Source of the DNA: an uncultured bacterium
GTDB taxonomy: Bacteria > Planctomycetota > UBA1135 > GCA-002686595
NCBI GenBank assembly: GCA_937905825.1
Contig: CALCXM010000187.1
Coordinates: forward strand, 1 to 64,000
Reading direction: 5' to 3'
DNA length: 64,000 bases
Shown here: positions 1 to 64,000 of the stretch, piece after piece
Layout: the number at the start of each line of letters is the position of its first letter
Numbering within the stretch: position 1 is the stretch's first letter
Made by a program: the position numbers and the translations under genes
The notes under the pieces: generated by a model
Told to the model about the DNA's origin: nothing
The model's input: the letters and a program-made list of their open reading frames with translations, nothing else
The model's database searches: none

Positions 1-1
1 G

Positions 2-49
2 GCACCGCAAGCGGACAAGCAGTTCGCGGCGATGGGCTACAAGATCTAG
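2..49 (+). CDS. C-terminal end of an unidentified protein (partial)
   Basis: The window opens inside a plus-strand reading frame that ends at a TAG at 47-49; the last residues read ADKQFAAMGYKI. Only 15 codons are present, so the product cannot be named. The stop codon lies inside the left arm of a long hairpin shared with the convergent gene that follows. That arrangement supports this being the true end of a gene and not a chance frame. Confidence 0.5.
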   Translation, partial: APQADKQFAAMGYKI

Positions 50-100
50 AGGCCCGGCCGACAAGGGGCGATTCCTCGCCCTTGTCGGCCGGGCCTCTAG
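46..100. terminator. Bidirectional hairpin terminator holding both stop codons
   Basis: The arms 46-71 and 76-100 are almost perfectly complementary over 25 bp, with one bulged G and a TTCC loop. The outermost base pairs are CTAG on both sides. The TAG in each CTAG is the stop codon of the convergent gene on that strand, so one hairpin ends two transcripts and both reading frames. There is no clear U-tract. Confidence 0.8.
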
Positions 101-687
101 CTTAGCTGTTCCGGATAGAGGCCCAAGCCCAGGCCGCCGGTGACGGGGATGCGTGCCCCGACGATGTAGCCGGCCAGGGGGGAAGCCAGAAAGGCCACGA
201 CCTCCGCCACTTCCGCGCAGGTCACTGGCCGCCCGATAGCGGGGACGCGCGCTTGCCTGAGCTCCGCTTCAGTCGCCGAGAGCTCCGCGAGACCCGCCCA
301 CTGCACTAGGTTTTCATTCACTCCCAGGCTCGCCAGCTGTGCCGCGTCCATCGCAGGCAGCTCCTCGGAAACGTGGATCACCCGGCCCCACTTGCGGCGT
401 CCCATCGCAGCGGTGTAGCCCGCCTTCCAGTCGCCCGCCGGGGGTTCGAGCACCACGAGGATGTCCACTCTGCTGTGCTCATCGGTTCCTTGGGCTGGCG
501 CCTCCGGGGAACTCAACTCGCAGGGAATCCCGGCCGCGCGCAAGGCTGCTCGGATAGCGCTCGCCAAGGGTCCAACGCGCCCCAGGATCAAGGCACGGGG
601 GGACTCGTTGACGTTCTCGTCTGGGTTCGCGGGGGGCAAGGCGGAGGACATAGGATCAGCGTCGCAATTATTGGGCGGGGAGGGCAT
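97..687 (-). CDS. Degenerate short-chain dehydrogenase-like protein
   Basis: This 196-aa protein keeps the outline of a short-chain dehydrogenase/reductase. There is an N-terminal beta-strand and glycine-containing loop (LILGRVGPLASAI), a middle strand (VDILVVLEPP) where NNAG would sit, a GRVIHVS strand, and a typical C-terminal end (IGRPVTCAEVAEVVAFLASP, then GARIPVTGG). The GxxxGxG cofactor loop is altered, no YxxxK catalytic pair is visible, and the protein is about 50 residues shorter than a usual SDR. A catalytically dead or decaying paralogue is the likely reading; a full SDR with the same C-terminal pattern lies at 60384-61124. The start is uncertain: ATG at 687 is preferred because a weak GGGTGAG lies upstream, with ATG at 651 or TTG at 708 as alternatives. 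Confidence 0.65.
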   Translation of the reverse strand: MPSPPNNCDADPMSSALPPANPDENVNESPRALILGRVGPLASAIRAALRAAGIPCELSSPEAPAQGTDEHSRVDILVVLEPPAGDWKAGYTAAMGRRKWGRVIHVSEELPAMDAAQLASLGVNENLVQWAGLAELSATEAELRQARVPAIGRPVTCAEVAEVVAFLASPLAGYIVGARIPVTGGLGLGLYPEQLS

Positions 688-710
688 GCTCTGCGCCAAC
701 TCACCCAAGC

Positions 711-1022
711 ATGCTACCCGATCACGAGAACGAAACTGCCAGCTCAGGACCCAAGCTCGGGGATTTCCCCCTGGGCAAACGGCTCAAGCTGGTGCGCCAA
801 GCAGCCGCGAAGTCTGCGGGGGAACGCCGCACGAAGCGCGCGCTGTTCTTCACCACTGCCAGCCTGCTCGTAGGGTTCACGGTTGGTGATGTTCTCGGAC
901 TGCTCGTGTGTGGTTTCTTCGGTGGCTCCCTGTACGCGGTGGTGCTTGTGCTTCGCATGCAGAGGCACTTGCGAGACGCGCTGCAACGGCAGGGCTCTGA
1001 GCGGGGCTCTGAGGCGGGCTAG
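711..1022 (+). CDS. Small two-helix membrane protein, unknown function
   Basis: This 103-aa protein has a basic N-terminal half (about residues 18-43, rich in Lys and Arg) followed by two closely spaced hydrophobic segments (about 45-62 and 65-82) and a short charged tail. That predicts a helical hairpin in the inner membrane. It is divergent from the SDR-like gene, and the two starts nearly abut. No Shine-Dalgarno sequence is evident before the ATG at 711. The family is not recognised. A hairpin terminator follows at 1092-1124. The hydrophobic pattern favours a real gene, but nothing shows its function. Confidence 0.55.
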   Translation: MLPDHENETASSGPKLGDFPLGKRLKLVRQAAAKSAGERRTKRALFFTTASLLVGFTVGDVLGLLVCGFFGGSLYAVVLVLRMQRHLRDALQRQGSERGSEAG

Positions 1023-1091
1023 ACGGAAGCCTTGAGCGGGGCCTCCCAGCGAGTTTTCCGGTTGCCCTCGGAAAGACCCCAGACATGCAGA

Positions 1092-1124
1092 GAGGAGGTC
1101 GCCCGTTTGCTGAGCGACCTCCTC
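1092..1124. terminator. Hairpin terminator between convergent genes
   Basis: Arms 1092-1102 and 1114-1124 are perfectly complementary over 11 bp around an 11-nt loop. The hairpin lies between the stop of the small membrane protein (1022) and the stop of the beta-helix protein (1161) and could serve either strand. Confidence 0.7.
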
Positions 1125-1160
1125 GTGTTCCCCCCCGGGGCGGGGCTTCCAGTTTGGGCG

Positions 1161-4100
1161 TTAGGGTGCGATCTGGAAGCGCAGTGCGTTGGTGTGCCCC
1201 CAACCGGAACCGTCCGGGTGCGCGGGGTCTTTGTAGACGTACTGGGTGTAAACCGTCTGGCCCACCAAGAGTCCCTCGCTGCCCATCAACGCTTGGGAGT
1301 AGTGAACGTCAAAGGTGCCAGTGCAAGTTCCAGCGCTCCCCCCGGAGCTCGTGCTGACCAAGAACTTCGGGTTGAAGGCGCAGAAGTGCGTACCCAGCAG
1401 CGATGCGCCGAGACCGTTCTTGGTTCCCGAGTTGAAGCTCAGACTCGAAAGCAGGTAGCCGGGTTGCTGTCCAACGATGTTGGTCGCCGTCACGTGGAAA
1501 TCATCGCTGCCGCCGAGGGTCGGCTCGCCGGTCCAGTCGATGGCGGGTAGGCAACCGAGGGAGTTCAGCTTCGAGCCGCAGTAGGGAGTCGGGCCCGTGA
1601 AGTCGAAGTAGTACGAGCCGATGTCTGCTCTGGAGCCATCGGGGTCCGTCATCGATTGCGGGTTTGCCGCATCGATGCAGGGCGACGACACTTGCAAGTT
1701 GAGGTCACCGCCGGATTGGTCCACGAAGAGCGGGTCCATGTCGATGTTGCCTTTGCTCCCGGCGTGGGCCGCGGAACCGTTGCAGTAGCGCAGCGCACCC
1801 GGTCCGAAGCCCGAGAAGTTGGCTACTGTGTTCCCATAGGAAAGTGTGTCCACAACGCGACCGGTGAAGGCTGGTGCGCGATAAATGCCCTCTGTACCGC
1901 AGTTCGCCGCCGTCGAACGACGCAGGGTACAAGAGCCATTCGTCAGGGAGATGCCGCGCGTGCCGCAATCAAACGCAGTGAGGTGCGTTGGATCGGTCAC
2001 GACGTTCGCCTTGATGTCGAAGCCCATTTGCGTTGCGTGCCGAACCTCCACGTGATCCAAAACCGCATTCGCTGCATTGAGATCGAGGCCCGCGTAGTTC
2101 CCATTCCCCACGTAGTAGATCTTCGTATGGCGGAGAGTCAGGTTCGCCGAAGGGTAGGTATAGAACCCGCGCCAGTCCCCAGCACTTGCCGGAGGCCCAA
2201 CGCCGAGGTCCGAGTCACCAACGACATTGTCATCGTAGAAGGAAGTCAGGATGATCGGCGCCTCCGCGGTTCCTTCGAAGTGCAAACCACCGCTGATGCA
2301 CGTCAGGTGAATCGCAGGGTTGACCTTGATGATCATCCCCTCGCCGAACGTGATTGAGCTCGCGGCTCCGACGTTGATGCCGGTGGTCAGGTGCAAGAGG
2401 TCTCCAATCACGTTCTCAGCTCCCAAGACCACGTCGCCAACAGGAGTTGGGTTGGTCACTTGGGTATGATTGCCGCCCGCGTTGCCCAAAGCGATGTTGT
2501 CGCGGAAGTGCTCGAGGCTGTTCACGGAGATGTTCGTTGCAGCGATTCCCCCGTTGTCGCGGAAAGTGCACCCGGCAACAACAGCGCCGCCCGCACCGCC
2601 TAGCTGGTGCAACGCCGCACTCGAGCCTTTTTCCACAATTGAGTTCGTGATGGAGATCCCCACGGTGTTCAAGGAGATGCCCGCGTAGTTTCCGTTACCG
2701 GTGTAGCGCAGAACGGCGAAGTCGACTGTCGACCCCACGGCTGTGGGGTAGAAGTAAAGCCCGCGCCAAGAGCCAGGTGTTCCGGTTGTCGCTCCGTCCT
2801 TTGCCGTATCTCCGCCGATTTCGTCGTCATCCAGGGTCGTGATGATCACGGGTGCACCGGGAGTACCTGCGATCACGAGTTCTCCTTGAGAAATGACGTT
2901 TGTCGTGGACTCCATCTTGATGATCAGTCCCTCGCCAAGGGTCATGCGCTTGCCAACTGGGACCGAGAATTGCGTGGTGCTGACGACCAGCACGCCATTC
3001 AAGACGTTGGCGAGCTGAACTTCAAAATCCTGGGAGTGACTGTAGCTCGTCACCCGAATGTAGTCGCCGGACTGATTGCCAGAAGCTGTGTTGTCCAGCA
3101 GCCCGGGAACCGCCTGCAAGGGGCAGTTGTAGATGGGCAACCCGACGTTGTCGTGGATTGTGCTGTTGGACACCGTCGAGCCCACTGAGCCGCCGGAGAA
3201 GTCGATCCCACCGGTGCTGCTTTGATGAATATTGCAACCGTCAACACTGACGACCGCACCGCCGAAGGTGACCGCGCCGTAGTTGCCGTTCCCCGTGAAC
3301 TTGATCTCAGCATGCTCGATGCGCGAGGTACTGGCCGAGGGGTAGAAGTAGAAGCCGCGCCAGGACCCAGGGGTTCCCACCGTCGCGCCATCGCTGGCGG
3401 TATCGCCACCGACCGAGTCATCAGCCAATGTCGTAAAGACGACGGGCTCTAGTTCCGTTCCAAGCACATCCAGGAATCCCTGCGAGACGAGGTGCGTCGT
3501 CGACTCGATCTTCACGATCAAGCCCTGGGTCAGGGTCAGGCGCTTGCCCGCCGCGACGGAAAAAGTTGTGGTCCCGATGACCAGGACGCCGCCAATGCAG
3601 TTGCTCGGGGAAATGGTGAGATCTGCGCTGTGGGTGAAGGTGGTGATCCTGGCGTAGTCCCCTTCGGCGTTGCCAGTGGCGGTGTTCCCAGTGAAGTTTG
3701 GAAGCGTTTGAAGCGGCACTGACTGCATGGGCAGTCCCCCGTTGCCGGTGAACGAGCAACCCGTGATAACCGCCGTGTTGCCGTTCAGATTGATCCCGTG
3801 GCGAGAGCCGCTCGAGATGTCGACCGCATCGAGCTGAACCCCTCCACCGGTGATCTCGATCCCTGCGCCGTTGCCTCCACCGCTGAACCGAACCTCCACG
3901 TGGCTGTAAACGCTCGCCGACGAACTCGGGTACATGTAGATGCCGCGCCAGTCAGCCGGGGTGCCTGTCGAGGCACCGTCCAAGTTCGTGTCCCCGCCGA
4001 CGTCGTCCGAATAGGAAGTAAAGATGGCCGGGTTCCCGGGCGCTCCGTTGACCAGCAGAGTTCCCTGGGTAACCAACTGGCTGTTTGGTCGACCTTTCAC

Positions 4101-4307
4101 GATCGCGCCAGCCTGCACCGTGAGAGTCTTGCCCGCTGGCAAGGAGACGCCGCCGTTCAAGTGGTAGACCTGGCCCGACAAGAGGGGTCCAGTCGTGTCG
4201 TCAGAGATCGAGCCCGTTAGTTCGATTTGTGCCGACGCTAGCCCAGCGCAGTAGAAGGCGACCAAGGGCAGAAGGAACGAGTGGCGGCGAAACATTCGGA
4301 GATTCAT
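1161..4307 (-). CDS. Secreted parallel beta-helix surface protein
   Basis: This 1048-aa exported protein has a signal peptide (hydrophobic LLPLVAFYCAGLASA, cleavage expected before QIELTG). The body is four consecutive modules of about 200 residues. Each carries a strand marked by GKTLTV/GKRLTL, then G-I-I/L-V-K, then a block with DDxxGGDTxxDGAxxGTPxxWRG and YFYPSA/YMYPSS, ending in short runs of right-handed beta-helix with many Asn/Gly turns (TGNGNYAGI). From about residue 910 a distinct C-terminal module begins at TPYCGSKLNSLGCLP and ends in VYTQYVYKDP and SnALRF; the RCC1-like protein at 56662-58035 has a related end. The start at 4307 was chosen because it directly precedes the signal peptide. 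It is divergent from the kinase at 4412 across a 104-bp spacer. The role is probably surface adhesion or polymer binding (inferred); no catalytic residues are recognised. Confidence 0.85.
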   Translation of the reverse strand: MNLRMFRRHSFLLPLVAFYCAGLASAQIELTGSISDDTTGPLLSGQVYHLNGGVSLPAGKTLTVQAGAIVKGRPNSQLVTQGTLLVNGAPGNPAIFTSYSDDVGGDTNLDGASTGTPADWRGIYMYPSSSASVYSHVEVRFSGGGNGAGIEITGGGVQLDAVDISSGSRHGINLNGNTAVITGCSFTGNGGLPMQSVPLQTLPNFTGNTATGNAEGDYARITTFTHSADLTISPSNCIGGVLVIGTTTFSVAAGKRLTLTQGLIVKIESTTHLVSQGFLDVLGTELEPVVFTTLADDSVGGDTASDGATVGTPGSWRGFYFYPSASTSRIEHAEIKFTGNGNYGAVTFGGAVVSVDGCNIHQSSTGGIDFSGGSVGSTVSNSTIHDNVGLPIYNCPLQAVPGLLDNTASGNQSGDYIRVTSYSHSQDFEVQLANVLNGVLVVSTTQFSVPVGKRMTLGEGLIIKMESTTNVISQGELVIAGTPGAPVIITTLDDDEIGGDTAKDGATTGTPGSWRGLYFYPTAVGSTVDFAVLRYTGNGNYAGISLNTVGISITNSIVEKGSSAALHQLGGAGGAVVAGCTFRDNGGIAATNISVNSLEHFRDNIALGNAGGNHTQVTNPTPVGDVVLGAENVIGDLLHLTTGINVGAASSITFGEGMIIKVNPAIHLTCISGGLHFEGTAEAPIILTSFYDDNVVGDSDLGVGPPASAGDWRGFYTYPSANLTLRHTKIYYVGNGNYAGLDLNAANAVLDHVEVRHATQMGFDIKANVVTDPTHLTAFDCGTRGISLTNGSCTLRRSTAANCGTEGIYRAPAFTGRVVDTLSYGNTVANFSGFGPGALRYCNGSAAHAGSKGNIDMDPLFVDQSGGDLNLQVSSPCIDAANPQSMTDPDGSRADIGSYYFDFTGPTPYCGSKLNSLGCLPAIDWTGEPTLGGSDDFHVTATNIVGQQPGYLLSSLSFNSGTKNGLGASLLGTHFCAFNPKFLVSTSSGGSAGTCTGTFDVHYSQALMGSEGLLVGQTVYTQYVYKDPAHPDGSGWGHTNALRFQIAP

Positions 4308-4411
4308 GGGAACAATGGGGAAGTACGAGGCCTCGGCCAAGTGGTTGAATGGGGTCGCTACAGGCCGATTGCGCCCGATAGCAGAGTCAGAGGTATGGGG
4401 AGCCCCTCACC

Positions 4412-7400
4412 ATGGTGAATGAGTCTTCGCGCCCGAATCCGACAAGGAATCCTGCTACAATTCCCCCCGTGGGTACGAACACTCCTGAAGAGCGCATTTT
4501 CGACGAGTTCTTTGACGCGATGCTCCGGGGCGAGATTCGCTCCCCGGAATATTTCCTAGCCAGCCGCGGTGACGTTCCCGAATCCTTGCGGGAGCACCTG
4601 CACGGTATCCATCGGATGCTCACCGAGGACAAGGCCGAGCCCGCTGTTAGCGCACCCCCCCTTGCGGCCGAGGACGGCATGCCCTGGGAGCAGCTCGGCG
4701 AGTTCCGGCTCGTGCGCAAACTTGGGGAAGGCGGAATGGGCGTCGTGTTCCTTGCCGAACAAGAGTCCCTTGGACGACTCGTGGCCCTCAAGATCTTGCG
4801 CCCCGACCTCTCCGCCTCGAGCAACGCGGCCATCAGGTTTGAGCGCGAGGCCCATGCCATCGCGCGCATGAACCACCCGCACATCGTGAAGGTCATCGCC
4901 TTCGGAGAGGACCAGGGCGTGAACTTCCTGGCCATGGAGTTGGCGCCCGGAAAAGACCTGGATGAGTTGCTGCAGGAATTGGCCGACCGCGGGGAGACCA
5001 TCGACATCCCCCGTGTTCTGCGATGGTGCGCGGACCTGGCGGACGCCCTACATTCCGCCCACGAACAGGGAGTGATCCATCGGGACGTCAAACCTTCCAA
5101 CGTGCGCATCACGCCGGATGATCGAGCCATGTTGCTCGACTTCGGAGTCGCCCGCGAACTGGAGTCCAATCAAGCGACATTGACTCGCTCCTTCCTCGGG
5201 TCCCCGGCCTATATGGCTCCCGAACAGATTGCGGCGAAGGGCGGCAAGGTCGACGCCCGAACCGATGTCTACGCCCTCGGCATCACCATGTATCAGTGCT
5301 TGACGGGCGCGCTGCCCTTTCGCCGGGAAACCCTCGAGGAAGTCTTCCACGACGTGCTTGTGGAGCCACCCGCTGCGCCGCGCAAGGCGCGACCGGAACT
5401 CTCGAATGACGTGGAAACGGTCATCCTGAAGGCCATCGACAAGGAGCCCGAGCAACGCTTCGTCGATGCAGCAGCCTTTGCCCGTGACCTGCGTGCGCTG
5501 CTCATGTTCCTGCCCATCGAAGCCCGACCGCCGGGCCCCCTCAAGCGCCTGGCCCGGGCGGCAAGACGGCATTCCGCGATAACGACTCTGTTGCTGGCCA
5601 CGCCGCTCGCACTGATCGCGTTCTTCGCAGTGCAGCAGATCGAGCGCAAGGTGGAACGCACCACCACCATCGAAGAAGCCCACGCGAAGATCGTGCAGTA
5701 CCGCAACGGCATCGAGGAGGCCCGCGAGCTGGGTGCTCGCGTTACGGAACTTCAGATGCGTGCGATGTCCGAATACCTGGCCCCCGAACGGGACCTGGAA
5801 CTCGACGCCTTCGAGGACCAAGTGCTCGCTGAACGTCGATCGCGGGAGGAGTCCTTCTACGCCATCCTCGACCTGATTCGGCGGGCGGCGGATCTCGATG
5901 CAGCCCCCGAGGCGATCACGGAATTGCGCGGACGGCTCTACATGGCGAAGTACATGGAGGTCATCGCCGCGGGAGATCCCCTGTTGCGCACGGTGTACCA
6001 CAACCTCGTGCAACGCAATGATCCCAAGGGCACGATCATGGGCGAGGAGGTCAACCCGGTCATGATCGAGATCGAGTGCAACGTGGAGGGAGCCAAGCTC
6101 TATCGCTTTCGCAGTGCACACGCCCGCGAAGAGCTAGGACAAACAGAGCGCCGGTGGGTTCCTGCTCCCCACGGAACCTCCCCGACGCCCGTCAAGCCCG
6201 GGACGTTTTGCTTGGTGTTGCTGGAAGACGCTCAAGGCTTGTACGCTGGCGACCTCGTGGTGAAAGTCGCGGGCCATGCGATTCGCGAGGCCATGTTGGT
6301 TTCCCAGGGTTCGGGGCAAGTGCAGCTCCACGACCGCTTGATCTCGATCGGCGGGCACCCGGTGCTTGGCCACTATGAAGTGGACATGTATGGCCGTCGG
6401 GACTCATACCTGCCGCGCCTCGGGTCGCCGACCGCTCAGGATTTCGTCTTTGAGAGGAACGGGCAACAGTTCACCGAGCGCGCAGCCGACTTGACCGAGC
6501 TTGGCATCGAAGTCGCAACGCCACGGGAAGTTGTGCAGGCAGGCGCCGTCGTGACGACGCTCTTCAGCCAGGGCGAACTGCACTCCAAGTTCCTCGAATC
6601 CGGATTGCGGGTCGACGAGACCGCGACTCCACTGATCTACTCAAAGGCTTCCTTGGTAGGGATCACCCCCTTGGGACCCTTCGACGTGGGCAACGAGAGC
6701 AGGCAGGTCCTCGTCCTGCGCGCACCGGGATACGAACCCCAATTGGTCCCGATAGATCAAAGGGGGCGGCGGATCGATCTATTGCCCCAGGGAACGTCCC
6801 CGGCGAAGTTTGTTCGCATAGTGGACCGCACCATGTCCACTCCGCTGGAGTCGGCCTACTTTTGGATGCGACGTCACGAGGTCACTTTTGGGGAGTACCT
6901 CGAGTTCCTCAATGATCCGGAAACCCAGCGCGAGGTTGGCGAATCGGAGACTCCCATTCGGCGGCCCCGGGGTGGACCTGGGCAGTCAAAGGACTTGTGC
7001 CGCAGAAATCCCGATGGGTCCTTTCAGTTGCGACCCAACTGGCCCGCAGAAGTCCCCGTCTTTGGCGTTTCCTGGTACGACGCGCAAGCTTACGCGAAGT
7101 GGAAAACCGCCAAGGCCAAGGCCGCCGGACTTCCCCACGTCTACTCCCTACCGAAAGAGCACGAATGGATGAGTTCCGCGGGCCCCCATCAGAAGTTTCT
7201 GTACGGGGACCGCTTCCATCCAAAGTGGACAAGCTCCTGTTTCTCCAAGCCCCTTCCCTATCCGCAGCGTGTGATGAGCTATCCGATCGATCGTTCCCTT
7301 TCGGGTGTGTTCGACGTTTGCGGAAACGTGTCGGAGTGGCTCGACGCCTGGTGGGTCGAAGAGCAGGACCGCCGCTGGCACGTCGGGGGCGCCTGGTCGG

Positions 7401-7507
7401 ATGGGGGGCCCGCCAGCATGTTCCAAGTCTCAGGTGGCAATGGATCGCGCCCGGAAGAAGTCTTCGACCAGATCGGCTTTCGCCTCGTCATGCACATGGA
7501 CTCTTGA
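4412..7507 (+). CDS. Ser/Thr protein kinase with C-terminal FGE/sulfatase-modifying-factor domain
   Basis: This 1031-aa transmembrane kinase has all catalytic motifs: glycine loop GEGGMG at about 105-110, ATP Lys at 127 (VALK), HRDVKPSN with Asp225, DFG at 243-245, and an APE at about 269-271. One hydrophobic helix follows at about 389-408, then a charged coiled-coil-like stretch (about 410-500). An uncharacterised region has a PDZ-like flavour around residues 600-700 (GDLVVKVAG, LISIGGHPV). The C-terminal about 220 residues carry FGE/SUMF1-type motifs (VSWYDAQAYAKW, LPKEHEWMSS, GVFDVCGNVSEWLD, HVGGAWSDGG, IGFRLV). In kinases this domain is usually a non-catalytic ligand module; whether it oxidises cysteine is unknown. 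Start ATG 4412 is used; GTG at 4469 is an alternative. It is divergent from the beta-helix protein. Confidence 0.9.
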   Translation: MVNESSRPNPTRNPATIPPVGTNTPEERIFDEFFDAMLRGEIRSPEYFLASRGDVPESLREHLHGIHRMLTEDKAEPAVSAPPLAAEDGMPWEQLGEFRLVRKLGEGGMGVVFLAEQESLGRLVALKILRPDLSASSNAAIRFEREAHAIARMNHPHIVKVIAFGEDQGVNFLAMELAPGKDLDELLQELADRGETIDIPRVLRWCADLADALHSAHEQGVIHRDVKPSNVRITPDDRAMLLDFGVARELESNQATLTRSFLGSPAYMAPEQIAAKGGKVDARTDVYALGITMYQCLTGALPFRRETLEEVFHDVLVEPPAAPRKARPELSNDVETVILKAIDKEPEQRFVDAAAFARDLRALLMFLPIEARPPGPLKRLARAARRHSAITTLLLATPLALIAFFAVQQIERKVERTTTIEEAHAKIVQYRNGIEEARELGARVTELQMRAMSEYLAPERDLELDAFEDQVLAERRSREESFYAILDLIRRAADLDAAPEAITELRGRLYMAKYMEVIAAGDPLLRTVYHNLVQRNDPKGTIMGEEVNPVMIEIECNVEGAKLYRFRSAHAREELGQTERRWVPAPHGTSPTPVKPGTFCLVLLEDAQGLYAGDLVVKVAGHAIREAMLVSQGSGQVQLHDRLISIGGHPVLGHYEVDMYGRRDSYLPRLGSPTAQDFVFERNGQQFTERAADLTELGIEVATPREVVQAGAVVTTLFSQGELHSKFLESGLRVDETATPLIYSKASLVGITPLGPFDVGNESRQVLVLRAPGYEPQLVPIDQRGRRIDLLPQGTSPAKFVRIVDRTMSTPLESAYFWMRRHEVTFGEYLEFLNDPETQREVGESETPIRRPRGGPGQSKDLCRRNPDGSFQLRPNWPAEVPVFGVSWYDAQAYAKWKTAKAKAAGLPHVYSLPKEHEWMSSAGPHQKFLYGDRFHPKWTSSCFSKPLPYPQRVMSYPIDRSLSGVFDVCGNVSEWLDAWWVEEQDRRWHVGGAWSDGGPASMFQVSGGNGSRPEEVFDQIGFRLVMHMDS

Positions 7508-7547
7508 GCAGACGCACCCCGCCTCGACTTTGCACGGGAAGTGCGGG

Positions 7548-8564
7548 CTAACCCCCCAACAAGCTCGCGCGTTCCAGCTCCAAGAGATTTGCAACGGCTA
7601 GGGCATCTTCCATGTTGACGCGCAGCTCCCCATGGCCCCGGTGGATGCGCTCCACCAGATGCTCAATCTCCCCCTGGTAGCCGTCGGCCGGGTCTAAGCC
7701 GATCGACTCGGTGGTCCCATCCACCTCAAGCTGGAGAGGGTTCTGCGCTCCCACGTCAAAGCGTGCGCGGGCGTTTTCGAACTGGACCTCGTAAGTCATC
7801 TTGAACTCGCAGTCTGGACTCGGGTCCCAGGCAGCTTCCGCCGTCACCTTGGCAGCGTTCGTAGCAAAGCTGTACTCGGTTTTGAAGTGATCGGCAGTCC
7901 CGCGACACGCTAGTTCCAACGGCGGACCAAAGGCCCACAGAATGAAATCTGCATCGTGAATGTGCAGGTCAACAAGCGCACCTCCGCTGCGCAGCGGATC
8001 GCCGTAAAACTCAGGGGACCAACCGGGAGTCGGAGAGATACGCCGGAAGTTCGCCTCGAGGACGCCCCCGTATTCGCCGGAGTGGATCACATCGCGCAGC
8101 CAATCCCAACCGGGCCAGAACCGCATGCAGTGGGCTGGCATGCACAGGCGGTTGGAACCGCTCGAAGCGCGCAGCAAGCGAGCCACATCCTTCGATTCAA
8201 GCGCGACCGGCTTCTCGAGCAGGACATGCTTGCCCATGGCGAGGGCCTCGATCGCGAGGTCCACGTGGGTGTCCGTCGGTGTGCAGATCGAGACCAAATC
8301 CACCGCCGGGTCAGCGAGCAGGGGCGCTGCGAATTCATAGGCTGTCAGGGACTCTGGATCGAACATGCGCTCGGGAGCCCTGCCGTCTTCCATGTTCCCC
8401 GCTTCTCCCGTGCGGCCCGCGCGCCGTTCTGGATTGGAATCGCAAACCGCGACCAAGCGATTGGAAAAGCCCCGTTCATTGGCTTGCGCGTAAGCGCGAA
8501 CGTGGGTGCGGCCCATGAAGCCCAAGCCGAGAACTCCGATGCCGATTTCTTTCCTATTGCTCAT
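7548..8564 (-). CDS. Gfo/Idh/MocA-family oxidoreductase
   Basis: This 338-aa NAD(P)-dependent sugar or cyclitol dehydrogenase has an N-terminal Rossmann fold with GVLGLGFMGRTH near residue 10 and LVAVCDSNPE. The family EKPVAL motif is present, containing the conserved Lys that contacts cofactor and substrate. In the second domain GGALVDLHIHDADFILWAFG supplies the catalytic-region D-x-x-x-H. There is no signal peptide, so it acts in the cytoplasm. The ATG at 8564 has AGGAG upstream and overlaps the end of the preceding isomerase gene by 11 bases, which indicates translational coupling. The substrate is not readable from sequence; the neighbours point to a keto-sugar or inositol-like compound. 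Confidence 0.9.
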   Translation of the reverse strand: MSNRKEIGIGVLGLGFMGRTHVRAYAQANERGFSNRLVAVCDSNPERRAGRTGEAGNMEDGRAPERMFDPESLTAYEFAAPLLADPAVDLVSICTPTDTHVDLAIEALAMGKHVLLEKPVALESKDVARLLRASSGSNRLCMPAHCMRFWPGWDWLRDVIHSGEYGGVLEANFRRISPTPGWSPEFYGDPLRSGGALVDLHIHDADFILWAFGPPLELACRGTADHFKTEYSFATNAAKVTAEAAWDPSPDCEFKMTYEVQFENARARFDVGAQNPLQLEVDGTTESIGLDPADGYQGEIEHLVERIHRGHGELRVNMEDALAVANLLELERASLLGG

Positions 8565-9411
8565 GACTGGTCTCCTGCTTTCCAACGTCGACCACCCCGA
8601 GGGAGGTCAGCAACTTCACAGCGGCCCGCATGTCTCCCACGCGATCCTTGCCAGCTTCACGTTCAATCATCAAGTCCACCTTCCGCTCGCTGCCTTGCAG
8701 CACCTTGAAGAACCGCTTCCAATCCACTTGGCCCATACCAGCGGTCACCTCTTCCCCCCACACACCGGACTGTCCGGATGCGTTCGCGTCCTTGATGTGA
8801 ATCTGGAAAACGCTGGGCAGCAAGGCCTCGAGCGCTTCGATCGGATCGCCCATGCCGTACAGCAACATGTTCGCAGGATCGAAGTTCACGCCGACGTTCT
8901 CGCGACCGAGTTCGGCCAAGACTTCGAGCAGGGTCTCGGCGGTCTCTTGCCCTGTCTCCAAGGCCATTCGAATCCCGCGCTCCGCAAAGATGTCAGCCAT
9001 CTGCGCCAAGCGCCCCAGCAGCACGCCTCGCTCGGGATCGCTTGCTTCGTGGGGCAGGAATCCCGCGTGAAAACTGATCAAGGAGATCCCAAGCTGTTCG
9101 GCGACGGCTGCGCTGTTGCGGGTTGCCCTCAAGTTGTCCTTCCAGTGCTTGGTCAGACGCACACCACCGGTCTCGCGAATCGTCTGGGGGCTGGAGTAGT
9201 CTTCCCCTTGCATGCCGATCATGCCGGAGGCGATTCCGATACGCTGCGCCTCAAACACGCGCTGGACATCGTGAACGGGCCAGTCGCCACTGACCACAGG
9301 ATCGAGACCGAGCTGGACGCTCATCACGCCGACCTCCGTGACGAGCCGAACAAGCTCAGTAAGAGACTCGGTCTTCAAGGACCAACTGCATGCGCCAAGG
9401 GTGTAATTCAT
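8554..9411 (-). CDS. Sugar phosphate isomerase/epimerase-like TIM barrel
   Basis: This 285-aa cytoplasmic AP-endonuclease-2-type TIM barrel has the usual strand-end residues: YTLGACSWSL at the N-terminus, ISLISFHAGF, RMALETGQE, NVGVNFDPANMLLYG with a metal-ligand Asp, and VFQIHIKDA with His/Asp. The metal-binding Glu/Asp/His set typical of xylose-isomerase-like enzymes is therefore largely intact. The ATG at 9411 was chosen over an upstream frame extension because the protein core begins there. It overlaps the downstream oxidoreductase gene by 11 bases, forming a two-gene operon. Family members isomerise or epimerise keto-sugars; the precise substrate is unknown. Confidence 0.88.
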   Translation of the reverse strand: MNYTLGACSWSLKTESLTELVRLVTEVGVMSVQLGLDPVVSGDWPVHDVQRVFEAQRIGIASGMIGMQGEDYSSPQTIRETGGVRLTKHWKDNLRATRNSAAVAEQLGISLISFHAGFLPHEASDPERGVLLGRLAQMADIFAERGIRMALETGQETAETLLEVLAELGRENVGVNFDPANMLLYGMGDPIEALEALLPSVFQIHIKDANASGQSGVWGEEVTAGMGQVDWKRFFKVLQGSERKVDLMIEREAGKDRVGDMRAAVKLLTSLGVVDVGKQETSHEQ

Positions 9412-9488
9412 CGCCGTCTTCTCTCGCTCGCAGACACGCCGCAGCACGGAGAGCGGCTACATTACGGCAGTCCGCTCGGAAACCCTAG

Positions 9489-9649
9489 GAGCCTGTGCCA
9501 CAGATAGCGGTTTGCGAGATACCGAGCATCTGGCCCAGGTCAAGGAGTGACAAGTTCCCAATGGCTGGATGCCATCGGGGACCTTGGCAGGACGCAGAGA
9601 TGGGTTCGAGGATCGGTGTCTCGCAAACCGCTATCTGTGGCGCAGACTC
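9489..9649. repeat. 161-bp imperfect palindromic intergenic element
   Basis: Arms 9489-9525 and 9613-9649 are 37 nt long and complementary at 34 positions. Shorter internal complementary segments continue inward (for example GCCCAGGTC against GACCTTGGC, and CCCAATGGC against GCCATCGGG). The whole unit could fold as one long cruciform or RNA hairpin, and its two strands give near-identical translations. Its outer ends share AGGAGCCT and CAGACTCCT with a second hairpin at 34028-34078. No transposase or target-site duplication is seen. It may be a non-autonomous palindromic repeat or a bidirectional terminator. Confidence 0.75.
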
Positions 9650-9665
9650 CTGGCTCGCTCTATTC

Positions 9666-9902
9666 ATGAGATTTTCCACTCGCCTCAACAACAGCCGAGA
9701 GTTTCGCATGGCTGGTGGCAACCGACTTTTGCAGCAGGTGGGTGAGATTCAATCCATCGACGCGCTCATTCCACACAACGCCCTGCGTGGAACGTTCTTT
9801 GTGCGTGGAACCACGGGCGATCTACGGGTGTTCTTCTCACTCTCGCCCGAACGGGACGCGCGGGTCCAAGCTCTCGGTCTGTGGGTCCTCGATAAGCCGT
9901 AG
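9666..9902 (+). CDS. Short ORF, possible remnant of a larger gene
   Basis: The 78-codon frame beginning MRFSTRLNN lies directly downstream of the palindromic element. It contains a pattern (GTFFVRGTTGDLRVFFSLSPE, then RVQALGLWVL) that looks like a beta-sheet domain of about 60 residues. This could be the rest of a domain found beside serine hydrolases, or a real small protein. The frame stays open upstream through the palindromic element to 9495, but that part is only palindrome translation. There is no clear Shine-Dalgarno sequence. Low confidence; function unknown. Confidence 0.3.
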   Translation: MRFSTRLNNSREFRMAGGNRLLQQVGEIQSIDALIPHNALRGTFFVRGTTGDLRVFFSLSPERDARVQALGLWVLDKP

Positions 9903-9997
9903 CGGGGCGGGGGTGAAATCCGACTTGCTCCGAAGGCGCGCGGGTCGAATCAGGGTGTACGATACGTGCCCACCACCCACGCATCCGAGGACACCCC

Positions 9998-10918
9998 ATG
10001 CATCTCAATCGCCGTCAACTCATTCAAGCCAGCGCCAGCGCGAGTGCCCTGGGACTCATCGGGACCCAGCAGGCCGCCATGGCCCAAGGGACCGACAAAG
10101 CCGGCGCCTGGTTCGACATCTCCCTGGCCCAGTGGTCAAGCAATCGAGAGCTCTTCTCCGGTGCCATCGACAACCTGGGTTGGATTTCCAGCGTGCCCAA
10201 GCGCTACGGGATCTCCGCAGTGGAGTTCGTCAATGCCTTCTTCAAGGACAAGGCCTGCGACTGGAACTACCTGAGCCAGATGCAGCTGCGAGCGGACGAC
10301 GCTGGCGTGAAGATGCTGCTGATCATGATCGACGGCGAGGGCCTGCTCGCTGCGGAGGACGAAGCAGAGCGCAAACGCGCCATCGACAACCACCGCAAAT
10401 GGATTGTGGCGGCAAGCTTCCTCGGCTGTCACTCGATTCGCGTCAACGCGGGAGGCACCGGGGACCGCGAATCCATGCAAAAACGCGCGGCCGACTCCCT
10501 CGTTCAGCTGGCTGAGTACGGCGCTCCCTACAAAGTCAACGTGATCGTCGAGAACCACGGCGGCCCGTCCTCCGATGGAGCTTGGTTGGCCGGCGTGATG
10601 AAGCAAGCCAATCACAAGGCTGTCGGCACACTACCCGACTTTGGAAACTTCCAAACCTCCGCCGGTGTTTGGTACGACCGTTACCAAGGCGTCGAGGAAC
10701 TCATGCCCTACGCCAAAGCGGTCAGTGCCAAGAGCCACGCCTTCGATGCAGAGGGCAACGAGACCCGCACAGACTACAAACGAATGATGGGCATCGTCCA
10801 TGCTGCCGGGTACCGAGGCCACGTGGGCATCGAGTACGAAGGCAGCGACCACAGCGAAGAGGAAGGCATCCTCCTCACAAAACAACTGCTCCTCCGCGTC
10901 CGTCAGGAAATCCGCTAG
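9998..10918 (+). CDS. Tat-exported sugar isomerase/epimerase-like TIM barrel
   Basis: This 306-aa protein starts with a twin-arginine signal (NRRQLIQASASASALGLIG, then AMAQG), so it is predicted to be exported folded to the periplasm. The mature part is a xylose-isomerase-like TIM barrel with SAVEFVNAFF, CHSIRVNAGG, VNVIVENHGG, VGTLPDFGNF, AKSHAFD and HVGIEYEGSD at the ends of successive strands. These supply the Glu/Asp/His ligands common in this superfamily. It is the first gene of a plus-strand set; the next gene begins 9 bases after its stop. An exported isomerase beside an exported dehydrogenase suggests periplasmic processing of a sugar or cyclitol (inferred). Confidence 0.88.
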   Translation: MHLNRRQLIQASASASALGLIGTQQAAMAQGTDKAGAWFDISLAQWSSNRELFSGAIDNLGWISSVPKRYGISAVEFVNAFFKDKACDWNYLSQMQLRADDAGVKMLLIMIDGEGLLAAEDEAERKRAIDNHRKWIVAASFLGCHSIRVNAGGTGDRESMQKRAADSLVQLAEYGAPYKVNVIVENHGGPSSDGAWLAGVMKQANHKAVGTLPDFGNFQTSAGVWYDRYQGVEELMPYAKAVSAKSHAFDAEGNETRTDYKRMMGIVHAAGYRGHVGIEYEGSDHSEEEGILLTKQLLLRVRQEIR

Positions 10919-10927
10919 AAAGCCCCG

Positions 10928-13900
10928 ATGATTCGTCTTCTTGCCACCGCTCTGCTCCTTTCCAGTTCCGCCAACCCCCAGCATCCCAGCAAGACGGACG
11001 AGGTCTACACGCCGGAGATCGCCGGATCCTCCGACGAAGGTTCGACGGACATGGCTAGCATCAAACTGCCGGAGGGCTTCGTCTGCGAGCTCGTGGCAGC
11101 AGAACCGCACCTGGCGAACCCCGTCAGTTTCTGGCCCGCGGTGGATGGCTCGCTGTACGTGACAGAAACCTTTCGCCTGCACGCCGGAGTGACCGACATG
11201 CGCGAACACGTCGCGCGACTCGAAGAGGACATGGCCTGTCAAACGGTCGAAGACCGCGTGGCCATGTTCAAGCGTTGGTCGGGGGACAACTTCAAAAAAG
11301 ACTACGGCACAGAACACGAACGGGTGCGCCTCTTGCGGGACACGGACGGAGACGGCGTCGTCGATCAATCCGTGACCTATGCGGACGGCTTCAAGGACCC
11401 TTCCGTAGGAATCGCTGCGGGCGTGTTGGAGCACAACGGTGCGGTGTACTACACCTGCATCCCCGACCTCTGGAAATTGGAAGACACCGACGGCGACGAC
11501 ATCGCGGACAAGCGCGAGAGCCTCTCAACCGGTTACGGCGTGCGAGTGACGCTGCTCGGCCATGACCTGCACGGGCTGCAAATTGGCCCCGATGGCTGGC
11601 TCTACTTTTCCTGCGGCGATCGTGGGTTCAACGTCCAGACTCCCAAAGGCCCCATCGTCCACCCGGACACGGGAGCTGTCCTGCGCTGCCGTTTGGATGG
11701 TTCTGACCTAGAGGTTGTGCACACCGGGCTGCGCAATCCCCAAGAGCTGGCCTTTGATGCACAGGGCAACCTGTTCACCGGCGACAACAATTCGGACGGC
11801 GGAGACAAGGCCCGCTGGGTGATGATCCTCGAAGGAGCGGACACCGGTTGGCGTTCCTCCTACCAATGGATCTTCGAGCCCGAGGCCCGTGGACCTTGGC
11901 GCGAAGAGGGCCTTTGGAAGCCGCACTTTGAAGGGCAAGCCGCCTACATCTCCCCAGCGATCGACAACATCGCCGCGGGACCTTCGGGGCTGGCTTACTA
12001 CCCGGGAACTGGATCCGGCAACGGTTTGGACGGCACCTTCCTGCTCTGTGATTTCCGCGGCTATCGCGGCGGTAGCGGCGTGCTCTCCTTCTCCTTGGAG
12101 CCCGACGGCGCGAACTTCAAACTCGTCAATCGCCAAGAGTACATCTGGAAGACGTTGGTCACCGATGTGGACTTCGGACCGGACGGGTCCATCTACTTCT
12201 CCGACTGGGTCTCCGGTTGGGGCATGACGGGCAAGGGACGCATCTACCGCGCCTACGATCCGAAGGTGCGCGATACGGACGAAGTGCGCGCCCTCGCCGC
12301 CCTGCTCGCCGGTGGAGCGAAGGATTTGGATCTCGACCGCTTGCAGGTCTTGCTCAAACACACAGACATGCGCGCCCGGCGCCTCGCCCAATTCGAACTG
12401 GTGGCGCGCGGCAAGAGCGGTTGGGAGCGCTTCCAGCAGGTGCTCAAGAACGCATCCGACCCGATGGCGAGCATCCACAGCGTGTGGGGACTTGGCATGG
12501 CCGCGGAGGTGGAACCGAGCCTCTTGGAGTACCTCAACCCCTTCCTGCGCGATCCGAGCCCGGCGGTCCGCGCCCAAACCGCGCGGGTTCTTGGAGACCA
12601 CCGGTATGCGCCGGCCACTTCCCAACTGATCGCCACCGTAGCGGACGCCGACCCGACGGTGCGGCGCCACGCAGCGATCGCATGCGGGCGCTTGGCAGAT
12701 GAACGGGCCGTGGACGCCTTGATTCAACTCGCCGTGCAAGACGCCGCGACCGACACGGTTCTGCGCCATGGCGCGAGTTGGGGTCTCTCCCAATGCGCTA
12801 GTGCGGAGCGGCTTGCTCTACTCAGCGAACACGATTCCGTGCAAGCGCGGCTCGCTGCGGTCGTGGCCCTGCGCCTGCAGGCCAGCCCGCTGGTGGCCAC
12901 GTTTCTTGCGGACAGCGATGCGCTGGTCGCCGTCGAAGCGGCTCGCGCCATTTCGGACGTCCCGATTGTCGATGCCTACCCGCAGCTTGCCGCCCTAGCA
13001 GCGGACGAGTCGATTCAAGACGAGCACCTGCTGCGTCGAGTCTTGAACGCCAACCTGCGCCTGGGTGAGGAGGCCAACGCAACCACCCTGGCCAACTTGG
13101 CCACCAGCGACAAGCGCAGTGAGCGAATACGATCCGACGCCATCGGGATGCTCGCAAGCTGGAAAACCCCTTCCCCGCGCCACTACATCTTGAGCAATTG
13201 GGCTCCCATGGAAGAGCGCGACGCAGCTCACGCGAACCAACTGCTGGCGGACTTCACCGGCCGTGGGATCCTCGAGGCGCCCGACTCCGTCTTGCAAGCT
13301 TGGATCGATGCGATCGAGCCCCTCGAGTTTGAGGCGAAACGCCCCACCTTAGAAGCGGTCCTCGCCAACACTGCTTTGGCCAGTGCCACGCGCGTCGCCT
13401 CTTTTCAACGGCTACGGGAAGACGGCGCTTCGGACCTTGGACAATTGGTAGCGACGGCCCTCAAGGATAGCGACACCAGCCTGCGCGCCGCCGCTCTGGA
13501 GCAGCTTCCCGGCCTGGCCCCCGAGCAGGCGCTTCCGCTGTTTGGGGACGTTCTAGAAAACGGCGACATCATCGAATGCCGCGCGGTCTACAAGGCTTTG
13601 AGCTCCATGACGACCTTCGAGGCTCAAACGCTCCTCACCGATGAGTTCACGAAGCTGCGCAACTCTTCCCTGCGCCGCGAACTGCAACTCGACCTGATCG
13701 AAGCGCTGTATCAGATGGAGTCCAACGCAACTCGACAGCAAGTAGACCGCTTGCGCAGCAACCGCCGCGAGCGGGAACCCGTAGCCGCCAAGTGGTTGGA
13801 CAGCATGTGGGGCGGCGACAAAGTGGAGGGCAAGAAGATCTTTGAACAGGACGTGGCCCTCTCTTGCATGCGCTGCCATCTCTCCGGTGACGGCGCCGCC

Positions 13901-14230
13901 CAAGGAGTCGGTCCGGATCTCGCGGGTGTCGGGGAAAGGCTCTCCAGGCGTCAGATTCTGGATTCCATCATCACGCCCAACTCGGAAACCGCAGAGGGCT
14001 TCGAGTCTGTGCTCTTCGTGCTCGAAGACGACGAACTCGTGGCTGGCCGCGTCCTCGAGCAGACCGACAAACTTGTGCGGGTGATCCAGTCCTCCGGTGA
14101 GATTCGAGAGTTCGACCCGGCCAGCATCGTTGAGCGTCGCCAGGATCTCTCCGCGATGCCCTCGGGCATGGACCTGTTGCTCAAGCCACGGACCATGCGG
14201 GACCTGATCGAGTACGTCGCCTCCCTTTGA
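10928..14230 (+). CDS. PVC-type membrane-bound dehydrogenase with HEAT repeats and CxxCH haem domain
   Basis: This 1100-aa protein has a short N-terminal signal segment (MIRLLATALLLSSS). It then has a soluble six-bladed propeller dehydrogenase-like domain (about 35-440), shown by LPEGFVCELVAAEP, DTDGDGVVD, HDLHGLQIGPDGWLYFSCGDRG, GLRNPQELAFDAQGNLFTGD, GGSGVLSF and YFSDWVSGW. About 500 residues of HEAT-like helical repeats follow, and a C-terminal cytochrome c-like domain with CMRCH at about residue 981 and GVGPDLAGVGERLSRRQILDSI. This order is the well-known planctomycete pattern. The likely role is periplasmic oxidation of a sugar-like substrate with electrons passed to the haem. It is co-transcribed with the two Tat-signal TIM barrels (gaps of 9 and 22 bases). 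Confidence 0.92.
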   Translation: MIRLLATALLLSSSANPQHPSKTDEVYTPEIAGSSDEGSTDMASIKLPEGFVCELVAAEPHLANPVSFWPAVDGSLYVTETFRLHAGVTDMREHVARLEEDMACQTVEDRVAMFKRWSGDNFKKDYGTEHERVRLLRDTDGDGVVDQSVTYADGFKDPSVGIAAGVLEHNGAVYYTCIPDLWKLEDTDGDDIADKRESLSTGYGVRVTLLGHDLHGLQIGPDGWLYFSCGDRGFNVQTPKGPIVHPDTGAVLRCRLDGSDLEVVHTGLRNPQELAFDAQGNLFTGDNNSDGGDKARWVMILEGADTGWRSSYQWIFEPEARGPWREEGLWKPHFEGQAAYISPAIDNIAAGPSGLAYYPGTGSGNGLDGTFLLCDFRGYRGGSGVLSFSLEPDGANFKLVNRQEYIWKTLVTDVDFGPDGSIYFSDWVSGWGMTGKGRIYRAYDPKVRDTDEVRALAALLAGGAKDLDLDRLQVLLKHTDMRARRLAQFELVARGKSGWERFQQVLKNASDPMASIHSVWGLGMAAEVEPSLLEYLNPFLRDPSPAVRAQTARVLGDHRYAPATSQLIATVADADPTVRRHAAIACGRLADERAVDALIQLAVQDAATDTVLRHGASWGLSQCASAERLALLSEHDSVQARLAAVVALRLQASPLVATFLADSDALVAVEAARAISDVPIVDAYPQLAALAADESIQDEHLLRRVLNANLRLGEEANATTLANLATSDKRSERIRSDAIGMLASWKTPSPRHYILSNWAPMEERDAAHANQLLADFTGRGILEAPDSVLQAWIDAIEPLEFEAKRPTLEAVLANTALASATRVASFQRLREDGASDLGQLVATALKDSDTSLRAAALEQLPGLAPEQALPLFGDVLENGDIIECRAVYKALSSMTTFEAQTLLTDEFTKLRNSSLRRELQLDLIEALYQMESNATRQQVDRLRSNRREREPVAAKWLDSMWGGDKVEGKKIFEQDVALSCMRCHLSGDGAAQGVGPDLAGVGERLSRRQILDSIITPNSETAEGFESVLFVLEDDELVAGRVLEQTDKLVRVIQSSGEIREFDPASIVERRQDLSAMPSGMDLLLKPRTMRDLIEYVASL

Positions 14231-14252
14231 GCCCGGGGCTCAGCGCATCACC

Positions 14253-15155
14253 ATGACCCCCCTCTCACGCCGAACGTTTCTAGCTGCCACCGCTGCCGCG
14301 GGCGCACTCAGCCAAGAGCGGTCCGTCCCGCCGCCGCCCAAGGTGCAGGTCGATCCCACTTGGGTAAAAACTCCGGGCAAAACCGCCAACAGTCGGTTCG
14401 CGGTCAACGTGGAGATGTGGTTCCGCAAACTCCCCTTCCTCGATCGCATTCGTGCCAGCGCGGACTTGGGCTTCGACGCCATTGAGTTCTGGGGACTTGG
14501 CGGCAAGGATCTCGAAGCCATCGCCAAGCTCTGCGAGGAACTCAAAGTCGAGGTGGCGCAGTTCACCGCTTGGGGTTTCGTCCCCGGCCTGAACGACCCG
14601 AAGAACCACGAAGCCTTTCTCGGTGCAGTTCATGCGGCGACGCAAGCGGCGAAGGTTCTGCGCGCACGCAAGGCGACGGTGGTGGGCGGCAACGACCAAC
14701 CAGGCATGAGCCAGGAGCAGATGATCTCCAACATCACGGTCGGGTTGCAGCTCGCGGCTCCCATCGCGGAAGCTGCCAATCTGATGCTAATCCTCGAGCC
14801 CATGAACGTGCGCGTCGACCACTTCGGCCACTGTTTGCATGGCAGTGCGGATGCCCTGAAGATCTGCCGAGCGGTGGATTCGCCGATGGTCAAGATCAAC
14901 TGGGACCTGTATCACATGCAGATCTCCGAGGGCGATCTGTGCGGGCACCTGCGCGATGGAATCGATCAGGTGGGTTACTTGCAGTTGGCCGATCACCCAG
15001 GTCGCAACGAGCCGGGAACCGGTGAAGTGAGCTACGCGCGTGTCCTGCACACGGCGCAAGCGCTCGGCTACAAGGACATCATTGGCCTTGAGTGCTACCC
15101 ACAGAACAGCGAAGCCCAGGCTGCCCAAAGGGTCCATCAAGCGGACCTCTGGTAG
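14253..15155 (+). CDS. Hydroxypyruvate isomerase-like TIM barrel with Tat signal
   Basis: This 300-aa protein begins with a twin-arginine-type leader (SRRTFLAATAAAGALS). The mature protein resembles the hydroxypyruvate isomerase group: FAVNVEMWFRKLPFLDRI, DLGFDAIEFWG, VVGGNDQPGMS, LILEPMN with the conserved Glu, VKINWDLYHMQISEGDL with Asp/His, YLQLADHPGRNEPGTGEVSY and IGLECYP. The usual two catalytic Glu residues therefore appear to be present (EPMN and GLEC). It is the last gene of the plus-strand operon and meets the convergent small gene at 15159 within 4 bases. Substrate unknown; export would make it a periplasmic partner of the haem dehydrogenase. Confidence 0.88.
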   Translation: MTPLSRRTFLAATAAAGALSQERSVPPPPKVQVDPTWVKTPGKTANSRFAVNVEMWFRKLPFLDRIRASADLGFDAIEFWGLGGKDLEAIAKLCEELKVEVAQFTAWGFVPGLNDPKNHEAFLGAVHAATQAAKVLRARKATVVGGNDQPGMSQEQMISNITVGLQLAAPIAEAANLMLILEPMNVRVDHFGHCLHGSADALKICRAVDSPMVKINWDLYHMQISEGDLCGHLRDGIDQVGYLQLADHPGRNEPGTGEVSYARVLHTAQALGYKDIIGLECYPQNSEAQAAQRVHQADLW

Positions 15156-15158
15156 AAC

Positions 15159-15398
15159 CTACTGGTCGCCGGAGTTGTTGACGTCCAGGATCTCTTGGGT
15201 GCGCGCCTTCGACAGTTCCTTGAGCTTCTGCAGCTCCCCACCCGTGGCTTGGTCAACGATGGCACCGCGGGCTCGCAAGGCAGCTCCCTCCGCATCTTCC
15301 GATCCCTTGGGATTGTCGGAGGTGTGCGGCAGCGCGGTGATTAGCAAGGTGCCAATCACGGCCAAGGCGGGGTAGACGGTCCAGCGCGGTAGTTTCAT
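15159..15398 (-). CDS. Small single-pass membrane protein
   Basis: This 79-aa protein starts MKLPRW and has one hydrophobic helix (VYPALAVIGTLLITALP, about residues 8-24). A hydrophilic tail follows with an Ala/Lys/Glu-rich helix (QKLKELSKARTQEIL). It may be an anchored or exported small protein. The family is not recognised. It ends 4 bases from the convergent isomerase gene and lies downstream of the toroid gene in the same direction, 152 bp away. Confidence 0.55.
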   Translation of the reverse strand: MKLPRWTVYPALAVIGTLLITALPHTSDNPKGSEDAEGAALRARGAIVDQATGGELQKLKELSKARTQEILDVNNSGDQ

Positions 15399-15539
15399 CG
15401 AGTTCGAGGTGTTTGGGCTGAAGATTCAGCCTGCCCACTCATCGTTCCGACCCTCTAGCCAGCTGAAGCCTCGGTCGGGAAAGCCCCCGATCCAGCTGCA
15501 AAAGCCCGGTTTTCAGGGCCCCCAGGGCCAGTTTTGGAG

Positions 15540-15555
15540 CCTAGAGGCCTCTAGG
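15540..15555. repeat. Perfect 16-bp palindrome at a gene end
   Basis: The 16 bases from 15540 to 15555 (two CTAG half-sites around GAGGCCTC) form a perfect palindrome. It overlaps the TAG stop codon of the toroid gene that ends at 15551. As in the hairpin at 46-100, a stop codon is placed inside a CTAG-containing inverted repeat. Confidence 0.6.
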
Positions 15556-17950
15556 GCTTCAGCCTCAACTCGACTTCCGCGAAACCCACGGTGCCCGGGT
15601 AGCGATTGCCTTTGAGGCGCTCGAGCACTCGGATGGAGAGCTCGTGGATGCGCAAGGACTTGGGCAGCTCGAAGGCAGTCTTGTAGTCCTCGTCCGGGTT
15701 CATCTCAATTTGATAGGTCTCGCTTTCGCCGTTGACGCGCAGCTCGACGAGGGTGGCCCGGTCGAAGTCTCCACGGTTGAGTTCTGTGCTCGTGCGGTGG
15801 CTGAGAACCACCGTGTCAGCGCGCGCCCCCGAATCCAGGTTCAGCGTCAAGGTCGGAGTCAGGTCGTCGGCTTTGCAGGACCAACCGGTTCCCATACGTC
15901 CATCGATGGCGAGAGCGGGTCGATTTCCATTGTCACGCTCGGAGGAGGCCAGCGCTTTCACCTCTTGCTGCAACAATAGGTTCGAAAGCCAATCATCTGG
16001 GTAGTCCAACATCCACACACCCGACCCTTCATCCACGCGAACCTTCAAGATCGGCGATGAAAGCACCGTCGGCGGCTCGTCCGGTTCTGTGGGATCCGGG
16101 GTCAAGTGCACGCGAACTTGAACTTCGTGCTCACGCCTGGTGTAGAACTTGTGCTGCACCGCGAAGCGTTCTGAGCTCCAAGGGCGGCGCGGGTCTCCCT
16201 TGAGGGTCTCCACCAATTCCCCGTCTGCGTAGTATTCCACCCGGTCGATGAGCAGGCCTTGCTCGCCCTTCACGGTTCGACTGTGGGCATCGATCTCGTC
16301 CTCGTGAAATCCTGAGACCCACAAGCTAAGTGGCGTGTCTCCGGTGGCTCGCAGCACGACTTCTGAGTCGTTCTGATCGGTCACGTAGTTCCGTTTGCGG
16401 TTGTTGGTTTGCGCCTGACCGGTGAGCGCGGCCGTGGCGCGGTCCAAGAAGATCAAGGCGAACGCCGTGTTCGATTCGGCCTCACCGCTGCGCGTCGACC
16501 AGGAGCCATTCTCGTTCTGTTTGCGAATCAAGAAGGTGGCTCCTTCCCAGTACCAATCATGGGTGCCGATCTTCTCTAGGCCGTACAAGGCCGCGAGGCG
16601 CTCGATTCCATAGAGGTAGTAGTAGAGCCAGCGGTCGCTGTTGTCCTGCGCCTTGGGATTCTGGTCCACCCGAAAGTTCTCCGCGAACCAGTTCAAGCCA
16701 CGAGCGACGCTCTCCTCGTGTTTCTCCCGAATCTTGGTCGGAAGCCCTTTCTTGCCGAAGGAGAGTTCAGCGGCGCGCAGCACGATCAAACCCGCTGCCG
16801 TCATCGATCCGCTAGAGGGCACCCCGTTGCGATAGCCGAAGCCTCCATCCTCGTTCTGCGACTGGAATGCGAAGCGCACCATACTGGTCCACACGCGCGG
16901 GGAAATCTTGGCCCCTTCACGCTGGGCAACGAGCATCCCCATGGCGCCGTATTGTGTATTCGAAAGACACGGAGAGCCGACCGGATAGGCCAACCCATTC
17001 TGCTCCCAATCCACCAGGAGCTCGCCCATGCTCTCCACATCCCTGAGATCCTGTTTTGTGCCTCGGGCCTTCTTCGCCAGCAATTCGCAAGCGAGTTCGT
17101 AGGTCCGATCCGATGGCTTGGTCCCCATGAATTGGAACGCTCGACGGATGCAGGGATGAGTGGGAGCCAAGCCGCTCTTCATCAAAGCGTAGGTAGAGAG
17201 CGCCGTCTGCCCATTGCGGTAGGGATCCGCGTGGTAGTCCCATGAGCCGTCCAGGAGCTGAGTCTTGAGCAAGTACAAGACGCCGCGATCGATTGCCTCG
17301 TTGACGGCCGACTGAGAGACATAGTCTGAAGGACTCACCTCCGATGTCGACGGTGGATGGACGTGTAGGCCCCAAGCACCGCCTTCATTCGGAACCTTGG
17401 CCAGCAAATGATTGACGCCGGAGGAAAGGTCCAACAGCAAGTCATCTCCAACCGGGTCCACACCCCGATTGCGCGCGGCTGAATAGATCTCCTTGCCGTT
17501 TAGCCAAACGCGGCAGCCATCGTCACTTCCAAGCCTCATCAGCACTTGGCCTTTCTTGGAGGTCGTGACCGTGCGATAAGCGTAGGCCATCGTCTTCGCG
17601 TTGGAATAGCCTTCTTGTTGTTGCAGCTCCGCCGGAACGTACTTGTTGAAGTCCACTAGCCCGAAGTCAGGATCCTCGCGATCTGCCGTGTCGATCTGCT
17701 GCCAAGTGATCGAGAACCTGTCCTGGCGACGATGCTTGCGCTCCAACTTTGGACCGGGGCCTCCGGCGCGCATGCGGCGCAAGTCCTCCTCCGGGGAGTA
17801 CTCCTCCTTGATGCTCGCCCCACCCGCGGGATGCTCGAAGGGAAGCACCGTCCACCAAGGTCCCCACTCGACTGACTCCGGTGATAAGGGGGCGTTTTGG
17901 GCAAAGCCCAAGAGCAGAAGAGACGCAAAAACGATTGAGAGGAGACGCAT
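15551..17950 (-). CDS. Secreted alpha/alpha-toroid (squalene-cyclase-like fold) protein with galactose-binding-like C-terminus
   Basis: This 799-aa exported protein has a signal peptide (MRLLSIVFASLLLLGFAQ). Residues about 120-215 look like a PA14/lectin-type sandwich (MRLGSDDGCRVWLNGKEIYS, NHLLAKVPNEGGAWGLHVH). Residues about 220-560 carry repeated helical-toroid motifs (GVLYLLKTQLLDGSWDYHAD, NGQTALSTYALMKSG, NEDGGFGYRNGVPSSGSMTAAGL, KQNENGSWSTR) as in the prenyltransferase/squalene-oxidase repeat. The C-terminal about 150 residues resemble an F5/8-type or NPCBM sandwich (DGRMGTGWSCKADDLTPTLTL). The fold does not imply terpene chemistry here; secreted planctomycete toroids of this kind have no known reaction. 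The start at 17950 fits the signal peptide. Confidence 0.8.
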   Translation of the reverse strand: MRLLSIVFASLLLLGFAQNAPLSPESVEWGPWWTVLPFEHPAGGASIKEEYSPEEDLRRMRAGGPGPKLERKHRRQDRFSITWQQIDTADREDPDFGLVDFNKYVPAELQQQEGYSNAKTMAYAYRTVTTSKKGQVLMRLGSDDGCRVWLNGKEIYSAARNRGVDPVGDDLLLDLSSGVNHLLAKVPNEGGAWGLHVHPPSTSEVSPSDYVSQSAVNEAIDRGVLYLLKTQLLDGSWDYHADPYRNGQTALSTYALMKSGLAPTHPCIRRAFQFMGTKPSDRTYELACELLAKKARGTKQDLRDVESMGELLVDWEQNGLAYPVGSPCLSNTQYGAMGMLVAQREGAKISPRVWTSMVRFAFQSQNEDGGFGYRNGVPSSGSMTAAGLIVLRAAELSFGKKGLPTKIREKHEESVARGLNWFAENFRVDQNPKAQDNSDRWLYYYLYGIERLAALYGLEKIGTHDWYWEGATFLIRKQNENGSWSTRSGEAESNTAFALIFLDRATAALTGQAQTNNRKRNYVTDQNDSEVVLRATGDTPLSLWVSGFHEDEIDAHSRTVKGEQGLLIDRVEYYADGELVETLKGDPRRPWSSERFAVQHKFYTRREHEVQVRVHLTPDPTEPDEPPTVLSSPILKVRVDEGSGVWMLDYPDDWLSNLLLQQEVKALASSERDNGNRPALAIDGRMGTGWSCKADDLTPTLTLNLDSGARADTVVLSHRTSTELNRGDFDRATLVELRVNGESETYQIEMNPDEDYKTAFELPKSLRIHELSIRVLERLKGNRYPGTVGFAEVELRLKP

Positions 17951-18012
17951 AAGCCCGTCATTATATGGGCTAGAAGCGTTTTCGACGGCCACTCTATCCG
18001 TAGACTCCTGGG

Positions 18013-18570
18013 ATGTCCGAGCAACGAGAACTAGGCCAACGACTCGGCAGCCTCGACACCCGCCTACGCCTCTTGCTGCTGCACCTAACGGGCTCAGCCA
18101 TCCGCGCCCGGGTGGAGATTGAGGACTTGCTGCAGGAGGTCTACCTGCGGGCCCTAGCCAATCCCGAGCAACTGCCCGCTGAGTCCGCCAACGAGCAGGA
18201 GCTCTTCCGATACCTGCGCGCCATCGCCCGGCACACGGTGGTGGACGTCGCTCGCGCCGCTCGCGCGATCAAACGTGACGGGCGCGAACAGCCCCTCGGT
18301 CGGCCCAGTTGGAGCCGCACGAGCCTGCCCGGCCTAGATCCGAGAGATCCGGGACCCGGGCCGCACACCCGAGTCGAGGGTCTGGAGGCCCAGGCCCACC
18401 TCGACCGAGCCTTCGATTCCCTCAGCCCAGAACATCGGCGGGTCTTGGGTTTGCGCAAGTTCGAAGGGCTCAGCGCCCGGGAAACCGCCGACCGCATGGG
18501 GCGCAGCGAGAAAGCGGTCCATTCCGTCTTTCGACGTGCCCTGGAAGCCTGGGACTCCGCCATGGGCTGA
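18013..18570 (+). CDS. ECF-type RNA polymerase sigma factor
   Basis: This 185-aa sigma-70 family protein has region 2 (VEIEDLLQEVYLRALANPEQL, FRYLRAIARHTVVDVARAARA), a Pro/Gly/Arg-rich linker, and region 4 (LSPEHRRVLGLRKFEGLSARETADRMGRSEKAVHSVFRRALE), which carries the -35-binding helix-turn-helix. It directs RNA polymerase to a specific regulon. The kinase gene starts 91 bases downstream on the same strand, so the pair is likely co-transcribed. Sigma factors encoded beside Ser/Thr kinases are recurrent in Planctomycetes, and phosphorylation is a plausible control (inferred). It is divergent from the toroid gene across only 62 bp. Confidence 0.92.
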   Translation: MSEQRELGQRLGSLDTRLRLLLLHLTGSAIRARVEIEDLLQEVYLRALANPEQLPAESANEQELFRYLRAIARHTVVDVARAARAIKRDGREQPLGRPSWSRTSLPGLDPRDPGPGPHTRVEGLEAQAHLDRAFDSLSPEHRRVLGLRKFEGLSARETADRMGRSEKAVHSVFRRALEAWDSAMG

Positions 18571-18661
18571 GAAGGCTCTCCTCGGGGAGGCCCGCCCGGG
18601 TTGGATCGCGGTTTTTTCAAATGGCGCGGGGAATCTCCCGGGGCCGTACGCTTGGTGCTCC

Positions 18662-20290
18662 ATGAACGAAAACTCCATCGACGACCAATTGGATGAGCTG
18701 GTGGCTCGCTACTCCGACGCCCTTGAGCACGGCACGGTGGTGCCTAGGGAGAACTACCTGCGTGAGGTTCCCGCGGAGATGCGCCCTGCGCTCGAGCGTT
18801 GCCTCAAGATGATCGAAGCGGGCAGCGCCCAGACCCCCACCAGCGCGCAACCCCTGCGCCCGGGGCTGGTGCTCAATCACTACACCTTGACCCGCGAAGT
18901 CGGACGCGGCGGCATGGCCCTCGTCTGGCTCGCGCGCGATCAGAAGTTGAATCGTTCCGTGGCCCTCAAGATCTTGCGCCCGGGCTTGGCCTTGGAAGAA
19001 CGCAACGCCCAGCGCTTCCGTCGCGAAGCCTTGGCAGTCGCAAGTCTCAAGCACCCGAACATCGTGCAGATCTACGGTGCCGAGGAAGCGCTCGGGTACC
19101 ACTACCTGGCGATGGAGTTCATCGAAGGTCCGTCCCTCGCAACCGTGCTCGAAGCGCTTCCGCCAGACCGCGCTCCGACGGCTGAAGCACTGGCTCGCGC
19201 CACCGGCAGCCCTGCCCTCGCGCGCCACGGCGAACACTACGAGCGGGCCGTGGCTAGCTTGCTCGCCCCGATCATCGAGGCTTTGCAAGCGGCCCACGAG
19301 AAGGGCCTGGTGCACCGCGACATCAAACCCTCCAACATCCTCCTGCGCGCTGATGGCAGCCCCGTTCTGGCGGACTTCGGCCTGGCCAAGGGCGATGAGG
19401 ATCCCGCGCTTTCCTTGACAGGAGCGCCAATCGGAACGCCCTACTACATGTCACCAGAACAGGCCTACGTCACAGGTACACGTCGCATTGATCATCGCAC
19501 CGACGTGTACAGCATGGGGGTCACCCTGTTCGAAGCCCTGTGTGGTGTGCGCCCTTTCAATGGCGATAGCTTCCTCGAAGTCATCGAGTCCATTCGCAGC
19601 ACGATCCCGCCCTCGGTACGCACCATCAACCGCGGCTTGACGCGCAGTGCGGCCGCGGTGGTCTCCCAAGCCATGCACCGGGAACCCGCTGAGCGCTACG
19701 CGGATGCAGCGGAGATGCACGCAGACATGGTGGCTCTCGCCGAGGGACGCCCCACGCAAGCCCTCGCTCGAGTTGGTTCCCCCCTGCGCCGACTTTGGTT
19801 GCAGATACGCGTGATGAGTTCCGGAGTGAACTACGAATACCGTTCGGCGCGCACGTTCCTTGGGCTGCCTCTAGTTCACATATTCACCGGGCGCGGTCAC
19901 CCCTCTCAACCGTGGAGAGTCGCCAAGGGCTGGTTCGCTATGGGCGACATCGCCATCGGCGGAATCGCCACCGGAGTGTTCTCTGTGGGCGGCCTGACCT
20001 TCGGTGGAATGAGCGTGGGTCTGCTGACTTGGGCCGGAATCGGTTTCGGCGGCGCGGTCTGCGCGGGTATGGGAGCGGGCCTCATATCCTTCGGGGGTAT
20101 CGCCCTAGGCGGCCTCGCCATCGGCGGCATTGCATGGGGCTATGTGGCAATTGGTGGCATCGCCCACGGAACCTACGCAATGGGTGGATCGCCTTCGGGC
20201 ACGCACATTCTGGACCCCAACGCGGCCACTCCGGACCCGGCGGCAGTTCAGTTCTTCGAGCAAACCCTGCCGCAGTTCTTCGGCTTCTAA
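18662..20290 (+). CDS. Ser/Thr protein kinase with glycine-rich hydrophobic C-terminal repeats
   Basis: This 542-aa kinase is catalytically intact: glycine loop VGRGGMALV at about 80-88, Lys103 (VALK), HRDIKPSN with Asp219, DFG at 237-239, and SPE for APE. A 70-residue N-terminal region may bind its partner. After the kinase domain the segment YEYRSARTFLGLPLVHIFTG leads into about 100 residues of alternating Gly/Ala/Ile repeats (MGDIAIGGIATGVFSVGGLTFGG and so on). This is a known module in several phyla that is probably membrane-embedded or a hydrophobic beta-structure. The start at 18662 was chosen because the conserved acidic N-terminus begins there; an upstream in-frame extension overlaps the sigma gene. 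Likely partner: the sigma factor at 18013-18570. Confidence 0.92.
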   Translation: MNENSIDDQLDELVARYSDALEHGTVVPRENYLREVPAEMRPALERCLKMIEAGSAQTPTSAQPLRPGLVLNHYTLTREVGRGGMALVWLARDQKLNRSVALKILRPGLALEERNAQRFRREALAVASLKHPNIVQIYGAEEALGYHYLAMEFIEGPSLATVLEALPPDRAPTAEALARATGSPALARHGEHYERAVASLLAPIIEALQAAHEKGLVHRDIKPSNILLRADGSPVLADFGLAKGDEDPALSLTGAPIGTPYYMSPEQAYVTGTRRIDHRTDVYSMGVTLFEALCGVRPFNGDSFLEVIESIRSTIPPSVRTINRGLTRSAAAVVSQAMHREPAERYADAAEMHADMVALAEGRPTQALARVGSPLRRLWLQIRVMSSGVNYEYRSARTFLGLPLVHIFTGRGHPSQPWRVAKGWFAMGDIAIGGIATGVFSVGGLTFGGMSVGLLTWAGIGFGGAVCAGMGAGLISFGGIALGGLAIGGIAWGYVAIGGIAHGTYAMGGSPSGTHILDPNAATPDPAAVQFFEQTLPQFFGF

Positions 20291-20356
20291 GGCGCATGCA
20301 ATCTCGGCTAAGGGGAAATACCAGCTAGTTGTGTGAGCCTCTGATAGGATTTTTCT

Positions 20357-21581
20357 ATGGCTCGCAAACCAGTTCGCACTGTTCTCGCCACAGCCTCCAC
20401 GTTGATCGGGCTGCTCCTCTGTAACTTCATTTGGGAACGACGGCCGGTCCAGGCAAGCGCACAACTCGTGGACAGCCGCCCCCAATTGGAAGCCTTGATC
20501 GCCTCGCACCACGCTGCCGCGGGAACGTCTGCGGAGAGCAGTCATTCGAGTGCCCCAACCAACTACTCGGTGAACAATCCTGGAAGCAGTCTCCCCCCCA
20601 ATCAAGCGCCTTCCAATCCCAGAAGAGGATGCCAGGGAGCTCTTTGCGTCCTTGAGAGCCGGGGACATGATCTACGACCCCAATACTTACTATTGGAACC
20701 GTTCCAACAGGAAGTACCGCCGTGCGTTTATGGAGCACCCGCGCGGGGGCTGGATGATCAAAACCAACGAGCAGGGCTTTCGAAAAACTGCCGACGTCCT
20801 TGCGCAGTCGCCTGATCTCAGGATCTTGTTCGCTGGGGACTCCCACACAGGCGGCGTGGTTCCGGAGCACGAAAACATGGTCCAGGTGCTAGAAGCTCTG
20901 ATGCTGTCCAGCCTCGATGGACAGACCGTCGAGGCACTCAATGCCGGCCATGGCGGATACGACTACTGGCATTACCTGGGGACCCTCGAGCGCACGATCC
21001 AACTGAAGCCTGACGTGTTTGTTGTGGTTGGTTTCGGCGGGAACGATTTCAGTGGAGCTGCTCGTCTTTATCGCTATCACAACAGCAACCTCTCGAACAA
21101 TTTCAAACGTCGCTTCCCTACGGATGCCTATACCGAAATCCGGGAGCTTCGTGATGCGATCCTATCCCAGGACTTAATGCAAGTATTGCATTTCGTGGAG
21201 TCCAAACAGCTTGTGGCGTATGCCGAACGGGCCACCTGTCAGGTCATGACGGAGATCAAACGCCTGTGCGATGAGGCGGGGATTCGCCTCATTTACGTGC
21301 ACATCCCGCCCAGCATGGACGCGCAACCCCAAATCCTCGGGGACAGTCTCCAAGCAATCCTCAAGGTCTGTCCAATGACCCCGGAAGAACTCCAAGTGAC
21401 GGATCGACTCACCGACCGAGTGATGAGCTACTTGGACGAATTGGGCGTGGAGACCGTCGACATGCGGCCCACCTACAAAGCGAGCGTGGAAGACTGCTAT
21501 TGGCGTTCCGACTTTCACATCAACACGCTAGGGCACCGCTTGATCGCGGAGGCTCTCGCGGAACGCTTGGCGGCCAATTAG
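20357..21581 (+). pseudogene. SGNH/GDSL-like hydrolase with a +1 frameshift in a C7 tract
   Basis: Frame 1 starts at ATG 20357 with a signal anchor (VRTVLATASTLIGLLLCNFIW) and a Ser/Pro-rich linker. Frame 2 (open from 20574) carries the hydrolase: ILFAGDSHTGG with the GDS nucleophile, ALNAGHGGYDYWHY, VVVGFGGND, and a C-terminal DFHINTLGHRLIAEAL with the Asp-x-x-His pair. Removing one C from the seven-C run at 20593-20599 joins the two into one 407-aa frame that reads naturally through LPPIKRLPIPEEDAREL. The domain order (anchor, linker, esterase) matches secreted SGNH esterases acting on sugar acetyl esters or lipids. The shift could be a sequencing error, a real null mutation or phase variation; sequence alone cannot tell. 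Confidence 0.75.
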
Positions 21582-21688
21582 CCGAATCGAGGCCGGATGG
21601 GCCTTTTGCGGTTCCTAGCTGGCCCGGATGTTGAGACTATGGGGCTCGCGGCCACGGCCACGAGTACACGACCCTAGACGCTCTCTTC

Positions 21689-23398
21689 ATGGATCACCCC
21701 ATCGCCTCCTACCTTCTTCTCGCGTTCATCTCGGTCCTCTTGGCTTCAAGTGTCTTGGGCCAAGACCGCATCACCGGGCGCAGCTTCGCGACGCGTTCGG
21801 AGGTGATTGCCCAGCATGGAATGGCCGCGACCAGCCAACCGCTGGCGACCCAAGCTGCCCTGGACGTGCTGAAGAGTGGCGGCAACGCCATCGATGCAGC
21901 CATTTGCGCCAACGCGCTCTTGGGGCTGGTGGAACCCACGGGCAACGGGATGGGCGGTGATCTGTTCGCCATCGTTTGGGATGCCAAGACCAAGCGACTC
22001 TACGGTTACAACGGGAGTGGACGTTCACCGATGTCCCTCAGCATGGAGCACTTCGAGAAAGCAGGCCTGAAGAAGGTGCCTTCCCACGGCCCGCTTTCCG
22101 TGTCGGTACCTGGCTGTGTGGACGGCTGGTTCGCCTTGCATGAGAAGTTCGGTTCCAAGCCCATGGCGGAACTGCTCGCCCCCACGATTCGTTACGCGGA
22201 AGAAGGCGTGCCGATCTCCGAGCTCATCGCGTACTACTGGGACAAGAGCGTTCCGAAGCTTTCCGCCTACCCTGGCTTCGCCAACCAGTTCACGACCAAT
22301 GGACACGCACCGCGCAAGGGGGAGCTGTGGCGCAACCCCGGAATTGCTGCCACCCTGCGCCAACTCTCAGAAGGCGGCCGCGATGCGTTCTACAAGGGCC
22401 CCGTCGCGCAAGTCATCGGCGAGTACATCCAAGCGAACGGCGGATTCTTGAGCGCCGAAGACATGGCGTCCCACAAGGGCGAGTGGGTGGAACCTGTTTC
22501 TACCAACTACCGCGGGGTGGACCTTTGGGAGTTGCCCCCCAATGGCCAAGGCATCGCTGCCCTGCAAATCCTCAACATCCTGGAAGCCTACGACCTGCGT
22601 TCCATGGGCTTTGGAAGTGCCGACTACATCCATCACTTCGTCGAGGCCAAGAAGCTCGCGTTTGAGGACCGAGCACGCTTCTACGCGGACCCGAGCATGG
22701 TGGAGGTCCCCGTCGACGAGCTGATTTCCAAGCCCTACGCCGCAAAGCGTCGCAAGCACCTGAACCCCAAGCGTGCTGGCAAGCAGGTCCCCGCGGGCAA
22801 TCCAGCCCTGGGCTCAGGCGACACAATCTACCTCTGCACGGCGGATGAAGAGGGCAACATGGTCTCCTTGATCCAAAGCAACTACCGCGGCATGGGCTCG
22901 GGCATGACCCCCCCGGGACTCGGCTTTATCTTGCAAGACCGTGGCGAGCTTTTCGACTTGACCCCCGGACGGCCGAATTCCTACGCCCCCGGCAAACGCC
23001 CCTTCCACACGATCATTCCGGCCTTTGCCACGAAGGACGGCAAGCCGTGGATCGCCTTCGGCGTGATGGGCGGGGCGACCCAACCCCAAGCCCATGCGCA
23101 AATCTTGATCAACATGCTCGACTTCGACATGGGCCTGCAAGAAGCGGGTGACGCTCCGCGAATCTTGCATAGCGAGTCCTCCCAGCCAACGGGTGAGCGC
23201 ATGACCGACGGGGGCGAGCTGTCGCTCGAGTCCGGCATTGAGTACGAAGCCATACGCGAACTGGTCGAGCGCAAGCACAAGATCGTGTGGAAGGTGGGAC
23301 CTTACGGCGGCTACCAAGCCATCCTGCGCGACCCCGTGAGCGGCGTGTACTACGGCGCCTCCGAATCGCGCAAAGACGGTCAAGCCGCTGGTTGGTAG
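21689..23398 (+). CDS. ggt: Gamma-glutamyltransferase
   Basis: This 569-aa exported enzyme has a signal peptide (YLLLAFISVLLASSVLGQ). It would cleave gamma-glutamyl bonds of glutathione and related peptides in the periplasm. Conserved motifs are GGNAIDAAICANALLGLVEPTGNGMGGD, the R-S-P (GRSPMS) after GYNGSG, VPGCVDGW, and the autoprocessing site GSGDTIYLCTADEEGNMVS. There Thr379 should become the N-terminal nucleophile of the small subunit. GGATQPQAHAQIL near the C-terminus is also typical. Length fits the family. It stands alone, 107 bp after the SGNH gene, and is followed by a strong hairpin terminator at 23434-23465. Confidence 0.93.
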   Translation: MDHPIASYLLLAFISVLLASSVLGQDRITGRSFATRSEVIAQHGMAATSQPLATQAALDVLKSGGNAIDAAICANALLGLVEPTGNGMGGDLFAIVWDAKTKRLYGYNGSGRSPMSLSMEHFEKAGLKKVPSHGPLSVSVPGCVDGWFALHEKFGSKPMAELLAPTIRYAEEGVPISELIAYYWDKSVPKLSAYPGFANQFTTNGHAPRKGELWRNPGIAATLRQLSEGGRDAFYKGPVAQVIGEYIQANGGFLSAEDMASHKGEWVEPVSTNYRGVDLWELPPNGQGIAALQILNILEAYDLRSMGFGSADYIHHFVEAKKLAFEDRARFYADPSMVEVPVDELISKPYAAKRRKHLNPKRAGKQVPAGNPALGSGDTIYLCTADEEGNMVSLIQSNYRGMGSGMTPPGLGFILQDRGELFDLTPGRPNSYAPGKRPFHTIIPAFATKDGKPWIAFGVMGGATQPQAHAQILINMLDFDMGLQEAGDAPRILHSESSQPTGERMTDGGELSLESGIEYEAIRELVERKHKIVWKVGPYGGYQAILRDPVSGVYYGASESRKDGQAAGW

Positions 23399-23433
23399 GC
23401 AACCTCCAGCAACGCTCCAAGAAAAGAATCGTC

Positions 23434-23465
23434 GGGGGGCATCGGTCGGAAGATCGATGCCCCCC
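23434..23465 (+). terminator. Rho-independent-type terminator after ggt
   Basis: Arms 23434-23444 and 23455-23465 (GGGGGGCATCG and its complement) pair perfectly over 11 bp with a 10-nt loop, followed by GTCTTTGT. It lies 35 bases after the ggt stop. Confidence 0.8.
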
Positions 23466-23571
23466 GTCTTTGTAGTTGAACGGGCGGCGCTGGCTGGCTA
23501 TCACGCTGTCACAACCTGACTCGCGAACCGCCGGTCGCCCTCCAACAGGCGGCCTTGACCACCGCCCATCT

Positions 23572-25077
23572 ATGGCAAAAGAAATCAAAGTCGGCCCCTT
23601 GCTCGGTGTCGAAAGCGACACGCAATACACCATCTGCTTCCTGGCGAAGAACGGCCTCGATGACCTCAAGGTCATCTGCGATGGCCAGACAGTCGACGCC
23701 GTGGAAATCGCGAAGACGGCCAGCGGCCGTTTTTGGCGCGCGGTCGTGGACTTGCCAGTTCCCGCAGTGTCGCGCACGGTGACCTACTCGGTGATCTCCG
23801 ACGCCCACAACTGCTCCGACATGTTCTTGCGCCAAGAGTGGTCCTTCTACCTGCCGCAGAAAGGAGAGGCAGTTCGAATCGCCTACGCCTCGTGCAACGG
23901 GTTCACGAAGGATCCTGGCCGTGGAGGCGATCACTACGTGCTCTGGGAGCGGATGCAGGAGGCTCACGAGTCGAGACCTTACTCCCTGCTCGTGATGGGC
24001 GGCGATCAACTCTACGCCGACGAAATCTGGCAAAGCCCGCTCTGCGAAACCGTCGGCGATTGGAGTGAAGAGCGCACCAGCCAGCGCATCAAGGCGAAAG
24101 CGACCCAGCGCATGAAGAAGGAGCTCGGCGTGTTCTACGAGAGCCTTTACCTGCGCCATTGGCGCAAGAAGACCATGTCGATGATGATGGCTTCGGTGCC
24201 CTCCGTGATGATGTGGGACGATCACGATGTGATTGACGGCTGGGGCTCGTTTTCGGAGGAGCTGCAAGAATGCGAGGTCTTCCAGGCCATTTACGTGGAG
24301 GCCTCACGGCACTTTGAGCTGTTCCAGATGCGCTCGCGGAACAATTCCACCCTGCTGGGCCGAGGGACCAAACACTACTCCTTCGCACTGACTTACCGTG
24401 GCTACGGAATCCTCGGCCTCGACAACCGCTCCGAGCGTTCCCTGACGCAAGTCATGAGCCGGCAAAACTGGAGCGACGTCAAGGGCTGGCTGGATGGCCA
24501 CATGCCCGGGGAGATCGATTCGCTGCTCGTGATGAGCGCCGTCCCGGTCGTCTACCGCAGCTTCGCCGGGGTGGAGGCCATCATGGGTGCCACGCCCTGG
24601 CAAGAGTCCCTCGAGGATGACGTCAACGATCACTGGACCGCCGACCGCCACGAGGGGGAGCGGGAAAAACTGATCACAATCCTGCTCGACTTCAAGAACC
24701 GTGCGCAGCCTGTGAACGGCAACGAAGGGCGCATCGTCATTCTCTCCGGCGATGTGCACGTGGGCAGCCTGGGTGTGATCGACGACCTGCGCAACCCACA
24801 GAGCCCCAGGCAGATCCACCAAGTCGTCGCGAGCGGCATCGTCCACCCGCCGGTTGGCTGGTTCACCTGGAAGGGACTCAAACTGATCACGGGAGATCGT
24901 CGCGAGCGACTCGAGCACTCCGAGGTCTACACGGAAAACGTGCGTCCTCTTGGTGGCTCCAAGTTCATCCGCTCACGCAACTACGCCAACCTCGAACAAG
25001 GCACGGACGGCAAGCTGTGGGTCGAGTGGGTTTGCGAAGACAAGCGCCGACGGGAGTTCGGCATCCCCGTCAGTTAG
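23572..25077 (+). CDS. PhoD-like metallophosphatase
   Basis: This 501-aa protein has no signal peptide. After about 110 residues of an N-terminal beta-domain, the phosphatase core shows IAYASCNG, LLVMGGDQLYADEIW, MMWDDHDVIDGWGS with metal-binding Asp/His residues, LGLDNRSERS, and IVILSGDVHVGSLG. These are the typical positions of the PhoD/alkaline-phosphatase-D group. It would hydrolyse phosphate mono- or diesters, but the absence of an export signal is unusual for the classical secreted PhoD and fits the cytoplasmic PhoD-like subgroup. The start at 23572 was preferred over an upstream extension because the domain begins with MAKEIKVGPLLGV. Confidence 0.87.
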   Translation: MAKEIKVGPLLGVESDTQYTICFLAKNGLDDLKVICDGQTVDAVEIAKTASGRFWRAVVDLPVPAVSRTVTYSVISDAHNCSDMFLRQEWSFYLPQKGEAVRIAYASCNGFTKDPGRGGDHYVLWERMQEAHESRPYSLLVMGGDQLYADEIWQSPLCETVGDWSEERTSQRIKAKATQRMKKELGVFYESLYLRHWRKKTMSMMMASVPSVMMWDDHDVIDGWGSFSEELQECEVFQAIYVEASRHFELFQMRSRNNSTLLGRGTKHYSFALTYRGYGILGLDNRSERSLTQVMSRQNWSDVKGWLDGHMPGEIDSLLVMSAVPVVYRSFAGVEAIMGATPWQESLEDDVNDHWTADRHEGEREKLITILLDFKNRAQPVNGNEGRIVILSGDVHVGSLGVIDDLRNPQSPRQIHQVVASGIVHPPVGWFTWKGLKLITGDRRERLEHSEVYTENVRPLGGSKFIRSRNYANLEQGTDGKLWVEWVCEDKRRREFGIPVS

Positions 25078-25093
25078 CCGTTGTTTGCAAGCC

Positions 25094-25555
25094 CTACCCC
25101 AGGGCGTCGATCACGTCCTGGGGGGCCTGCACCAACTCGATCAACACGCCTTCACCGCTGATCGGGAAGTCATCGTTGGCTTTCGGATGCACGAAACAAA
25201 TGTCGTGCCCGCTGGCTCCTGGGCGGATGCCGCCGGGGGCGAAGCGCAGACCTTGCTGCTCCAACCACTTCACCGCGACGGGCAAGTCGTCCACCCAAAG
25301 CCCCACGTGGTTGAGCGCCGGACGGCTCACGTCGATCTTGCCCTCGGGGTCCAGCGGTTGCATCAGATCGACCTCCACGCGCGCCGGCCCCTCTCCGAGC
25401 ACGCAGATGTCCTCGTCCACGTTCTCACGCTCGGAGCGAAACTCCTTCTCCAGCTGCAAGCCAAAGAGGTCCACCCAAAGCCGGCGCAAGCGCCCCTTGT
25501 CCTTTGCCCCGAGGGCAATTTGTTGCAAGCCAAGGATTCGGAACGGTCGTTTCAC
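25094..25555 (-). CDS. mce: Methylmalonyl-CoA epimerase-like VOC protein
   Basis: This 153-aa vicinal-oxygen-chelate protein is built of two betaalphabetabetabeta halves. It is divergent from and adjacent to mutA, and would interconvert (S)- and (R)-methylmalonyl-CoA. [10 protein letters not shown] (His83), VDLMQPL (Gln66), CFVHPK and GVLIELVQ (Glu140) match epimerase metal-ligand positions. The first ligand, normally His in an HI pair near residue 12, is Gln (LQQIAL). The protein starts at GTG 25555, with GGAGG a short distance upstream. The long frame continuing upstream is antisense to mutA and is not real. Activity is likely from context, but the altered ligand makes the assignment less than certain. 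Confidence 0.8.
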
Positions 25556-25648
25556 GGGAGCCTCCGGGGCGGTCAGGGGGGGAAAAATGGTAGTCTGCCG
25601 CATTCTTGCCCCATTCCCAATGCTCCCCGTCCCATCGCTCTCGGGTCC

Positions 25649-27324
25649 ATGGCCGAAGTAACCGAACAACACCCTCCCAAGTTCCCAGACGTGTCGCCCC
25701 AAAGCTGGCGCGAAGCCGTCGAAAGAGGGCTGCACGGGAAGCGGATCGAGGACAAGCTCACGACCACCACCAGCGACGGAATCGTGATCCAGCCCCTCTA
25801 CGAGGATCAGGGCGAGGCGCGCGAAGCACTCCCCTGGTGCGAGGGTTCTTGGAGTCCTCACGAGAGCTTGCCCCTGGAGAATCCCAAGTCCTGGCGCGCG
25901 CGTATGCAGCGCGCAGCGGACTTTGGCGTGAAGGGCTTTCGAGTGGGCCAGCTGACCGAGGAGCTGGAAGCGGATCTCCTGGGGATCGCCCGTGAGCTGC
26001 AAGTGGAATTGCACCTGAGCTCCCCCGTCCAAGCGGATCGCGCCATGGGGCGCCTGCAGCAGGAACTGCGCGGAGGGCAAACGCTCTTGCCCGGCGCGCT
26101 CACCGAGGAACTGGCGATAGCAGCCAGCGCCGGCACCACGCTTTTCTCCGCTTGTAGCTCCAGCGAACAAGGCCAGGGTGCTGGAGTCGCCCTGCAAGTC
26201 GCCCTTTGCTTGACCCGCGGCGCTGCTTGGTTGCGCGAGGCCGAGCGCTGTGCAGTCTCCGCCACCGATGCTGCGGGCCTCGTCGAGTTCCGCGTCGGGA
26301 GCGGCACGGACCTCTTCCTTGAAATCGCCAAGCTGCGCGCCCTGCGCCTGTGTTGGACGAAGCTCTTGAAAGCCTGCGCCGTTCAGGGGCCGTGCAAGAT
26401 TCACGTGGAAGCCTCCGCGCGCTCCTGGACCGTGCGCGATCCCTGGGTCAATGGCCTGCGCGGAACCACCATCGCTTTCGCTGCAGCTATCGGCGGAGCG
26501 CAGTCCGTTCTCGTGCTGCCCTTCGATGCCATGCTCGGCGCTTCCGACGAAGAAGCCCTGCGCCTGGCTCGCAACACTCACGCCATCCTCGCCCAAGAGT
26601 CGCACCTCGACCAAGTCCAAGATCCGGCGGCGGGCAGCGGCTACATCGAAAGCTTGACGAACGACATCGCCCAAGGAGCTTGGGTGCTGTTTCAGGAGCT
26701 CGAACTCTTGGGCGCGGATTCGACTGGCTTTGTTGCAGAGGAGATCGAGCGCAGCGCCGCAGCCGACGCCGCGGCAATCGCCACCCGTCGCAACGGCTTG
26801 ATTGGAGTCAGCGAGTTTCCGAATCTCGAGGAGAGCTTGCCGGAACGCACGGGCGCACCCGCTTTTCAAAACGCAAACACTCTGGCCGCGCCCTTCGAGG
26901 CCCTGCGCGCGAGGAGCGACCGCCACCAAGCCCAGCACGGAACACGCCCCACGGCCTTCCTTTGCAACTTTGGCCAACAAGTCGACTTCCGCCCTCGATC
27001 AGGATTCGCCAGCAACTTACTCGCTGCCGGCGGAATCGCGGTTCAGGACAACGAGGGCTTCCAGACGGTGGACGCTGCCCTGCAGGCCTACGATCTGCAA
27101 ACGGCGTCCTTGGCGGTGATCGCATCGACGGACGAGTTGTACTTGGAACACGTCTCCAGCCTAGCCCGCGGCCTGCAGGAACGCGGAGCCATCGTCGTCC
27201 TGGCGGGCAGAGCTGGCGAACAGGAAGCCGAGTGGACCGCCGCCGGGGTCGACACCTACATCCACCTGGGTTGCGACGCCTTGGCCGCGCTCGAGCACTT
27301 GCAAGTCAGCGCGGGGGTTTCCCT

Positions 27325-27328
<4 letters not shown>
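25649..27328 (+). CDS. mutA: Methylmalonyl-CoA mutase small (beta) subunit
   Basis: This 559-aa structural partner of MutB is related to the large subunit but degenerate. It has the TIM-barrel-like part (residues about 60-400) with [23 protein letters not shown] and [31 protein letters not shown]. The C-terminal flavodoxin-like part lacks the cobalamin-binding DxHxxG motif, as expected for this subunit. The ATG at 25649 was chosen because family similarity begins close to it ([17 protein letters not shown]); the frame upstream is antisense to the epimerase gene. Its TGA overlaps the ATG of mutB (ATGA), indicating tight coupling and a one-to-one heterodimer. Confidence 0.9.
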
Positions 27329-29483
<2,155 letters not shown>

Positions 29484-29487
<4 letters not shown>

Positions 29488-30476
29488 GCGCGCCCCCTGC
29501 CTTCGACTTGCAAGCTTTGTGCGCAGGCGTGCGGTTCGGCGAGCGCGGCGCCTTGGGGCGCGCGATCACCTTGATCGAAAGTCGCAACGACCAGAAGCGT
29601 GCCCAAGGGGAAGCCCTGCTCGGGGAACTCTTGCCCGCGTCCGGCAACACCCTGCGCGTCGGCATTACGGGAGTTCCCGGCGTCGGCAAGAGCACCTTCA
29701 TCGACGCTCTCGGAACGCACTTGACCAAGCTCGGTCACAAAGTCGCCGTGCTGGCCGTGGACCCCACGAGCCCTGTCACCGGGGGTTCGATTCTCGGGGA
29801 CAAGACGCGCATGACGCGCCTTTCTCAGGACCCCAATGCATTCATCCGGCCGTCGCCTTCCTCCGGCACCTTGGGCGGGGTGGCCATGCGCACCCGGGAA
29901 AGCATGTTGGTCTGCGAGGCCGCAGGTTTTGACATCGTGCTCGTGGAGACCGTTGGCGTGGGCCAATCGGAAGTCGCCGTCGAGCAGATGGTCGACTTCT
30001 TTCTCGTGTTGATGTTGGCGGGCGCCGGCGACGAACTGCAAGGCATCAAGCGCGGCATCTTGGAAATCGCTGACCTGATCGCCATCAACAAAGCAGATGG
30101 GGAGAACCAGCCCCGGGCTGAACTCGCGCGCAACGAGTACGCTTCCGCCTTGCAACTGCTGCGTCCAAAGAGCGACGCTTGGACCCCGCAAGCGGTTTGC
30201 GTGAGCGCCTTGAGCGGAAGCGGGATCGAGGGGCTTTGGCAACTTGTGCTCGAACATCGCAAGCAGCTCGAAGCCACCGGTGAACGGGACGCGAGGCGCA
30301 AAGAACAACAGGGCCAATGGATGTGGCAGGACGTGGAGGACTCGCTGCAGGCTGCCCTGCGCTCCAATCAAGCCGCCCACGCCTTGAGCTTGGAGTTGGA
30401 ATCACGTGTTCGAGAGGGTGAGTTGCTCGCTTCGGCTGCCGCTCGTCAGATCATCGCCGCCTTCCTCGGACGTTAG
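29484..30476 (+). CDS. meaB: Methylmalonyl-CoA mutase-associated GTPase (MeaB)
   Basis: This 330-aa G3E P-loop GTPase loads and protects the mutase cobalamin cofactor. Walker A is GVPGVGKST at about 63-71, followed by [22 protein letters not shown], the switch/Walker B region [13 protein letters not shown], and the base-recognition motif NKADG near residue 195. The C-terminal helices ([17 protein letters not shown]) fit the dimerisation arm. It starts within the last codon of mutB (ATGA). Only 6 bases separate its stop from the next gene, a serine hydrolase, so that may ride on the same transcript. Confidence 0.96.
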
Positions 30477-30482
30477 ACCGCT

Positions 30483-31808
30483 GTGTTCGCGAGCTTTTTC
30501 CTAACGGCGATTCTACAGGTGCCGGCGCCGCCCGTGCCCCAGGAGGAACCGCCTGAGGAAATCACCCCCGCCCCGTTCTTCGAGGGGGACATTCCCTCCA
30601 CGGGCCTGGCGGACGCACGCATGACGGCTTTCGATCAGGCCATGCGTGACTTCTTGCGTGAGGGAGAAATCCCCGGCGCGACCCTCGCTATCTCGAAAGA
30701 CAATCGGCTGATCTACTCGCGCGGATTCGGCTACTCCGACTTCGAAGCGCAGACTCCCATGCAACCGGACGCCTTGATGCGCGTGGCCAGCCTCTCGAAA
30801 CCGGTGACGGCGACGATGGTCTTTCTGCTCGAGCAAGAGGGCAAGTTGAAGTTTAAGGATCCTATCCTGCGGCGTCTGGATCCAAAGCTCCATCGCGGAC
30901 AGCCGCCGGCGGATTCTCGTTGGGCGAGCATCACCCTGCTTCAGCTGCTGCAGCACCGAGCCGGATTTGACCGCAAGCTCTCCGGGGATCCTGCCTTCTA
31001 CGCTCAAGGCCTGGGACGTGAACTTGGATTGAAGACTCCCGCGGACAAGACGGAGGTGATCAGCGCCATGCTTCAACGCCCCCTCGACTTCAACCCCGGC
31101 GAGCGCTACGCCTACTCCAACCTCGGCTACAGCCTGCTCGGCCGCGCCATCGAGTCGGTGACCGGGCTCAACTACGAAGACGCGGTCAAACAGAAACTGC
31201 TCACGCCCTTGGGCATCGATCGGATGTACGTGGGTCGCACTCTGCGTTCCGAAGCCCGCGAGGGAGAAGTCGTTTACTATTCCTCGGAGCGCGTGAAGTC
31301 CCTGGTTCCCGGGCAGCGTGGCAAGCTTGTCCCCGCTCCCTACGGAGCTTGGATTCAGCCCGACCTGGACGCCTTTGGTGGCTGGATTGCGAGTGCCCCA
31401 GACATCTTGAAGCTCGCGCGCATCTACGATCCGACCTATGCATCCGGGCCTTTGAGCTCCAAGTCGATCGACAAGATGTTCGAGCATCCCAAGGGCAAGG
31501 TCCCCGAGGCCAACGCACCTCCCTGGTACGGCTGCGGATGGGAAGTGCGCTTCTACGGCAACGGTCGTTACAACGCCTGGCACACGGGATCTTTGCCCGG
31601 CAGCGCGACTCTCTGGGTGATGCGTGCGGACGGACTCTCGTGGGTTGTGCTTTTCAATTCAAGGGCCGACAACGAGGACAACTACCTGAGCGCAACCATC
31701 GATCCCAGGCTCCACAAAGCTGCCAGTGAGACCCAAGCTTGGCCGGAGTTCGATTTGTTCGAAAAGGTTCCAGGCACGGCTCCCGAGGACCCGATTCGGA
31801 CGAAATGA
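30483..31808 (+). CDS. Beta-lactamase-family serine hydrolase (class C/CubicO type)
   Basis: This 441-aa exported hydrolase begins at GTG 30483 with a short signal segment (FASFFLTAILQVPAPPVPQ). The SxxK catalytic motif is SLSK in MRVASLSKPVTATMV. The YxN motif is YSN in ERYAYSNLGYSLLGRAIE, and HTGSLPG fills the third (KTG-like) position. A long insert of about 60 residues precedes the last motif. Such proteins are esterases or D-amino-peptidases more often than true beta-lactamases. It is 6 bases after meaB but has no evident link to methylmalonyl-CoA metabolism. Confidence 0.9.
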   Translation: MFASFFLTAILQVPAPPVPQEEPPEEITPAPFFEGDIPSTGLADARMTAFDQAMRDFLREGEIPGATLAISKDNRLIYSRGFGYSDFEAQTPMQPDALMRVASLSKPVTATMVFLLEQEGKLKFKDPILRRLDPKLHRGQPPADSRWASITLLQLLQHRAGFDRKLSGDPAFYAQGLGRELGLKTPADKTEVISAMLQRPLDFNPGERYAYSNLGYSLLGRAIESVTGLNYEDAVKQKLLTPLGIDRMYVGRTLRSEAREGEVVYYSSERVKSLVPGQRGKLVPAPYGAWIQPDLDAFGGWIASAPDILKLARIYDPTYASGPLSSKSIDKMFEHPKGKVPEANAPPWYGCGWEVRFYGNGRYNAWHTGSLPGSATLWVMRADGLSWVVLFNSRADNEDNYLSATIDPRLHKAASETQAWPEFDLFEKVPGTAPEDPIRTK

Positions 31809-31888
31809 GCGCAGTGTGCTAGCAAGACTTGAGGGTCGGTCCCTCCCGCAGCCTGGCGACTGCGGCGGCCTGTCAACAGTGCATTGGG

Positions 31889-31925
31889 TGTGAGTCTTGT
31901 GAATTGGCACTTGATGGGACTCACA
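31889..31925. promoter_or_regulatory. Perfect 8-bp inverted repeat upstream of a gene
   Basis: TGTGAGTC at 31889-31896 and GACTCACA at 31918-31925 are perfect inverted repeats separated by 21 bases. They begin 90 bp upstream of the membrane protein start at 31979 and 80 bp after the serine hydrolase stop. They could be an operator or a weak terminator stem. Confidence 0.3.
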
Positions 31926-31978
31926 AACCCGCGACTCGGCTTATCCTATTGGGCCCGCCACAAAGCTCTCGACTCTCT

Positions 31979-32584
31979 ATGCGCACCATCACTCTGTTCC
32001 TGTTCCTGACCTGCATCTGCATGGCGGTCTACATCTACTTTGGCGAAGCCCGTCGGGCGGACGAAGAGATGGACCTCGGCAGGCTCCGGATCAACTTGAA
32101 TGAGCGCCGCCAGCTAGCCGACAGCGGACCGCCTTTGAGGGATGCAGATGGCGCGCTCCTGGAGTTGGATCCCAAGGACGACCTGGGGGGTTTTGTTCGC
32201 AAGTCGGACGGCCCACTGGTGCTGCCGATCAGCGTCAGCGAACGCCGCGTGAACCTGCTCGAGCTCTATGGGCAACGGGCCCCCGCACAGTTGCGCGAGG
32301 AGCTGGCCCTCCTGCGCGAAGTTTTTGAAGCCGAGTGCGCCCAAGCCTTCAACCTGCAGTTCGAACTCGGACGCTTTGAAGCGCGCATTCTGGATCAAGC
32401 CCTGAAGGTGGATCCGCCCTTGCGCTTGAACGGCTCACCGTCGCTCGTGGAGTTTCGCCCCGCGACCGACCCGCAGACCAAGCAGCAAATGGCCGAGATC
32501 GTGATCCTGCGCCAGTCGGAGCATGCTGCGCTCTACGAGCTGCAGGACACCATCGCCTGGCTGGACGCGCGCCTCGCAGACTAA
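31979..32584 (+). CDS. Membrane-anchored protein of unknown function
   Basis: This 201-aa protein has one N-terminal hydrophobic helix (TITLFLFLTCICMAVYIYFGEA) and a soluble, charged remainder. A helical stretch (about 85-140: LREELALLREVFEAECAQAF) may be a coiled coil. I do not recognise the family. The ATG at 31979 directly precedes the membrane segment; upstream in-frame codons are not protein-like. Its TAA overlaps the stop codon of the convergent aminotransferase by two bases. Confidence 0.65.
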   Translation: MRTITLFLFLTCICMAVYIYFGEARRADEEMDLGRLRINLNERRQLADSGPPLRDADGALLELDPKDDLGGFVRKSDGPLVLPISVSERRVNLLELYGQRAPAQLREELALLREVFEAECAQAFNLQFELGRFEARILDQALKVDPPLRLNGSPSLVEFRPATDPQTKQQMAEIVILRQSEHAALYELQDTIAWLDARLAD

Positions 32585-33849
32585 CCCTGGCGGAGCATCT
32601 GCTCCAAACGATCCAGTCCCGCTTGCATGTTGTCCATCGGCGGGCCGAAGGAGAAGCGCATCCACTGCTTGAAGGGCGACGTGCCCTTGCGGACCTTGCC
32701 CGGGTTCACGTCGAAGAACTCCCCGGGGACCGTGAGCACGCGATGCTCGAGGGCCTTGCGGAAGAAGCTCATGCCGTCGTTGAAAGGCGCCGGCAAACCC
32801 TCGAGGCTACCCCAACAGTAGAAGGTCGACTCGGAAGGCTTCGGAAAGCGCACGCCGAGGGCGCTCAGTCGCTCGATCATCACATTGCGTTTCGCGCAGA
32901 AGACTTCGCGCAGGGCGTCTGTTTCCTGATCTGCGCGCGCAGGCTCGAGCACCTGCAAGGCGGCTCGTTGGGCCAAACGCGAAGGGCCGCCATCGATGGC
33001 GCTGGCCGTGCGCGCGGTGTTCTCCACCATCTCGGAAGGGCCCACGACCCAACCGATGCGCCAGCCAGGGTAACGATAGTTCTTGGTGAGCCCGTCGAAG
33101 ATCATGACCGGATCTTTCTCGACGTCTTCGATGTAGCTCGCGCTGCTGACCGGGCCCGTTCCTGGTTTGAACGGTCCGTCGCCCTTGCCGCTGAAGATGA
33201 AGTGGCTGTAGAACTCATCGGAAAGCAAGGCCATCCCCGTTTCCCGAGCGGTCGCGACGTAGGCCGCCAGTTCGTCCCCTTGAACAACGGTACCGGTCGG
33301 GTTGCAGGGATTGGAGAACAGGAAGCCTTGGAGCCCGTGCTCTTGCGCGGCGGCGCGCAGCTCTTGTGAGGTGAGCGCGAAGCCGTTTTCCTCCTTGCCC
33401 CAAAGGTCCACGGGCTGCATGCGATGCAGGTGCGCGTTGAAGAGGTCCTCGTAAGCGGTGTAGTCGGGGCACTGGTAACCGATGGCTCCATCGCTCAGAG
33501 CGGCGGCGGCGCGCGTCAGCGCCAATCGTCCTCCGCTCGCCACACTCACGTTGGCCGCTGTGTACTGAGATTTCTTGCCCTGGCGGAACAGCCGGTTGTA
33601 GTGGGCTGCGATCGCTTCGCGCAATTCGTCGGTTCCTTCCAGAGGTCCGTAAGCAGCGTCCGACTCCGTCAGCTCCACGGATCGAATGCGCGGCGGCGCG
33701 CCTTCCATCTCTCCAATTTCCGGTTGCCCCTGGCCCAGGTTGCTCCAGTCCGGATGCCCATTGCGAAAGCCGAGCTTCATCGCTTCGGTGACCACAAAGA
33801 TAACCCCCATGTAGGGGACGTTACGGAAGGCGGGAGCTGTCTGAGTCAT
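32581..33849 (-). CDS. PLP-dependent class I/II aminotransferase
   Basis: This 422-aa fold-type I transaminase shows LGQGQPEIG at the N-terminus, AAYGPLEGTDELREAIAAHYN, FSNPCNPTGTVVQGDELAAY (the Asn-Pro-x-Gly turn), ALLSDEFYSHFIF with the pyridine-contacting Asp and Tyr, and the Schiff-base Lys in FDGLTKNYRYPGWRIGWVVGP near residue 257. The C-terminal Arg that binds the substrate carboxylate is in WMRFSFG. The substrate is not readable; relatives include aspartate- and valine-pyruvate-type enzymes. It is convergent with the preceding membrane protein and stands as a single-gene unit with a 498-bp upstream gap. Confidence 0.9.
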   Translation of the reverse strand: MTQTAPAFRNVPYMGVIFVVTEAMKLGFRNGHPDWSNLGQGQPEIGEMEGAPPRIRSVELTESDAAYGPLEGTDELREAIAAHYNRLFRQGKKSQYTAANVSVASGGRLALTRAAAALSDGAIGYQCPDYTAYEDLFNAHLHRMQPVDLWGKEENGFALTSQELRAAAQEHGLQGFLFSNPCNPTGTVVQGDELAAYVATARETGMALLSDEFYSHFIFSGKGDGPFKPGTGPVSSASYIEDVEKDPVMIFDGLTKNYRYPGWRIGWVVGPSEMVENTARTASAIDGGPSRLAQRAALQVLEPARADQETDALREVFCAKRNVMIERLSALGVRFPKPSESTFYCWGSLEGLPAPFNDGMSFFRKALEHRVLTVPGEFFDVNPGKVRKGTSPFKQWMRFSFGPPMDNMQAGLDRLEQMLRQG

Positions 33850-34347
33850 TGGGACAAAAGGGGGTTGGCCAGAGCCAGTGAGAGGATCGGGGGTCCGCCA
33901 GGATAGGGGATTCCCGAGTGCCCCCCAAGTTCTCAGCTGAGGTGTCAGCGCATTCCAACGGGCAGACCGATGTTTGTGCAGATCCTGGCTGGAATCCTCC
34001 CACGGCTGGCCTTCGATTGAGCAAACTGGGCCTCTAGGAGCCTCTGTGGAGTTCTGTGACCCAGACTCCTAGAGGCCCGCCGACCAGGGACAGGGCCTAT
34101 CCGATGGCCGGCCAGATGAATTACCCGGCCTATCCCTGATTCGCGCAATTGAATCGACAGGTTCAAACAACTCCATTGCTAGTTTGAGTTGCGATGTATA
34201 ACTGCCCTATGGCGGCGGAACACTTCTGCATGTTCTTCCGCGTCATTTCAAGAAGCTTCGAGGGCGGATTGATTGTGCCGGAAATCCAAACGACCTGACC
34301 TCGCCAGCCCTCGTCAATTCCACGTGCGACCGTGGGGGAAGAATTGC
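33850..34347. other. Intergenic region with hairpins
   Basis: This 498-bp gap lies between the aminotransferase start and the lipoprotein start. It contains the CTAG-rich hairpin at 34028-34078. A second imperfect pair sits around 34085-34096 and 34131-34142 (ACCAGGGACAGG against CCTATCCCTGAT). GGCCTATCC also occurs twice as a direct repeat. No protein-coding frame is convincing. The promoters of the two divergent genes must lie here. Confidence 0.55.
34028..34078. repeat. CTAG-containing hairpin related to the 9.5-kb palindrome
   Basis: Arms 34028-34040 and 34066-34078 (GGGCCTCTAGGAG and its exact complement) form a perfect 13-bp stem around a partly paired 25-nt interior. Just inside the arms lie AGGAGCCT on the left and CAGACTCCT on the right, the same end sequences as in the element at 9489-9649. 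Because it lies between divergent genes, a transcription-terminator role is less natural than a repeat-element role. Confidence 0.65.
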
Positions 34348-36210
34348 ATGAAAACGAAGATCGAGTTTCGAGTCCCGCCAACTTTTCTGATCGGGTTGGC
34401 CGCTGGCTTCCTCGGAAGCTGCGCCACCTCGCCCAATAGCCTAGAGCTAGGCAGCACCCCGGAGGCCTGGGCCGAGTCCGGCAGGGGCGACGGAGAGACC
34501 TACCAGGAGACCGTCAATATCCTGAGGCATGGCTTGGCCAGTGTTGGGCAGCGCACCAACATCGCCTGCAAGGAGACCCACGTTTGCAAACTGCATCCGG
34601 ATCCTGCGGCGGAAGGGCAGCACTGCTTCTGCATCCATTCCGTGGGCAAGACCTGGGCAGACAAGGCCGACATCAACGACTACATAGGACTGCCCAGTGC
34701 TCTCACGTTGACCTTCGCTGCGATCTACGAAGGCCTGCGCTACATCTGGGTCGAGGATGCCGATACGCTCTTCCGCTCGACGCGCTTCAGCACCCTTGTC
34801 CTGTTCGATCGCGAGATGGGGAGGCAGTCAGCTTCCGAGGAGTCCTTCGCTCTCGACGATGAGTTCGAGATCGTCCTGCGATTCTTGGCTGTGGACAACT
34901 TCACGGAAGGTCGGCTACGCGACGAGTTGGGTGGCGATGGCGGTGAGCTCAACCTGGTGGTCTCCCTGAATGCACTCAACAAGGATGGCGAGTTGGTACG
35001 CGGCGACACGGACCTCTTGTTGCGCGAAGAGGTGCGACGCAAGAGCTTGGTGCTCGCTGTGCTCAACACGACAGAGAAGGGGCGCGAGGTCGCTGATGGC
35101 ATGGAGAGTTTCGCGCGCAAGGCTGCCGACTTGCGTTCCAGAGCGCGCGCAAGGATTGCGCAGATCCGCGAACGAATGAAGGCGACCGATCGGAACGGGC
35201 GGATCAGCGACTCGCAACGCTCGGTGTTGTACACACAACTGGAGGGCGAGCTCCAGGACAGCATGGACGAGCTCTTGAAACACCACAAACAGGTGAAGCA
35301 GTGGAGCGCCACCTTTGCCAACTCGGGGGCGAACGAGTCCATCAAGGCCGTGGCCGATATCTGGAAAACGGTGTCGGGGCAAACAGACACCCTAGAGGCA
35401 GCCTTTGCTTCCGCATTGCCCAAGGGCTTGACCAGCCCGCTAGCACAAGCGATGGCCACGGAATTGGAACAGCTCCTGGTGCAAGCGGAGATCAAGGTCA
35501 ACGAGGAGGCAACAAGCGCAGTCAATGTTGAAAAAGCCATCTCCATGACAGAGCGACAGGGAGACGATGAGGTCGGCCTCTATGAGAAAGTTGAGGTGGT
35601 GCAGGGCTTGGCAGACTCCGACCACTCCTGGGAGCTCGAAGCCGAAAACGTTCGCCCTAGCGTCCTCCGAGAGTCGGGAACGGCTGCGGTCATTTGGTGC
35701 GAGAATCCAAACGGAGAACTGTTCGACAGCGACGTGGTGCGCGAGGGCGGCGTCATCTTCCGCGGAAGGCTCAGCGATCTCTCAGACGTCGGGGAGAGCA
35801 CGAATGGCTTTGCGCTTTCTGTCCTTTTGATGGAACGCGACGATGACAAGTTTGTGCAGTCCGTGAAGCTGGTCAACGAACATGCTGGCGACATCAACGT
35901 CTCCGGAATCGAGCTTGGTCCCGTGTTGGACGCCCTCGAACTCATCGGCGAACGAATCGCCGATGACGATGTGGAGCTGCGCGCCATCGACCTGCGCTTC
36001 TTGGCCGGCGATGTCCGGGGCGGAGCGAGTTCCGCCCGGGAGATTTTCCGACTGAAGCCCTGCACCGTTCTCCTGGGTCGCAACTGCGAAAAGCTCTCTC
36101 CCACAGCCCTCCACACCGAATTCGGAGCTGTTGCTGTCATTCAGGTGCGCCGAGTTCGTGAGCCTAGCTTGCCCAGTCCGCCCGTTGTCGCCCCGGCAGC
36201 CGCTCCCTAA
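34348..36210 (+). CDS. Large lipoprotein of unknown function
   Basis: This 620-aa protein has a lipoprotein signal (FLIGLAAGFLGSC, lipobox LGSC with the acylated Cys at residue 25). The middle (about 250-450) is strongly helical and charged (ESFARKAADLRSRARARIAQIRERMKATD, LQDSMDELLKHHKQVKQWSATF), suggesting a coiled coil. The flanking N- and C-terminal parts are mixed alpha/beta. No catalytic motif or named domain is recognised. A hairpin terminator follows at 36230-36255, so it is probably monocistronic. Periplasm-facing or outer-membrane attachment is inferred from the signal alone. Confidence 0.75.
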   Translation: MKTKIEFRVPPTFLIGLAAGFLGSCATSPNSLELGSTPEAWAESGRGDGETYQETVNILRHGLASVGQRTNIACKETHVCKLHPDPAAEGQHCFCIHSVGKTWADKADINDYIGLPSALTLTFAAIYEGLRYIWVEDADTLFRSTRFSTLVLFDREMGRQSASEESFALDDEFEIVLRFLAVDNFTEGRLRDELGGDGGELNLVVSLNALNKDGELVRGDTDLLLREEVRRKSLVLAVLNTTEKGREVADGMESFARKAADLRSRARARIAQIRERMKATDRNGRISDSQRSVLYTQLEGELQDSMDELLKHHKQVKQWSATFANSGANESIKAVADIWKTVSGQTDTLEAAFASALPKGLTSPLAQAMATELEQLLVQAEIKVNEEATSAVNVEKAISMTERQGDDEVGLYEKVEVVQGLADSDHSWELEAENVRPSVLRESGTAAVIWCENPNGELFDSDVVREGGVIFRGRLSDLSDVGESTNGFALSVLLMERDDDKFVQSVKLVNEHAGDINVSGIELGPVLDALELIGERIADDDVELRAIDLRFLAGDVRGGASSAREIFRLKPCTVLLGRNCEKLSPTALHTEFGAVAVIQVRRVREPSLPSPPVVAPAAAP

Positions 36211-36229
36211 GCGGATCTCGCAACTGATT

Positions 36230-36255
36230 CGCCCCACGCGTCGGCGCGCGGGGCG
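36230..36255 (+). terminator. Hairpin terminator after the lipoprotein gene
   Basis: Arms 36230-36240 and 36245-36255 pair over 11 bp with one mismatch around a TCGG loop. It starts 20 bases after the stop codon; no strong U-tract follows. Confidence 0.65.
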
Positions 36256-36350
36256 AGTGCATTGCGATGCTGAGGCAAGTCCGGCACAAGGCTTGAGCCC
36301 GAGGTTTTGCAGGCGTTCCACTCGAGAGCTGTGGCTCTCGAATCTCTGGC

Positions 36351-37055
36351 ATGTCTGAAGAGCTAGCGCATGCACCCCTCACCCTAGACAGATGTGAGCA
36401 GGGAGCGGAAGATGCCCCGGTGAGTATCGAAGGAGAAGAAGCCAACACCGAAGGCGGCGAATTCGACGAGGAGCAGCTCCTTGTCCAAGCTGCAAAGTCA
36501 GGGGACTCGGAAGCCCGCGGTGTGTTGCTCACGCGCTACGAAGATCTCGTGCGCGGGTACTTGCGCAAACGAATGGGCGACAAGTTGACGCGCTATGTCA
36601 GCGTCGACGACCTGCTCCAGGAAGTGCTCTTGCGCGGCGCTCAAGCCATCGAGAAGTTGCGCCCCGGCGCCCGTGGAGAGGATCTACGTGGGCTACTTCT
36701 GAAGCACGCCCAGTGGGTGCTCTCCGTGCGAGGCCGACGTTCGGGGGGGTTTGTTGGGGAGTCCGTGCTGCAAGAGGGCCCCACCCCAAGTAGCGGAACG
36801 GTGTCCCCGGTGCTCGACCTGCCCGAGCCAGCGCCGAGCATGGGCCCGGTCTCGAAAAGCGACCGCAACCATTGGCTGAAGCAGTTGGCCAAGCGCCTCG
36901 ACGAGAAGTACGCAGCGGTCCTCGGCCTGTACCTCAACGGCAAGACCTACCGAGAGATCGCGGAGGAACTCCAGATCACCGAAGAGACCGCCCGCAAGCG
37001 ATTCATGCGCGCCGCCAGCAAGTTGAAGGACATGGCGGATCCGGAGTCGGAATAG
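36351..37055 (+). CDS. Sigma-70-family RNA polymerase sigma factor
   Basis: This 234-aa sigma factor has an acidic 40-residue N-terminal extension. Region 2 (VRGYLRKRMGDKLTRYVSVDDLLQEVLLRGAQAIEKL, then LLLKHAQWVLSVRGRRSGG), a long linker, and region 4 (QLAKRLDEKYAAVLGLYLNGKTYREIAEELQITEETARKRFMRAASKLK) with a clear helix-turn-helix follow. It is longer and more divergent than the ECF factors at 18013 and 47670. No anti-sigma factor or kinase is adjacent; the gene downstream is convergent, its stop 2 bases away. Regulation may be by the acidic N-terminus or from elsewhere (inferred). Confidence 0.88.
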   Translation: MSEELAHAPLTLDRCEQGAEDAPVSIEGEEANTEGGEFDEEQLLVQAAKSGDSEARGVLLTRYEDLVRGYLRKRMGDKLTRYVSVDDLLQEVLLRGAQAIEKLRPGARGEDLRGLLLKHAQWVLSVRGRRSGGFVGESVLQEGPTPSSGTVSPVLDLPEPAPSMGPVSKSDRNHWLKQLAKRLDEKYAAVLGLYLNGKTYREIAEELQITEETARKRFMRAASKLKDMADPESE

Positions 37056-37056
37056 C

Positions 37057-37854
37057 TCAGCCCTCTTGCATGAACGCGCCCAGCTTGAGGTACACGCCCA
37101 AGCGTTTGTAGCCATCTGCATCGAGCTCGCGCCCCTTCAAGTGGGCTGCCAACTCAGCGCGCCGTTCCATGCGTTCCAAACCCCGACCGACGGCCGTCTT
37201 GCTCCAGGGCCAGGGCAGCAACTCTCCGGGAAAGCGCTCCTCGAAATCAACAGCGAGGGTCAAGAGTTCCTGGGCGCTGGTGGCGCCGTGGGCCTCGATC
37301 TCCACTTCACGGTGCTCGATCACGAACTCGCCGGCGGTGTAGGACACGGCGTCCAGGCACAGCTCCGCGAGTGGGTTGCCGTCGAGGCCCATGTTCGCAG
37401 TTTGGCGCTGGTTCTCACGCACTTGGATGGAGCGCAGCCCGAGCGCCCCCAAGACTTGCAGCGGGTCAGCGCCAATCGCGGCGCCCTCCCAGTGGATGTC
37501 TCGCGCCTTCAAGTGCTCGCGAACTTTTCCTAGGAACTCGAGGGACCAGGGCGCTTCGAGTTCCATGCGCTCCACGCAGTTCTCCCCCGTGATCTGTGCT
37601 GGGCCTTTGAAGGTCAGCAGGGTTCGCTTGCTGGCGCCCTCCGTGACTTCGCGCAAGCGCAAGGCGCAGTCTTGTTGAACAAGCGATCCCTGGGCGTCGT
37701 CGAAGTACTCGTCCCGCAAGCCAAGCTGCTTGAAATCACCGATACGCACGTCCAAGACCAGTTTCAACTGCTTGATGGACTCGAAGACCGCCCCACGAGC
37801 GGACCCGATCACGACGAGTCGCGCTTCTGTTTCGGTGCTGGAGGGTTCAGACAT
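37057..37854 (-). CDS. CYTH-domain protein (triphosphate tunnel family, uncertain)
   Basis: This 265-aa cytoplasmic protein shows CYTH-like features: DEYFDDAQGSLVQQDCALRLRE, KRTLLTFKGP, and later FVIEHREVEIEAHGA, corresponding to basic and acidic residues lining the beta-tunnel in CyaB/thiamine-triphosphatase relatives. The N-terminal hallmark ExExK is not seen (the segment reads EARLVVIGSARG), so metal or phosphate binding may be changed. The product could be a triphosphatase, a class IV adenylate cyclase-like protein or a non-enzymatic phosphate-binding protein. It is followed by the convergent sigma factor gene and lies downstream of the molybdate transporter genes in the same direction. 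Confidence 0.65.
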   Translation of the reverse strand: MSEPSSTETEARLVVIGSARGAVFESIKQLKLVLDVRIGDFKQLGLRDEYFDDAQGSLVQQDCALRLREVTEGASKRTLLTFKGPAQITGENCVERMELEAPWSLEFLGKVREHLKARDIHWEGAAIGADPLQVLGALGLRSIQVRENQRQTANMGLDGNPLAELCLDAVSYTAGEFVIEHREVEIEAHGATSAQELLTLAVDFEERFPGELLPWPWSKTAVGRGLERMERRAELAAHLKGRELDADGYKRLGVYLKLGAFMQEG

Positions 37855-37941
37855 AGGTGTTCGTTTGCCTTTGGATAGAAAGGGGCAAGCTACTTGGAGC
37901 TCTAGGCCTCCGCAAGCGAAGGCCCGCGGCGAGTTGACGAA

Positions 37942-39027
37942 TCAAACTCCCGAGAGCACCCGGCAAGCGTGGGCCTTAATCACCAGGTGAACTTCCGCTC
38001 CCGCTTTCAGTTCGAGCTCGCGGGCCGCGTTGCTCGTCAACTCCACGTGAATGCGATCGCCGGCTCCGCCCCGGGGACTCGCGAGTTCCGTGGCGATCAA
38101 GACGTCCTCGCCGAAGGGCTCAATCCCGACCACCGTGGCTCGCAAGACGTTGCGCGCTGAAATGCCTTCGGGTCGCTTGGTCGAGATCAAGATGTCCTTG
38201 GCCCGCAATCCGACGAGCACGCGCTCTCCGGGCGCCAGGCCGGAAGCGGGCAAGCGCAGCTCCGCCCCTCCGTTCAGAACTAGCGGAGTCGTGCCCTCGC
38301 CGCCGGCGGTCACTTCGCCGTTCAAGACGTTCTCCACGCCAGCGAAAGGATCCTGCACGCGCCGCGGATCTGACAGCACGGCAGATGGGCGCCCTTGGTC
38401 GATCACCTTTCCGGCGGCCAGCACCAGGACTTCGTCGCACAGGGCCTTGATCTCCGTGGGGTCGTGGCTCACCACGATCATCGGGATGTCAAACTCCGCG
38501 CGCGTGCGAATCAGGTAAGGCAGAATCTTGCGCCGCAGAGGTAGATCCAATGATCCCAGGGGCTCGTCCAACAGAAGCAAGCTCGGCGAGGAAGCCAAAG
38601 CGCGCGCCAGGCCAACGCGCTGTTGTTCACCGCCAGAGAGTTCCGTCACGGAACGCTTCAGCAAGGGCTCCAGGTCCAGCACATCACAGAGTCGTTTCAG
38701 CAGGGCGGGGTCCGCCCCCGGAGCCTGCCCGGCCGCCACATTGCCGCGCACATCCCAATGGGGAAAGAGCAAGAGATCCTGGGGCAAGTAGCCGATGCCC
38801 CGTTGGTTTTTCGGAAGGTCAACGCCCGTGGAGGTGTCGAAGAGCACGCGCTGGCCCACCCGCGCAAACCCGCGCTGCGCCTTGCGCCAACCGGCCAAGC
38901 ACTCCAAGAGACTGGTCTTGCCCGCACCCGACGCCCCGTAGAAACCCAAGCTGTTCGCGTCGCAAGCAGCGCGCACGTCCAGTTGATGCTGGCCTTGGTC
39001 CAACACGATTTCGAACTCGATTTTCAT
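37942..39027 (-). CDS. modC: Molybdate ABC transporter ATP-binding protein
   Basis: This 361-aa ATPase has Walker A GASGAGKTS at about 49-57, Q-loop LPQDLLLFPHWDVRGNV, signature LSGGEQQRVGLARAL, Walker B LLLLDEPLGSLD and the H-loop VSHDP. The C-terminal about 120 residues form a regulatory domain of the TOBE/Mop type (ISARNVLRATVVGIEPFGEDVLIATELA, HVELTSNAARELELKAGAEVHLVIKAHACRVL), typical of ModC and absent from most other importers. It starts at ATG 39027, whose bases overlap the stop of the modA-modB fusion gene (TGA 39024-39026), so translation is coupled. Confidence 0.92.
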   Translation of the reverse strand: MKIEFEIVLDQGQHQLDVRAACDANSLGFYGASGAGKTSLLECLAGWRKAQRGFARVGQRVLFDTSTGVDLPKNQRGIGYLPQDLLLFPHWDVRGNVAAGQAPGADPALLKRLCDVLDLEPLLKRSVTELSGGEQQRVGLARALASSPSLLLLDEPLGSLDLPLRRKILPYLIRTRAEFDIPMIVVSHDPTEIKALCDEVLVLAAGKVIDQGRPSAVLSDPRRVQDPFAGVENVLNGEVTAGGEGTTPLVLNGGAELRLPASGLAPGERVLVGLRAKDILISTKRPEGISARNVLRATVVGIEPFGEDVLIATELASPRGGAGDRIHVELTSNAARELELKAGAEVHLVIKAHACRVLSGV

Positions 39028-40520
39028 CGGGGTTGTCCTCCGTTCGAGCCAGCCTTGCGGCTGAGGAACTCGACGCTCCAAACGCAGGCGAAGGCCAGCA
39101 GGACCGACAGACCCAGGAGCTGCAAGGCCCGATCATCCCGGCCGAGCTGGATGTCTTGGAAGATGGCGAGGGCCAGGGTTTGGGTCTCTCCGGGGATGTT
39201 TCCCGCAACGATGACGGTGGCTCCAAACTCCCCCAGAGCGCGGCTAAACCCCAAAATAGCGCCTGCGGCCAGTCCGCGTCGGGCCAAGGGCCAGGTCACT
39301 CGCGAGAGCACTTGGAGCCTCGACCAGCCCAAGGAAGCGCCCATGGATTCCAAGCGTGGATCGACTCCTTCAAAGGCGACCCGCGCGGTACGGGCGACGA
39401 GCGGCAAGGACATCAACGACGCCGCGATGACGGCTCCTTGCCAGGTCAGCAAGAGATCCAAGCGCGCGCCAAACACACTGTCTCCAGCGAAGGAACGCAA
39501 CAGCAGGTAGCCGATGGCCGTGGGCGGCAGGACCAAGGGCAAGGCGACGAAGGTCTCCAACAAGCTGCGGCCCGGAAAGCGTTTGCGCGCTAGGATCCAA
39601 CCGAGCCAACTGCCTGGCAAGAAGGTCAAAAGCGTCGCGAAGCCCGCGACCTTCAAGCTGATCCAAAGGGGAACCCAAGGGCTGGATGCGGGGACCTCTG
39701 GCAACGCTTCGAGTGCAGCCGGCGCCAATGCAGGCAAGAAACCGTGGCGAGCGAGATGTCCGCGAACCGTCGCTCCTTGCAAGAAGGTGAACAAGTCCCT
39801 GCTAGCGGCCGACGTGGATCCAAGCAGCAGAGCAGCCCCGTAACGAATCGCCGGTTGCTCGGACGCTGGTATTTCGAATGCGATGCGAACCTGTTCCGAC
39901 AAGTGCGCGTCCGTTCCGTAGAGCACACCCGCTTGGCAAGCACCGGACTCCACCGCGGCCAAGGCGGCGCGCGCGTTCATGGCGGGCGCGCAACGGGACT
40001 CGAGCTCTTGCCACAGGCCCACCTTCGAAAGCCATTGGCGCGCGTAGATTCCCGCGGGCACCGTGCTCGGCTCAGCGATCGAAAGATGAGTGACGCGCTT
40101 CAAGTCCTGGGCGCTCTCGAGGGCCGGGCTCATGCGCAGGGAAAGTTTGGCGGGCTCGACCACCACCAGGCGGTTGCTGCAAAGCTCGAAAGAGTCCACC
40201 TGCCCCAAGCGCGCGACCTGCCGGGAGTCCGCTGCCAGGAAGAGATCCCCTGGCACACCCGCCAGGATCTGTCCCGCCAAGTCGCTGGAGCTGCCGAAGT
40301 TGAAGCGCAAATCCACCCCGGGCGCCTCGTGCCGGTAGCTTTCCCGCAGGTCCTCGCACACACCGCGCAAACTGGAGGCCGCGTGCACCAGGAGCGATTC
40401 TCCTTCCGCCCACCCCGCTGCCGGCAGCAGAACGGCCCAAGTAATCATCCCGAACAGGACCGAGCGCCCTCTCCGAAGGAGGCTCGGGGCTCCAGGCAAG
40501 CTTGTCGGAAGTCGACGCAC
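39024..40520 (-). CDS. Fused molybdate-binding protein and permease (ModA-ModB)
   Basis: This 498-aa protein joins two normally separate parts of the molybdate importer. Residues about 35-275 are a periplasmic type II binding protein with a leader (GMITWAVLLPAAGWAEG): LLVHAASSLRGVCEDL, FNFGSSSDLAGQILAGVPGDLFLAAD, NRLVVVEPAK, and AGVLYGTDAHLSEQVRIAFEIP are standard ModA landmarks. Residues about 285-490 are a ModB-like permease with several membrane helices and the EAA coupling loop (MGASLGWSRLQVLSRVTWPLARRGLAAGAILGFSRALGEFGAT). No stop or frameshift separates them. The binding protein is thus tethered to the channel, and modC follows immediately. Confidence 0.88.
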   Translation of the reverse strand: MRRLPTSLPGAPSLLRRGRSVLFGMITWAVLLPAAGWAEGESLLVHAASSLRGVCEDLRESYRHEAPGVDLRFNFGSSSDLAGQILAGVPGDLFLAADSRQVARLGQVDSFELCSNRLVVVEPAKLSLRMSPALESAQDLKRVTHLSIAEPSTVPAGIYARQWLSKVGLWQELESRCAPAMNARAALAAVESGACQAGVLYGTDAHLSEQVRIAFEIPASEQPAIRYGAALLLGSTSAASRDLFTFLQGATVRGHLARHGFLPALAPAALEALPEVPASSPWVPLWISLKVAGFATLLTFLPGSWLGWILARKRFPGRSLLETFVALPLVLPPTAIGYLLLRSFAGDSVFGARLDLLLTWQGAVIAASLMSLPLVARTARVAFEGVDPRLESMGASLGWSRLQVLSRVTWPLARRGLAAGAILGFSRALGEFGATVIVAGNIPGETQTLALAIFQDIQLGRDDRALQLLGLSVLLAFACVWSVEFLSRKAGSNGGQPR

Positions 40521-40684
40521 GGATCAGATCGGGACGCGGGGGCTGGGCGAGGCCCTAGGCAGAACCTGGGCCGAAAACTCAATGGGTCCCGAGCACCGCT
40601 GCGGGGTCCCAATTCCTGTCGCAATTCTGACCTAGGCCCAGGACGGGGCTCTGCCCTCTTTCGGAAAAACCCGATAGCTAGGAG
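40521..40684. promoter_or_regulatory. Divergent promoter region of modAB-modC and asnB
   Basis: This 164-bp spacer contains several GC-rich complementary segments: CCTGGGCC near 40565 against GGCCCAGG near 40636, and CCCTAGG/CCTAGG pairs. GGGTCCC occurs twice, 20 bases apart. Such structure would be compatible with an RNA regulator on the molybdate side, but I cannot match a Moco-riboswitch consensus. Confidence 0.35.
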
Positions 40685-42523
40685 ATGTGCGGCATTTTAG
40701 GAGTGGTAGCGATGTGGGGAAACACCCCCGCGCTCACAGATCGAGACTTGGTGTCCATGCGTGACACCATGACTCGGCGCGGGCCCGATGGGGCAGGCGT
40801 GCTGCAAATCGAGAACCTGGCCCTCGCCCACCGGCGGCTCGCGATCTTGGATGGCTCGAGCGCGGGACGTCAACCCATGTCGACCCCCGACGGACGCTAT
40901 CACCTCGTCTACAACGGCGAGATCTACAACGACAAGGAGCTGCGCGCTGAGCTCCTGCGCATGGACGCGGTGCCCGGCGGTTTCCGTAGTCAGTGCGACA
41001 CGGAGACGGTGCTCTTCGCCTTCGCGACCTGGGGTCCGGCGGCCTTTGGCAAGTTGCGCGGGATGTTTGCGATCGGCATCTACGACACGCGCCGGCATGA
41101 GTTGCACATGGCCCGCGACCCGCTCGGGATGAAGCCGCTCTACTACCATCACGCGGCGAACGGGGAGCTAACCTTCGCGAGCGACCCGGCCGCCATTCTG
41201 CGCCACCCGCAGATCGACGCCACCCCGGACCTGACCATGGTCAGTGCCTACCTCACCACCCTGCGCAGCACCCTCGGACACCGCACGCTCTTCGCAGGAG
41301 TGCACACCCTGCAACCCGGGGAACGGGCCGTCTACAAGGCGAAGAAGCGCAGCCTCGACCTCTACGAATACGTGGAGGGCGCCCAAGTGGGCCCCTACAT
41401 GCCCACCGAGGAAGCCACGGAGATCGTCAAGGAAAGCCTCGAAGACTCCGTTCAAAGGCATCTGCGCTCGGACGTTCCCGTCTGCAACCTTTTGAGTGGC
41501 GGCTTGGACTCCACCATCCTGTGCGCCATCGAGAAAGAGCGCGGTATTGACCTGCGCACCTGGTGTGCTGGCGGACCAGAAGTCCCTGGGGAGGAAAGTG
41601 ATCTCGCTTTCGCCCGGGAAGTTGCCCGAGAGATGCAGACACAACACCACGAGGTGTCCCTGACTCGCAAGGACTTCACGCGCGACTGGCACATGATGGT
41701 TCGCGAGGGCGGACTGCCACTTTCGACCCCCAACGAAGTCGCCATCTACTCGATCGCGAAGGACTTGCGCTCCGCAGGCCAAGTCGTCGCGATCTCCGGT
41801 GAAGGGGCAGACGAACTCTTTGGCGGCTACGAGCCCGCCCTGCAATCCGCCTGGCACTTCGCCGGAACCCCCGGTGACCGGCGCTCCGGTGGACGATTCC
41901 AACTGGACTCCATGTCCTGGGTCTCCCCCACCATCAAACCGCAAATCCTGAACCCGGACGCCTGGGAAGGAGCGCGCGCGGACAATTTCTTGTTGGAGCA
42001 CTACGACGACGTGTTCTCGCGCGTGAAGCAAGAGGTCGGACCCAACGGCTCCCAGATCGATCCGTTCCTGCGCTTTCAACGGCACAACAACTTGCGCGCG
42101 TTGCTGCAACGCTTGGACACCGCGACCATGATGGCTTCGGTCGAAGGCCGCACACCCTTCGCCGATTGGGAAGTGACGCGCTTGGCGGAGAGCCTGCCGA
42201 TGAGCACCAAGTTCATCCCCACGCGCTCCAGCCCCGGAGGTGGAGTGGCCGTGGCCACCGCCGCCACGGGCAAGCTCGTTCTGCGCGACGCCTGGCGCGA
42301 TAGCGTCCCAAGCTCCGTGCTCAAGCGCAGCAAACACTCCTTTCCCTTGCCTTTCGAGCAGTGGGTGGAAGACACCGGTTGGCAGCTGGAGTCCTCGCCC
42401 TTCGCTCAGATCTTTTTTCAGAAGAAGGTGCGCGATACGGTCGTGCGCGACCCGAACGCCAACTGGCAGTTCGCCTGGCCGATGATGAACCTGGCCCTGT
42501 GGGGCGATCGTTGGTGGGCCTAA
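40685..42523 (+). CDS. asnB: Asparagine synthetase (glutamine-hydrolysing)
   Basis: This 612-aa enzyme makes asparagine from aspartate, glutamine and ATP. It starts MCGILG, so Cys2 becomes the N-terminal glutaminase nucleophile after Met removal; RRGPDGAG, LAHRRLAILD and VYNGEIYND are the expected glutaminase-domain motifs. The synthetase half has LLSGGLDST (PP-loop) near residue 273, ISGEGADELFGGY, and VEGRTPFADWEV. A TAGGAG ribosome-binding site lies at the expected distance before the ATG. The gene is divergent from the molybdate operon and ends at a hairpin (42539-42557) shared with the convergent protease gene. Confidence 0.94.
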   Translation: MCGILGVVAMWGNTPALTDRDLVSMRDTMTRRGPDGAGVLQIENLALAHRRLAILDGSSAGRQPMSTPDGRYHLVYNGEIYNDKELRAELLRMDAVPGGFRSQCDTETVLFAFATWGPAAFGKLRGMFAIGIYDTRRHELHMARDPLGMKPLYYHHAANGELTFASDPAAILRHPQIDATPDLTMVSAYLTTLRSTLGHRTLFAGVHTLQPGERAVYKAKKRSLDLYEYVEGAQVGPYMPTEEATEIVKESLEDSVQRHLRSDVPVCNLLSGGLDSTILCAIEKERGIDLRTWCAGGPEVPGEESDLAFAREVAREMQTQHHEVSLTRKDFTRDWHMMVREGGLPLSTPNEVAIYSIAKDLRSAGQVVAISGEGADELFGGYEPALQSAWHFAGTPGDRRSGGRFQLDSMSWVSPTIKPQILNPDAWEGARADNFLLEHYDDVFSRVKQEVGPNGSQIDPFLRFQRHNNLRALLQRLDTATMMASVEGRTPFADWEVTRLAESLPMSTKFIPTRSSPGGGVAVATAATGKLVLRDAWRDSVPSSVLKRSKHSFPLPFEQWVEDTGWQLESSPFAQIFFQKKVRDTVVRDPNANWQFAWPMMNLALWGDRWWA

Positions 42524-42538
42524 GGCCTAGCTCGTAGC

Positions 42539-42557
42539 CCGAGTCTTGAGGACTCGG
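42539..42557. terminator. Short hairpin between convergent genes
   Basis: Arms CCGAGTC (42539-42545) and GACTCGG (42551-42557) pair perfectly over 7 bp with a 5-nt loop. It lies in the 37-bp gap between the asnB stop and the protease stop, and a CTAG follows at the protease stop codon. Confidence 0.6.
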
Positions 42558-42560
42558 CCG

Positions 42561-43793
42561 CTAGTGCGCGCGCAAGGCTTCGATGCGCGCCAAGACCGGC
42601 GGATGGGAGTAGTGCATCCACACGTAGAAGGGGTGCGGCGTCAGGTTGGAGAGGTTGTCCGTGGAGAGTTTCTTCAGGGCCGTGACCAGGTTTTCCGGCG
42701 TCCCCGTCGTGCTCGCTGCGAAGGCGTCCGCTTCGAACTCGTTCTTGCGGGAGAAGGCGCTCATCACCACCGATAGCACCATTTCAATCGGCGTGTAGAG
42801 CAGGCCGAAGAACACGAGGCCCGCGTGCACGGAGATCTGCTGCACACCGAAGGCGGCGAAGAGTTGTTCCTCTTTCAGGAAGATCGAGAGCAGGAAGAAG
42901 AGCACGCCGAAGTGCAGGATCGCGATGGCCAGGCTTTGCAAGACGTGCTTGCGCTTGTAGTGGCCGATCTCATGGGCGACCACGGCCACCAACTCGTCCT
43001 CGGACTGGTTGTCGATCAAGGTGTCGTAGAGGGCGATGCGCTTGTTCTTGCCGAAGCCCGTGAAGAAGGCGTTGGCTTTCGTCGAACGCTTCGAGCCGTC
43101 GATCACGAAGAGGCCTTCCAAGGGGAAGGAGACCGACTTCGCGTAGCCCAGAATCCGGTCGCGCAAACTGCCTTCGTCCAAGGCGGTGAACTTATTGAAG
43201 AGCGGCATGATCCAAGTGGGCGCCACAAACATGGCCACCAGGGATACCACCGTGGTCGTCGCCCAACACCAGAGCCACGCCTGGTCGCCGGTCTTCTCAA
43301 AGAAGAAGAGGATCGCGGCCATCAAGCCAGCACCGAGGACTCCGCCCAGGACCAGGCCCTTGAACTGATCGCTCCAGAAGGTCTTGGCGTCCGTGTTGTT
43401 GAAGCCGAAGCGCGCTTCGAGCACGAAGGTCGAGTACAGCTCAAACGGCAGGTTCAAAAGCTTCAAAGGAACCATCATGAACATCATGAAGGCCAAGCCA
43501 GTCAGGATCGGGCCCAACTCGAAGCTGCGCACCCAAGCGTCCAAGAGCGGAAAGCCGCCCAGGGACCAGAAGGCCAGGATCACCAGCAAGGAGAAGGTCG
43601 ACTCCACCAACTGAAAACGCGTGCGCGCCTTGGTGTAGGCTTGGGATTCCGCGTACTTCTGCTCGTCGTAGACCCCTTGGAATTCCCCGGGCAACACGGG
43701 ATTCAGGGAGCTCAGATTCAGGAGGTTCCCGATCAGCCCTAGGGCGTATTCGAGGACCAAGGCGACCAGGATCAAGACAGCGAAGGCATTCAT
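42561..43793 (-). CDS. M48-family metalloprotease, Ste24/CAAX-protease type
   Basis: This 410-aa integral membrane zinc protease has several hydrophobic segments (residues 2-25, 60-80, 95-120, 155-175, 180-200, and two more around 290-345). The zinc site is VVAHEIGHYKRKH near residue 276 with HExxH, and the third ligand Glu is in SRKNEFEADAFAA. The C-terminal MHYSHPPVLARI is typical of Ste24. It likely degrades or processes membrane proteins. The start at 43793 was chosen because the first membrane helix begins there. It is a single gene, convergent with asnB. Confidence 0.93.
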   Translation of the reverse strand: MNAFAVLILVALVLEYALGLIGNLLNLSSLNPVLPGEFQGVYDEQKYAESQAYTKARTRFQLVESTFSLLVILAFWSLGGFPLLDAWVRSFELGPILTGLAFMMFMMVPLKLLNLPFELYSTFVLEARFGFNNTDAKTFWSDQFKGLVLGGVLGAGLMAAILFFFEKTGDQAWLWCWATTTVVSLVAMFVAPTWIMPLFNKFTALDEGSLRDRILGYAKSVSFPLEGLFVIDGSKRSTKANAFFTGFGKNKRIALYDTLIDNQSEDELVAVVAHEIGHYKRKHVLQSLAIAILHFGVLFFLLSIFLKEEQLFAAFGVQQISVHAGLVFFGLLYTPIEMVLSVVMSAFSRKNEFEADAFAASTTGTPENLVTALKKLSTDNLSNLTPHPFYVWMHYSHPPVLARIEALRAH

Positions 43794-43860
43794 GGGCGGG
43801 AGGATACCGCAAGTGGCCGTTCCGCACCTACCCGGCCCCGGCCCTCTCGCCCAAACCAAA

Positions 43861-43891
43861 ACGAGCCCCGGTGGACCTTACCGGGGCTCGT
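43861..43891 (-). terminator. Rho-independent terminator after mraZ
   Basis: Arms 43861-43872 and 43880-43891 (ACGAGCCCCGGT and its complement) pair perfectly over 12 bp with a 7-nt loop. Read on the minus strand the stem is followed by TTTGGTTTG, a good U-rich tail. It lies 49 bases after the mraZ stop. Confidence 0.88.
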
Positions 43892-43939
43892 CTGGGCTTG
43901 GGGGGCGGCTGGCACGAACCGAAGCGTGCCGGCTGCCTC

Positions 43940-44464
43940 TCAAGCGGCGGGGTCTTCGGCGACCGGATAATCAACTCGGGCTGCATCGCCACAATGCAGC
44001 CATTCGAGATCGGCGCCGAAGTCCGCCATAGCACTCTCACAAAAATTGCTCCAACGATCGGATGCCCACAGGCGCAGGTCATCGAAGTGACCCGCAATGA
44101 CGACTTCCGACTTCTCTGACTTGCCCTCGGCCCGCTCGATGCCAGCCTTGGCCATCATCGAATCGGGCAGACGCAGACGACCCTGCTTGTCGACCTTCAC
44201 TTGTGCGGAGGTCGCGGCCACCAACATCATCACACGGCGGTGACGAAGGGTTTGCCCGGCTTGCTTGCGAAGCTCATCCACATAGGCGGTCCATTGATCG
44301 ACCCGGCGCACGCAGATGCATCCTTCGGGCTCGAGGCTCGCCATCAAGGTCACCTCCTCGCGCATGGGATTGAGCAGATTGCGCAATCCTAGGGGCAGGA
44401 GGATTCTCGACTCGCCATCCAGAACGGCTCCGTGCTCGCCGGAGAGGAAACTCTGGGAGCTCAT
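43940..44464 (-). CDS. mraZ: MraZ-like transcriptional regulator
   Basis: This 174-aa protein has two SpoVT/AbrB-like swapped-hairpin repeats. The first is FLSGEHGAVLDGESRILLPLGLR followed by LMASLEPEGCICVRRVDQW. The second is VKVDKQGRLRLPDSMMAKAGI followed by EVVIAGHFDDLRLWASDRW. The GHFDDLRLW element corresponds to the MraZ signature region. MraZ usually heads the division and cell-wall cluster and represses it together with its own gene. Here no rsmH (mraW), ftsL or murein gene follows: a terminator lies 49 bases after the stop. It may autoregulate; GTGG-like repeats lie about 75-105 bp upstream of the ATG. Confidence 0.85.
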   Translation of the reverse strand: MSSQSFLSGEHGAVLDGESRILLPLGLRNLLNPMREEVTLMASLEPEGCICVRRVDQWTAYVDELRKQAGQTLRHRRVMMLVAATSAQVKVDKQGRLRLPDSMMAKAGIERAEGKSEKSEVVIAGHFDDLRLWASDRWSNFCESAMADFGADLEWLHCGDAARVDYPVAEDPAA

Positions 44465-44537
44465 CGGGCGAGGGGGGCTGTGTTGAGGAGGCTTCGCATG
44501 GCTGTGCGGCCAGATTACCCAGCCAACTCCAAACGCA

Positions 44538-44571
44538 CCACCATTCGCTCACAGAAATTCCACATGACCAC
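44538..44571 (-). promoter_or_regulatory. Candidate MraZ operator (GTGG repeats)
   Basis: On the minus strand GTGG or GTGA units occur at 44538-44541, 44549-44552, 44560-44563 and 44568-44571, the first three at an exact 11-bp pitch. Known MraZ operators are tandem GTGG-type boxes spaced about one helical turn. The site lies 74-107 bp upstream of mraZ. The match is suggestive only. Confidence 0.4.
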
Positions 44572-44606
44572 CAACCGAAACCATTTATCAGCCCGACACA
44601 TGCCTG

Positions 44607-44615
44607 TTATCCACA
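44607..44615 (+). promoter_or_regulatory. DnaA-box consensus TTATCCACA
   Basis: An exact match to the strong DnaA-box consensus. Two TTCTCCACA one-mismatch relatives lie at 44649-44657 (minus) and 44861-44869 (plus). All three are in the same gene-free interval upstream of mraZ. Confidence 0.45.
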
Positions 44616-45141
44616 ATCTCCCCACCAGGCCCCAAATCGCCTGGCGAATGTGGAGAACGCCGGGATGGTTTCCCCGGTCACCCCCAAATCGAACGCGCGA
44701 GCCCCGGGCCGCCTGCCGGTCGTGCAGCACAAGTCATTGCTTGGAAGTGACTTAGCTCCCAGCTACCGCCGGGCTTGCGGACGCCCTCGGGAGCCGCTTC
44801 ACGGCCCTCTAGGCCCCAGGGCGGTCTGAACAACCCGTGCACAACTCCGCCCTCCCAATCTTCTCCACAAGGGATCACCAGAGGGAATCGGTCCCACGAA
44901 GAGCTAACTCTAATTTGAGTGAAAGCCTAGATTGGTCCGATAGACACAGCTCCCACCCGTGCCACCCGAACCTCCCGCACCTCCCGCACCCCAGAGGCCC
45001 CCAACCTCACCCCCAAGGAGCCCGGCCGCACCGCTTCGCCCAACGGACCAAGATGTTGAATCGGGGGATGATCTTCTTGGTACTCAGTCGAAGTGGTGCG
45101 CTCGCGCCCCTTACCCCGGGACGCGGAAGGTAGGAGTGCGT

Positions 45142-45174
45142 CGGGGGGGCTGACCCATAAGGTCAGCCCCCCCG
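45142..45174 (-). terminator. Strong hairpin terminator after the VWA gene
   Basis: Arms 45142-45155 and 45161-45174 pair perfectly over 14 bp around a CATAA loop. The stem extends three to four more pairs past one bulged base. It lies 27 bases after the stop codon of the VWA protein gene on the minus strand. Confidence 0.85.
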
Positions 45175-45201
45175 TACGCCTCTTTGCGAGCTGTCCGCGA
45201 G

Positions 45202-47673
45202 CTAGCGCCCCTTCAACTCCTCGTAGCGCCCCACCAGGTAGATGAACTGTCGGCAGTAGCCGTCGGAGTCCTCCACCACGCTCTCCGTCGCCCAGCGCAT
45301 GATGTCCACCGCGCTGGTCTCGCGAATCGTGCTCGAGTTCTTGAGCAGGAGCGCGAAGGAAGCCACCGCCGTCGCCCAGCGCGTGTTGGCCGAGAGCTCT
45401 TGGAAGTCCGCCCGTGAATCCAGCACCGGACGCTCGATCAGAATCGAGGTGCTTCCCTCGGGACGCTTGTAGCGCAACTTCACCATGCAGAGCTCCCCGC
45501 TGGCCGCGGCACCGGTGGGTGCTTTGGGCGTTTGGTAGCGCAGGCCGTCCACTGGGGGCAGCTCCATGGGAACTCCCACGGGCACGATCTCATAAAGGGC
45601 TGTCACCCGATGGCCCGCTCCAATCTCGCCGGCGTCCTTCTTGTCGTCGTTGAAATCCTGGGCGGCCAGCATGCGGTTCTCGTAACCGATCAAGCGATAG
45701 CCCTGGACCATGCTCGGATTGAACTCCACCTGGATCTTGACGTCCTTGGCCACCACCTCGAGGGTCGAGCCCAGCTCTTGCACCAGGACCTTGCGGGCCT
45801 CCAGCACGGAATCGATGTAGGAGTAGTTGCCATTGCCCTTGTCCGCCAAGGTCTCCATGGTCACGTCCTGCAAGTTGCCGCGACCGAAGCCGAGCACCGA
45901 GAGGAACACGCCGGTCTTTGCTTTCTCGGCGATCAAGCGCTCCAAGCCGCCTTCGTCACTGACGCCGACGTTGAAGTCGCCGTCCGTGCCGAGGATGACC
46001 CGGTTGATGCCGCCGGGGATGAAGTGGCTGGCTGCCACCTTGTAGGCGAGTTCGATGCCCTCGCCGCCGTTGGTGGAACCGCCGCTGCGCAGGCTGTCGA
46101 TGGCGGCGTGGATCGCCGCGCTCGAGTTGCAGTGGGTTGCAGGCAAGAGCAGACCGCTCGCGCCGGCGTAGACCACGATGGCCACCGAGTCGCGCTCGTC
46201 CAGCTCCTGCACCAACATGTGCAGGGCGCTTTGCAGCAGAGGAAGCTTGTCCGCGCTGTTCATGGAGCCGGAGACATCCAAGAGGAAGACCAAGTTCGAG
46301 GACTTGCGATCCTCGGGAAGGGTTTCCTTGGCTTGCAGACCCACACGCATCAAGCGGTGCTGGGGTGCCCAGGGAGCCGAACCGACCTCGACGTTGACGC
46401 TGAAGGGATCGGATCCCTCTGGAGCGCCATAGTCATAGCGGAAGTAGTTGATGAACTCCTCCACGCGCACGGCGGCGGCCGGGGGAATGCTTCCGCGGTT
46501 CAAGAGGTCCCGAGCGTTGGCGTAGGAAGCCGTGTCCACGTCCACCGAGAAGGTGGACAGGGGTTCCGCGGCGACCAGCTTGAAGGGGTTCTCTGTGACG
46601 TGCTTGTAGGTTTCGCCGGAGGTGTCCTGGCTACGGTCGTCCGCGTCGAAGGGGCCGTCGTAGAATTCGGTATCACCCGAGTAGCCGAGACCCCTGAGAG
46701 CCTTGAGCTCCTTGCGGGACTTGTCCTTGGAGCGCTTCGGGTAGTCCGAACCGGGGCTCGAAGGCGCACCGGGCGGAGGGCTAGAAGGACCGCCGGCGTA
46801 CCCGAGTGCCCGAAGCTCGCTTGCCTTTGCAGAAGGAGCTGGCGCCGAGTCGCCAGGACCCCGATAGGTCTCGCTCGCCACTCCGGGGACTCCGCCGTCA
46901 AAATCGATGCCACCCGAGTAGCCAAGCTCCGTCAGTCGCTGGAGAGACTCATCATCGCGCTGGCCCTTGGAAGCCGGGCTCTCGCCAGCGGGCAGCCAAT
47001 CGCTGTGGGACAGCCTTTTCCCGTACTGCTCTTTCTGCTGGCGACGCTGCGCTAGCTCGCCGCGAGTCGCAGGAGCGACGCTGCTTGAGCCGCCAGCGCT
47101 TGCGCTGGGACCGTCATCCCCCATGTAGCCAAGGCCTTGCAGTGCCTTGAGGGGAGCCCTTCCACTTGAGCTTTCGAAATCCTGCACTTGGTCACTCGCC
47201 GGTGGAGAAAAGGAACGTTTGAGAGTCTCGCTGCGCCCCTCAAGCCTCGCAATCGCCTCATTCAGCATTGCCGGGTACTGTTCTGACTCGCCCTGCTTGA
47301 TCACGAAAACCCCTGCGACCAGAACCGCAGCCGCGGAACCAACCAGGGCGTAGCGGCTCATGTGCAAGAGACGTCCGCGCTTGGGCGCTTGCGCGGGCAC
47401 GTCCATCTGCGCTTCGATCGCGGCCCGCTGCTCGCCGGAAAGCGCCAGCTCCACTTCGGAACCGAACTGCGCTTCCAACTCACCACCCAAGGCGCGCATC
47501 TCGTCCACGTACGCCTGGGCGCCGGGTTCGGTCGCGCACAGCTCCTGCATCTCTTGCGAGTCGCTGTCTTCCAGCTCGCCAAAGGCGTACGCCGTCAATC
47601 GCGGGTCCTCGCTCCAGTCCTTGCCGCTGCCGCCGTTCATGCCATCTGCGTTGTTCAAATCTTGGGCGCTCAT
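45202..47673 (-). CDS. YfbK-type von Willebrand factor A protein with anti-sigma-like N-terminus
   Basis: This 823-aa protein starts with a cytoplasmic helical segment (about 20-90: DPRLTAYAFGELEDSDSQEMQELCATEPGAQAYVDEMRALGG) of the kind found in membrane anti-sigma factors. One membrane helix follows (about 107-125). A Gly/Ser/Pro-rich linker holds four copies of L-x-x-LGYxG (LGY at 181, 250, 290, 329). Then come the YfbK N-terminal domain (NPFKLVAAEPLSTFSVDVDTASYANARDLLNRG), a VWA domain with an intact MIDAS start (FLLDVSGSMNS) and the YfbK C-terminal region (SVVEDSDGYCRQFIYLVGRYEEL). Its ATG overlaps the stop of the sigma factor gene (ATGA), so it is the probable anti-sigma or sensor partner. 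Confidence 0.9.
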   Translation of the reverse strand: MSAQDLNNADGMNGGSGKDWSEDPRLTAYAFGELEDSDSQEMQELCATEPGAQAYVDEMRALGGELEAQFGSEVELALSGEQRAAIEAQMDVPAQAPKRGRLLHMSRYALVGSAAAVLVAGVFVIKQGESEQYPAMLNEAIARLEGRSETLKRSFSPPASDQVQDFESSSGRAPLKALQGLGYMGDDGPSASAGGSSSVAPATRGELAQRRQQKEQYGKRLSHSDWLPAGESPASKGQRDDESLQRLTELGYSGGIDFDGGVPGVASETYRGPGDSAPAPSAKASELRALGYAGGPSSPPPGAPSSPGSDYPKRSKDKSRKELKALRGLGYSGDTEFYDGPFDADDRSQDTSGETYKHVTENPFKLVAAEPLSTFSVDVDTASYANARDLLNRGSIPPAAAVRVEEFINYFRYDYGAPEGSDPFSVNVEVGSAPWAPQHRLMRVGLQAKETLPEDRKSSNLVFLLDVSGSMNSADKLPLLQSALHMLVQELDERDSVAIVVYAGASGLLLPATHCNSSAAIHAAIDSLRSGGSTNGGEGIELAYKVAASHFIPGGINRVILGTDGDFNVGVSDEGGLERLIAEKAKTGVFLSVLGFGRGNLQDVTMETLADKGNGNYSYIDSVLEARKVLVQELGSTLEVVAKDVKIQVEFNPSMVQGYRLIGYENRMLAAQDFNDDKKDAGEIGAGHRVTALYEIVPVGVPMELPPVDGLRYQTPKAPTGAAASGELCMVKLRYKRPEGSTSILIERPVLDSRADFQELSANTRWATAVASFALLLKNSSTIRETSAVDIMRWATESVVEDSDGYCRQFIYLVGRYEELKGR

Positions 47674-48197
47674 GCTTGCGCTCCTCGAGCTTCGCTCGTT
47701 CCTAGTTTCTCCTTCAATGACTTCAGCCCCACGTGCAAGAGCCAGCCCACATTGCTGACGCTCTCCTTCGTGATGCGGCTGATCTCTTTGTAGGAGTGGC
47801 CGTGTTGAAATTTGAGGCGCAGCACTTCCTGCTGCTTCTCGGGTAGAGACGAGATCATTCGCAGGATCTGCGTCTGGCTGTCTTTTTGCGCCGCAGCCTC
47901 GGCGGGGGTGGCTTCGGTGGCTCGCGTGCTTGCCACCGTCGCGTCTTCTAGATCGGTCATTCGACTCTCCTTGCGGTGAACGTCGTGACACAGGTTGCGG
48001 CAGACGGCGAAAAGCCACACGTCCACCCGCTCTTCCAGTTCACTTCGCTCTTGCTTGCATAACCGCAGGAAGGCTTCCTGGACCACATCCCGGGCGCGCT
48101 CGACATCGCCGAGCAGCCGGGCCGCATACAAAACCAAGGATCGCTCGTGGCGCTCCAGCGCCTGGCGTATCCAGACTGTGTCGTGTGGTTGGGTCAT
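47670..48197 (-). CDS. ECF-family RNA polymerase sigma factor
   Basis: This 175-aa sigma factor has region 2 (LVLYAARLLGDVERARDVVQEAFLRLCKQ, VDVWLFAVCRNLCHDVHRKESR) and region 4 (ISSLPEKQQEVLRLKFQHGHSYKEISRITKESVSNVGWLLHVGLKSLKEKL) in a standard ECF layout. Its TGA overlaps the ATG of the downstream VWA gene, so the two products are translationally coupled, the usual arrangement of a sigma factor with its anti-sigma factor. Release from the membrane partner in response to an envelope signal is inferred. Confidence 0.93.
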   Translation of the reverse strand: MTQPHDTVWIRQALERHERSLVLYAARLLGDVERARDVVQEAFLRLCKQERSELEERVDVWLFAVCRNLCHDVHRKESRMTDLEDATVASTRATEATPAEAAAQKDSQTQILRMISSLPEKQQEVLRLKFQHGHSYKEISRITKESVSNVGWLLHVGLKSLKEKLGTSEARGAQA

Positions 48198-48257
48198 GGG
48201 TTCCGTTTTGGGCCTCCCTACGAGGTTCGCGGAGAGAACGGGCGGGGCCGGGGCTTC

Positions 48258-49022
48258 TTAGGAGGAATTTGAGATTCTGCTCAGAAGCTCGCGCAGACGC
48301 TCGGGCCAAGGCTCCTCGGGCAGGGGCAGAATCACGTGACCGCCCCCCCCAATCACCTCGAAAGTGGCCTGGGGCACCCCTTCCGCGATCTCGGGCATGC
48401 TGACGAGGGAAGGCACGATGCGATCCACGTCCCCGGCGAAAAGCATCAGAGGTTGCTGCAACTCGGGCAAGCGCGGTCGCAGATCGAGGCCCGCGATCAT
48501 GTCCATGCGGCGCTTGTAGGACTCGTCGAAGAAGGCGCCGGGGAGATCGCGGAAGGCTTTCACTACTTCAGGATGAGCTCGGCGGCCAAACAGCGAACGG
48601 GGGGCGAGATGTTTGCGGCACAAGCCGAACAGGGTGCGCGAGACGAAGTAGGAAAGGGCGCGCGAGAGCTTGAGGCGCAAGGGATTGGGGAAGCGCGCAA
48701 AGGAGTTCACGATGGCGACCCCTTGCACGAGCTTTGGAAAGTCGAGGGCCAGCTGCAAGGACACGGCGCCGCCAAAAGACTCCGCGACCACGATGCAGTG
48801 TTCGATTTTCTGCTGCGCGCAAAGCTGCGCGATGCTCGCGGCCAGGCCTGCGTAGCTATCCGAAGCCGGATCCCCGTCCGCGCGGTAGGCGAAGCGCAAG
48901 AGCCGGAACTCCGCCTCCAAGCGACTCGCCGTCCCCAGGAGCAATTCCCCGGTCCCGTCGATGCCGGGAATGTAGAGCAGTGGAAAGCCGCTTCCGCGGT
49001 CCCCATGGAGGATGGCTTGCAT
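48258..49022 (-). CDS. Alpha/beta-fold hydrolase
   Basis: This 254-aa protein shows the full triad: oxyanion region YIPGIDGTGELL, nucleophile elbow VVAESFGGAVSLQLA (the first Gly of GxSxG is Ala), acid in LFAGDVDRIVPS, and His in VIGGGGHVILPLPEEPW. There is no signal peptide. Substrates of this family range from esters to haloalkanes and cannot be predicted here. The ATG at 49022 was chosen because the upstream in-frame sequence is Arg/Gly-rich and not protein-like. It sits downstream of the divergent spacer shared with the zinc-ribbon gene. Confidence 0.88.
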   Translation of the reverse strand: MQAILHGDRGSGFPLLYIPGIDGTGELLLGTASRLEAEFRLLRFAYRADGDPASDSYAGLAASIAQLCAQQKIEHCIVVAESFGGAVSLQLALDFPKLVQGVAIVNSFARFPNPLRLKLSRALSYFVSRTLFGLCRKHLAPRSLFGRRAHPEVVKAFRDLPGAFFDESYKRRMDMIAGLDLRPRLPELQQPLMLFAGDVDRIVPSLVSMPEIAEGVPQATFEVIGGGGHVILPLPEEPWPERLRELLSRISNSS

Positions 49023-49261
49023 CAAGAGGGAAGCGAGTTTCGAGGGACGGGGGCTGCATAGCAAGCGCGAGATCCTGCGGCCCCTCAAAAGCCCTCGCGG
49101 ATGTGCTCCGTCACAAGCAACACCGCCCGAGCGCCCCGTCTCGGCAGTGCCATTCGAAAGGCCCCGCTGCCCGCCTGGACGGTTTTGAACGGTTCCCGCC
49201 AAAAACCCTCCAATCGCCCTCGGGTCAGAAGCACCCCCGCGTCGATTCATCACCCGGTCCC

Positions 49262-50131
49262 ATGCTGATTATCGCCTGCCCCAAATGCTCCCGCCAATAC
49301 GACGCCACCGGCTTGCAAGCTGGCAGTGAAGTGCGTTGCTATTGCGACGAGCTGTTCAGCGTTCGCTGGCCGGACAAGCTCTCCGCGACAGCCCTGACCT
49401 GCACGCACTGCGGGGGCGCCGTCGGAGTCACGGACGAGGCCTGCCCTTATTGCGCCGCACGCATCTCCGAAGAAGATCGGCGCAAGACAACCCTCTGCCC
49501 GGGTTGCTTCACGCGCATCGAGGATGACTCGAAGCACTGCCGGTCTTGCGCGCTTGTCATCCAGCCTCAATGCCTGTCACCGCTTCCCGCAGACCGCAAT
49601 TGCCCGCGCTGCACTGGCAAGCTGCGCGTGCGTTCTTTGGGTAGCGTCGATGTCACCGAGTGCTCCGACTGCCTTGGCTTCTGGCTAACGCCGGATGCCT
49701 TCCAAGGGGTGACAAGCAGCGCCAAAGCGCAAAGCGGCGAGACGGAACATCTCGTCACGGGCAACGGCGCTCAGGAACGGGTGCAACAACCGGATGAGAT
49801 GCGCTACATCCCATGCCTTAAGTGTGGCGAGCTGATGCAGCGCCGTCAGTACACGCAGAACAACCACATGTCGGGCACGATCATCGATCTCTGCCGCGGC
49901 CACGGCGTTTGGCTCGACCACGCGGAAATCGAAAGCATCTTGGAGTTCCTCGCTACGGCGCCGACCCAGCACGCGTCGAGCAACCAAATCGACCCTGGCC
50001 TGCTGATCGCCGCCGACGAGATCCGCACGGGCGCAGACCGCAGCGGACTGAATGCCCTGGGCATGCGCAGCCGCCGGTCGACGGAGAACCCCATCATCGA
50101 CTTCCTGGTGAACCTGCTGTTTGGGTTCTAG
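49262..50131 (+). CDS. Zinc-ribbon protein with two TFIIB-type zinc finger modules
   Basis: This 289-aa cytoplasmic protein is built of Cys pairs. It has an N-terminal MJ0042-like finger (IIACPKCSRQYDATG...VRCYCDELF) and ribbons CTHCGG/CPYC and CPGC/CRSC. Two zf-TFIIB-type modules follow (CPRCTGKLRVRS...TECSDCLGFWLTPDAF, and CLKCGELMQRRQ...IDLCRGHGVWLDHAEIESIL), the WL-D/E ending being diagnostic. The C-terminus ends in a short hydrophobic helix (IIDFLVNLLFGF) that could bind membrane or protein. The function of this widespread family is not established. Confidence 0.85.
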   Translation: MLIIACPKCSRQYDATGLQAGSEVRCYCDELFSVRWPDKLSATALTCTHCGGAVGVTDEACPYCAARISEEDRRKTTLCPGCFTRIEDDSKHCRSCALVIQPQCLSPLPADRNCPRCTGKLRVRSLGSVDVTECSDCLGFWLTPDAFQGVTSSAKAQSGETEHLVTGNGAQERVQQPDEMRYIPCLKCGELMQRRQYTQNNHMSGTIIDLCRGHGVWLDHAEIESILEFLATAPTQHASSNQIDPGLLIAADEIRTGADRSGLNALGMRSRRSTENPIIDFLVNLLFGF

Positions 50132-50206
50132 AGCGCAGGGCTAACGAGCCACGCAACCCGGCTCACCCTCGCCGGCCAAGCCGCGGGAGAGCCGGAGACT
50201 TCTGCG

Positions 50207-51370
50207 CTACTTGCTCGCCGCCCCTGGGCTTTCACTGCCGGGAACAGTCAGGGACAAGACAGTGATCGCCGTTCCGTAATTCGCCGTGCGCGGGAAGACG
50301 CGATCGTTCCACATGCCGTCTTCCAACTGCACCTCGAGGAAGCGCTCACGCAGTTGCTTGCGGAAGTTCTCGCGTTCTGCTTCCGGCAAGAGCTCGATGG
50401 CAAGGGCCGCCTGGTAGTGCGCGTAGTAGAAGTAGTAGGGCGCAACGCCATAGGGTGCCACGTGCGTGCCGGTTTGAGCGCGGCGCTTGTCGAGCCATTC
50501 CCAATGCTCAAAGAATGAGTTCAAGGCGCGCCGGACGTGGTCCGTCGAGCTGCGACCGCCGAGCTGCAGAGCCACCTCCGTCGCCAACATGCGGCCGATG
50601 GATCCGGGCAATTGATCAGGATCCTTCAGCTCGTCATTTCGATAGCTGTAGGGCACCTCGCCGGTTTCCAAACGTCCGTGCTCGAGGGCATCGAGGGCGC
50701 GCTTGAGCATCGGCTTGGAGATCGTGTAGCCCTGGGCTTTGGCCGCGAGCAGAGCGTGCACGGCGGGCGCGGTCATGAAAGGAGAGGTCGGCGAAGCCTT
50801 GGACAGGGCACCCTTGCGAGCGTAGTTCCAGCCGCCGTACTCTGGAATCTCGATGTCCGCGAGGGAGGCTAGGTAGTCCTTCGCCGCCTTCTTCGCCTCG
50901 CGCTTCAACTCCTTGGGGGTCCAGCCCCGAGCCTCCATGCGCATCAGAAAGTCGATGGCGTAGATGTAGCCCCAACCGCGCACGTCGTAGCCGCCGTCGT
51001 ACTTGGGCCCCATCAGTTCGTGATCCGTGGCGTCGATCACGAATTGCGTCGCGCGCGCCACTGCCGCTTGGCGCAGCTCGTCTTCCGCATAGCCGGGGGC
51101 TTGCATCAGGGCGCAGGCAGTGATGGAAGTCCCACCAACCCGATAGCCAAACGGAATCTGGCGGCGACCTTCGTAGTCTTTTTCGTAGGGCGGCACGCGG
51201 TAGACGCCTTCATAAGGCCACTCGGCCTGGTTCGGTCCCTCTTGCCGCTCGACCAGGAAGGTGACTGCTTTGGACACCGCCGTCGGAACGTCTAGAACCT
51301 TCGGCTCCTCTTGGGGAACCAAGAGCCCAGACAAAGTAGCGAACGAGACCAGTGCGAAAGAAAGACCCAT
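50207..51370 (-). CDS. Secreted alpha/alpha-toroid repeat protein
   Basis: This 387-aa exported protein has a signal peptide (LSFALVSFATLSGLLVPQ). The rest is a prenyltransferase/squalene-oxidase-like toroid: VSKAVTFLVERQEGPNQAEWPY, RVGGTSITACALMQAPG, GGYDVRGWGYIYAIDFLMRM, EYGGWNYARKGALSKASPTSPFMTAPAVHALLAA, PYGVAPYYFYYAHYQAALAIELL and LEDGMWNDRVFPRTANYGTAITVLSL. No terpene-cyclase DxDD motif is seen. It is the second protein of this fold in the window (the other at 15551-17950) but lacks its extra sandwich domains. It is divergent from the outer-membrane protein gene at 51505, with which a surface role may be shared (inferred). Confidence 0.85.
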   Translation of the reverse strand: MGLSFALVSFATLSGLLVPQEEPKVLDVPTAVSKAVTFLVERQEGPNQAEWPYEGVYRVPPYEKDYEGRRQIPFGYRVGGTSITACALMQAPGYAEDELRQAAVARATQFVIDATDHELMGPKYDGGYDVRGWGYIYAIDFLMRMEARGWTPKELKREAKKAAKDYLASLADIEIPEYGGWNYARKGALSKASPTSPFMTAPAVHALLAAKAQGYTISKPMLKRALDALEHGRLETGEVPYSYRNDELKDPDQLPGSIGRMLATEVALQLGGRSSTDHVRRALNSFFEHWEWLDKRRAQTGTHVAPYGVAPYYFYYAHYQAALAIELLPEAERENFRKQLRERFLEVQLEDGMWNDRVFPRTANYGTAITVLSLTVPGSESPGAASK

Positions 51371-51504
51371 GTGAAACTCCACTCAGTAGATGCGTTGACG
51401 ACCTCAAGTCTAACCGCTTCGGTCCAAGAGCCATGGACTCGTCGCCAACGCACAGGTAACTTCTTCGGCAGAACTGGCGGCCCGAGGGCTCCGAATCACC
51501 CTCC

Positions 51505-53643
51505 ATGGCTATCCTGACTTCACTCTTGCTGTGTGCGCTGCCCCAGGCGCCCCCGCCCGTTGCGACCGTGCACCGGATCCCGGATGGGGTGCGGCGGCCG
51601 AAGCTCGACGGCCATCCGAAGGAAGAGTTCTGGTCCAAGGCCACGCTCCTTTCCGGCTTTGTCCAAACACTCCCGGTCGCCGGCACGACTCCGTCCCAAC
51701 AGACAGAGATCCGTATGTGCTACGACGACACGGACCTGTACATCGCGCTCTTCTGCTACGACACGGAACCCAGCGAGATCCGCGCCACGCAGACCGCCCG
51801 GGACGCCAACTTAGACCCTGACGACCGGGTCGAGATGCTGCTCGATACCTTTGGGGACAAGCGTTCGGGGTTCTGGTTCCAACTCGGACCGGGCAGCTCC
51901 AAGGGGGACTCCTTGATCAGCCGCGGGGGCCAGGACTTCAACAAACGCTGGGACACCATCTGGTACGCCAAGTCCAGCATCACGGACGAGGGCTGGTTCG
52001 GAGAGATTCGGATCCCCTTCGCTTCGATCTCCTTCGACCCGCAGCAACCGAACTGGGGCTTCAACGCCAGGCGCTTCATCCGGCGCCATGACGAGGAGAC
52101 CCGCTGGGCGAGCCCCGATCCGCGTTTGCGGTTCTTTCAACCTGCCATTGCCGGAGAGCTGCGTGGCTTCCATGGCCAGAGCCAAGGCCTGGGCCTCGAC
52201 GTGGTGCCGTTCTTTGTCGGCACGCATCTCAACTCGGACGAACAAGGCGAGCACTGGCTCGGTGACTCGGGCTTTGACGCTTTCTACAAGCTGTCCCCGA
52301 GCACCAAACTCAGCCTGAGTTACAACACGGACTTCGCAGAAACCGAAGTGGACTCGCGCCGGGTCAACCTCTCGCGCTTCCCGCTCTTCTTCCCTGAGAA
52401 GCGCAAGTTCTTCCTCGAAGACTCGGGCGTCTTCGGCTTCGGTCCAGGGGGCTCGGGCGGCACGGATCCCTTGCCCTTCTTCAGCCGCCGCATCGGCCTC
52501 GACTCCAACGGAAACGAGGTGCCGCTCCTGCTGAACGGGAAGGTCACCGCCGCGACGGATAGCTACAAGCTCGGCATTCTCGACTCCCAAACGGAAAACT
52601 CGGGAGACACCCAGGCACGCAACCTGTTCGTCGGCCGCTACACCAAAAACATCCTCGAGCAATCGAGTGTCGGGGTGATCTACACGCGCGGCAACCCAAA
52701 CGGTTCCACGGAAGACTTCACCGTCGGCGCGGACCTCAACCTGCAAACCACGAGCTTCATGGAGGACCACACTCTGCGTTTCAAGAGCTACGTGATCGCC
52801 ACGGAGTCCGAGGAGAGCGCGGGTGAGAACTTGGCCTACTCCGCCAAGTTGGAGTACCCCAACGACGAGATCGCGAGTTCGATCGGGTTCACCGAGGTCC
52901 AATCCAACTTCGACCCAGCGCTCGGCTTCGTTCGCCAGCAGGGCATCCAGCGTTACGACGCCAACTACAGCTACTTCCCGCGCATGTACAGCGACATCCG
53001 TCGCTTGCGCTTCAGCGTCACGCCCTACGTGATCTACAACACCGAGGAACGGGCCACTGAAGTTGAGCAGCTCACCCTCCTGCCCCTCGGCATCGACTGG
53101 GAGAGCGGAGAGACCCTACGCTTCAATGTGTATCCCAACCGCACGCGCCTCTTCGAGGAGTTCGAGATTCAGGACGGGATCGTCATTCCTACGGGCCAGC
53201 ACGAAACCACTCGCTACCAGACCAACTTCAAGACATCAGACAAGCGCGACTTCAGTACGGACCTGCGCTACACCGGCGGAGGCTTCTACGACGGTGACCG
53301 CAACGACTACGGCGTTGGATTCGAATGGCGCCACAGCTCCAAAGGCTCCATCGAAGTCGACTACAGCCACAACGACATCCGTCTTCCCGCTGGTGACTTT
53401 CAGGTCAACGTGGTCGCCCTGCGTGCGGACACCAACTTCACCCCGCGCATCAGCTGGTCCAACAACGTCCAGTGGGATGACAGCTCCGACAACTTGGGTC
53501 TGAACAGCCGCCTACGCGTCATCCTCGAACCCGGCCGCGACCTCTTCTTCGTGTTCAACCAAGGCTGGTCGACCTTTGACGACAGCATCACTCCCACCGA
53601 AACGGACGCGCGTTTCAAGGTGAGCTATACGTTTCGGTTCTAG
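51505..53643 (+). CDS. CBM9-like/DUF5916 outer-membrane beta-barrel protein
   Basis: This 712-aa exported protein has a short signal peptide (AILTSLLLCALPQAPPP). Residues about 25-210 are a family 9 carbohydrate-binding-like sandwich (KLDGHPKEEFWSKATLL, TEIRMCYDDTDLYIALFCYD, GWFGEIRIPFASISFD). Residues about 230-712 match the DUF5916 barrel pattern with FPLFFPEKRKFFLEDSGVFGFG and LFFSRRIG-like sequences, then alternating strands. The chain ends in FKVSYTFRF with a C-terminal Phe, the usual outer-membrane barrel signal. Such proteins are thought to bind or import sugars or metals, but no function is proven. Confidence 0.9.
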   Translation: MAILTSLLLCALPQAPPPVATVHRIPDGVRRPKLDGHPKEEFWSKATLLSGFVQTLPVAGTTPSQQTEIRMCYDDTDLYIALFCYDTEPSEIRATQTARDANLDPDDRVEMLLDTFGDKRSGFWFQLGPGSSKGDSLISRGGQDFNKRWDTIWYAKSSITDEGWFGEIRIPFASISFDPQQPNWGFNARRFIRRHDEETRWASPDPRLRFFQPAIAGELRGFHGQSQGLGLDVVPFFVGTHLNSDEQGEHWLGDSGFDAFYKLSPSTKLSLSYNTDFAETEVDSRRVNLSRFPLFFPEKRKFFLEDSGVFGFGPGGSGGTDPLPFFSRRIGLDSNGNEVPLLLNGKVTAATDSYKLGILDSQTENSGDTQARNLFVGRYTKNILEQSSVGVIYTRGNPNGSTEDFTVGADLNLQTTSFMEDHTLRFKSYVIATESEESAGENLAYSAKLEYPNDEIASSIGFTEVQSNFDPALGFVRQQGIQRYDANYSYFPRMYSDIRRLRFSVTPYVIYNTEERATEVEQLTLLPLGIDWESGETLRFNVYPNRTRLFEEFEIQDGIVIPTGQHETTRYQTNFKTSDKRDFSTDLRYTGGGFYDGDRNDYGVGFEWRHSSKGSIEVDYSHNDIRLPAGDFQVNVVALRADTNFTPRISWSNNVQWDDSSDNLGLNSRLRVILEPGRDLFFVFNQGWSTFDDSITPTETDARFKVSYTFRF

Positions 53644-53788
53644 AACTGCTCGAAATCCGCGCGCAGGCCAACCCTGGAACCTCGACCCCCTCCTCCCCAG
53701 AAAAGGCTCAGAAGTCATACCGCTGGTGCGAAAACGGAAAGGGCGACCCGGCAGGAGACCCCAGCTGCGTTCAGCCCCATGCCGGACG

Positions 53789-54634
53789 TTAGGCAGCGAG
53801 CTCCCGAATCTCTTCTCGGGCTAGCTCCACGAGTTCAATCGTCGTGCCTTCTTTCAATCCCAGGTAGCGCGGTACCAAGAGGAGCTCTTCGCGCACGGTG
53901 GTTCCTGAGAGAGCGGCGCTGACAACCGTGTCGGCCAAACTCACGATGAGAGTGAGTGGTTGATTCCTGATACGCACAGCGGGCAAGTGGTGGTTCTCGA
54001 TCGCATCCACCAGATCGCCCGGGAGACCGAGGATGTGCCCGATGACGGCGCCGACCTCCGTATGGCTAAATCCAAACATCTGCTGTTCTCTCATTTGGAG
54101 GATAGGAGCGTCGTGCTCCAGCAGTTGGGTCAGCTCAACGTAGGCCGCACGGAAAGCCCCGAACATGGAGAACATGCCTAGGTCGTGGATCAAGCCTACC
54201 GTGTAGAGGCCATCGTGCTGGTCTTGAGCCAGGTTCAGGTGCGTGAGGAAGCGCGAACCCAGAATGGTACAGATTCGACCGGTTGCGATAGCGTGGACCC
54301 ACATGGTCTTCGCATCGCCCAGCGTCTTGGGGTCGAGTCCATCGTAGAACCCCATGAGTTCAGCCTGCAGACTCAGATCATAGATTGTGTTCGAGCCGAG
54401 GATGCCGCAGGCCTGCTCGATGCTCGTCACGGGCTCTCGAACGCCGTAATGGGGGCTGTTCGCAAAGCCTACGACCCGTGCAGCGAGCGACGGGTCCTCA
54501 TCGACGATGGCCCCTACGTTCAGAGTTGTCTTCGTGGGGTCTGCTATCGCACTGCGAATGCGGGAGCTGACTCCGGGGAGCGAGGGGAGTAGAACGCTGG
54601 AGCGAATCCGTCCAATTTGGGCGAGGGTGACCAT
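53789..54634 (-). CDS. HDOD-domain signalling protein
   Basis: This 281-aa protein is a single HDOD domain: LPSLPGVSSRIRSAIADPTKTTLNVGAIVDEDPSLAARVVGFANSPHYG, then VTSIEQACGILGSNTIYDLSL, and the remnant metal region YTVGLIHDLGMFSMF, FGFSHTEVGAVIGHILGLP and NHHLP. HDOD proteins are HD-fold relatives often lacking full catalytic sets and acting in signalling, chemotaxis or cyclic-dinucleotide-linked pathways. The GLIHDLG motif keeps the His-Asp pair. It is co-directional with, and 24 bases downstream of, the receiver/CheX-like gene, so the pair is likely one operon. Confidence 0.88.
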   Translation of the reverse strand: MVTLAQIGRIRSSVLLPSLPGVSSRIRSAIADPTKTTLNVGAIVDEDPSLAARVVGFANSPHYGVREPVTSIEQACGILGSNTIYDLSLQAELMGFYDGLDPKTLGDAKTMWVHAIATGRICTILGSRFLTHLNLAQDQHDGLYTVGLIHDLGMFSMFGAFRAAYVELTQLLEHDAPILQMREQQMFGFSHTEVGAVIGHILGLPGDLVDAIENHHLPAVRIRNQPLTLIVSLADTVVSAALSGTTVREELLLVPRYLGLKEGTTIELVELAREEIRELAA

Positions 54635-54658
54635 GGTGATTCCTGGTGGTGCACGGCG

Positions 54659-55921
54659 TTACAGGCCGTATGTGAGAGGGGATGCCGCACGAAAGGGTGG
54701 TGTCACAACGAGGGAGTGGAGTTCTTGACCGCTTGAGTCGCGAACCCACCTGAGCTTTCTGATGTTCTGTCGAGTGAGGATCGTCCCCGGATTGAGCAGA
54801 GGGGCTCCAAGCTTCCCTTCGGCCCTGGGTGGCTCGACTAGGATGTCTCCGCACTCGAGCTCGCGGACGATCTTTGACTGGAGCTGCACTCGGACATCGA
54901 TGCGGGAGAACGCGATCTCAAGGTTGGCGCAAGACACGACGAAGTTCTCGCGCATGGCAGCAGGAGCAATGCCGCAACGCAGAACGGACCTCGGGCTCGT
55001 GTCCGGAATCAGCGTTGTCAGCACCTCTTGCCGCTGCTCCAACATCGTGGTCTTTAGGATCCCTTGAATGTTGTTCAGGTACTCTGCAAGCGCGTCCAGA
55101 GCTTCCTGGTCAGAGTCCGGCGTGTCACCAACCATGCAGGAGTAGAGGGAACGGAGGCTTGTCATCTCTCCGCTCACCTGCATGACAGTCCAGGTCGGCG
55201 GATTCATGCTAATGATCCCGCCCCTGGCGACCTCACTGGTTTGTTCCGGTACCCGTTCCAGAGCGGAGGCTACCTGCACACGCTTCAAGCCGAAGGATTC
55301 CGACACCTCCGAGAGAGCCAAGGCTGTCGGAGAGGACTGGGCGAATCCGGAAGGGAGATCCTCCTCAGCCAACAGCTCGCCTACGGTGGTTCCCCCCCTC
55401 GTCCTGGTCTGCTCGCTGGCAAGTGCTGGCTTCGCCTCTTTCGAGCATTGGGACCGAATGAATTCTCCGAGCAGACTGTGTCTACGGCAGAGGGTCTCAA
55501 GGGCCGACACTTGCTCCAACTGTTCGATCCGCAGTTCCACAGCGCGTTCGGCAACAGTCAGGCGGGCCACCAGCTCCAAGTAGTCGCTGGAGAGAAGCAC
55601 GAAGTCGTCCCCTCCAATCGACAACTCTCGAAGGAGTTCCCCGAGTGCGTCCGCATGGCTGATGAGGATGACATAGGGACGCATTCGCTCCTCAATCAGC
55701 CGTGCCCGCTTGAGCGTCGCCCGTCCGAGTTCGCAATGAATGTCTACCAAGAGAATCACGGCGGCACCGTGTCTATTGATGACTCGGAAAACCTGATCTT
55801 GGTTTTGGCTGACGTTCACCGCTCTGCCCGCCGCACCGAACAGGACCTCGATCGACTCTCCGAGGGACGGGGTCTCGGTCAGACAAATCACCTGAGCCAG
55901 GGAGCTCTTTCTGGAAATCAT
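54659..55921 (-). CDS. Receiver-domain protein with CheX-like C-terminal domain
   Basis: This 420-aa protein has an N-terminal response-regulator-like domain (residues about 8-125): SSLAQVICLTETP, the likely phospho-acceptor in ILLVDIHCE, VILISHADALG and DDFVLLSSDYLELVARL. A helical connector follows (about 130-160). The C-terminal half (about 230-380) has the layout of a CheX/CheC phosphatase: TWTVMQVSGEMTSLRSLY, ALDALAEYLNNIQGILKT (E-x-x-N equivalent EYLN), and AAMRENFVVSCANLEIAFSRIDVRV. This suggests phosphate removal from a receiver, possibly its own. No other chemotaxis genes are nearby. Assignment of the C-terminal half is by motif only. Confidence 0.7.
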   Translation of the reverse strand: MISRKSSLAQVICLTETPSLGESIEVLFGAAGRAVNVSQNQDQVFRVINRHGAAVILLVDIHCELGRATLKRARLIEERMRPYVILISHADALGELLRELSIGGDDFVLLSSDYLELVARLTVAERAVELRIEQLEQVSALETLCRRHSLLGEFIRSQCSKEAKPALASEQTRTRGGTTVGELLAEEDLPSGFAQSSPTALALSEVSESFGLKRVQVASALERVPEQTSEVARGGIISMNPPTWTVMQVSGEMTSLRSLYSCMVGDTPDSDQEALDALAEYLNNIQGILKTTMLEQRQEVLTTLIPDTSPRSVLRCGIAPAAMRENFVVSCANLEIAFSRIDVRVQLQSKIVRELECGDILVEPPRAEGKLGAPLLNPGTILTRQNIRKLRWVRDSSGQELHSLVVTPPFRAASPLTYGL

Positions 55922-56661
55922 GAGCGAGCGTCTCCCTGAGACTTCGATCTCACCGACTCGCTTTGCTCGAGACGGTGTGACTCTACTATGAGCACGACGC
56001 TCTGTTCGAAAGTGCGCTCTGAAGAGGAGTTACGTACTGGTTCGCAGATCACAATCAATTGATCGCCACAAGTCAAAGCGAGCGAAACGGAATCCAAGAA
56101 TTATCTATGGAGGTACCCCACACCAGGGAGAGAACCAAACTCTCCGCGAAGCGAGTGGCGTTGTTCCAATCCAGTTGTCGTGATCGCCGCAACATTCGCC
56201 CGAAGAACACCTCTCGCCCAACTGCAGCGGCGTGAACAATCGGCATCTCTGGAGGGAGCAGAACATCCCGAAAGGGCCCACCATTTGAATCTTCCACTGC
56301 ACCAGCGACGACTGCGAGGTACATCGCTGCCCCCAGAGCACTTGACGCGAAAGCTCAAGCGCAGGAGTCGGGTCGCAACCCCCGTGCTCAACAGAGAGCC
56401 CCTGCTCCAACTCGCCACGGCCGCCCGGACCAAGGCCTGAGGGAAGTGGGGGGCTGACAGAATCTCCATCGGCGTGGACCCCTCGCGGTCGCTCCCGCCG
56501 CTCCCTCCCGCGCTGTCGAGGGGCGACCGCCTGGAAGTTTCTCAACCCCCCAGGGACCACCCGAGAGGGCGGGGTCGATTCGGAGTAGCTGGGGAAGGGT
56601 CGCTTGCTAGACTGAAGTCGTCTCCGCCGGAACTTCTCGCTACCACTTGTGGACAAGACAA
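55922..56661. other. 740-bp region without a recognisable gene
   Basis: The interval lies upstream of both the receiver/CheX-like gene (minus) and the RCC1-like gene (plus), so it must hold two promoters. Frames in both directions are short, Arg/Pro/Ser-rich and do not look like protein. I see no repeat, RNA gene or strong hairpin. It could contain decayed sequence. Confidence 0.5.
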
Positions 56662-58035
56662 ATGACTTCAAACCTCGCTCGCACTTCTTCCTCCCTTCCG
56701 CTTGGGGTCCTTCTTTCCGTTTGCTTCCTCGCAGGTCCGGGGACGGCCCAGGGCCGCATCCATGGCTGGGGCTCGGACCTTGAAGGACAGATCAGCAACA
56801 TTCCCGCGGGCAACGACTTCATCAAGGTCGCAGGCGGCGGAGTGAATGCCTTGGCCCTGCGCGCCGACGGCACCTTGGCCGCATGGGGACACGACATCAA
56901 CAACCAGGTCTCAGACACGCCGACGGGAAACGATTTCGTCGACATCGCACGGAGTTCGACTCACTCCCTGGCCTTGCGTTCGGACGGAACCCTCGCCTCC
57001 TGGGGAGCGAACATCTTCGGTACTGTGACCCAAACACCGACTCTGGATGGGTTCGTCGACATCGCCACGGGCAGGAACTTTTCCGTCGCGGTACGCTCCA
57101 ACCGAAGAGTTCTCAGGTGGGGCGACGATAGCCAGGGCATCATCTCCCAGGGACCCACGGCTCCACGTTATTTGGCAGTCGGTTGCGGGGAAAGCGGCGC
57201 GATCGCCTTGCGAGAAGACAGCTCACTGACGGCCTGGGGCAACGCCGGCCCCGGTGCACCGACCAGCCCTGGCTTCGCCCAGATGGATGGGGGCCAGCAG
57301 CACTTCGTCGCCCTACGAACGGACGGGACCATTGGCGCCTGGGGCTCCGACTTGTATGGGGCTGTATCGGCAGCGCCCACCACGGCAGGCTTCAAGCAAG
57401 TCTGCGCGACGAAGCTCACCTCCTTTGCCTTGCGTGAGGACGGAACCATCGTCTCCTGGGGGTTGGACCAGCAGGGCCTCATCACGGATACGCCGACCTT
57501 CGACAACGTCCTCTTCATAGACGGCGGAGTGGACACGGTGTACGCCATTCGGGCTGACAACCGCGGCACGAGCTATTGCGCCGGTGATGGAAGCGGTGGA
57601 GCTTGTCCTTGCGCCAACAATGGTTCAGCCGGTCATGGCTGTGCGAACTCAACGGGCAACGGCGGAGCGCAACTAACGGCCTACGGCGACGCGTCCTACC
57701 TCCTGGATAGCTTTGGCTTCGACGTCGAAGGCGTCCCCGCCAACTCACCTGGATTGCTTTTGCGAGGAGCGAACCAACTCAACCAAGGCTCGGGCAACGC
57801 CCTCGGCAGTGGACTGCTCTGCTTGGGTGGCTCCGTCATGCGCTCTCAGTTGCAGGTGTCTACACCTTGGGGAACCACGAGTTTCATCGATTTCAACGGT
57901 GCTCCATTTGTGTCAACAGCCCTGGGAGTCGGCACCCCTATCCAATACCAGTTCTGGTACCGCGACAACGCCAGTACCTGCGCCGGCGGAGCCTTCAACT
58001 TCAGCAACGGCTGGGTTGTCGAGTGGCAGTTGTAA
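56662..58035 (+). CDS. Secreted RCC1-like beta-propeller surface protein
   Basis: This 457-aa exported protein has a signal peptide (LPLGVLLSVCFLAGPGTAQ). Residues about 30-310 hold seven repeats of about 40 residues with the RCC1 pattern (GRIHGWGSDLEGQISNIPAGNDFIKVAGGGVNALALRADGTLAAWG, repeated as HSLALRSDGTLASWG, HFVALRTDGTIGAWG, TSFALREDGTIVSWG). From about 312 a C-terminal module follows: GTSYCAGDGSGGACPCANNGSAGHGCANS, a Gly-rich beta part, and QYQFWYRD with FSNGWVVEW at the end. This module is related to the end of the beta-helix protein at 1161-4307. A truncated relative lies at 60121. The role is probably surface binding (inferred). Confidence 0.88.
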   Translation: MTSNLARTSSSLPLGVLLSVCFLAGPGTAQGRIHGWGSDLEGQISNIPAGNDFIKVAGGGVNALALRADGTLAAWGHDINNQVSDTPTGNDFVDIARSSTHSLALRSDGTLASWGANIFGTVTQTPTLDGFVDIATGRNFSVAVRSNRRVLRWGDDSQGIISQGPTAPRYLAVGCGESGAIALREDSSLTAWGNAGPGAPTSPGFAQMDGGQQHFVALRTDGTIGAWGSDLYGAVSAAPTTAGFKQVCATKLTSFALREDGTIVSWGLDQQGLITDTPTFDNVLFIDGGVDTVYAIRADNRGTSYCAGDGSGGACPCANNGSAGHGCANSTGNGGAQLTAYGDASYLLDSFGFDVEGVPANSPGLLLRGANQLNQGSGNALGSGLLCLGGSVMRSQLQVSTPWGTTSFIDFNGAPFVSTALGVGTPIQYQFWYRDNASTCAGGAFNFSNGWVVEWQL

Positions 58036-58116
58036 CAGGGGATTGGACGGATCCAACGCCTGAGTAACCGGCGACCCGCATCCACAGATCGGGCTTCACC
58101 CAGTTAGAGCCCCGCG

Positions 58117-59937
58117 CTAGTCACAAAGCTCAAGGGTCAGCTCGGCTGGAGCCACGGCGGAGAGAGTCACTCGCGACTCGATCGGCGGGCAGTCCTTGTA
58201 GCCTTGAAACGAGACGGTGACACTCCCGGAGTGGTAGTACTTCATGCGGGGCTTGGAAACTCTGTTGTCCGCCTCAAGCCCGTAAACGCTGTTGGGCGCC
58301 AGCACTTCGCCGGCCTCATCCCGGAGGGTCAGATATTCAATGAACTCCATCGCAGGCACACTCACGGCTCTCCCATCGGACACGAGCTCCAGGTTCAACC
58401 AAGTCTCGGCGGCTGGACTCAGTTCCACAAGTCCTGCGCCTTGCCCTGGAGGCGTAGGAATGGTTCCAGACCAAGGAAGATAACCGGGTGCCTGGACGAA
58501 CAGCCTCGGGTCGGGATTGGTTGTGGCCAGCTCCCATAGACCCTCCGCTTCTTGCGCCTTCGGGATGGGCCAGGAGCCGCCGTTCTGCGCGAACAGCGCG
58601 ACGCCGGCCTCGGCCTGCGGGACATCCAACCCAGTGATGGCATCCACCACGCGGAACAACGCGACCCTCTCAGATGTTAGGTCGATGGTGAGGTGCGCTG
58701 GCTGTCCAACAACGATTTCAAAGGGCACCTCCACCAGGTCGGGGTGCAACTCCATCCGATACAGTCCAGCCGACAGGTTCTTGAACTCAACCGTTCTCAA
58801 CTCGCGCCGTGACTCACCTTCGCCAGGCTCCAGCTCCGATTCCTGCAACCGTGAGCCCGCTTCATCCAGGACGTACAAGGCCACCCGTCGGGCAGCGAGT
58901 CGACTCTTGAATCGCACCTCGCAATGAACGGAACCGCTAGCTGCCCCTGCTCGAAGCTCTACTTCGATCGAGTCCTTTGCGCTGTCCGCGGGAACCGTGA
59001 AGGCTTTCGAGTCCAAGGTGTTGAACGAGCCGAAGGCGTCGGTCGCATGCTCAAGGACTGCTGTGTAGCTCCCGGGGGCTAACCACGACTCGGCCACCCC
59101 ATCCGGCACGCTTGCAAGCGAGCCCGAGTTCGAACCGAGCAGGAGTCTGGCGTAGAGTTCGGGACCCTTCCGCAGGGACACGACCGCTCCCTCGTATCCA
59201 ACAACCCGCGCGACAAACCGAACCAACTGTCCCCGGACAAGTCCCACGTTCACTTGGGCGTCCGTTGCCCCCACCGTTATCCTTCCCGTTTGGTATCCAG
59301 GCGCGCTGATGCTGACCTTTGTTGGAGCTGATACTGCCGGGAGCGTGAGCTTCCCTCCGATTCCCTGCGAGTGCCCTGCCGCCCATTGATGGCCGAAGGA
59401 AGCGGCGGCTGATTCGATCGCCAGCATTGATTCGGAATCGTGGACGTGAAGGATGCTCCCGGAGGTCAGCTCAAGCCGATAGACCCCTTGGTTGATTTCC
59501 CTACCGGGGGTGTTCACCTCTGGCTCCTTCCCCAGGAACCCATCCACGACGAAGGAACCCGGGACGATTGCCGAAGCACTTGGTCCCGGAAACCGAAACG
59601 CGCTGGGGGCATGAGAGCGCACGGCAGTTCCATCCTCGGCCGTCGCCACACACACTCGCCAGGAGTACGGCCTTCCCTCCCACGTAACTACGAGATGGGT
59701 GTACTTGTTCTTAGGAATGGCTTCCACGATTTCCGAGTCGCCAAGTTGGACCGGTTGCCGTTCCAGAGTCACCGGAGGCCTGTCGCTGCCAATCGGACTG
59801 ATCTGGGCAGAACCGCTTGGGCCCCCATAAGGCAGCACGCTCTGGCTGTTGTCTACGCGTCCTGAAGACCGGATCACCACAAGGCAGCATCCAGCCAAAA
59901 GAAGCGCCATTGCCAGAATTCTAAGTCTCATGGACAT
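58117..59937 (-). CDS. Exported or lipid-anchored beta-sandwich repeat protein
   Basis: This 606-aa protein has an N-terminal hydrophobic leader (MRLRILAMALLLAGCCLVVIR) with LLAGC resembling a lipobox. The bulk is successive beta-sandwich-like modules of the carboxypeptidase-regulatory/Ig type: KLTLPAVSAPTKVSISAPGYQTGRITVGA, WLAPGSYTAVLEHA, FKNLSAGLYRMELHPDLVEVPFEIVVG, RLFVQAPGYLPWSG and VTVSFQGYKDCPPIESRVTLS. No enzyme motif is visible. It sits between the intact and truncated RCC1-like genes, convergent with the intact one. Start at 59937 or 59931. Confidence 0.75.
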   Translation of the reverse strand: MSMRLRILAMALLLAGCCLVVIRSSGRVDNSQSVLPYGGPSGSAQISPIGSDRPPVTLERQPVQLGDSEIVEAIPKNKYTHLVVTWEGRPYSWRVCVATAEDGTAVRSHAPSAFRFPGPSASAIVPGSFVVDGFLGKEPEVNTPGREINQGVYRLELTSGSILHVHDSESMLAIESAAASFGHQWAAGHSQGIGGKLTLPAVSAPTKVSISAPGYQTGRITVGATDAQVNVGLVRGQLVRFVARVVGYEGAVVSLRKGPELYARLLLGSNSGSLASVPDGVAESWLAPGSYTAVLEHATDAFGSFNTLDSKAFTVPADSAKDSIEVELRAGAASGSVHCEVRFKSRLAARRVALYVLDEAGSRLQESELEPGEGESRRELRTVEFKNLSAGLYRMELHPDLVEVPFEIVVGQPAHLTIDLTSERVALFRVVDAITGLDVPQAEAGVALFAQNGGSWPIPKAQEAEGLWELATTNPDPRLFVQAPGYLPWSGTIPTPPGQGAGLVELSPAAETWLNLELVSDGRAVSVPAMEFIEYLTLRDEAGEVLAPNSVYGLEADNRVSKPRMKYYHSGSVTVSFQGYKDCPPIESRVTLSAVAPAELTLELCD

Positions 59938-60120
59938 TCGGTGTGGCGATGGAGTCAGCGCCGACAACAATTGGGAAGTCCCGTCCCCATCCTCTCAAGC
60001 GGAGCAGTCAGCGGAGCGCGGCCGTGCGGGGTCGAATCGGGATGGCGAGGTACACCTTGAATGATATCCTCGACTCTTGGTTCTCGCTGCCGCTCTCGGA
60101 ACCACACCTGGAGAATTGCA

Positions 60121-60387
60121 ATGGCTCGGAATTCAGCTCGCCCTGGATCCCTTCGCTCATTCGCCGCTGCTTGCACCGCCCTCGTGCTTGGTGGCCTCGC
60201 GTCCGTACAAACCCAAGGGCGAATTCATGCCTGGGATTCTGCTGAGCACGAACAGTTCAGCACCCTCTCTAGCGGGAACGACTTCATCCAAATCGCGGGC
60301 GGCGGGAGCGCGAATCCAGCGCGCAAACTTCACGCGCAAGACCTCACCCCGTCGGCGGACAAGATCACGCCGGTGCTCGGGGCTTAG
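60121..60387 (+). pseudogene. Truncated RCC1-like surface protein gene
   Basis: The frame starts MARNSARPGS with a signal peptide (AAACTALVLGGLASVQTQ), then GRIHAWDSAEHEQFSTLSSGNDFIQIAGGGSA. This aligns with residues about 30-62 of the intact RCC1-like protein at 56662. Similarity stops abruptly near 60313. The remaining 25 codons are unrelated and run into the 3-prime end of the convergent SDR gene. About 400 residues are missing, so this is a 5-prime remnant of a paralogue, probably left by deletion or recombination at the SDR gene end. Confidence 0.8.
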
Positions 60388-61124
60388 CGCAAGCCCACGC
60401 CGCCGTCGACGGGTAGGATCACGCCGGTGATGGCGGAGGCTCTTGGGCTGGCGAGGAAGGCGACGGTGGCCGCGATTTCGTCGGGAGTGCCGGGGCGGCC
60501 GATGGGCGTGGCGGCGGTCAGGTGGGCGCGGGTTGCGGGATCGATCTTCTCGAGCGTCCGCGCGGTTTCGACGAGACCCGGTTCGACGAGATTGCAAGTA
60601 ACCCCGTAGCGACCGACTTCCGCGGCGACGCTGCGGGTTAGTCCTTCGAGACCTGCCTTCGCCGTGGAGTACGCCACTTGCCCTACCGCACCGAGACGGC
60701 CGGCCACGGAACCGATGTGGATCACGCGACCCCAACCGGCGGACTTCATGGCGGGCAAAACGAATTGAGTCAGGCGCAGGGCGGCGACCAGGTCCACGTC
60801 GAGCACGGCCTGGATCTCTTCGGGCGCGATGTCTTCCAAGGGGCCGTAGGTTGCGAAGACCGCAGCATTGTTCACGAGGATGTCGATCGGTTGCTTGACC
60901 TTGGCCATGTGCTCGAAGAGTTCTGGCGAGCGGATGTCGCCGGCCAGAGCTTGGGCACGGAAGCCTTCCTTGCGAATCTGCTCCCCCACCGCTTCGATGC
61001 GCTGCATGGTGCGCGCAACCAGCACAAGTTCAGCCCCTTGCCGCGCGAGGTGCATGGCGATGGCCGCGCCGATGCCCGTGCCTGCTCCCGTGACGAGGGC
61101 GGTCTTGCCGGCTAGCTCGGTCAA
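60384..61124 (-). CDS. Short-chain dehydrogenase/reductase
   Basis: This 246-aa classical SDR has cofactor loop TGAGTGIGAAIA at about 12-23, DILVNNAAVF, catalytic Ser in IHIGSVAGRLG, and YSTAK (Tyr and Lys) near 151-155, ending GRPGTPDEIAATVAFLASP and ITGVILPVDGG. It reduces or oxidises an unknown carbonyl or alcohol; FabG-like. It starts at TTG 61124; that TTG overlaps the TGA of the upstream HD-hydrolase gene (TTGA), so translation is coupled. Its 3-prime end meets the truncated RCC1-like remnant, with the last bases overlapping. Confidence 0.93.
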   Translation of the reverse strand: MTELAGKTALVTGAGTGIGAAIAMHLARQGAELVLVARTMQRIEAVGEQIRKEGFRAQALAGDIRSPELFEHMAKVKQPIDILVNNAAVFATYGPLEDIAPEEIQAVLDVDLVAALRLTQFVLPAMKSAGWGRVIHIGSVAGRLGAVGQVAYSTAKAGLEGLTRSVAAEVGRYGVTCNLVEPGLVETARTLEKIDPATRAHLTAATPIGRPGTPDEIAATVAFLASPRASAITGVILPVDGGVGLR

Positions 61125-61699
61125 CCCGCGCTGTTCGCTTGCCCCATCAGGCCGAGCTCTGCGCCGTGCCCGCGCAGGGCGTCGATAATGAATTGGATGT
61201 GCTCGGTGGGATCCACCTCGAGCATTTCCATGCCAGCAGTGACTTCATCCCGTTCCACCTTGGCGGCGAAGGATTTGTTCTTGAGCTTCTTTTTCACGGA
61301 CTTTGGCGTCAGGGAGGCGATGCCGTCCGGACGCACATGACAACAAGCGCCGACAAAACCAGTCAACTCGTCGCAAGCGAGCAAGGCCTTGTCCAAGGTA
61401 CTGTCGTAGGAAACGCCCCACTTCGTGTAGTGCGCGGAGATCGCGTGGGCGATTTGCTCTTCCCCTTCTTCGCGCAACCAAGCGACCACTCTTGCGGGAT
61501 GCTCATCAGGCCAAGCTTCGTAATCTGCGTCGTGCAGGAGACCGGCCAAACCCCAGGACGGCACGTCTTCCTCGCCCTTCCCATAGCGCAAGGCAGCGGC
61601 GCGCATCACGATCTCCACCGCGCGAGCGTGGTTGAGCAGAGCGTCCGACTTCGTCCACTCCCGTAGCTTTTGTTCCGCGAGGTCCTGAGTGAGCGCCAT
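61121..61699 (-). CDS. HD-domain phosphohydrolase-like protein
   Basis: This 192-aa protein has an HD fold: LNHARAVEIVMRAAALRYG supplies the first His, LLHDADYEAWPDEHPARVV the HD pair, IAHAISAHYTKWG later His residues, and LLACDELTGFVGACCHVRPDG the final Asp. Full metal-ligand retention suggests an active metal-dependent phosphohydrolase; the substrate is unknown. It lies between ilvE (12-base gap) and the SDR gene (overlapping stop/start) in one operon. Confidence 0.88.
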   Translation of the reverse strand: MALTQDLAEQKLREWTKSDALLNHARAVEIVMRAAALRYGKGEEDVPSWGLAGLLHDADYEAWPDEHPARVVAWLREEGEEQIAHAISAHYTKWGVSYDSTLDKALLACDELTGFVGACCHVRPDGIASLTPKSVKKKLKNKSFAAKVERDEVTAGMEMLEVDPTEHIQFIIDALRGHGAELGLMGQANSAG

Positions 61700-61711
61700 G
61701 GGTTGTCCTAG

Positions 61712-62632
61712 TTAAACTTGAGTGAGCCAGCCGTGCCGATCCGGGACACGACCGAGCAAGATGTCAAAGTAAGCAGCCTGCAGTTGTTTCGTGATCGGAC
61801 CGGCCTTGCCTTCCGCGACGAGCTTGCCATCCACGGAGCGAATGGGCGTGATCTCCGCCGCGGTGCCCGTAAAGAAGACTTCCTCCGAAGTGTAGAGCAG
61901 CTCGCGCGGGATGCGCATTTGCTCGACTGTCAGCCCTAGGTCTTTGGCCAGTTGAATCGCGTAACCGCGGGTGATGCCCGGCAAAATCGAGTTGCCCAGG
62001 GGCGGAGTGAGCAAGGCTCCTTCGCGCACAAAGAAGATGTTCTCGCCGCTACCCTCGCAAACGTAGCCATCCACATCGAGCACCACACCCTCCGCGTAGC
62101 CGTGGCGCTTGGCCTCGGTCACCACCAGTTGCGAGTTCAGGTAGTTGCCAGCAGCTTTCGCCATGGCGGGGTGGGTGTCAGGAGCCATGCGGCGCCAGCT
62201 CGAGACACCGACATCCACCCCTTGCTGCAAAGCATCCGCTCCCATCAAGGAGCCCCAAGGGAACGCAGCCACGGCGACTTCTACTGGAGCGTCGGTCGGA
62301 TCCACTCCGAGCTCACCATAACCCCGGAACACGAAGGGCCGGATGTAGCAGGCTTCGTGACCGGTATCGCGCACGGTTTCCACCACGGCCTTGACGATCT
62401 CCGCCGGCGTGAAGGGAATCGGCATGCCGATGATCTTGCAGGTGTCGAAGAGCCGGTCCACGTGTTGCTTGAGCCCGACGATGTTCGGACCCTTCTCGCC
62501 TTTGTAGGCGCGAATCCCTTCAAACGCCCCACTGCCGTAGTGGATGACGTGGGACAGGATGTGAACCTGAGCTTGGTCCCAAGGAATGAGCTCACCGTTG
62601 AACCACAGGCGTTCGGAAGGGATGACTTTCAT
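61712..62632 (-). CDS. ilvE: Branched-chain amino acid aminotransferase
   Basis: This 306-aa fold-type IV transaminase converts branched-chain 2-oxoacids to Leu, Ile and Val. Typical residues are WFNGELIPWDQAQVHILSHVIHYGSGAFEGIRAY, YIRPFVFRGYGELGV, the PLP Lys in MAKAAGNYLNSQLVVTEAKRHGY, LDVDGYVCEGSGENIFFV and VFFTGTAAEITPI. Length matches IlvE. The ATG at 62632 fits the family start (MKVIPSERLWFNGE). It is upstream of the HD hydrolase and SDR genes in the same direction and separated from korB by a terminator. Confidence 0.95.
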   Translation of the reverse strand: MKVIPSERLWFNGELIPWDQAQVHILSHVIHYGSGAFEGIRAYKGEKGPNIVGLKQHVDRLFDTCKIIGMPIPFTPAEIVKAVVETVRDTGHEACYIRPFVFRGYGELGVDPTDAPVEVAVAAFPWGSLMGADALQQGVDVGVSSWRRMAPDTHPAMAKAAGNYLNSQLVVTEAKRHGYAEGVVLDVDGYVCEGSGENIFFVREGALLTPPLGNSILPGITRGYAIQLAKDLGLTVEQMRIPRELLYTSEEVFFTGTAAEITPIRSVDGKLVAEGKAGPITKQLQAAYFDILLGRVPDRHGWLTQV

Positions 62633-62774
62633 GGCCGCAAATATACGGAAAGCGGCTGCCAAAAGGGGACAGGTTCTGGGGCACGATCACGACCTGCTGC
62701 CCTTGAAAAGCGAGTCTCAGGGCCCAGCCGTCTCTGGTGACATCCCCCCCCGAGCCGCCGCGCATCAACGAAAG

Positions 62775-62809
62775 AAGCGCGATCCCCGCCATCGGAGGGA
62801 ATCGCGCTT
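62775..62809 (-). terminator. Hairpin terminator after korB
   Basis: AAGCGCGAT at 62775-62783 pairs with ATCGCGCTT at 62801-62809, with further CCC/GGG pairing inside. Read on the minus strand it is followed by CTTTCGTTG. It lies 45 bases after the korB stop and separates it from ilvE. Confidence 0.75.
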
Positions 62810-62854
62810 GGAAGTCAGTCGCGGGCCCCGTTCAGGACCCAGACCCGCGGGACG

Positions 62855-63844
62855 CTACTTTACGTCCCAGCACTCGCCTGCGTAGATCAGGTCCTTGAGA
62901 GTGCCTCTGCCTTTCTTCGCGACGGCTTCGTCGAGCTGGCGGTTGACGGCTTCGTCGTAGACCACGGCGTCGACCACGTGGAAGATTCCGAGGGGGTTCG
63001 GCATCTCCGGGTCATGGTCTAGGGTGGACATGGCGAAGGCAGCGGCGGCCGAACCAGTGGGGTCCCAGACGGCGGCGTCTGCGGCGGAGCAACGCACGAT
63101 AGCGCCACCTTCCCAACGCAGGCCTTTTTCGCCGTCGTTGCCGTAGACCATCTTCTCGCCGGGGATCAAGTCCACGCTGCGATCGTCACGGATCTTCTTG
63201 TCGGACATCTCCCCGAAGCAACCGTCGTTGAAGATCACGCAGTTCTGGTAGATCTCGACGAAGGAGGCGCCCTTGTGCGCGGCCGCGGCCTTCAAGATGC
63301 GCGCCATGTGCTTGAGATTCGTGTCGATGGTGCGCGCGACGAAGGTCGAGTTGCAACCAAGCGCAAAGCTCAGCGGGTTGAAGGGCCGGTCGATGGAACC
63401 CATCGGCGACGTCTTCGTGCGCGTGGTCACGGGCGAGGTCGGGGAGTACTGACCTTTGGTCAGACCGTAGATCTCGTTGTTGAACAGCATCAGGTTGACG
63501 TTCACATTACGACGCAGCAAGTGCGCCAAGTGATTGCCACCGATCGAAAGAGCATCCCCGTCGCCGGTCACGATCCAGGTCGAGATGTCCGGGTTGGCCG
63601 CGGCGAGGCCGGTCGCAACTGCCGGTGCGCGGCCGTGAATGGTATGGAACCCGTAGGTGTCCATGTAGTAGGGGAAACGGCTAGAGCAGCCAATTCCACT
63701 CACGAAGGCCACGTTGTCCTTGTGGACCCCGAGCTCAGCGCAAACACCCTGCACCACATTGAGAATGGCGTAGTCCCCACAACCGGGGCACCAGCGAACA
63801 TCCTGATTGGACTTGAAGTCCTTTTTCGTCAGCGTTTCAGACAT
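62855..63844 (-). CDS. korB: 2-oxoacid:ferredoxin oxidoreductase, beta subunit
   Basis: This 329-aa thiamine-pyrophosphate subunit oxidatively decarboxylates a 2-oxoacid with electrons to ferredoxin. Motifs are WCPGCGDYAILN, SGIGCSSRFPYYMDTYGFHTIHGRAPAVATG, the TPP/Mg site TGDGDALSIGGNHLAHLLRRN, FNNEIYGLTKGQYSPTS and GASFVEIYQNCVIFND. Together these match the 2-oxoglutarate/2-oxoacid type (KorB-like) rather than the pyruvate enzyme. The alpha-subunit gene ends 2 bases before its ATG, so they are co-transcribed. Confidence 0.94.
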   Translation of the reverse strand: MSETLTKKDFKSNQDVRWCPGCGDYAILNVVQGVCAELGVHKDNVAFVSGIGCSSRFPYYMDTYGFHTIHGRAPAVATGLAAANPDISTWIVTGDGDALSIGGNHLAHLLRRNVNVNLMLFNNEIYGLTKGQYSPTSPVTTRTKTSPMGSIDRPFNPLSFALGCNSTFVARTIDTNLKHMARILKAAAAHKGASFVEIYQNCVIFNDGCFGEMSDKKIRDDRSVDLIPGEKMVYGNDGEKGLRWEGGAIVRCSAADAAVWDPTGSAAAAFAMSTLDHDPEMPNPLGIFHVVDAVVYDEAVNRQLDEAVAKKGRGTLKDLIYAGECWDVK

Positions 63845-63846
63845 GT

Positions 63847-64000
63847 CTAGTTCTCCAGCAGGCCTTCGATCTTGCCGGCAAGCTCGTGGGCAGATAGGGG
63901 AAGACCGAGGACTCGGCCGTGCGATAGGAATTCAACGCCCGGGTACTCCGCGCGCAAGATACGAGCCAGTTGGCCCAGGTTGATCTCAGGGACTAGGACC
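63847..64000 (-). CDS. korA: 2-oxoacid:ferredoxin oxidoreductase alpha subunit, C-terminal end (partial)
   Basis: The last 50 codons of a gene running off the window are present: VLVPEINLGQLARILRAEYPG at the start of the visible part, and AGKIEGLLEN at the stop. VPE-NLGQL is the usual C-terminal signature of KorA subunits. It is immediately upstream of korB on the same strand (2-base gap), which supports the assignment. The N-terminus lies outside the window. Confidence 0.85.
   Translation of the reverse strand, partial: VLVPEINLGQLARILRAEYPGVEFLSHGRVLGLPLSAHELAGKIEGLLEN

Follow-up and report, generated by a model that had tools for sequence, protein, structure and literature searches.

Cargo proteins of the type IX secretion system (T9SS) carry a Sec signal peptide at the N terminus and a conserved beta-sandwich C-terminal domain (CTD) at the extreme C terminus (PMC4560394, PMC12618676), and PEP-CTERM proteins have a C-terminal homology region in common although, as a large set of exported proteins, they differ in their N-terminal parts (PMC1569441). 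Two proteins encoded in the window, the 64,000-nucleotide stretch of planctomycete DNA analysed here, end in a module that can be compared with both systems. Like the T9SS CTD (Por secretion tail, TIGR04183 / PF18962), the module combines an N-terminal Sec signal, a predicted C-terminal beta-sandwich and many unrelated cargos; unlike that CTD, which spans roughly 70-100 amino acids, it is about 140 amino acids long, is predicted to be stapled by cysteines and bears a QxWYRD/NLSDA signature. As in PEP-CTERM, one C-terminal region is placed on a wide range of exported proteins whose N-terminal parts differ, but a PEP-CTERM signal is a short tail with a transmembrane helix and a basic end, whereas the module is a folded domain of 140 amino acids. 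It also resembles carbohydrate-binding modules (CBMs) and Ig-like adhesin domains in being a beta-sandwich on secreted hydrolases and repeat proteins, but unlike them it is never tandem and never N-terminal.

A C-terminal sorting domain is therefore a known kind of element, and it is the family, the fold details and the lineage of this one that are uncatalogued in the sources searched. The preliminary description had proposed that the module might be an undescribed secretion signal, and within what was searched the novelty holds: neither Pfam nor NCBIfam contains a model for it, and the open-access literature searched contained no description of the domain.

Two host proteins with related C-terminal modules

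The open reading frames (ORFs) of both host proteins, as well as a truncated paralogue of the second, are present at the following positions.

1161..4307, minus strand: host protein 1 (P0001), 1048 aa; signal peptide, Beta_helix repeats and C-terminal module (ORF translation; Pfam PF13229)
4230..4307, minus strand: signal-peptide-like N terminus of host protein 1, MNLRMFRRHSFLLPLVAFYCAGLASA (direct reading and heuristic rule)
1164..1583, minus strand: module of host protein 1, subtype A, aa 909-1048 (140 aa) (BLASTP; profile E=1.5e-39; AF2 pLDDT 87.6)
56662..58035, plus strand: host protein 2 (P0002), 457 aa; signal peptide, RCC1-type propeller and C-terminal module (ORF translation; Pfam PF13540)
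56662..56751, plus strand: signal-peptide-like N terminus of host protein 2, MTSNLARTSSSLPLGVLLSVCFLAGPGTAQ (direct reading and heuristic rule)
57574..58032, plus strand: module of host protein 2, long Cys-rich subtype, aa 305-457 (153 aa) (BLASTP; profile E=1.7e-42; AF2 pLDDT 76)
60061..60387, plus strand: truncated RCC1 paralogue; signal peptide and first RCC1 repeat, without the module (QGRIHAWDSAEHEQFSTLSSGNDFIQIAGGG resembles QGRIHGWGSDLEGQISNIPAGNDFIKVAGGG of host protein 2)

The N-terminal parts of the two hosts are unrelated. A Pfam scan assigned four Beta_helix stretches to host protein 1 (PF13229, E=1.3e-17) and six RCC1_2 repeats to host protein 2 (PF13540, E=1.5e-28), which bears out the earlier claim of attachment to different N-terminal architectures, and the last 140-153 residues of both proteins were covered by no Pfam or NCBIfam model. 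Adjoining the beta-helix gene, an ORF at 4412-7507 (plus strand) appears by eye to join a Ser/Thr kinase-like N terminus to a formylglycine-generating-enzyme/sulfatase-modifying-like domain. The truncated paralogue lies a short way downstream of the intact gene for host protein 2 and is probably a gene remnant of the same, amplifying RCC1 family.

Comparison of the two modules by BLASTP revealed 29% identity over 96 amino acids (E=0.001). A profile built without the subtype of host protein 1 still matched module 1 (E=2.9e-19), as did a profile built without the subtype of host protein 2 when matched to module 2 (E=4e-25); among 500 shuffled sequences used as a control for these leave-subtype-out profiles, the lowest E was 0.1. 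Single-module searches of the genome with either module also met a common third gene, G000:C45:22487-22870 (E=1.4e-14 and 2.6e-7). The leave-subtype-out matches lie far beyond those of shuffled sequences and a third gene is shared; the likeness between the two modules is homology. The similarity described at the outset is thus upheld, as are its landmarks, all of which we found: a YC start, GC, a Gly/Asn-rich beta part, the segment (L/V)G(Q/T)xVxxQ(Y/F)xY(K/R)D and a final (S/T)N strand.

Copy number, placement and cargo

When the module of the RCC1 protein was used as the sole query, it was found at no fewer than 150 places in the 6.37-Mb assembly (209 candidates). A profile of 26 sequences likewise returned at least 150 places (272 candidates), with E <=1.7e-18 throughout among the matches listed. 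The union of the searches, counted by hand, comprises at least 181 genome places (180 distinct, plus one module ORF found separately). Some copies lie together: at G000:C94:56-63 kb and at G000:C34:1-13 kb several module genes, most of them of the RCC1 type, are clustered, which suggests tandem amplification. One copy, at G000:C152:91603-91974, has decayed and contains in-frame stops.

To place the module within the phylum, we used a sample of 294 Planctomycetota genomes, 11 from the same GTDB family and 283 from others. All 11 family genomes carried the module, nine of them with at least 14 matches; in other families it was present in 22 of 283 genomes, at 1-13 copies each and mostly few. Among 84,980 species genomes scanned, 210 relatives were recovered, and the best 80 of these 210 came from planctomycete metagenome-assembled genomes or from records labelled only as bacterium. 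A general sorting system would not usually be represented by only one or a few copies, as the module is in members of other planctomycete families, and this counts against such a role.

The position of the module is strict. Among 280 distinct module ORFs collected from module loci, the module ended within five residues of the stop codon in 275, and none contained two modules; it was again C-terminal in distant members of the phylum that have few copies. A signal-peptide-like start was present in 128 of the 138 own-genome module ORFs with a defined upstream stop, as judged by a lenient home-made heuristic that also accepted 12 of 27 other genes in the window, several of which are plausibly exported themselves.

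The proteins upstream of the module are diverse. BLAST grouped 137 N-terminal parts into 65 clusters, and Pfam assigned to their representatives peptidases (subtilase S8, M12, M10, M43 and M64), endonuclease I (Endonuclease_1), Arylsulfotransferase, GSDH, Kelch, FG-GAP, LamG and CBM96 families, as well as beta-helix and YHYH; RCC1 is likewise among the cargo types. Peptidases, endonuclease I, FG-GAP proteins and beta-helix proteins are also cargo of T9SS, and by this analogy the cargo list of the module resembles that of type IX secretion. The search of the genome and of related planctomycetes thus returned many exported proteins that differ in their N-terminal parts and bear the module at the C terminus, the outcome that the preliminary description had named as supporting a sorting domain.

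Individual module subtypes are spread across many N-terminal clusters (long, 35; C, 26; A, 10), and, considering clusters of two or more, the nearest module sits on an unrelated N-terminal part for 51 of 90 modules. On these two observations, the module is passed between genes largely independently of the part to which it is attached. This mobility bears on the idea that the module is an intramolecular cap or propeptide-like folding aid, which would stabilize repeat proteins and enzymes at their C-terminal end and have no targeting role. Many hosts are indeed repeat propellers and beta-helices, structures with open ends that require a cap, but a cap would be expected to co-evolve with the domain it caps, whereas more than half of the nearest modules are on a different N-terminal cluster, and the module also follows globular enzymes. 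We therefore regard a cap as highly improbable.

Cysteine pattern and predicted fold

Alignment of the modules revealed a near-invariant core consisting of YC, NS.G, G, G(L/I), G, LC, R, G, Q.W(Y/F)RD and (S/T)(D/N). Three subtypes, long, A and C, are told apart by their cysteines. The long subtype has an extra CPC...GC and a late Cys, and in host protein 2 reads YC.GDG....CPC....GC.NS ... LC ... YRD ... FNFSN. Subtype A has NSxGC and CxG, and in host protein 1 reads YC..K.NS.GC ... FC ... C.G ... G-x5-Q-x3-KD ... TNA; subtype C has NSTG.

The cysteines occur in sets. YC was always accompanied by LC (247 of 247 modules), and GC co-occurred with CxG (phi 0.98). A Cys about six residues upstream of YC and the terminal Cys of ...FCP were both present in 83 modules and both absent from 116, with one only in 37 (odds ratio 41), although these co-occurrence counts are raw and uncorrected for relatedness. 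The covariation predicts disulfides inside the module, one of which would staple its two ends together, and disulfides in turn imply an oxidizing, exported site. Odd Cys counts had prompted us to consider a free terminal Cys as a covalent anchor; this was set aside on finding that the terminal Cys covaries with the one about six residues before YC.

The modules are rich in Cys (3.2%) and poor in Lys (0.8%) and Glu (1.2%), and by the 19-residue Kyte-Doolittle mean, 266 of 274 have no transmembrane-grade segment, with the other 8 exceeding 1.6. The high Cys and low Lys contents, together with the huge copy number and an Ig-like fold, might suit a structural domain of a disulfide-rich protein wall or S-layer-like coat, in which modules pack or cross-link and so build their proteins in. 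However, the cysteines seem to pair with one another inside the module (YC-LC, GC-CxG and upstream-terminal), which leaves no conserved free Cys for cross-linking, and subtilases and an endonuclease would be odd components of a wall. A wall domain is accordingly an improbable explanation.

AlphaFold2 models built with 47 sequences predicted an almost all-beta sandwich for the module of the beta-helix protein (pLDDT 87.6, pTM 0.81) and an all-beta sandwich for that of the RCC1 protein (pLDDT 76.3, pTM 0.74), in which the Cys-rich loop is uncertain and of low confidence. The predicted fold is an Ig-like beta-sandwich. Foldseek matched nothing in the PDB at E<=0.001; the best matches were Ig-like domains of complement C3 (E 1.3e-3, TM 0.54; other best E 1.7e-2), and weak neighbours included a porphyran-binding CBM (8wae, rank 39, E=0.038, TM 0.37/0.46) and LaX325/LPMO-like sandwiches. 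A PDB sequence search with the module gave chance-level matches only, mostly antibodies (E>=0.15).

These structural neighbours bring in a further possibility, that the module is a CBM- or lectin-like domain that binds glycans or other ligands and holds secreted enzymes and adhesins to a polysaccharide, either from the matrix of the cell itself or from its food. A beta-sandwich with such neighbours, a near-invariant aromatic and charged QxWYRD segment and the many cargos that are hydrolases or bear CBMs are consistent with binding, and a C-terminal binding domain would yield much of the same pattern as a sorting tag. CBMs are commonly tandem, N-terminal or internal, however, a placement unlike that of a module with no tandem copies that lies at the extreme C terminus in nearly every ORF, and the proteases, endonuclease and RCC1 and kelch propellers among the cargo have no common substrate. 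In addition, the module had no Pfam CBM match, no significant Foldseek CBM match (complement C3 ranked best) and no significant sequence match. Glycan binding thus seems rather unlikely, and the strict single-copy, extreme C-terminal placement leads us to favour sorting or anchoring over it.

Proposed role and candidate partners

We think it somewhat probable that the module is a folded C-terminal sorting or anchoring tag that routes or retains exported proteins of one planctomycete lineage. Strict C-terminal position, single copy, an N-terminal export signal and unrelated cargo all favour a sorting or retention tag. In this model, the N-terminal signal peptide would take the protein through Sec, and the C-terminal module would fold and oxidize in the periplasm. 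A component of the envelope, either a receptor or a translocon, might then recognize the folded module, after which the protein would be moved across the outer membrane, held on the cell surface, or both, so that its end point may be the surface or the outside. Of the roles first suggested, sorting, anchoring or glycan binding, the genome and phylum pattern favours sorting or anchoring; the analysis turned up neither a machinery nor a processing site or ligand.

The closest parallel is T9SS, in which the CTD is cleaved off at the surface and the cargo is either linked to lipid or released. The T9SS-type combination of a Sec signal peptide with an extreme C-terminal domain on diverse cargo was present, but the T9SS CTD models PF18962 and TIGR04183 had no match in 47 modules (Pfam-A and NCBIfam, E<=1), and membership of the module in T9SS was rejected on this ground. 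SprA (TIGR04189) was undetected in the module's own genome and 10 other family genomes, and across the phylum the model gave only two sub-threshold fragments, in searches in which no control genome gave a match either. The best reading is that the module acts like a T9SS CTD by analogy, with no relation in sequence. More tentatively, the module may be the recognition signal of an undescribed planctomycete outer-membrane secretion or surface-attachment system, unrelated to T9SS or exosortase and handling a large part of the proteins that are exported (no fewer than 181 in this genome). Dedicated neighbour genes were dismissed as partners, as no gene family recurred beside the few-copy module loci.

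To our knowledge, how planctomycete proteins move to the cell surface is largely unknown. With the module, at least 181 proteins of one genome, nearly all of them apparently exported, gain a recognizable handle that is absent from curated annotation libraries. Hundreds of 'hypothetical' proteins could thereby receive an annotation as exported cargo, and a search for the partner machinery becomes directly testable.

The PEP-CTERM combination of a short motif, a transmembrane helix and a basic C-terminal tail was absent from the modules, whose tails read, for example, TFCP or TWLP. Exosortase (PF09721) was not found in 8 of the 11 module-bearing family genomes, including the copy-rich G293 and G268, and was therefore rejected as an obligatory partner. 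It was present in 3 of 11 genomes of the module-rich family versus 112 of 283 other genomes of the phylum, a difference in frequency from which it is possible that this family has largely replaced exosortase sorting. The sole exosortase detected in the module's own genome (G000:C58, about 46-50 kb) is fused to a CPBP-like protease and lies convergent to a gene for an FG-GAP protein that ends in the module.

Follow-up and report, generated by a model that had tools for sequence, protein, structure and literature searches.

A five-gene planctomycete locus that may encode a two-compartment 3-keto-glycoside pathway

A 3-keto pathway has reportedly been described in Bacteroides, in a 2024 Nature paper. 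In Bacillus smithii, the levoglucosan route LgdA-LgdB1-LgdB2-LgdC runs through oxidation, elimination, hydration, and reduction, with pairs of TIM barrels eliminating and hydrating 3-keto-levoglucosan (PMC7676230). In Caulobacter, the LacABC-DUF1080 route oxidizes lactose at C3 in the periplasm and cleaves it before uptake, with a transporter, two epimerases, and a reductase encoded nearby; DUF1080 is the 3-keto-disaccharide hydrolase (PMC9007349). The layout of the planctomycete locus described here appears to be a variant of this recently described type of sugar breakdown, and the statement in an earlier note on this DNA that the gene combination matched no known pathway was overstated in light of these two close precedents. 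Like the Lgd pathway, whose two TIM barrels are annotated as sugar phosphate isomerases, the locus combines a candidate dehydrogenase and a candidate reductase with TIM barrels. Unlike the locus, the Lgd pathway is NAD-dependent and has no haem dehydrogenase, and two of the TIM barrels of the locus bear Tat signals. The proposed sequence of periplasmic 3-oxidation, cleavage, and then uptake, read here from the genes, resembles the Caulobacter route. It would differ in its dehydrogenase candidate, a propeller-HEAT-cytochrome protein, and in the possible use of g3 in place of DUF1080 for cleavage.

An ORF and domain check of the window, the 64,000-nucleotide stretch that was analyzed, found all five reading frames at positions 7548-15155, in the divergent orientation that the earlier note had claimed. 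On the minus strand, g1 (7548-8561, 337 aa) is a cytoplasmic GFO/IDH/MocA oxidoreductase without a signal sequence (PF01408, 75.9 bits; GFO_IDH_MocA_C3, 43.3 bits). It reached none of the curated NCBIfam equivalogs and is proposed to be a 3-keto-sugar reductase. Its minus-strand partner g2 (8554-9411, 285 aa) is a cytoplasmic AP_endonuc_2 TIM barrel (PF01261, 96.1 bits), a proposed hydratase or epimerase whose closest PDB relative is 3tva (107.7 bits). Divergent from this pair is the plus-strand operon of g3 (9998-10918, 306 aa), g4 (10928-14230, 1100 aa), and g5 (14253-15155, 300 aa). The short gaps between g3 and g4 (9 bp) and between g4 and g5 (22 bp), together with the 8-bp overlap of g1 and g2, suggest two operons; promoter and terminator scans of the locus gave signal no higher than in shuffled sequence. 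Between the two modules, and outside the pathway, lies a MITE-like element (9487-9651, no strand assigned) with inverted arms of 51 nt that are 84% complementary and with eight more genomic copies at 91% identity or above over at least 111 bp.

The five genes form two conserved modules. The earlier note had staked its reading on conserved linkage, and such linkage was found in a sample of 41 genomes, made up of 40 relatives and the genome itself. The g1 and g2 genes are adjacent in 17 of the 17 genomes that have both, g3 and g4 are adjacent in 17/28, and g4 and g5 lie within 10 kb on the same strand in 14/19. In the other 40 loci, all five module genes recur, versus one short ORF among the 11 other genes that a rough, codon-scored gene caller placed at window positions 1-24000. 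Since the pairs persist in the 41 genomes while their window neighbors hardly recur, the clustering goes beyond chance. A literature search returned no paper on the locus or on the function of the TIGR02604 family.

The g3 protein is an AP_endonuc_2 TIM barrel (PF01261, 79.6 bits) of the 4ovx family, which it matches at 332 bits, with an RR (Tat) signal; it is proposed to be a 3-keto-glycoside beta-eliminase or hydratase. We take 4ovx and 3tva to be structural-genomics entries from Planctopirus limnophila, and to our knowledge neither has a published function. After 4ovx, the PDB entries ranked next by the g3 profile are C-glycoside deglycosidase subunits (7exz/7drd, 7exb/7dre, 7dnm, and DgpC1), and in the profile alignment the ExH, D, K, and ExE columns of g3 line up with these enzymes. 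The TIM barrel and the ExH/Asp/Lys/Glu active-site pattern are shared with PuCGD, EuCGD, and AgCGD2 (PMC8563793) and with AtOGE (PMC10628242). In the deglycosidases, Mn is bound by Glu147, Asp179, His269, Lys271, and Glu305, with His149 proposed as the base (PMC8563793). Residues E185, H187, D214, S243, K245, E279, and E281 of g3 are invariant (17/17), so that Glu147, Asp179, Lys271, Glu305, and the base His149 all have kept counterparts in E185, D214, K245, E279, and H187. The Mn ligand His269 is not kept: its position is held by the invariant Ser243, and by Ser in all 68 readable sequences from the best 80 g3 matches. This Ser and the Tat signal set g3 apart from the C-glycoside deglycosidases, and a CGD beta-subunit was not noticed. 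By sequence, the closest likeness of g3 among characterized enzymes is to 3-keto-C-glycoside beta-eliminases, specifically their alpha-subunits, which makes it a candidate for activity on 3-keto-glycosides.

The g5 protein is a hydroxypyruvate-isomerase-like AP_endonuc_2 TIM barrel (PF01261, 112.9 bits), also with an RR (Tat) signal. Its best-scoring curated models are hydroxypyruvate isomerase and 2-oxo-tetronate isomerase, and its 157.2 bits against TIGR03234, the hydroxypyruvate isomerase model, fall below the cut-off of 353.45. The earlier note had described both proteins as Tat-exported isomerases. Their predicted export stands, with the Tat pattern matched in 60 of 80 g3 gene calls and part of the other 20 being incomplete calls, but isomerase is a doubtful name for g3, whose closest characterized relatives are beta-eliminases. 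As a general rule, g3 is not a dedicated partner of g4, since it is common without it: of 583 confirmed matches to g3, the top 80 include 9 loci with a g4 match of any strength and 6 with a strong one (>1000 bits) (L088, L091, L110, L130, L135, and L147), of which L110, L135, and L147 are not independent of sample genomes G024, G004, and G007, just as L089 repeats G023.

The g4 protein is a proposed haem-linked sugar oxidoreductase that joins a DUF7133/GSDH-like propeller to HEAT repeats and a TIGR02603 haem domain. It scores above both curated cut-offs for PVC-type CxxCH proteins (TIGR02604, 134.7 vs 122.2 bits; TIGR02603, 76 vs 68.15 bits), and its sole CxxCH is CMRCH at residue 980. The N-terminus has a signal-like stretch, consistent with export. 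No transmembrane helix was found in g4, where the only hydrophobic window above 1.6 sits in a HEAT helix; the "membrane" label in the earlier note comes from an old family name and does not hold. The AlphaFold2 model (pLDDT 86.0) has the six-bladed propeller fold of the PQQ sugar dehydrogenases (GSDH). It matches PQQ aldose dehydrogenases best, with Z 31.5 for 3a9g (rmsd 2.6, 299 residues aligned; Z 30.9 for the propeller domain alone) and 1qbi with Z 26.0. The fold, the catalytic His, and the Arg-Asn motif are shared with sGDH, Asd, 3a9g, and AA12: sGDH His144 corresponds to H212 and GHRNPQ to R269-N270-P271-Q272, all invariant in 20/20. AA12 pyranose dehydrogenase, like g4, joins its propeller to a haem domain.

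In sGDH, Lys377 and Arg408 bind PQQ; AA12 lacks Lys377 (PMC6881789). In a hand alignment anchored on PDG, g4 has a variable position opposite sGDH Lys377, L410 opposite Arg406, and T412 opposite Arg408. By this alignment g4 appears to lack the three residues, and it also differs from the PQQ sugar dehydrogenases in having HEAT repeats and the TIGR02603 domain. No pqqC above cut-off was found in any of the 41 genomes (0/41); the control panel likewise gave 0/14 and supplied no positive control, and PQQ could be scavenged. Because there was no pqqC above cut-off and the Lys and Arg of the PQQ clamp appear not to be conserved, we treat both the dehydrogenase role of g4 and any redox cofactor as putative; in that role, g4 would oxidize a sugar and pass electrons through CMRCH.

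Members of the g4 family are often fused to DUF1080 or ThuA in a single chain, and relatives of the locus have DUF1080 genes, or genes resembling 3-dehydrogenases, next to them. In the same genome, 5/9 DUF7133 ORFs also bear DUF1080 or ThuA (four by hmmscan; one, C134, from a shared open frame), and a g4 relative in another locus has a C-terminal ThuA (L081, 145 bits). Within 500 bp of a module, DUF1080 occurs in at least 4/17 genomes, where about 0.44 would be expected (P about 8e-4); for a distance of 10 kb, the figures are at least 8/17 observed and 1.8 expected (P about 1e-4). These P values are analytic and take genes as independent and evenly spread, which related genomes violate. The L135 locus reads Tat GFO (glycoside 3-dehydrogenase type), g3, g4, ApbE, Tat GFO, haem protein, g2, g1, DUF1080. 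A marinimicrobial locus (L105) has the order Tat GFO, MFS, GFO, DUF1080, g3, and two verrucomicrobial loci (L116 and L117) have g2, g1, MFS, g3. In G008, a GFO adjoining g5 resembles levoglucosan dehydrogenase from end to end, scoring 297 bits against a cut-off of 650. The linked genes and fusions fit a 3-keto pathway, in which 3-dehydrogenase, eliminase or DUF1080, hydratase, and reductase would be linked; none of the proteins reached the curated equivalog threshold of any 3-keto-glycoside enzyme. In the 64-kb window, home-made profiles, of which the MFS profile covers one family, found no DUF1080, ThuA, or MFS transporter, and no transporter lies within the locus.

The conserved modules, the eliminase residues of g3, the DUF1080 and ThuA fusions, and the DUF1080 and 3-dehydrogenase-like neighbors lead us to favor, at somewhat better than even odds, a two-compartment 3-keto-glycoside pathway with oxidation and cleavage outside the cytoplasm and completion inside. 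Sugar oxidation over two compartments, as the earlier note proposed, fits the locus. A sugar glycoside would be oxidized at C3 outside the cytoplasm, most likely by g4, with electrons passing from the propeller active site to the C-terminal c-haem and the respiratory chain. Next, g3 would take the alpha proton and eliminate the leaving group, or hydrate the product, and g5 may isomerize or epimerize the freed keto-sugar. After import, g2 and g1 would hydrate or epimerize the product and then reduce it to an ordinary hexose using NAD(P)H. What was observed is which genes are present, their signals and linkage, the folds, the conserved residues, and the domain fusions; from these we infer each reaction, the sequence of steps, the substrate, and the route of the electrons.

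Several observations run against the 3-keto reading: the lack of pqqC above cut-off in the 41 genomes, the apparently unkept clamp residues of g4, the His-to-Ser change in g3, the lack of DUF1080 and ThuA in the window, the frequent occurrence of g3 without g4, and the lack of a transporter or an equivalog.

An unlikely alternative is that free aldoses or aldonates are oxidized at C1, with g4 serving as an aldose dehydrogenase of the PQQ type that relies on scavenged PQQ, and that g5 and g3 isomerize the acids or ketoses so formed before these are taken up. The propeller match to 3a9g, the invariant H212 and R269-Q272, and the top models of g5 agree with this, but the PQQ clamp appears unkept, no pqqC was above cut-off, and the fusions and neighbors are DUF1080 and ThuA rather than aldonate genes. 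Slightly less probable still, the 3-keto-sugar could be made by an exported NAD(P)-carrying GFO or another dehydrogenase, with g4 as a ligand-binding or electron-shuttling partner. HHIP, which is not known as a sugar dehydrogenase, has the same fold (Z 22-24), and some modules have Tat GFO genes resembling glycoside 3-dehydrogenases next to them; however, the active-site-like His, Arg, and Asn of g4 are invariant, the locus has no exported GFO, and g1 lacks a signal. Inositol or cyclitol catabolism, the other half of the earlier proposal, is very improbable and was rejected, since the IolG-like score of g1 (87.7 bits vs a cut-off of 355) is at a superfamily level common to the GFO relatives tested, and g2 is far below IolE (20.3 vs 290 bits).

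Beyond the 3-keto-glycoside pathway proposed for this locus, we tentatively suggest, as a minority possibility, that the DUF7133-CxxCH haem propellers, a family with multiple copies in these genomes, act in the periplasm as glycoside 3-dehydrogenases independent of PQQ, with an unrecognized redox cofactor, and deliver electrons straight to the respiratory chain. Each would work beside, or be fused to, a cleaving partner of its own, whether a g3-like TIM-barrel eliminase, DUF1080, or ThuA, and such modules would replace glycoside hydrolases outside the cytoplasm. The lack of pqqC above cut-off and the apparently missing clamp residues pose a clear cofactor question for g4. If the pathway is true, a large family so far labeled only "PVC-type haem-binding" would gain a function open to testing, as would the solved but uncharacterized TIM barrel 4ovx. 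Planctomycetes would then cleave glycosidic bonds oxidatively outside the cytoplasm, an activity overlooked by counts of glycoside hydrolases.

The five genes at 7548-15155 form two divergent units, as the earlier note had observed. On the reverse strand, g1 (7548-8561, a GFO/IDH/MocA oxidoreductase) and g2 (8554-9411, a TIM barrel of Pfam AP_endonuc_2) overlap by 8 bp, and no signal peptide is visible by eye in either. On the forward strand, g3 (9998-10918) and g5 (14253-15155) flank g4 (10928-14230) at spacings of 9 bp and 22 bp; both encode TIM barrels of the AP_endonuc_2 family and carry a twin-arginine signal (NRRQLI in g3, SRRTFL in g5). The g4 protein starts with a signal-like stretch and continues through a propeller (DUF7133, with a weak GSDH match) and HEAT repeats to a TIGR02603 haem domain at its C-terminus, which contains its single CxxCH, CMRCH at residue 980. 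A MITE-like element with 51-nt inverted arms lies between g2 and g3 (9487-9651) and has eight other genomic copies (at least 91% identity across at least 111 bp). An FGE-sulfatase-type domain fused to a Ser/Thr kinase is encoded at 4412-7504.

Each protein was searched in its own genome and 40 relatives, and the positions of orthologue-like top matches were compared. Both g1 and g2 lie on the same strand within 300 bp in all 17 genomes that have both, as do g3 and g4 in 17/28 (same contig in 18/28). Genes g4 and g5 share a strand within 10 kb in 14/19 genomes, g2 and g3 are within 10 kb in 8/16, and all five fall inside 10 kb in 5/41 (G000, G001, G006, G008, G013), with the non-linked counts partly reflecting contig breaks, since many of the 41 genomes are fragmented drafts. 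As a control, 11 further genes were called between window positions 1 and 24000, and only 1 of them turns up again in the other fetched loci. Together, these counts indicate that the locus is two modules, g1-g2 and g3-g4-g5, that commonly, though not invariably, co-occur. In G006, the gene immediately after g5 encodes an Nramp-type metal transporter (locus L050:14238-15491); this was seen once and is suggestive of a metal requirement.

The nearest solved sequence to g3 is 4ovx (332 bits), listed without a function, and the next matches to the family profile are alpha-type subunits of C-glycoside deglycosidase (CGD), at up to 47.8 bits. Passages of the CGD report give the Mn ligands as Glu147, Asp179, His269, Lys271, and Glu305 and the base as His149 (PMC8563793). 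By profile alignment, the g3 equivalents in the same order are Glu185, Asp214, Ser243, Lys245, Glu279, and His187, all invariant in 17/17 sequences. The base and four Mn ligands are retained, but Ser replaces the ligand His269. The earlier note termed g3 an isomerase; on the basis of these relatives and active-site residues, candidate eliminase or hydratase is the more fitting label. AtOGE (PMC10628242) and LgdB1/LgdB2 (PMC7676230) together show TIM barrels of this kind cleaving and hydrating 3-keto-sugars. The g5 protein lacks the ExH pattern, with Glu182, Pro, then Met (Leu in 2/13 sequences), and is therefore a different enzyme; by family models it is closest to hydroxypyruvate or 2-oxo-tetronate isomerases.

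The g3 profile gave at least 583 confirmed matches in species genomes. Among the best 80, examined as loci, record titles name Planctomycetota, Verrucomicrobia, Bacteroidota, Marinimicrobia, Acidobacteria, and others, and a strong g4 is near g3 in six, one being Fodinibius roseus. Two verrucomicrobial loci (L116, L117) have consecutive g2, g1, MFS transporter, and g3 genes, and a marinimicrobial locus (L105) has Tat GFO, MFS, GFO, DUF1080, and g3, indicating that g3 accompanies g1-g2 and 3-keto-sugar genes even without g4. In Parapedobacter and Sphingobacterium (L124, L137, L152), the g3 relatives sit immediately downstream of a CCG-domain protein (assigned by hmmscan for L124, by clustering for the others) and an MFS-like protein, with ThuA-like genes close by in L137 and L152. 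In L109, L111, and L129, S-adenosylhomocysteine hydrolase (hmmscan for L111, clustering for the others), with no apparent link to sugar metabolism, is directly upstream of g3.

DUF1080, the 3-keto-disaccharide hydrolase domain, occurs no more than 500 bp from a module in at least 4/17 genomes (G004, G007, G013, G020), where 0.44 would be expected, and no more than 10 kb away in at least 8/17, where 1.8 would be expected, treating genomes as independent. Locus L135 also contains a Tat GFO of the glycoside 3-dehydrogenase type (122 bits against a cut-off of 750), with ApbE and a haem protein lying between its modules. Neither DUF1080 nor ThuA was found in the 64-kb window itself.

The genome itself has nine DUF7133 ORFs; DUF1080 is fused to those on contigs C110, C154, and C134 (the last fusion judged from a shared open frame), and ThuA to the one on C82 and to one of the pair on C101. 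Paralogues in G004 and G001 (L172, L173) also bear DUF1080, and a g4 relative in L081 has ThuA at its C-terminal end. These fusions favour a role for g4 that involves 3-keto-sugars. The g4-g5 pairing is repeated on contig C57, where another CxxCH protein is followed after 70 bp by a Tat HPI-like protein. At 1725-2029 aa, the paralogues on C110, C82, and C101 (L169-L171) are giants in which DUF7133 is combined with FG-GAP, GDSL, PA14, copper-binding, cytochrome c, ThuA, or DUF1080 domains.

The AlphaFold2 model of g4 (20 sequences; pLDDT 86.0, pTM 0.80) has a propeller resembling PQQ sugar dehydrogenases (3a9g, Z 31.5, rmsd 2.6, 299 aligned; Z 30.9 for the domain alone), with HHIP lower at Z about 24. 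Compared with the PQQ enzyme sGDH, the catalytic His and GHRNPQ motif are conserved, but by hand alignment the Lys377, Arg406, and Arg408 positions are not basic throughout. No pqqC scored above the cut-off in any of the 41 genomes, in a search run without a positive control.

Most likely, g4 and g3 would oxidise the substrate at C3 and cleave it in the extracytoplasmic space, after which g5 would carry out an isomerisation. The product would then enter via a transporter encoded elsewhere, with g2 and g1 performing hydration or epimerisation, then reduction. We infer these reactions, their order, the substrate, and the electron path from the observed genes, folds, residues, linkage, and fusions. 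Precedents are the levoglucosan pathway LgdA-C (PMC7676230) and, in Caulobacter, LacABC together with DUF1080 as well as two epimerases and a reductase (PMC9007349). The earlier observation is confirmed, and its interpretation as a two-compartment sugar or cyclitol oxidation locus is supported in part: the linkage and the exported TIM barrels hold, whereas the name isomerase is doubtful for g3. A bolder and distinctly tentative reading is that DUF7133-CxxCH propellers may be PQQ-independent periplasmic glycoside 3-dehydrogenases, each paired or fused with a cleaving partner; the question of the cofactor and the fusions in this family make this reading worth testing.
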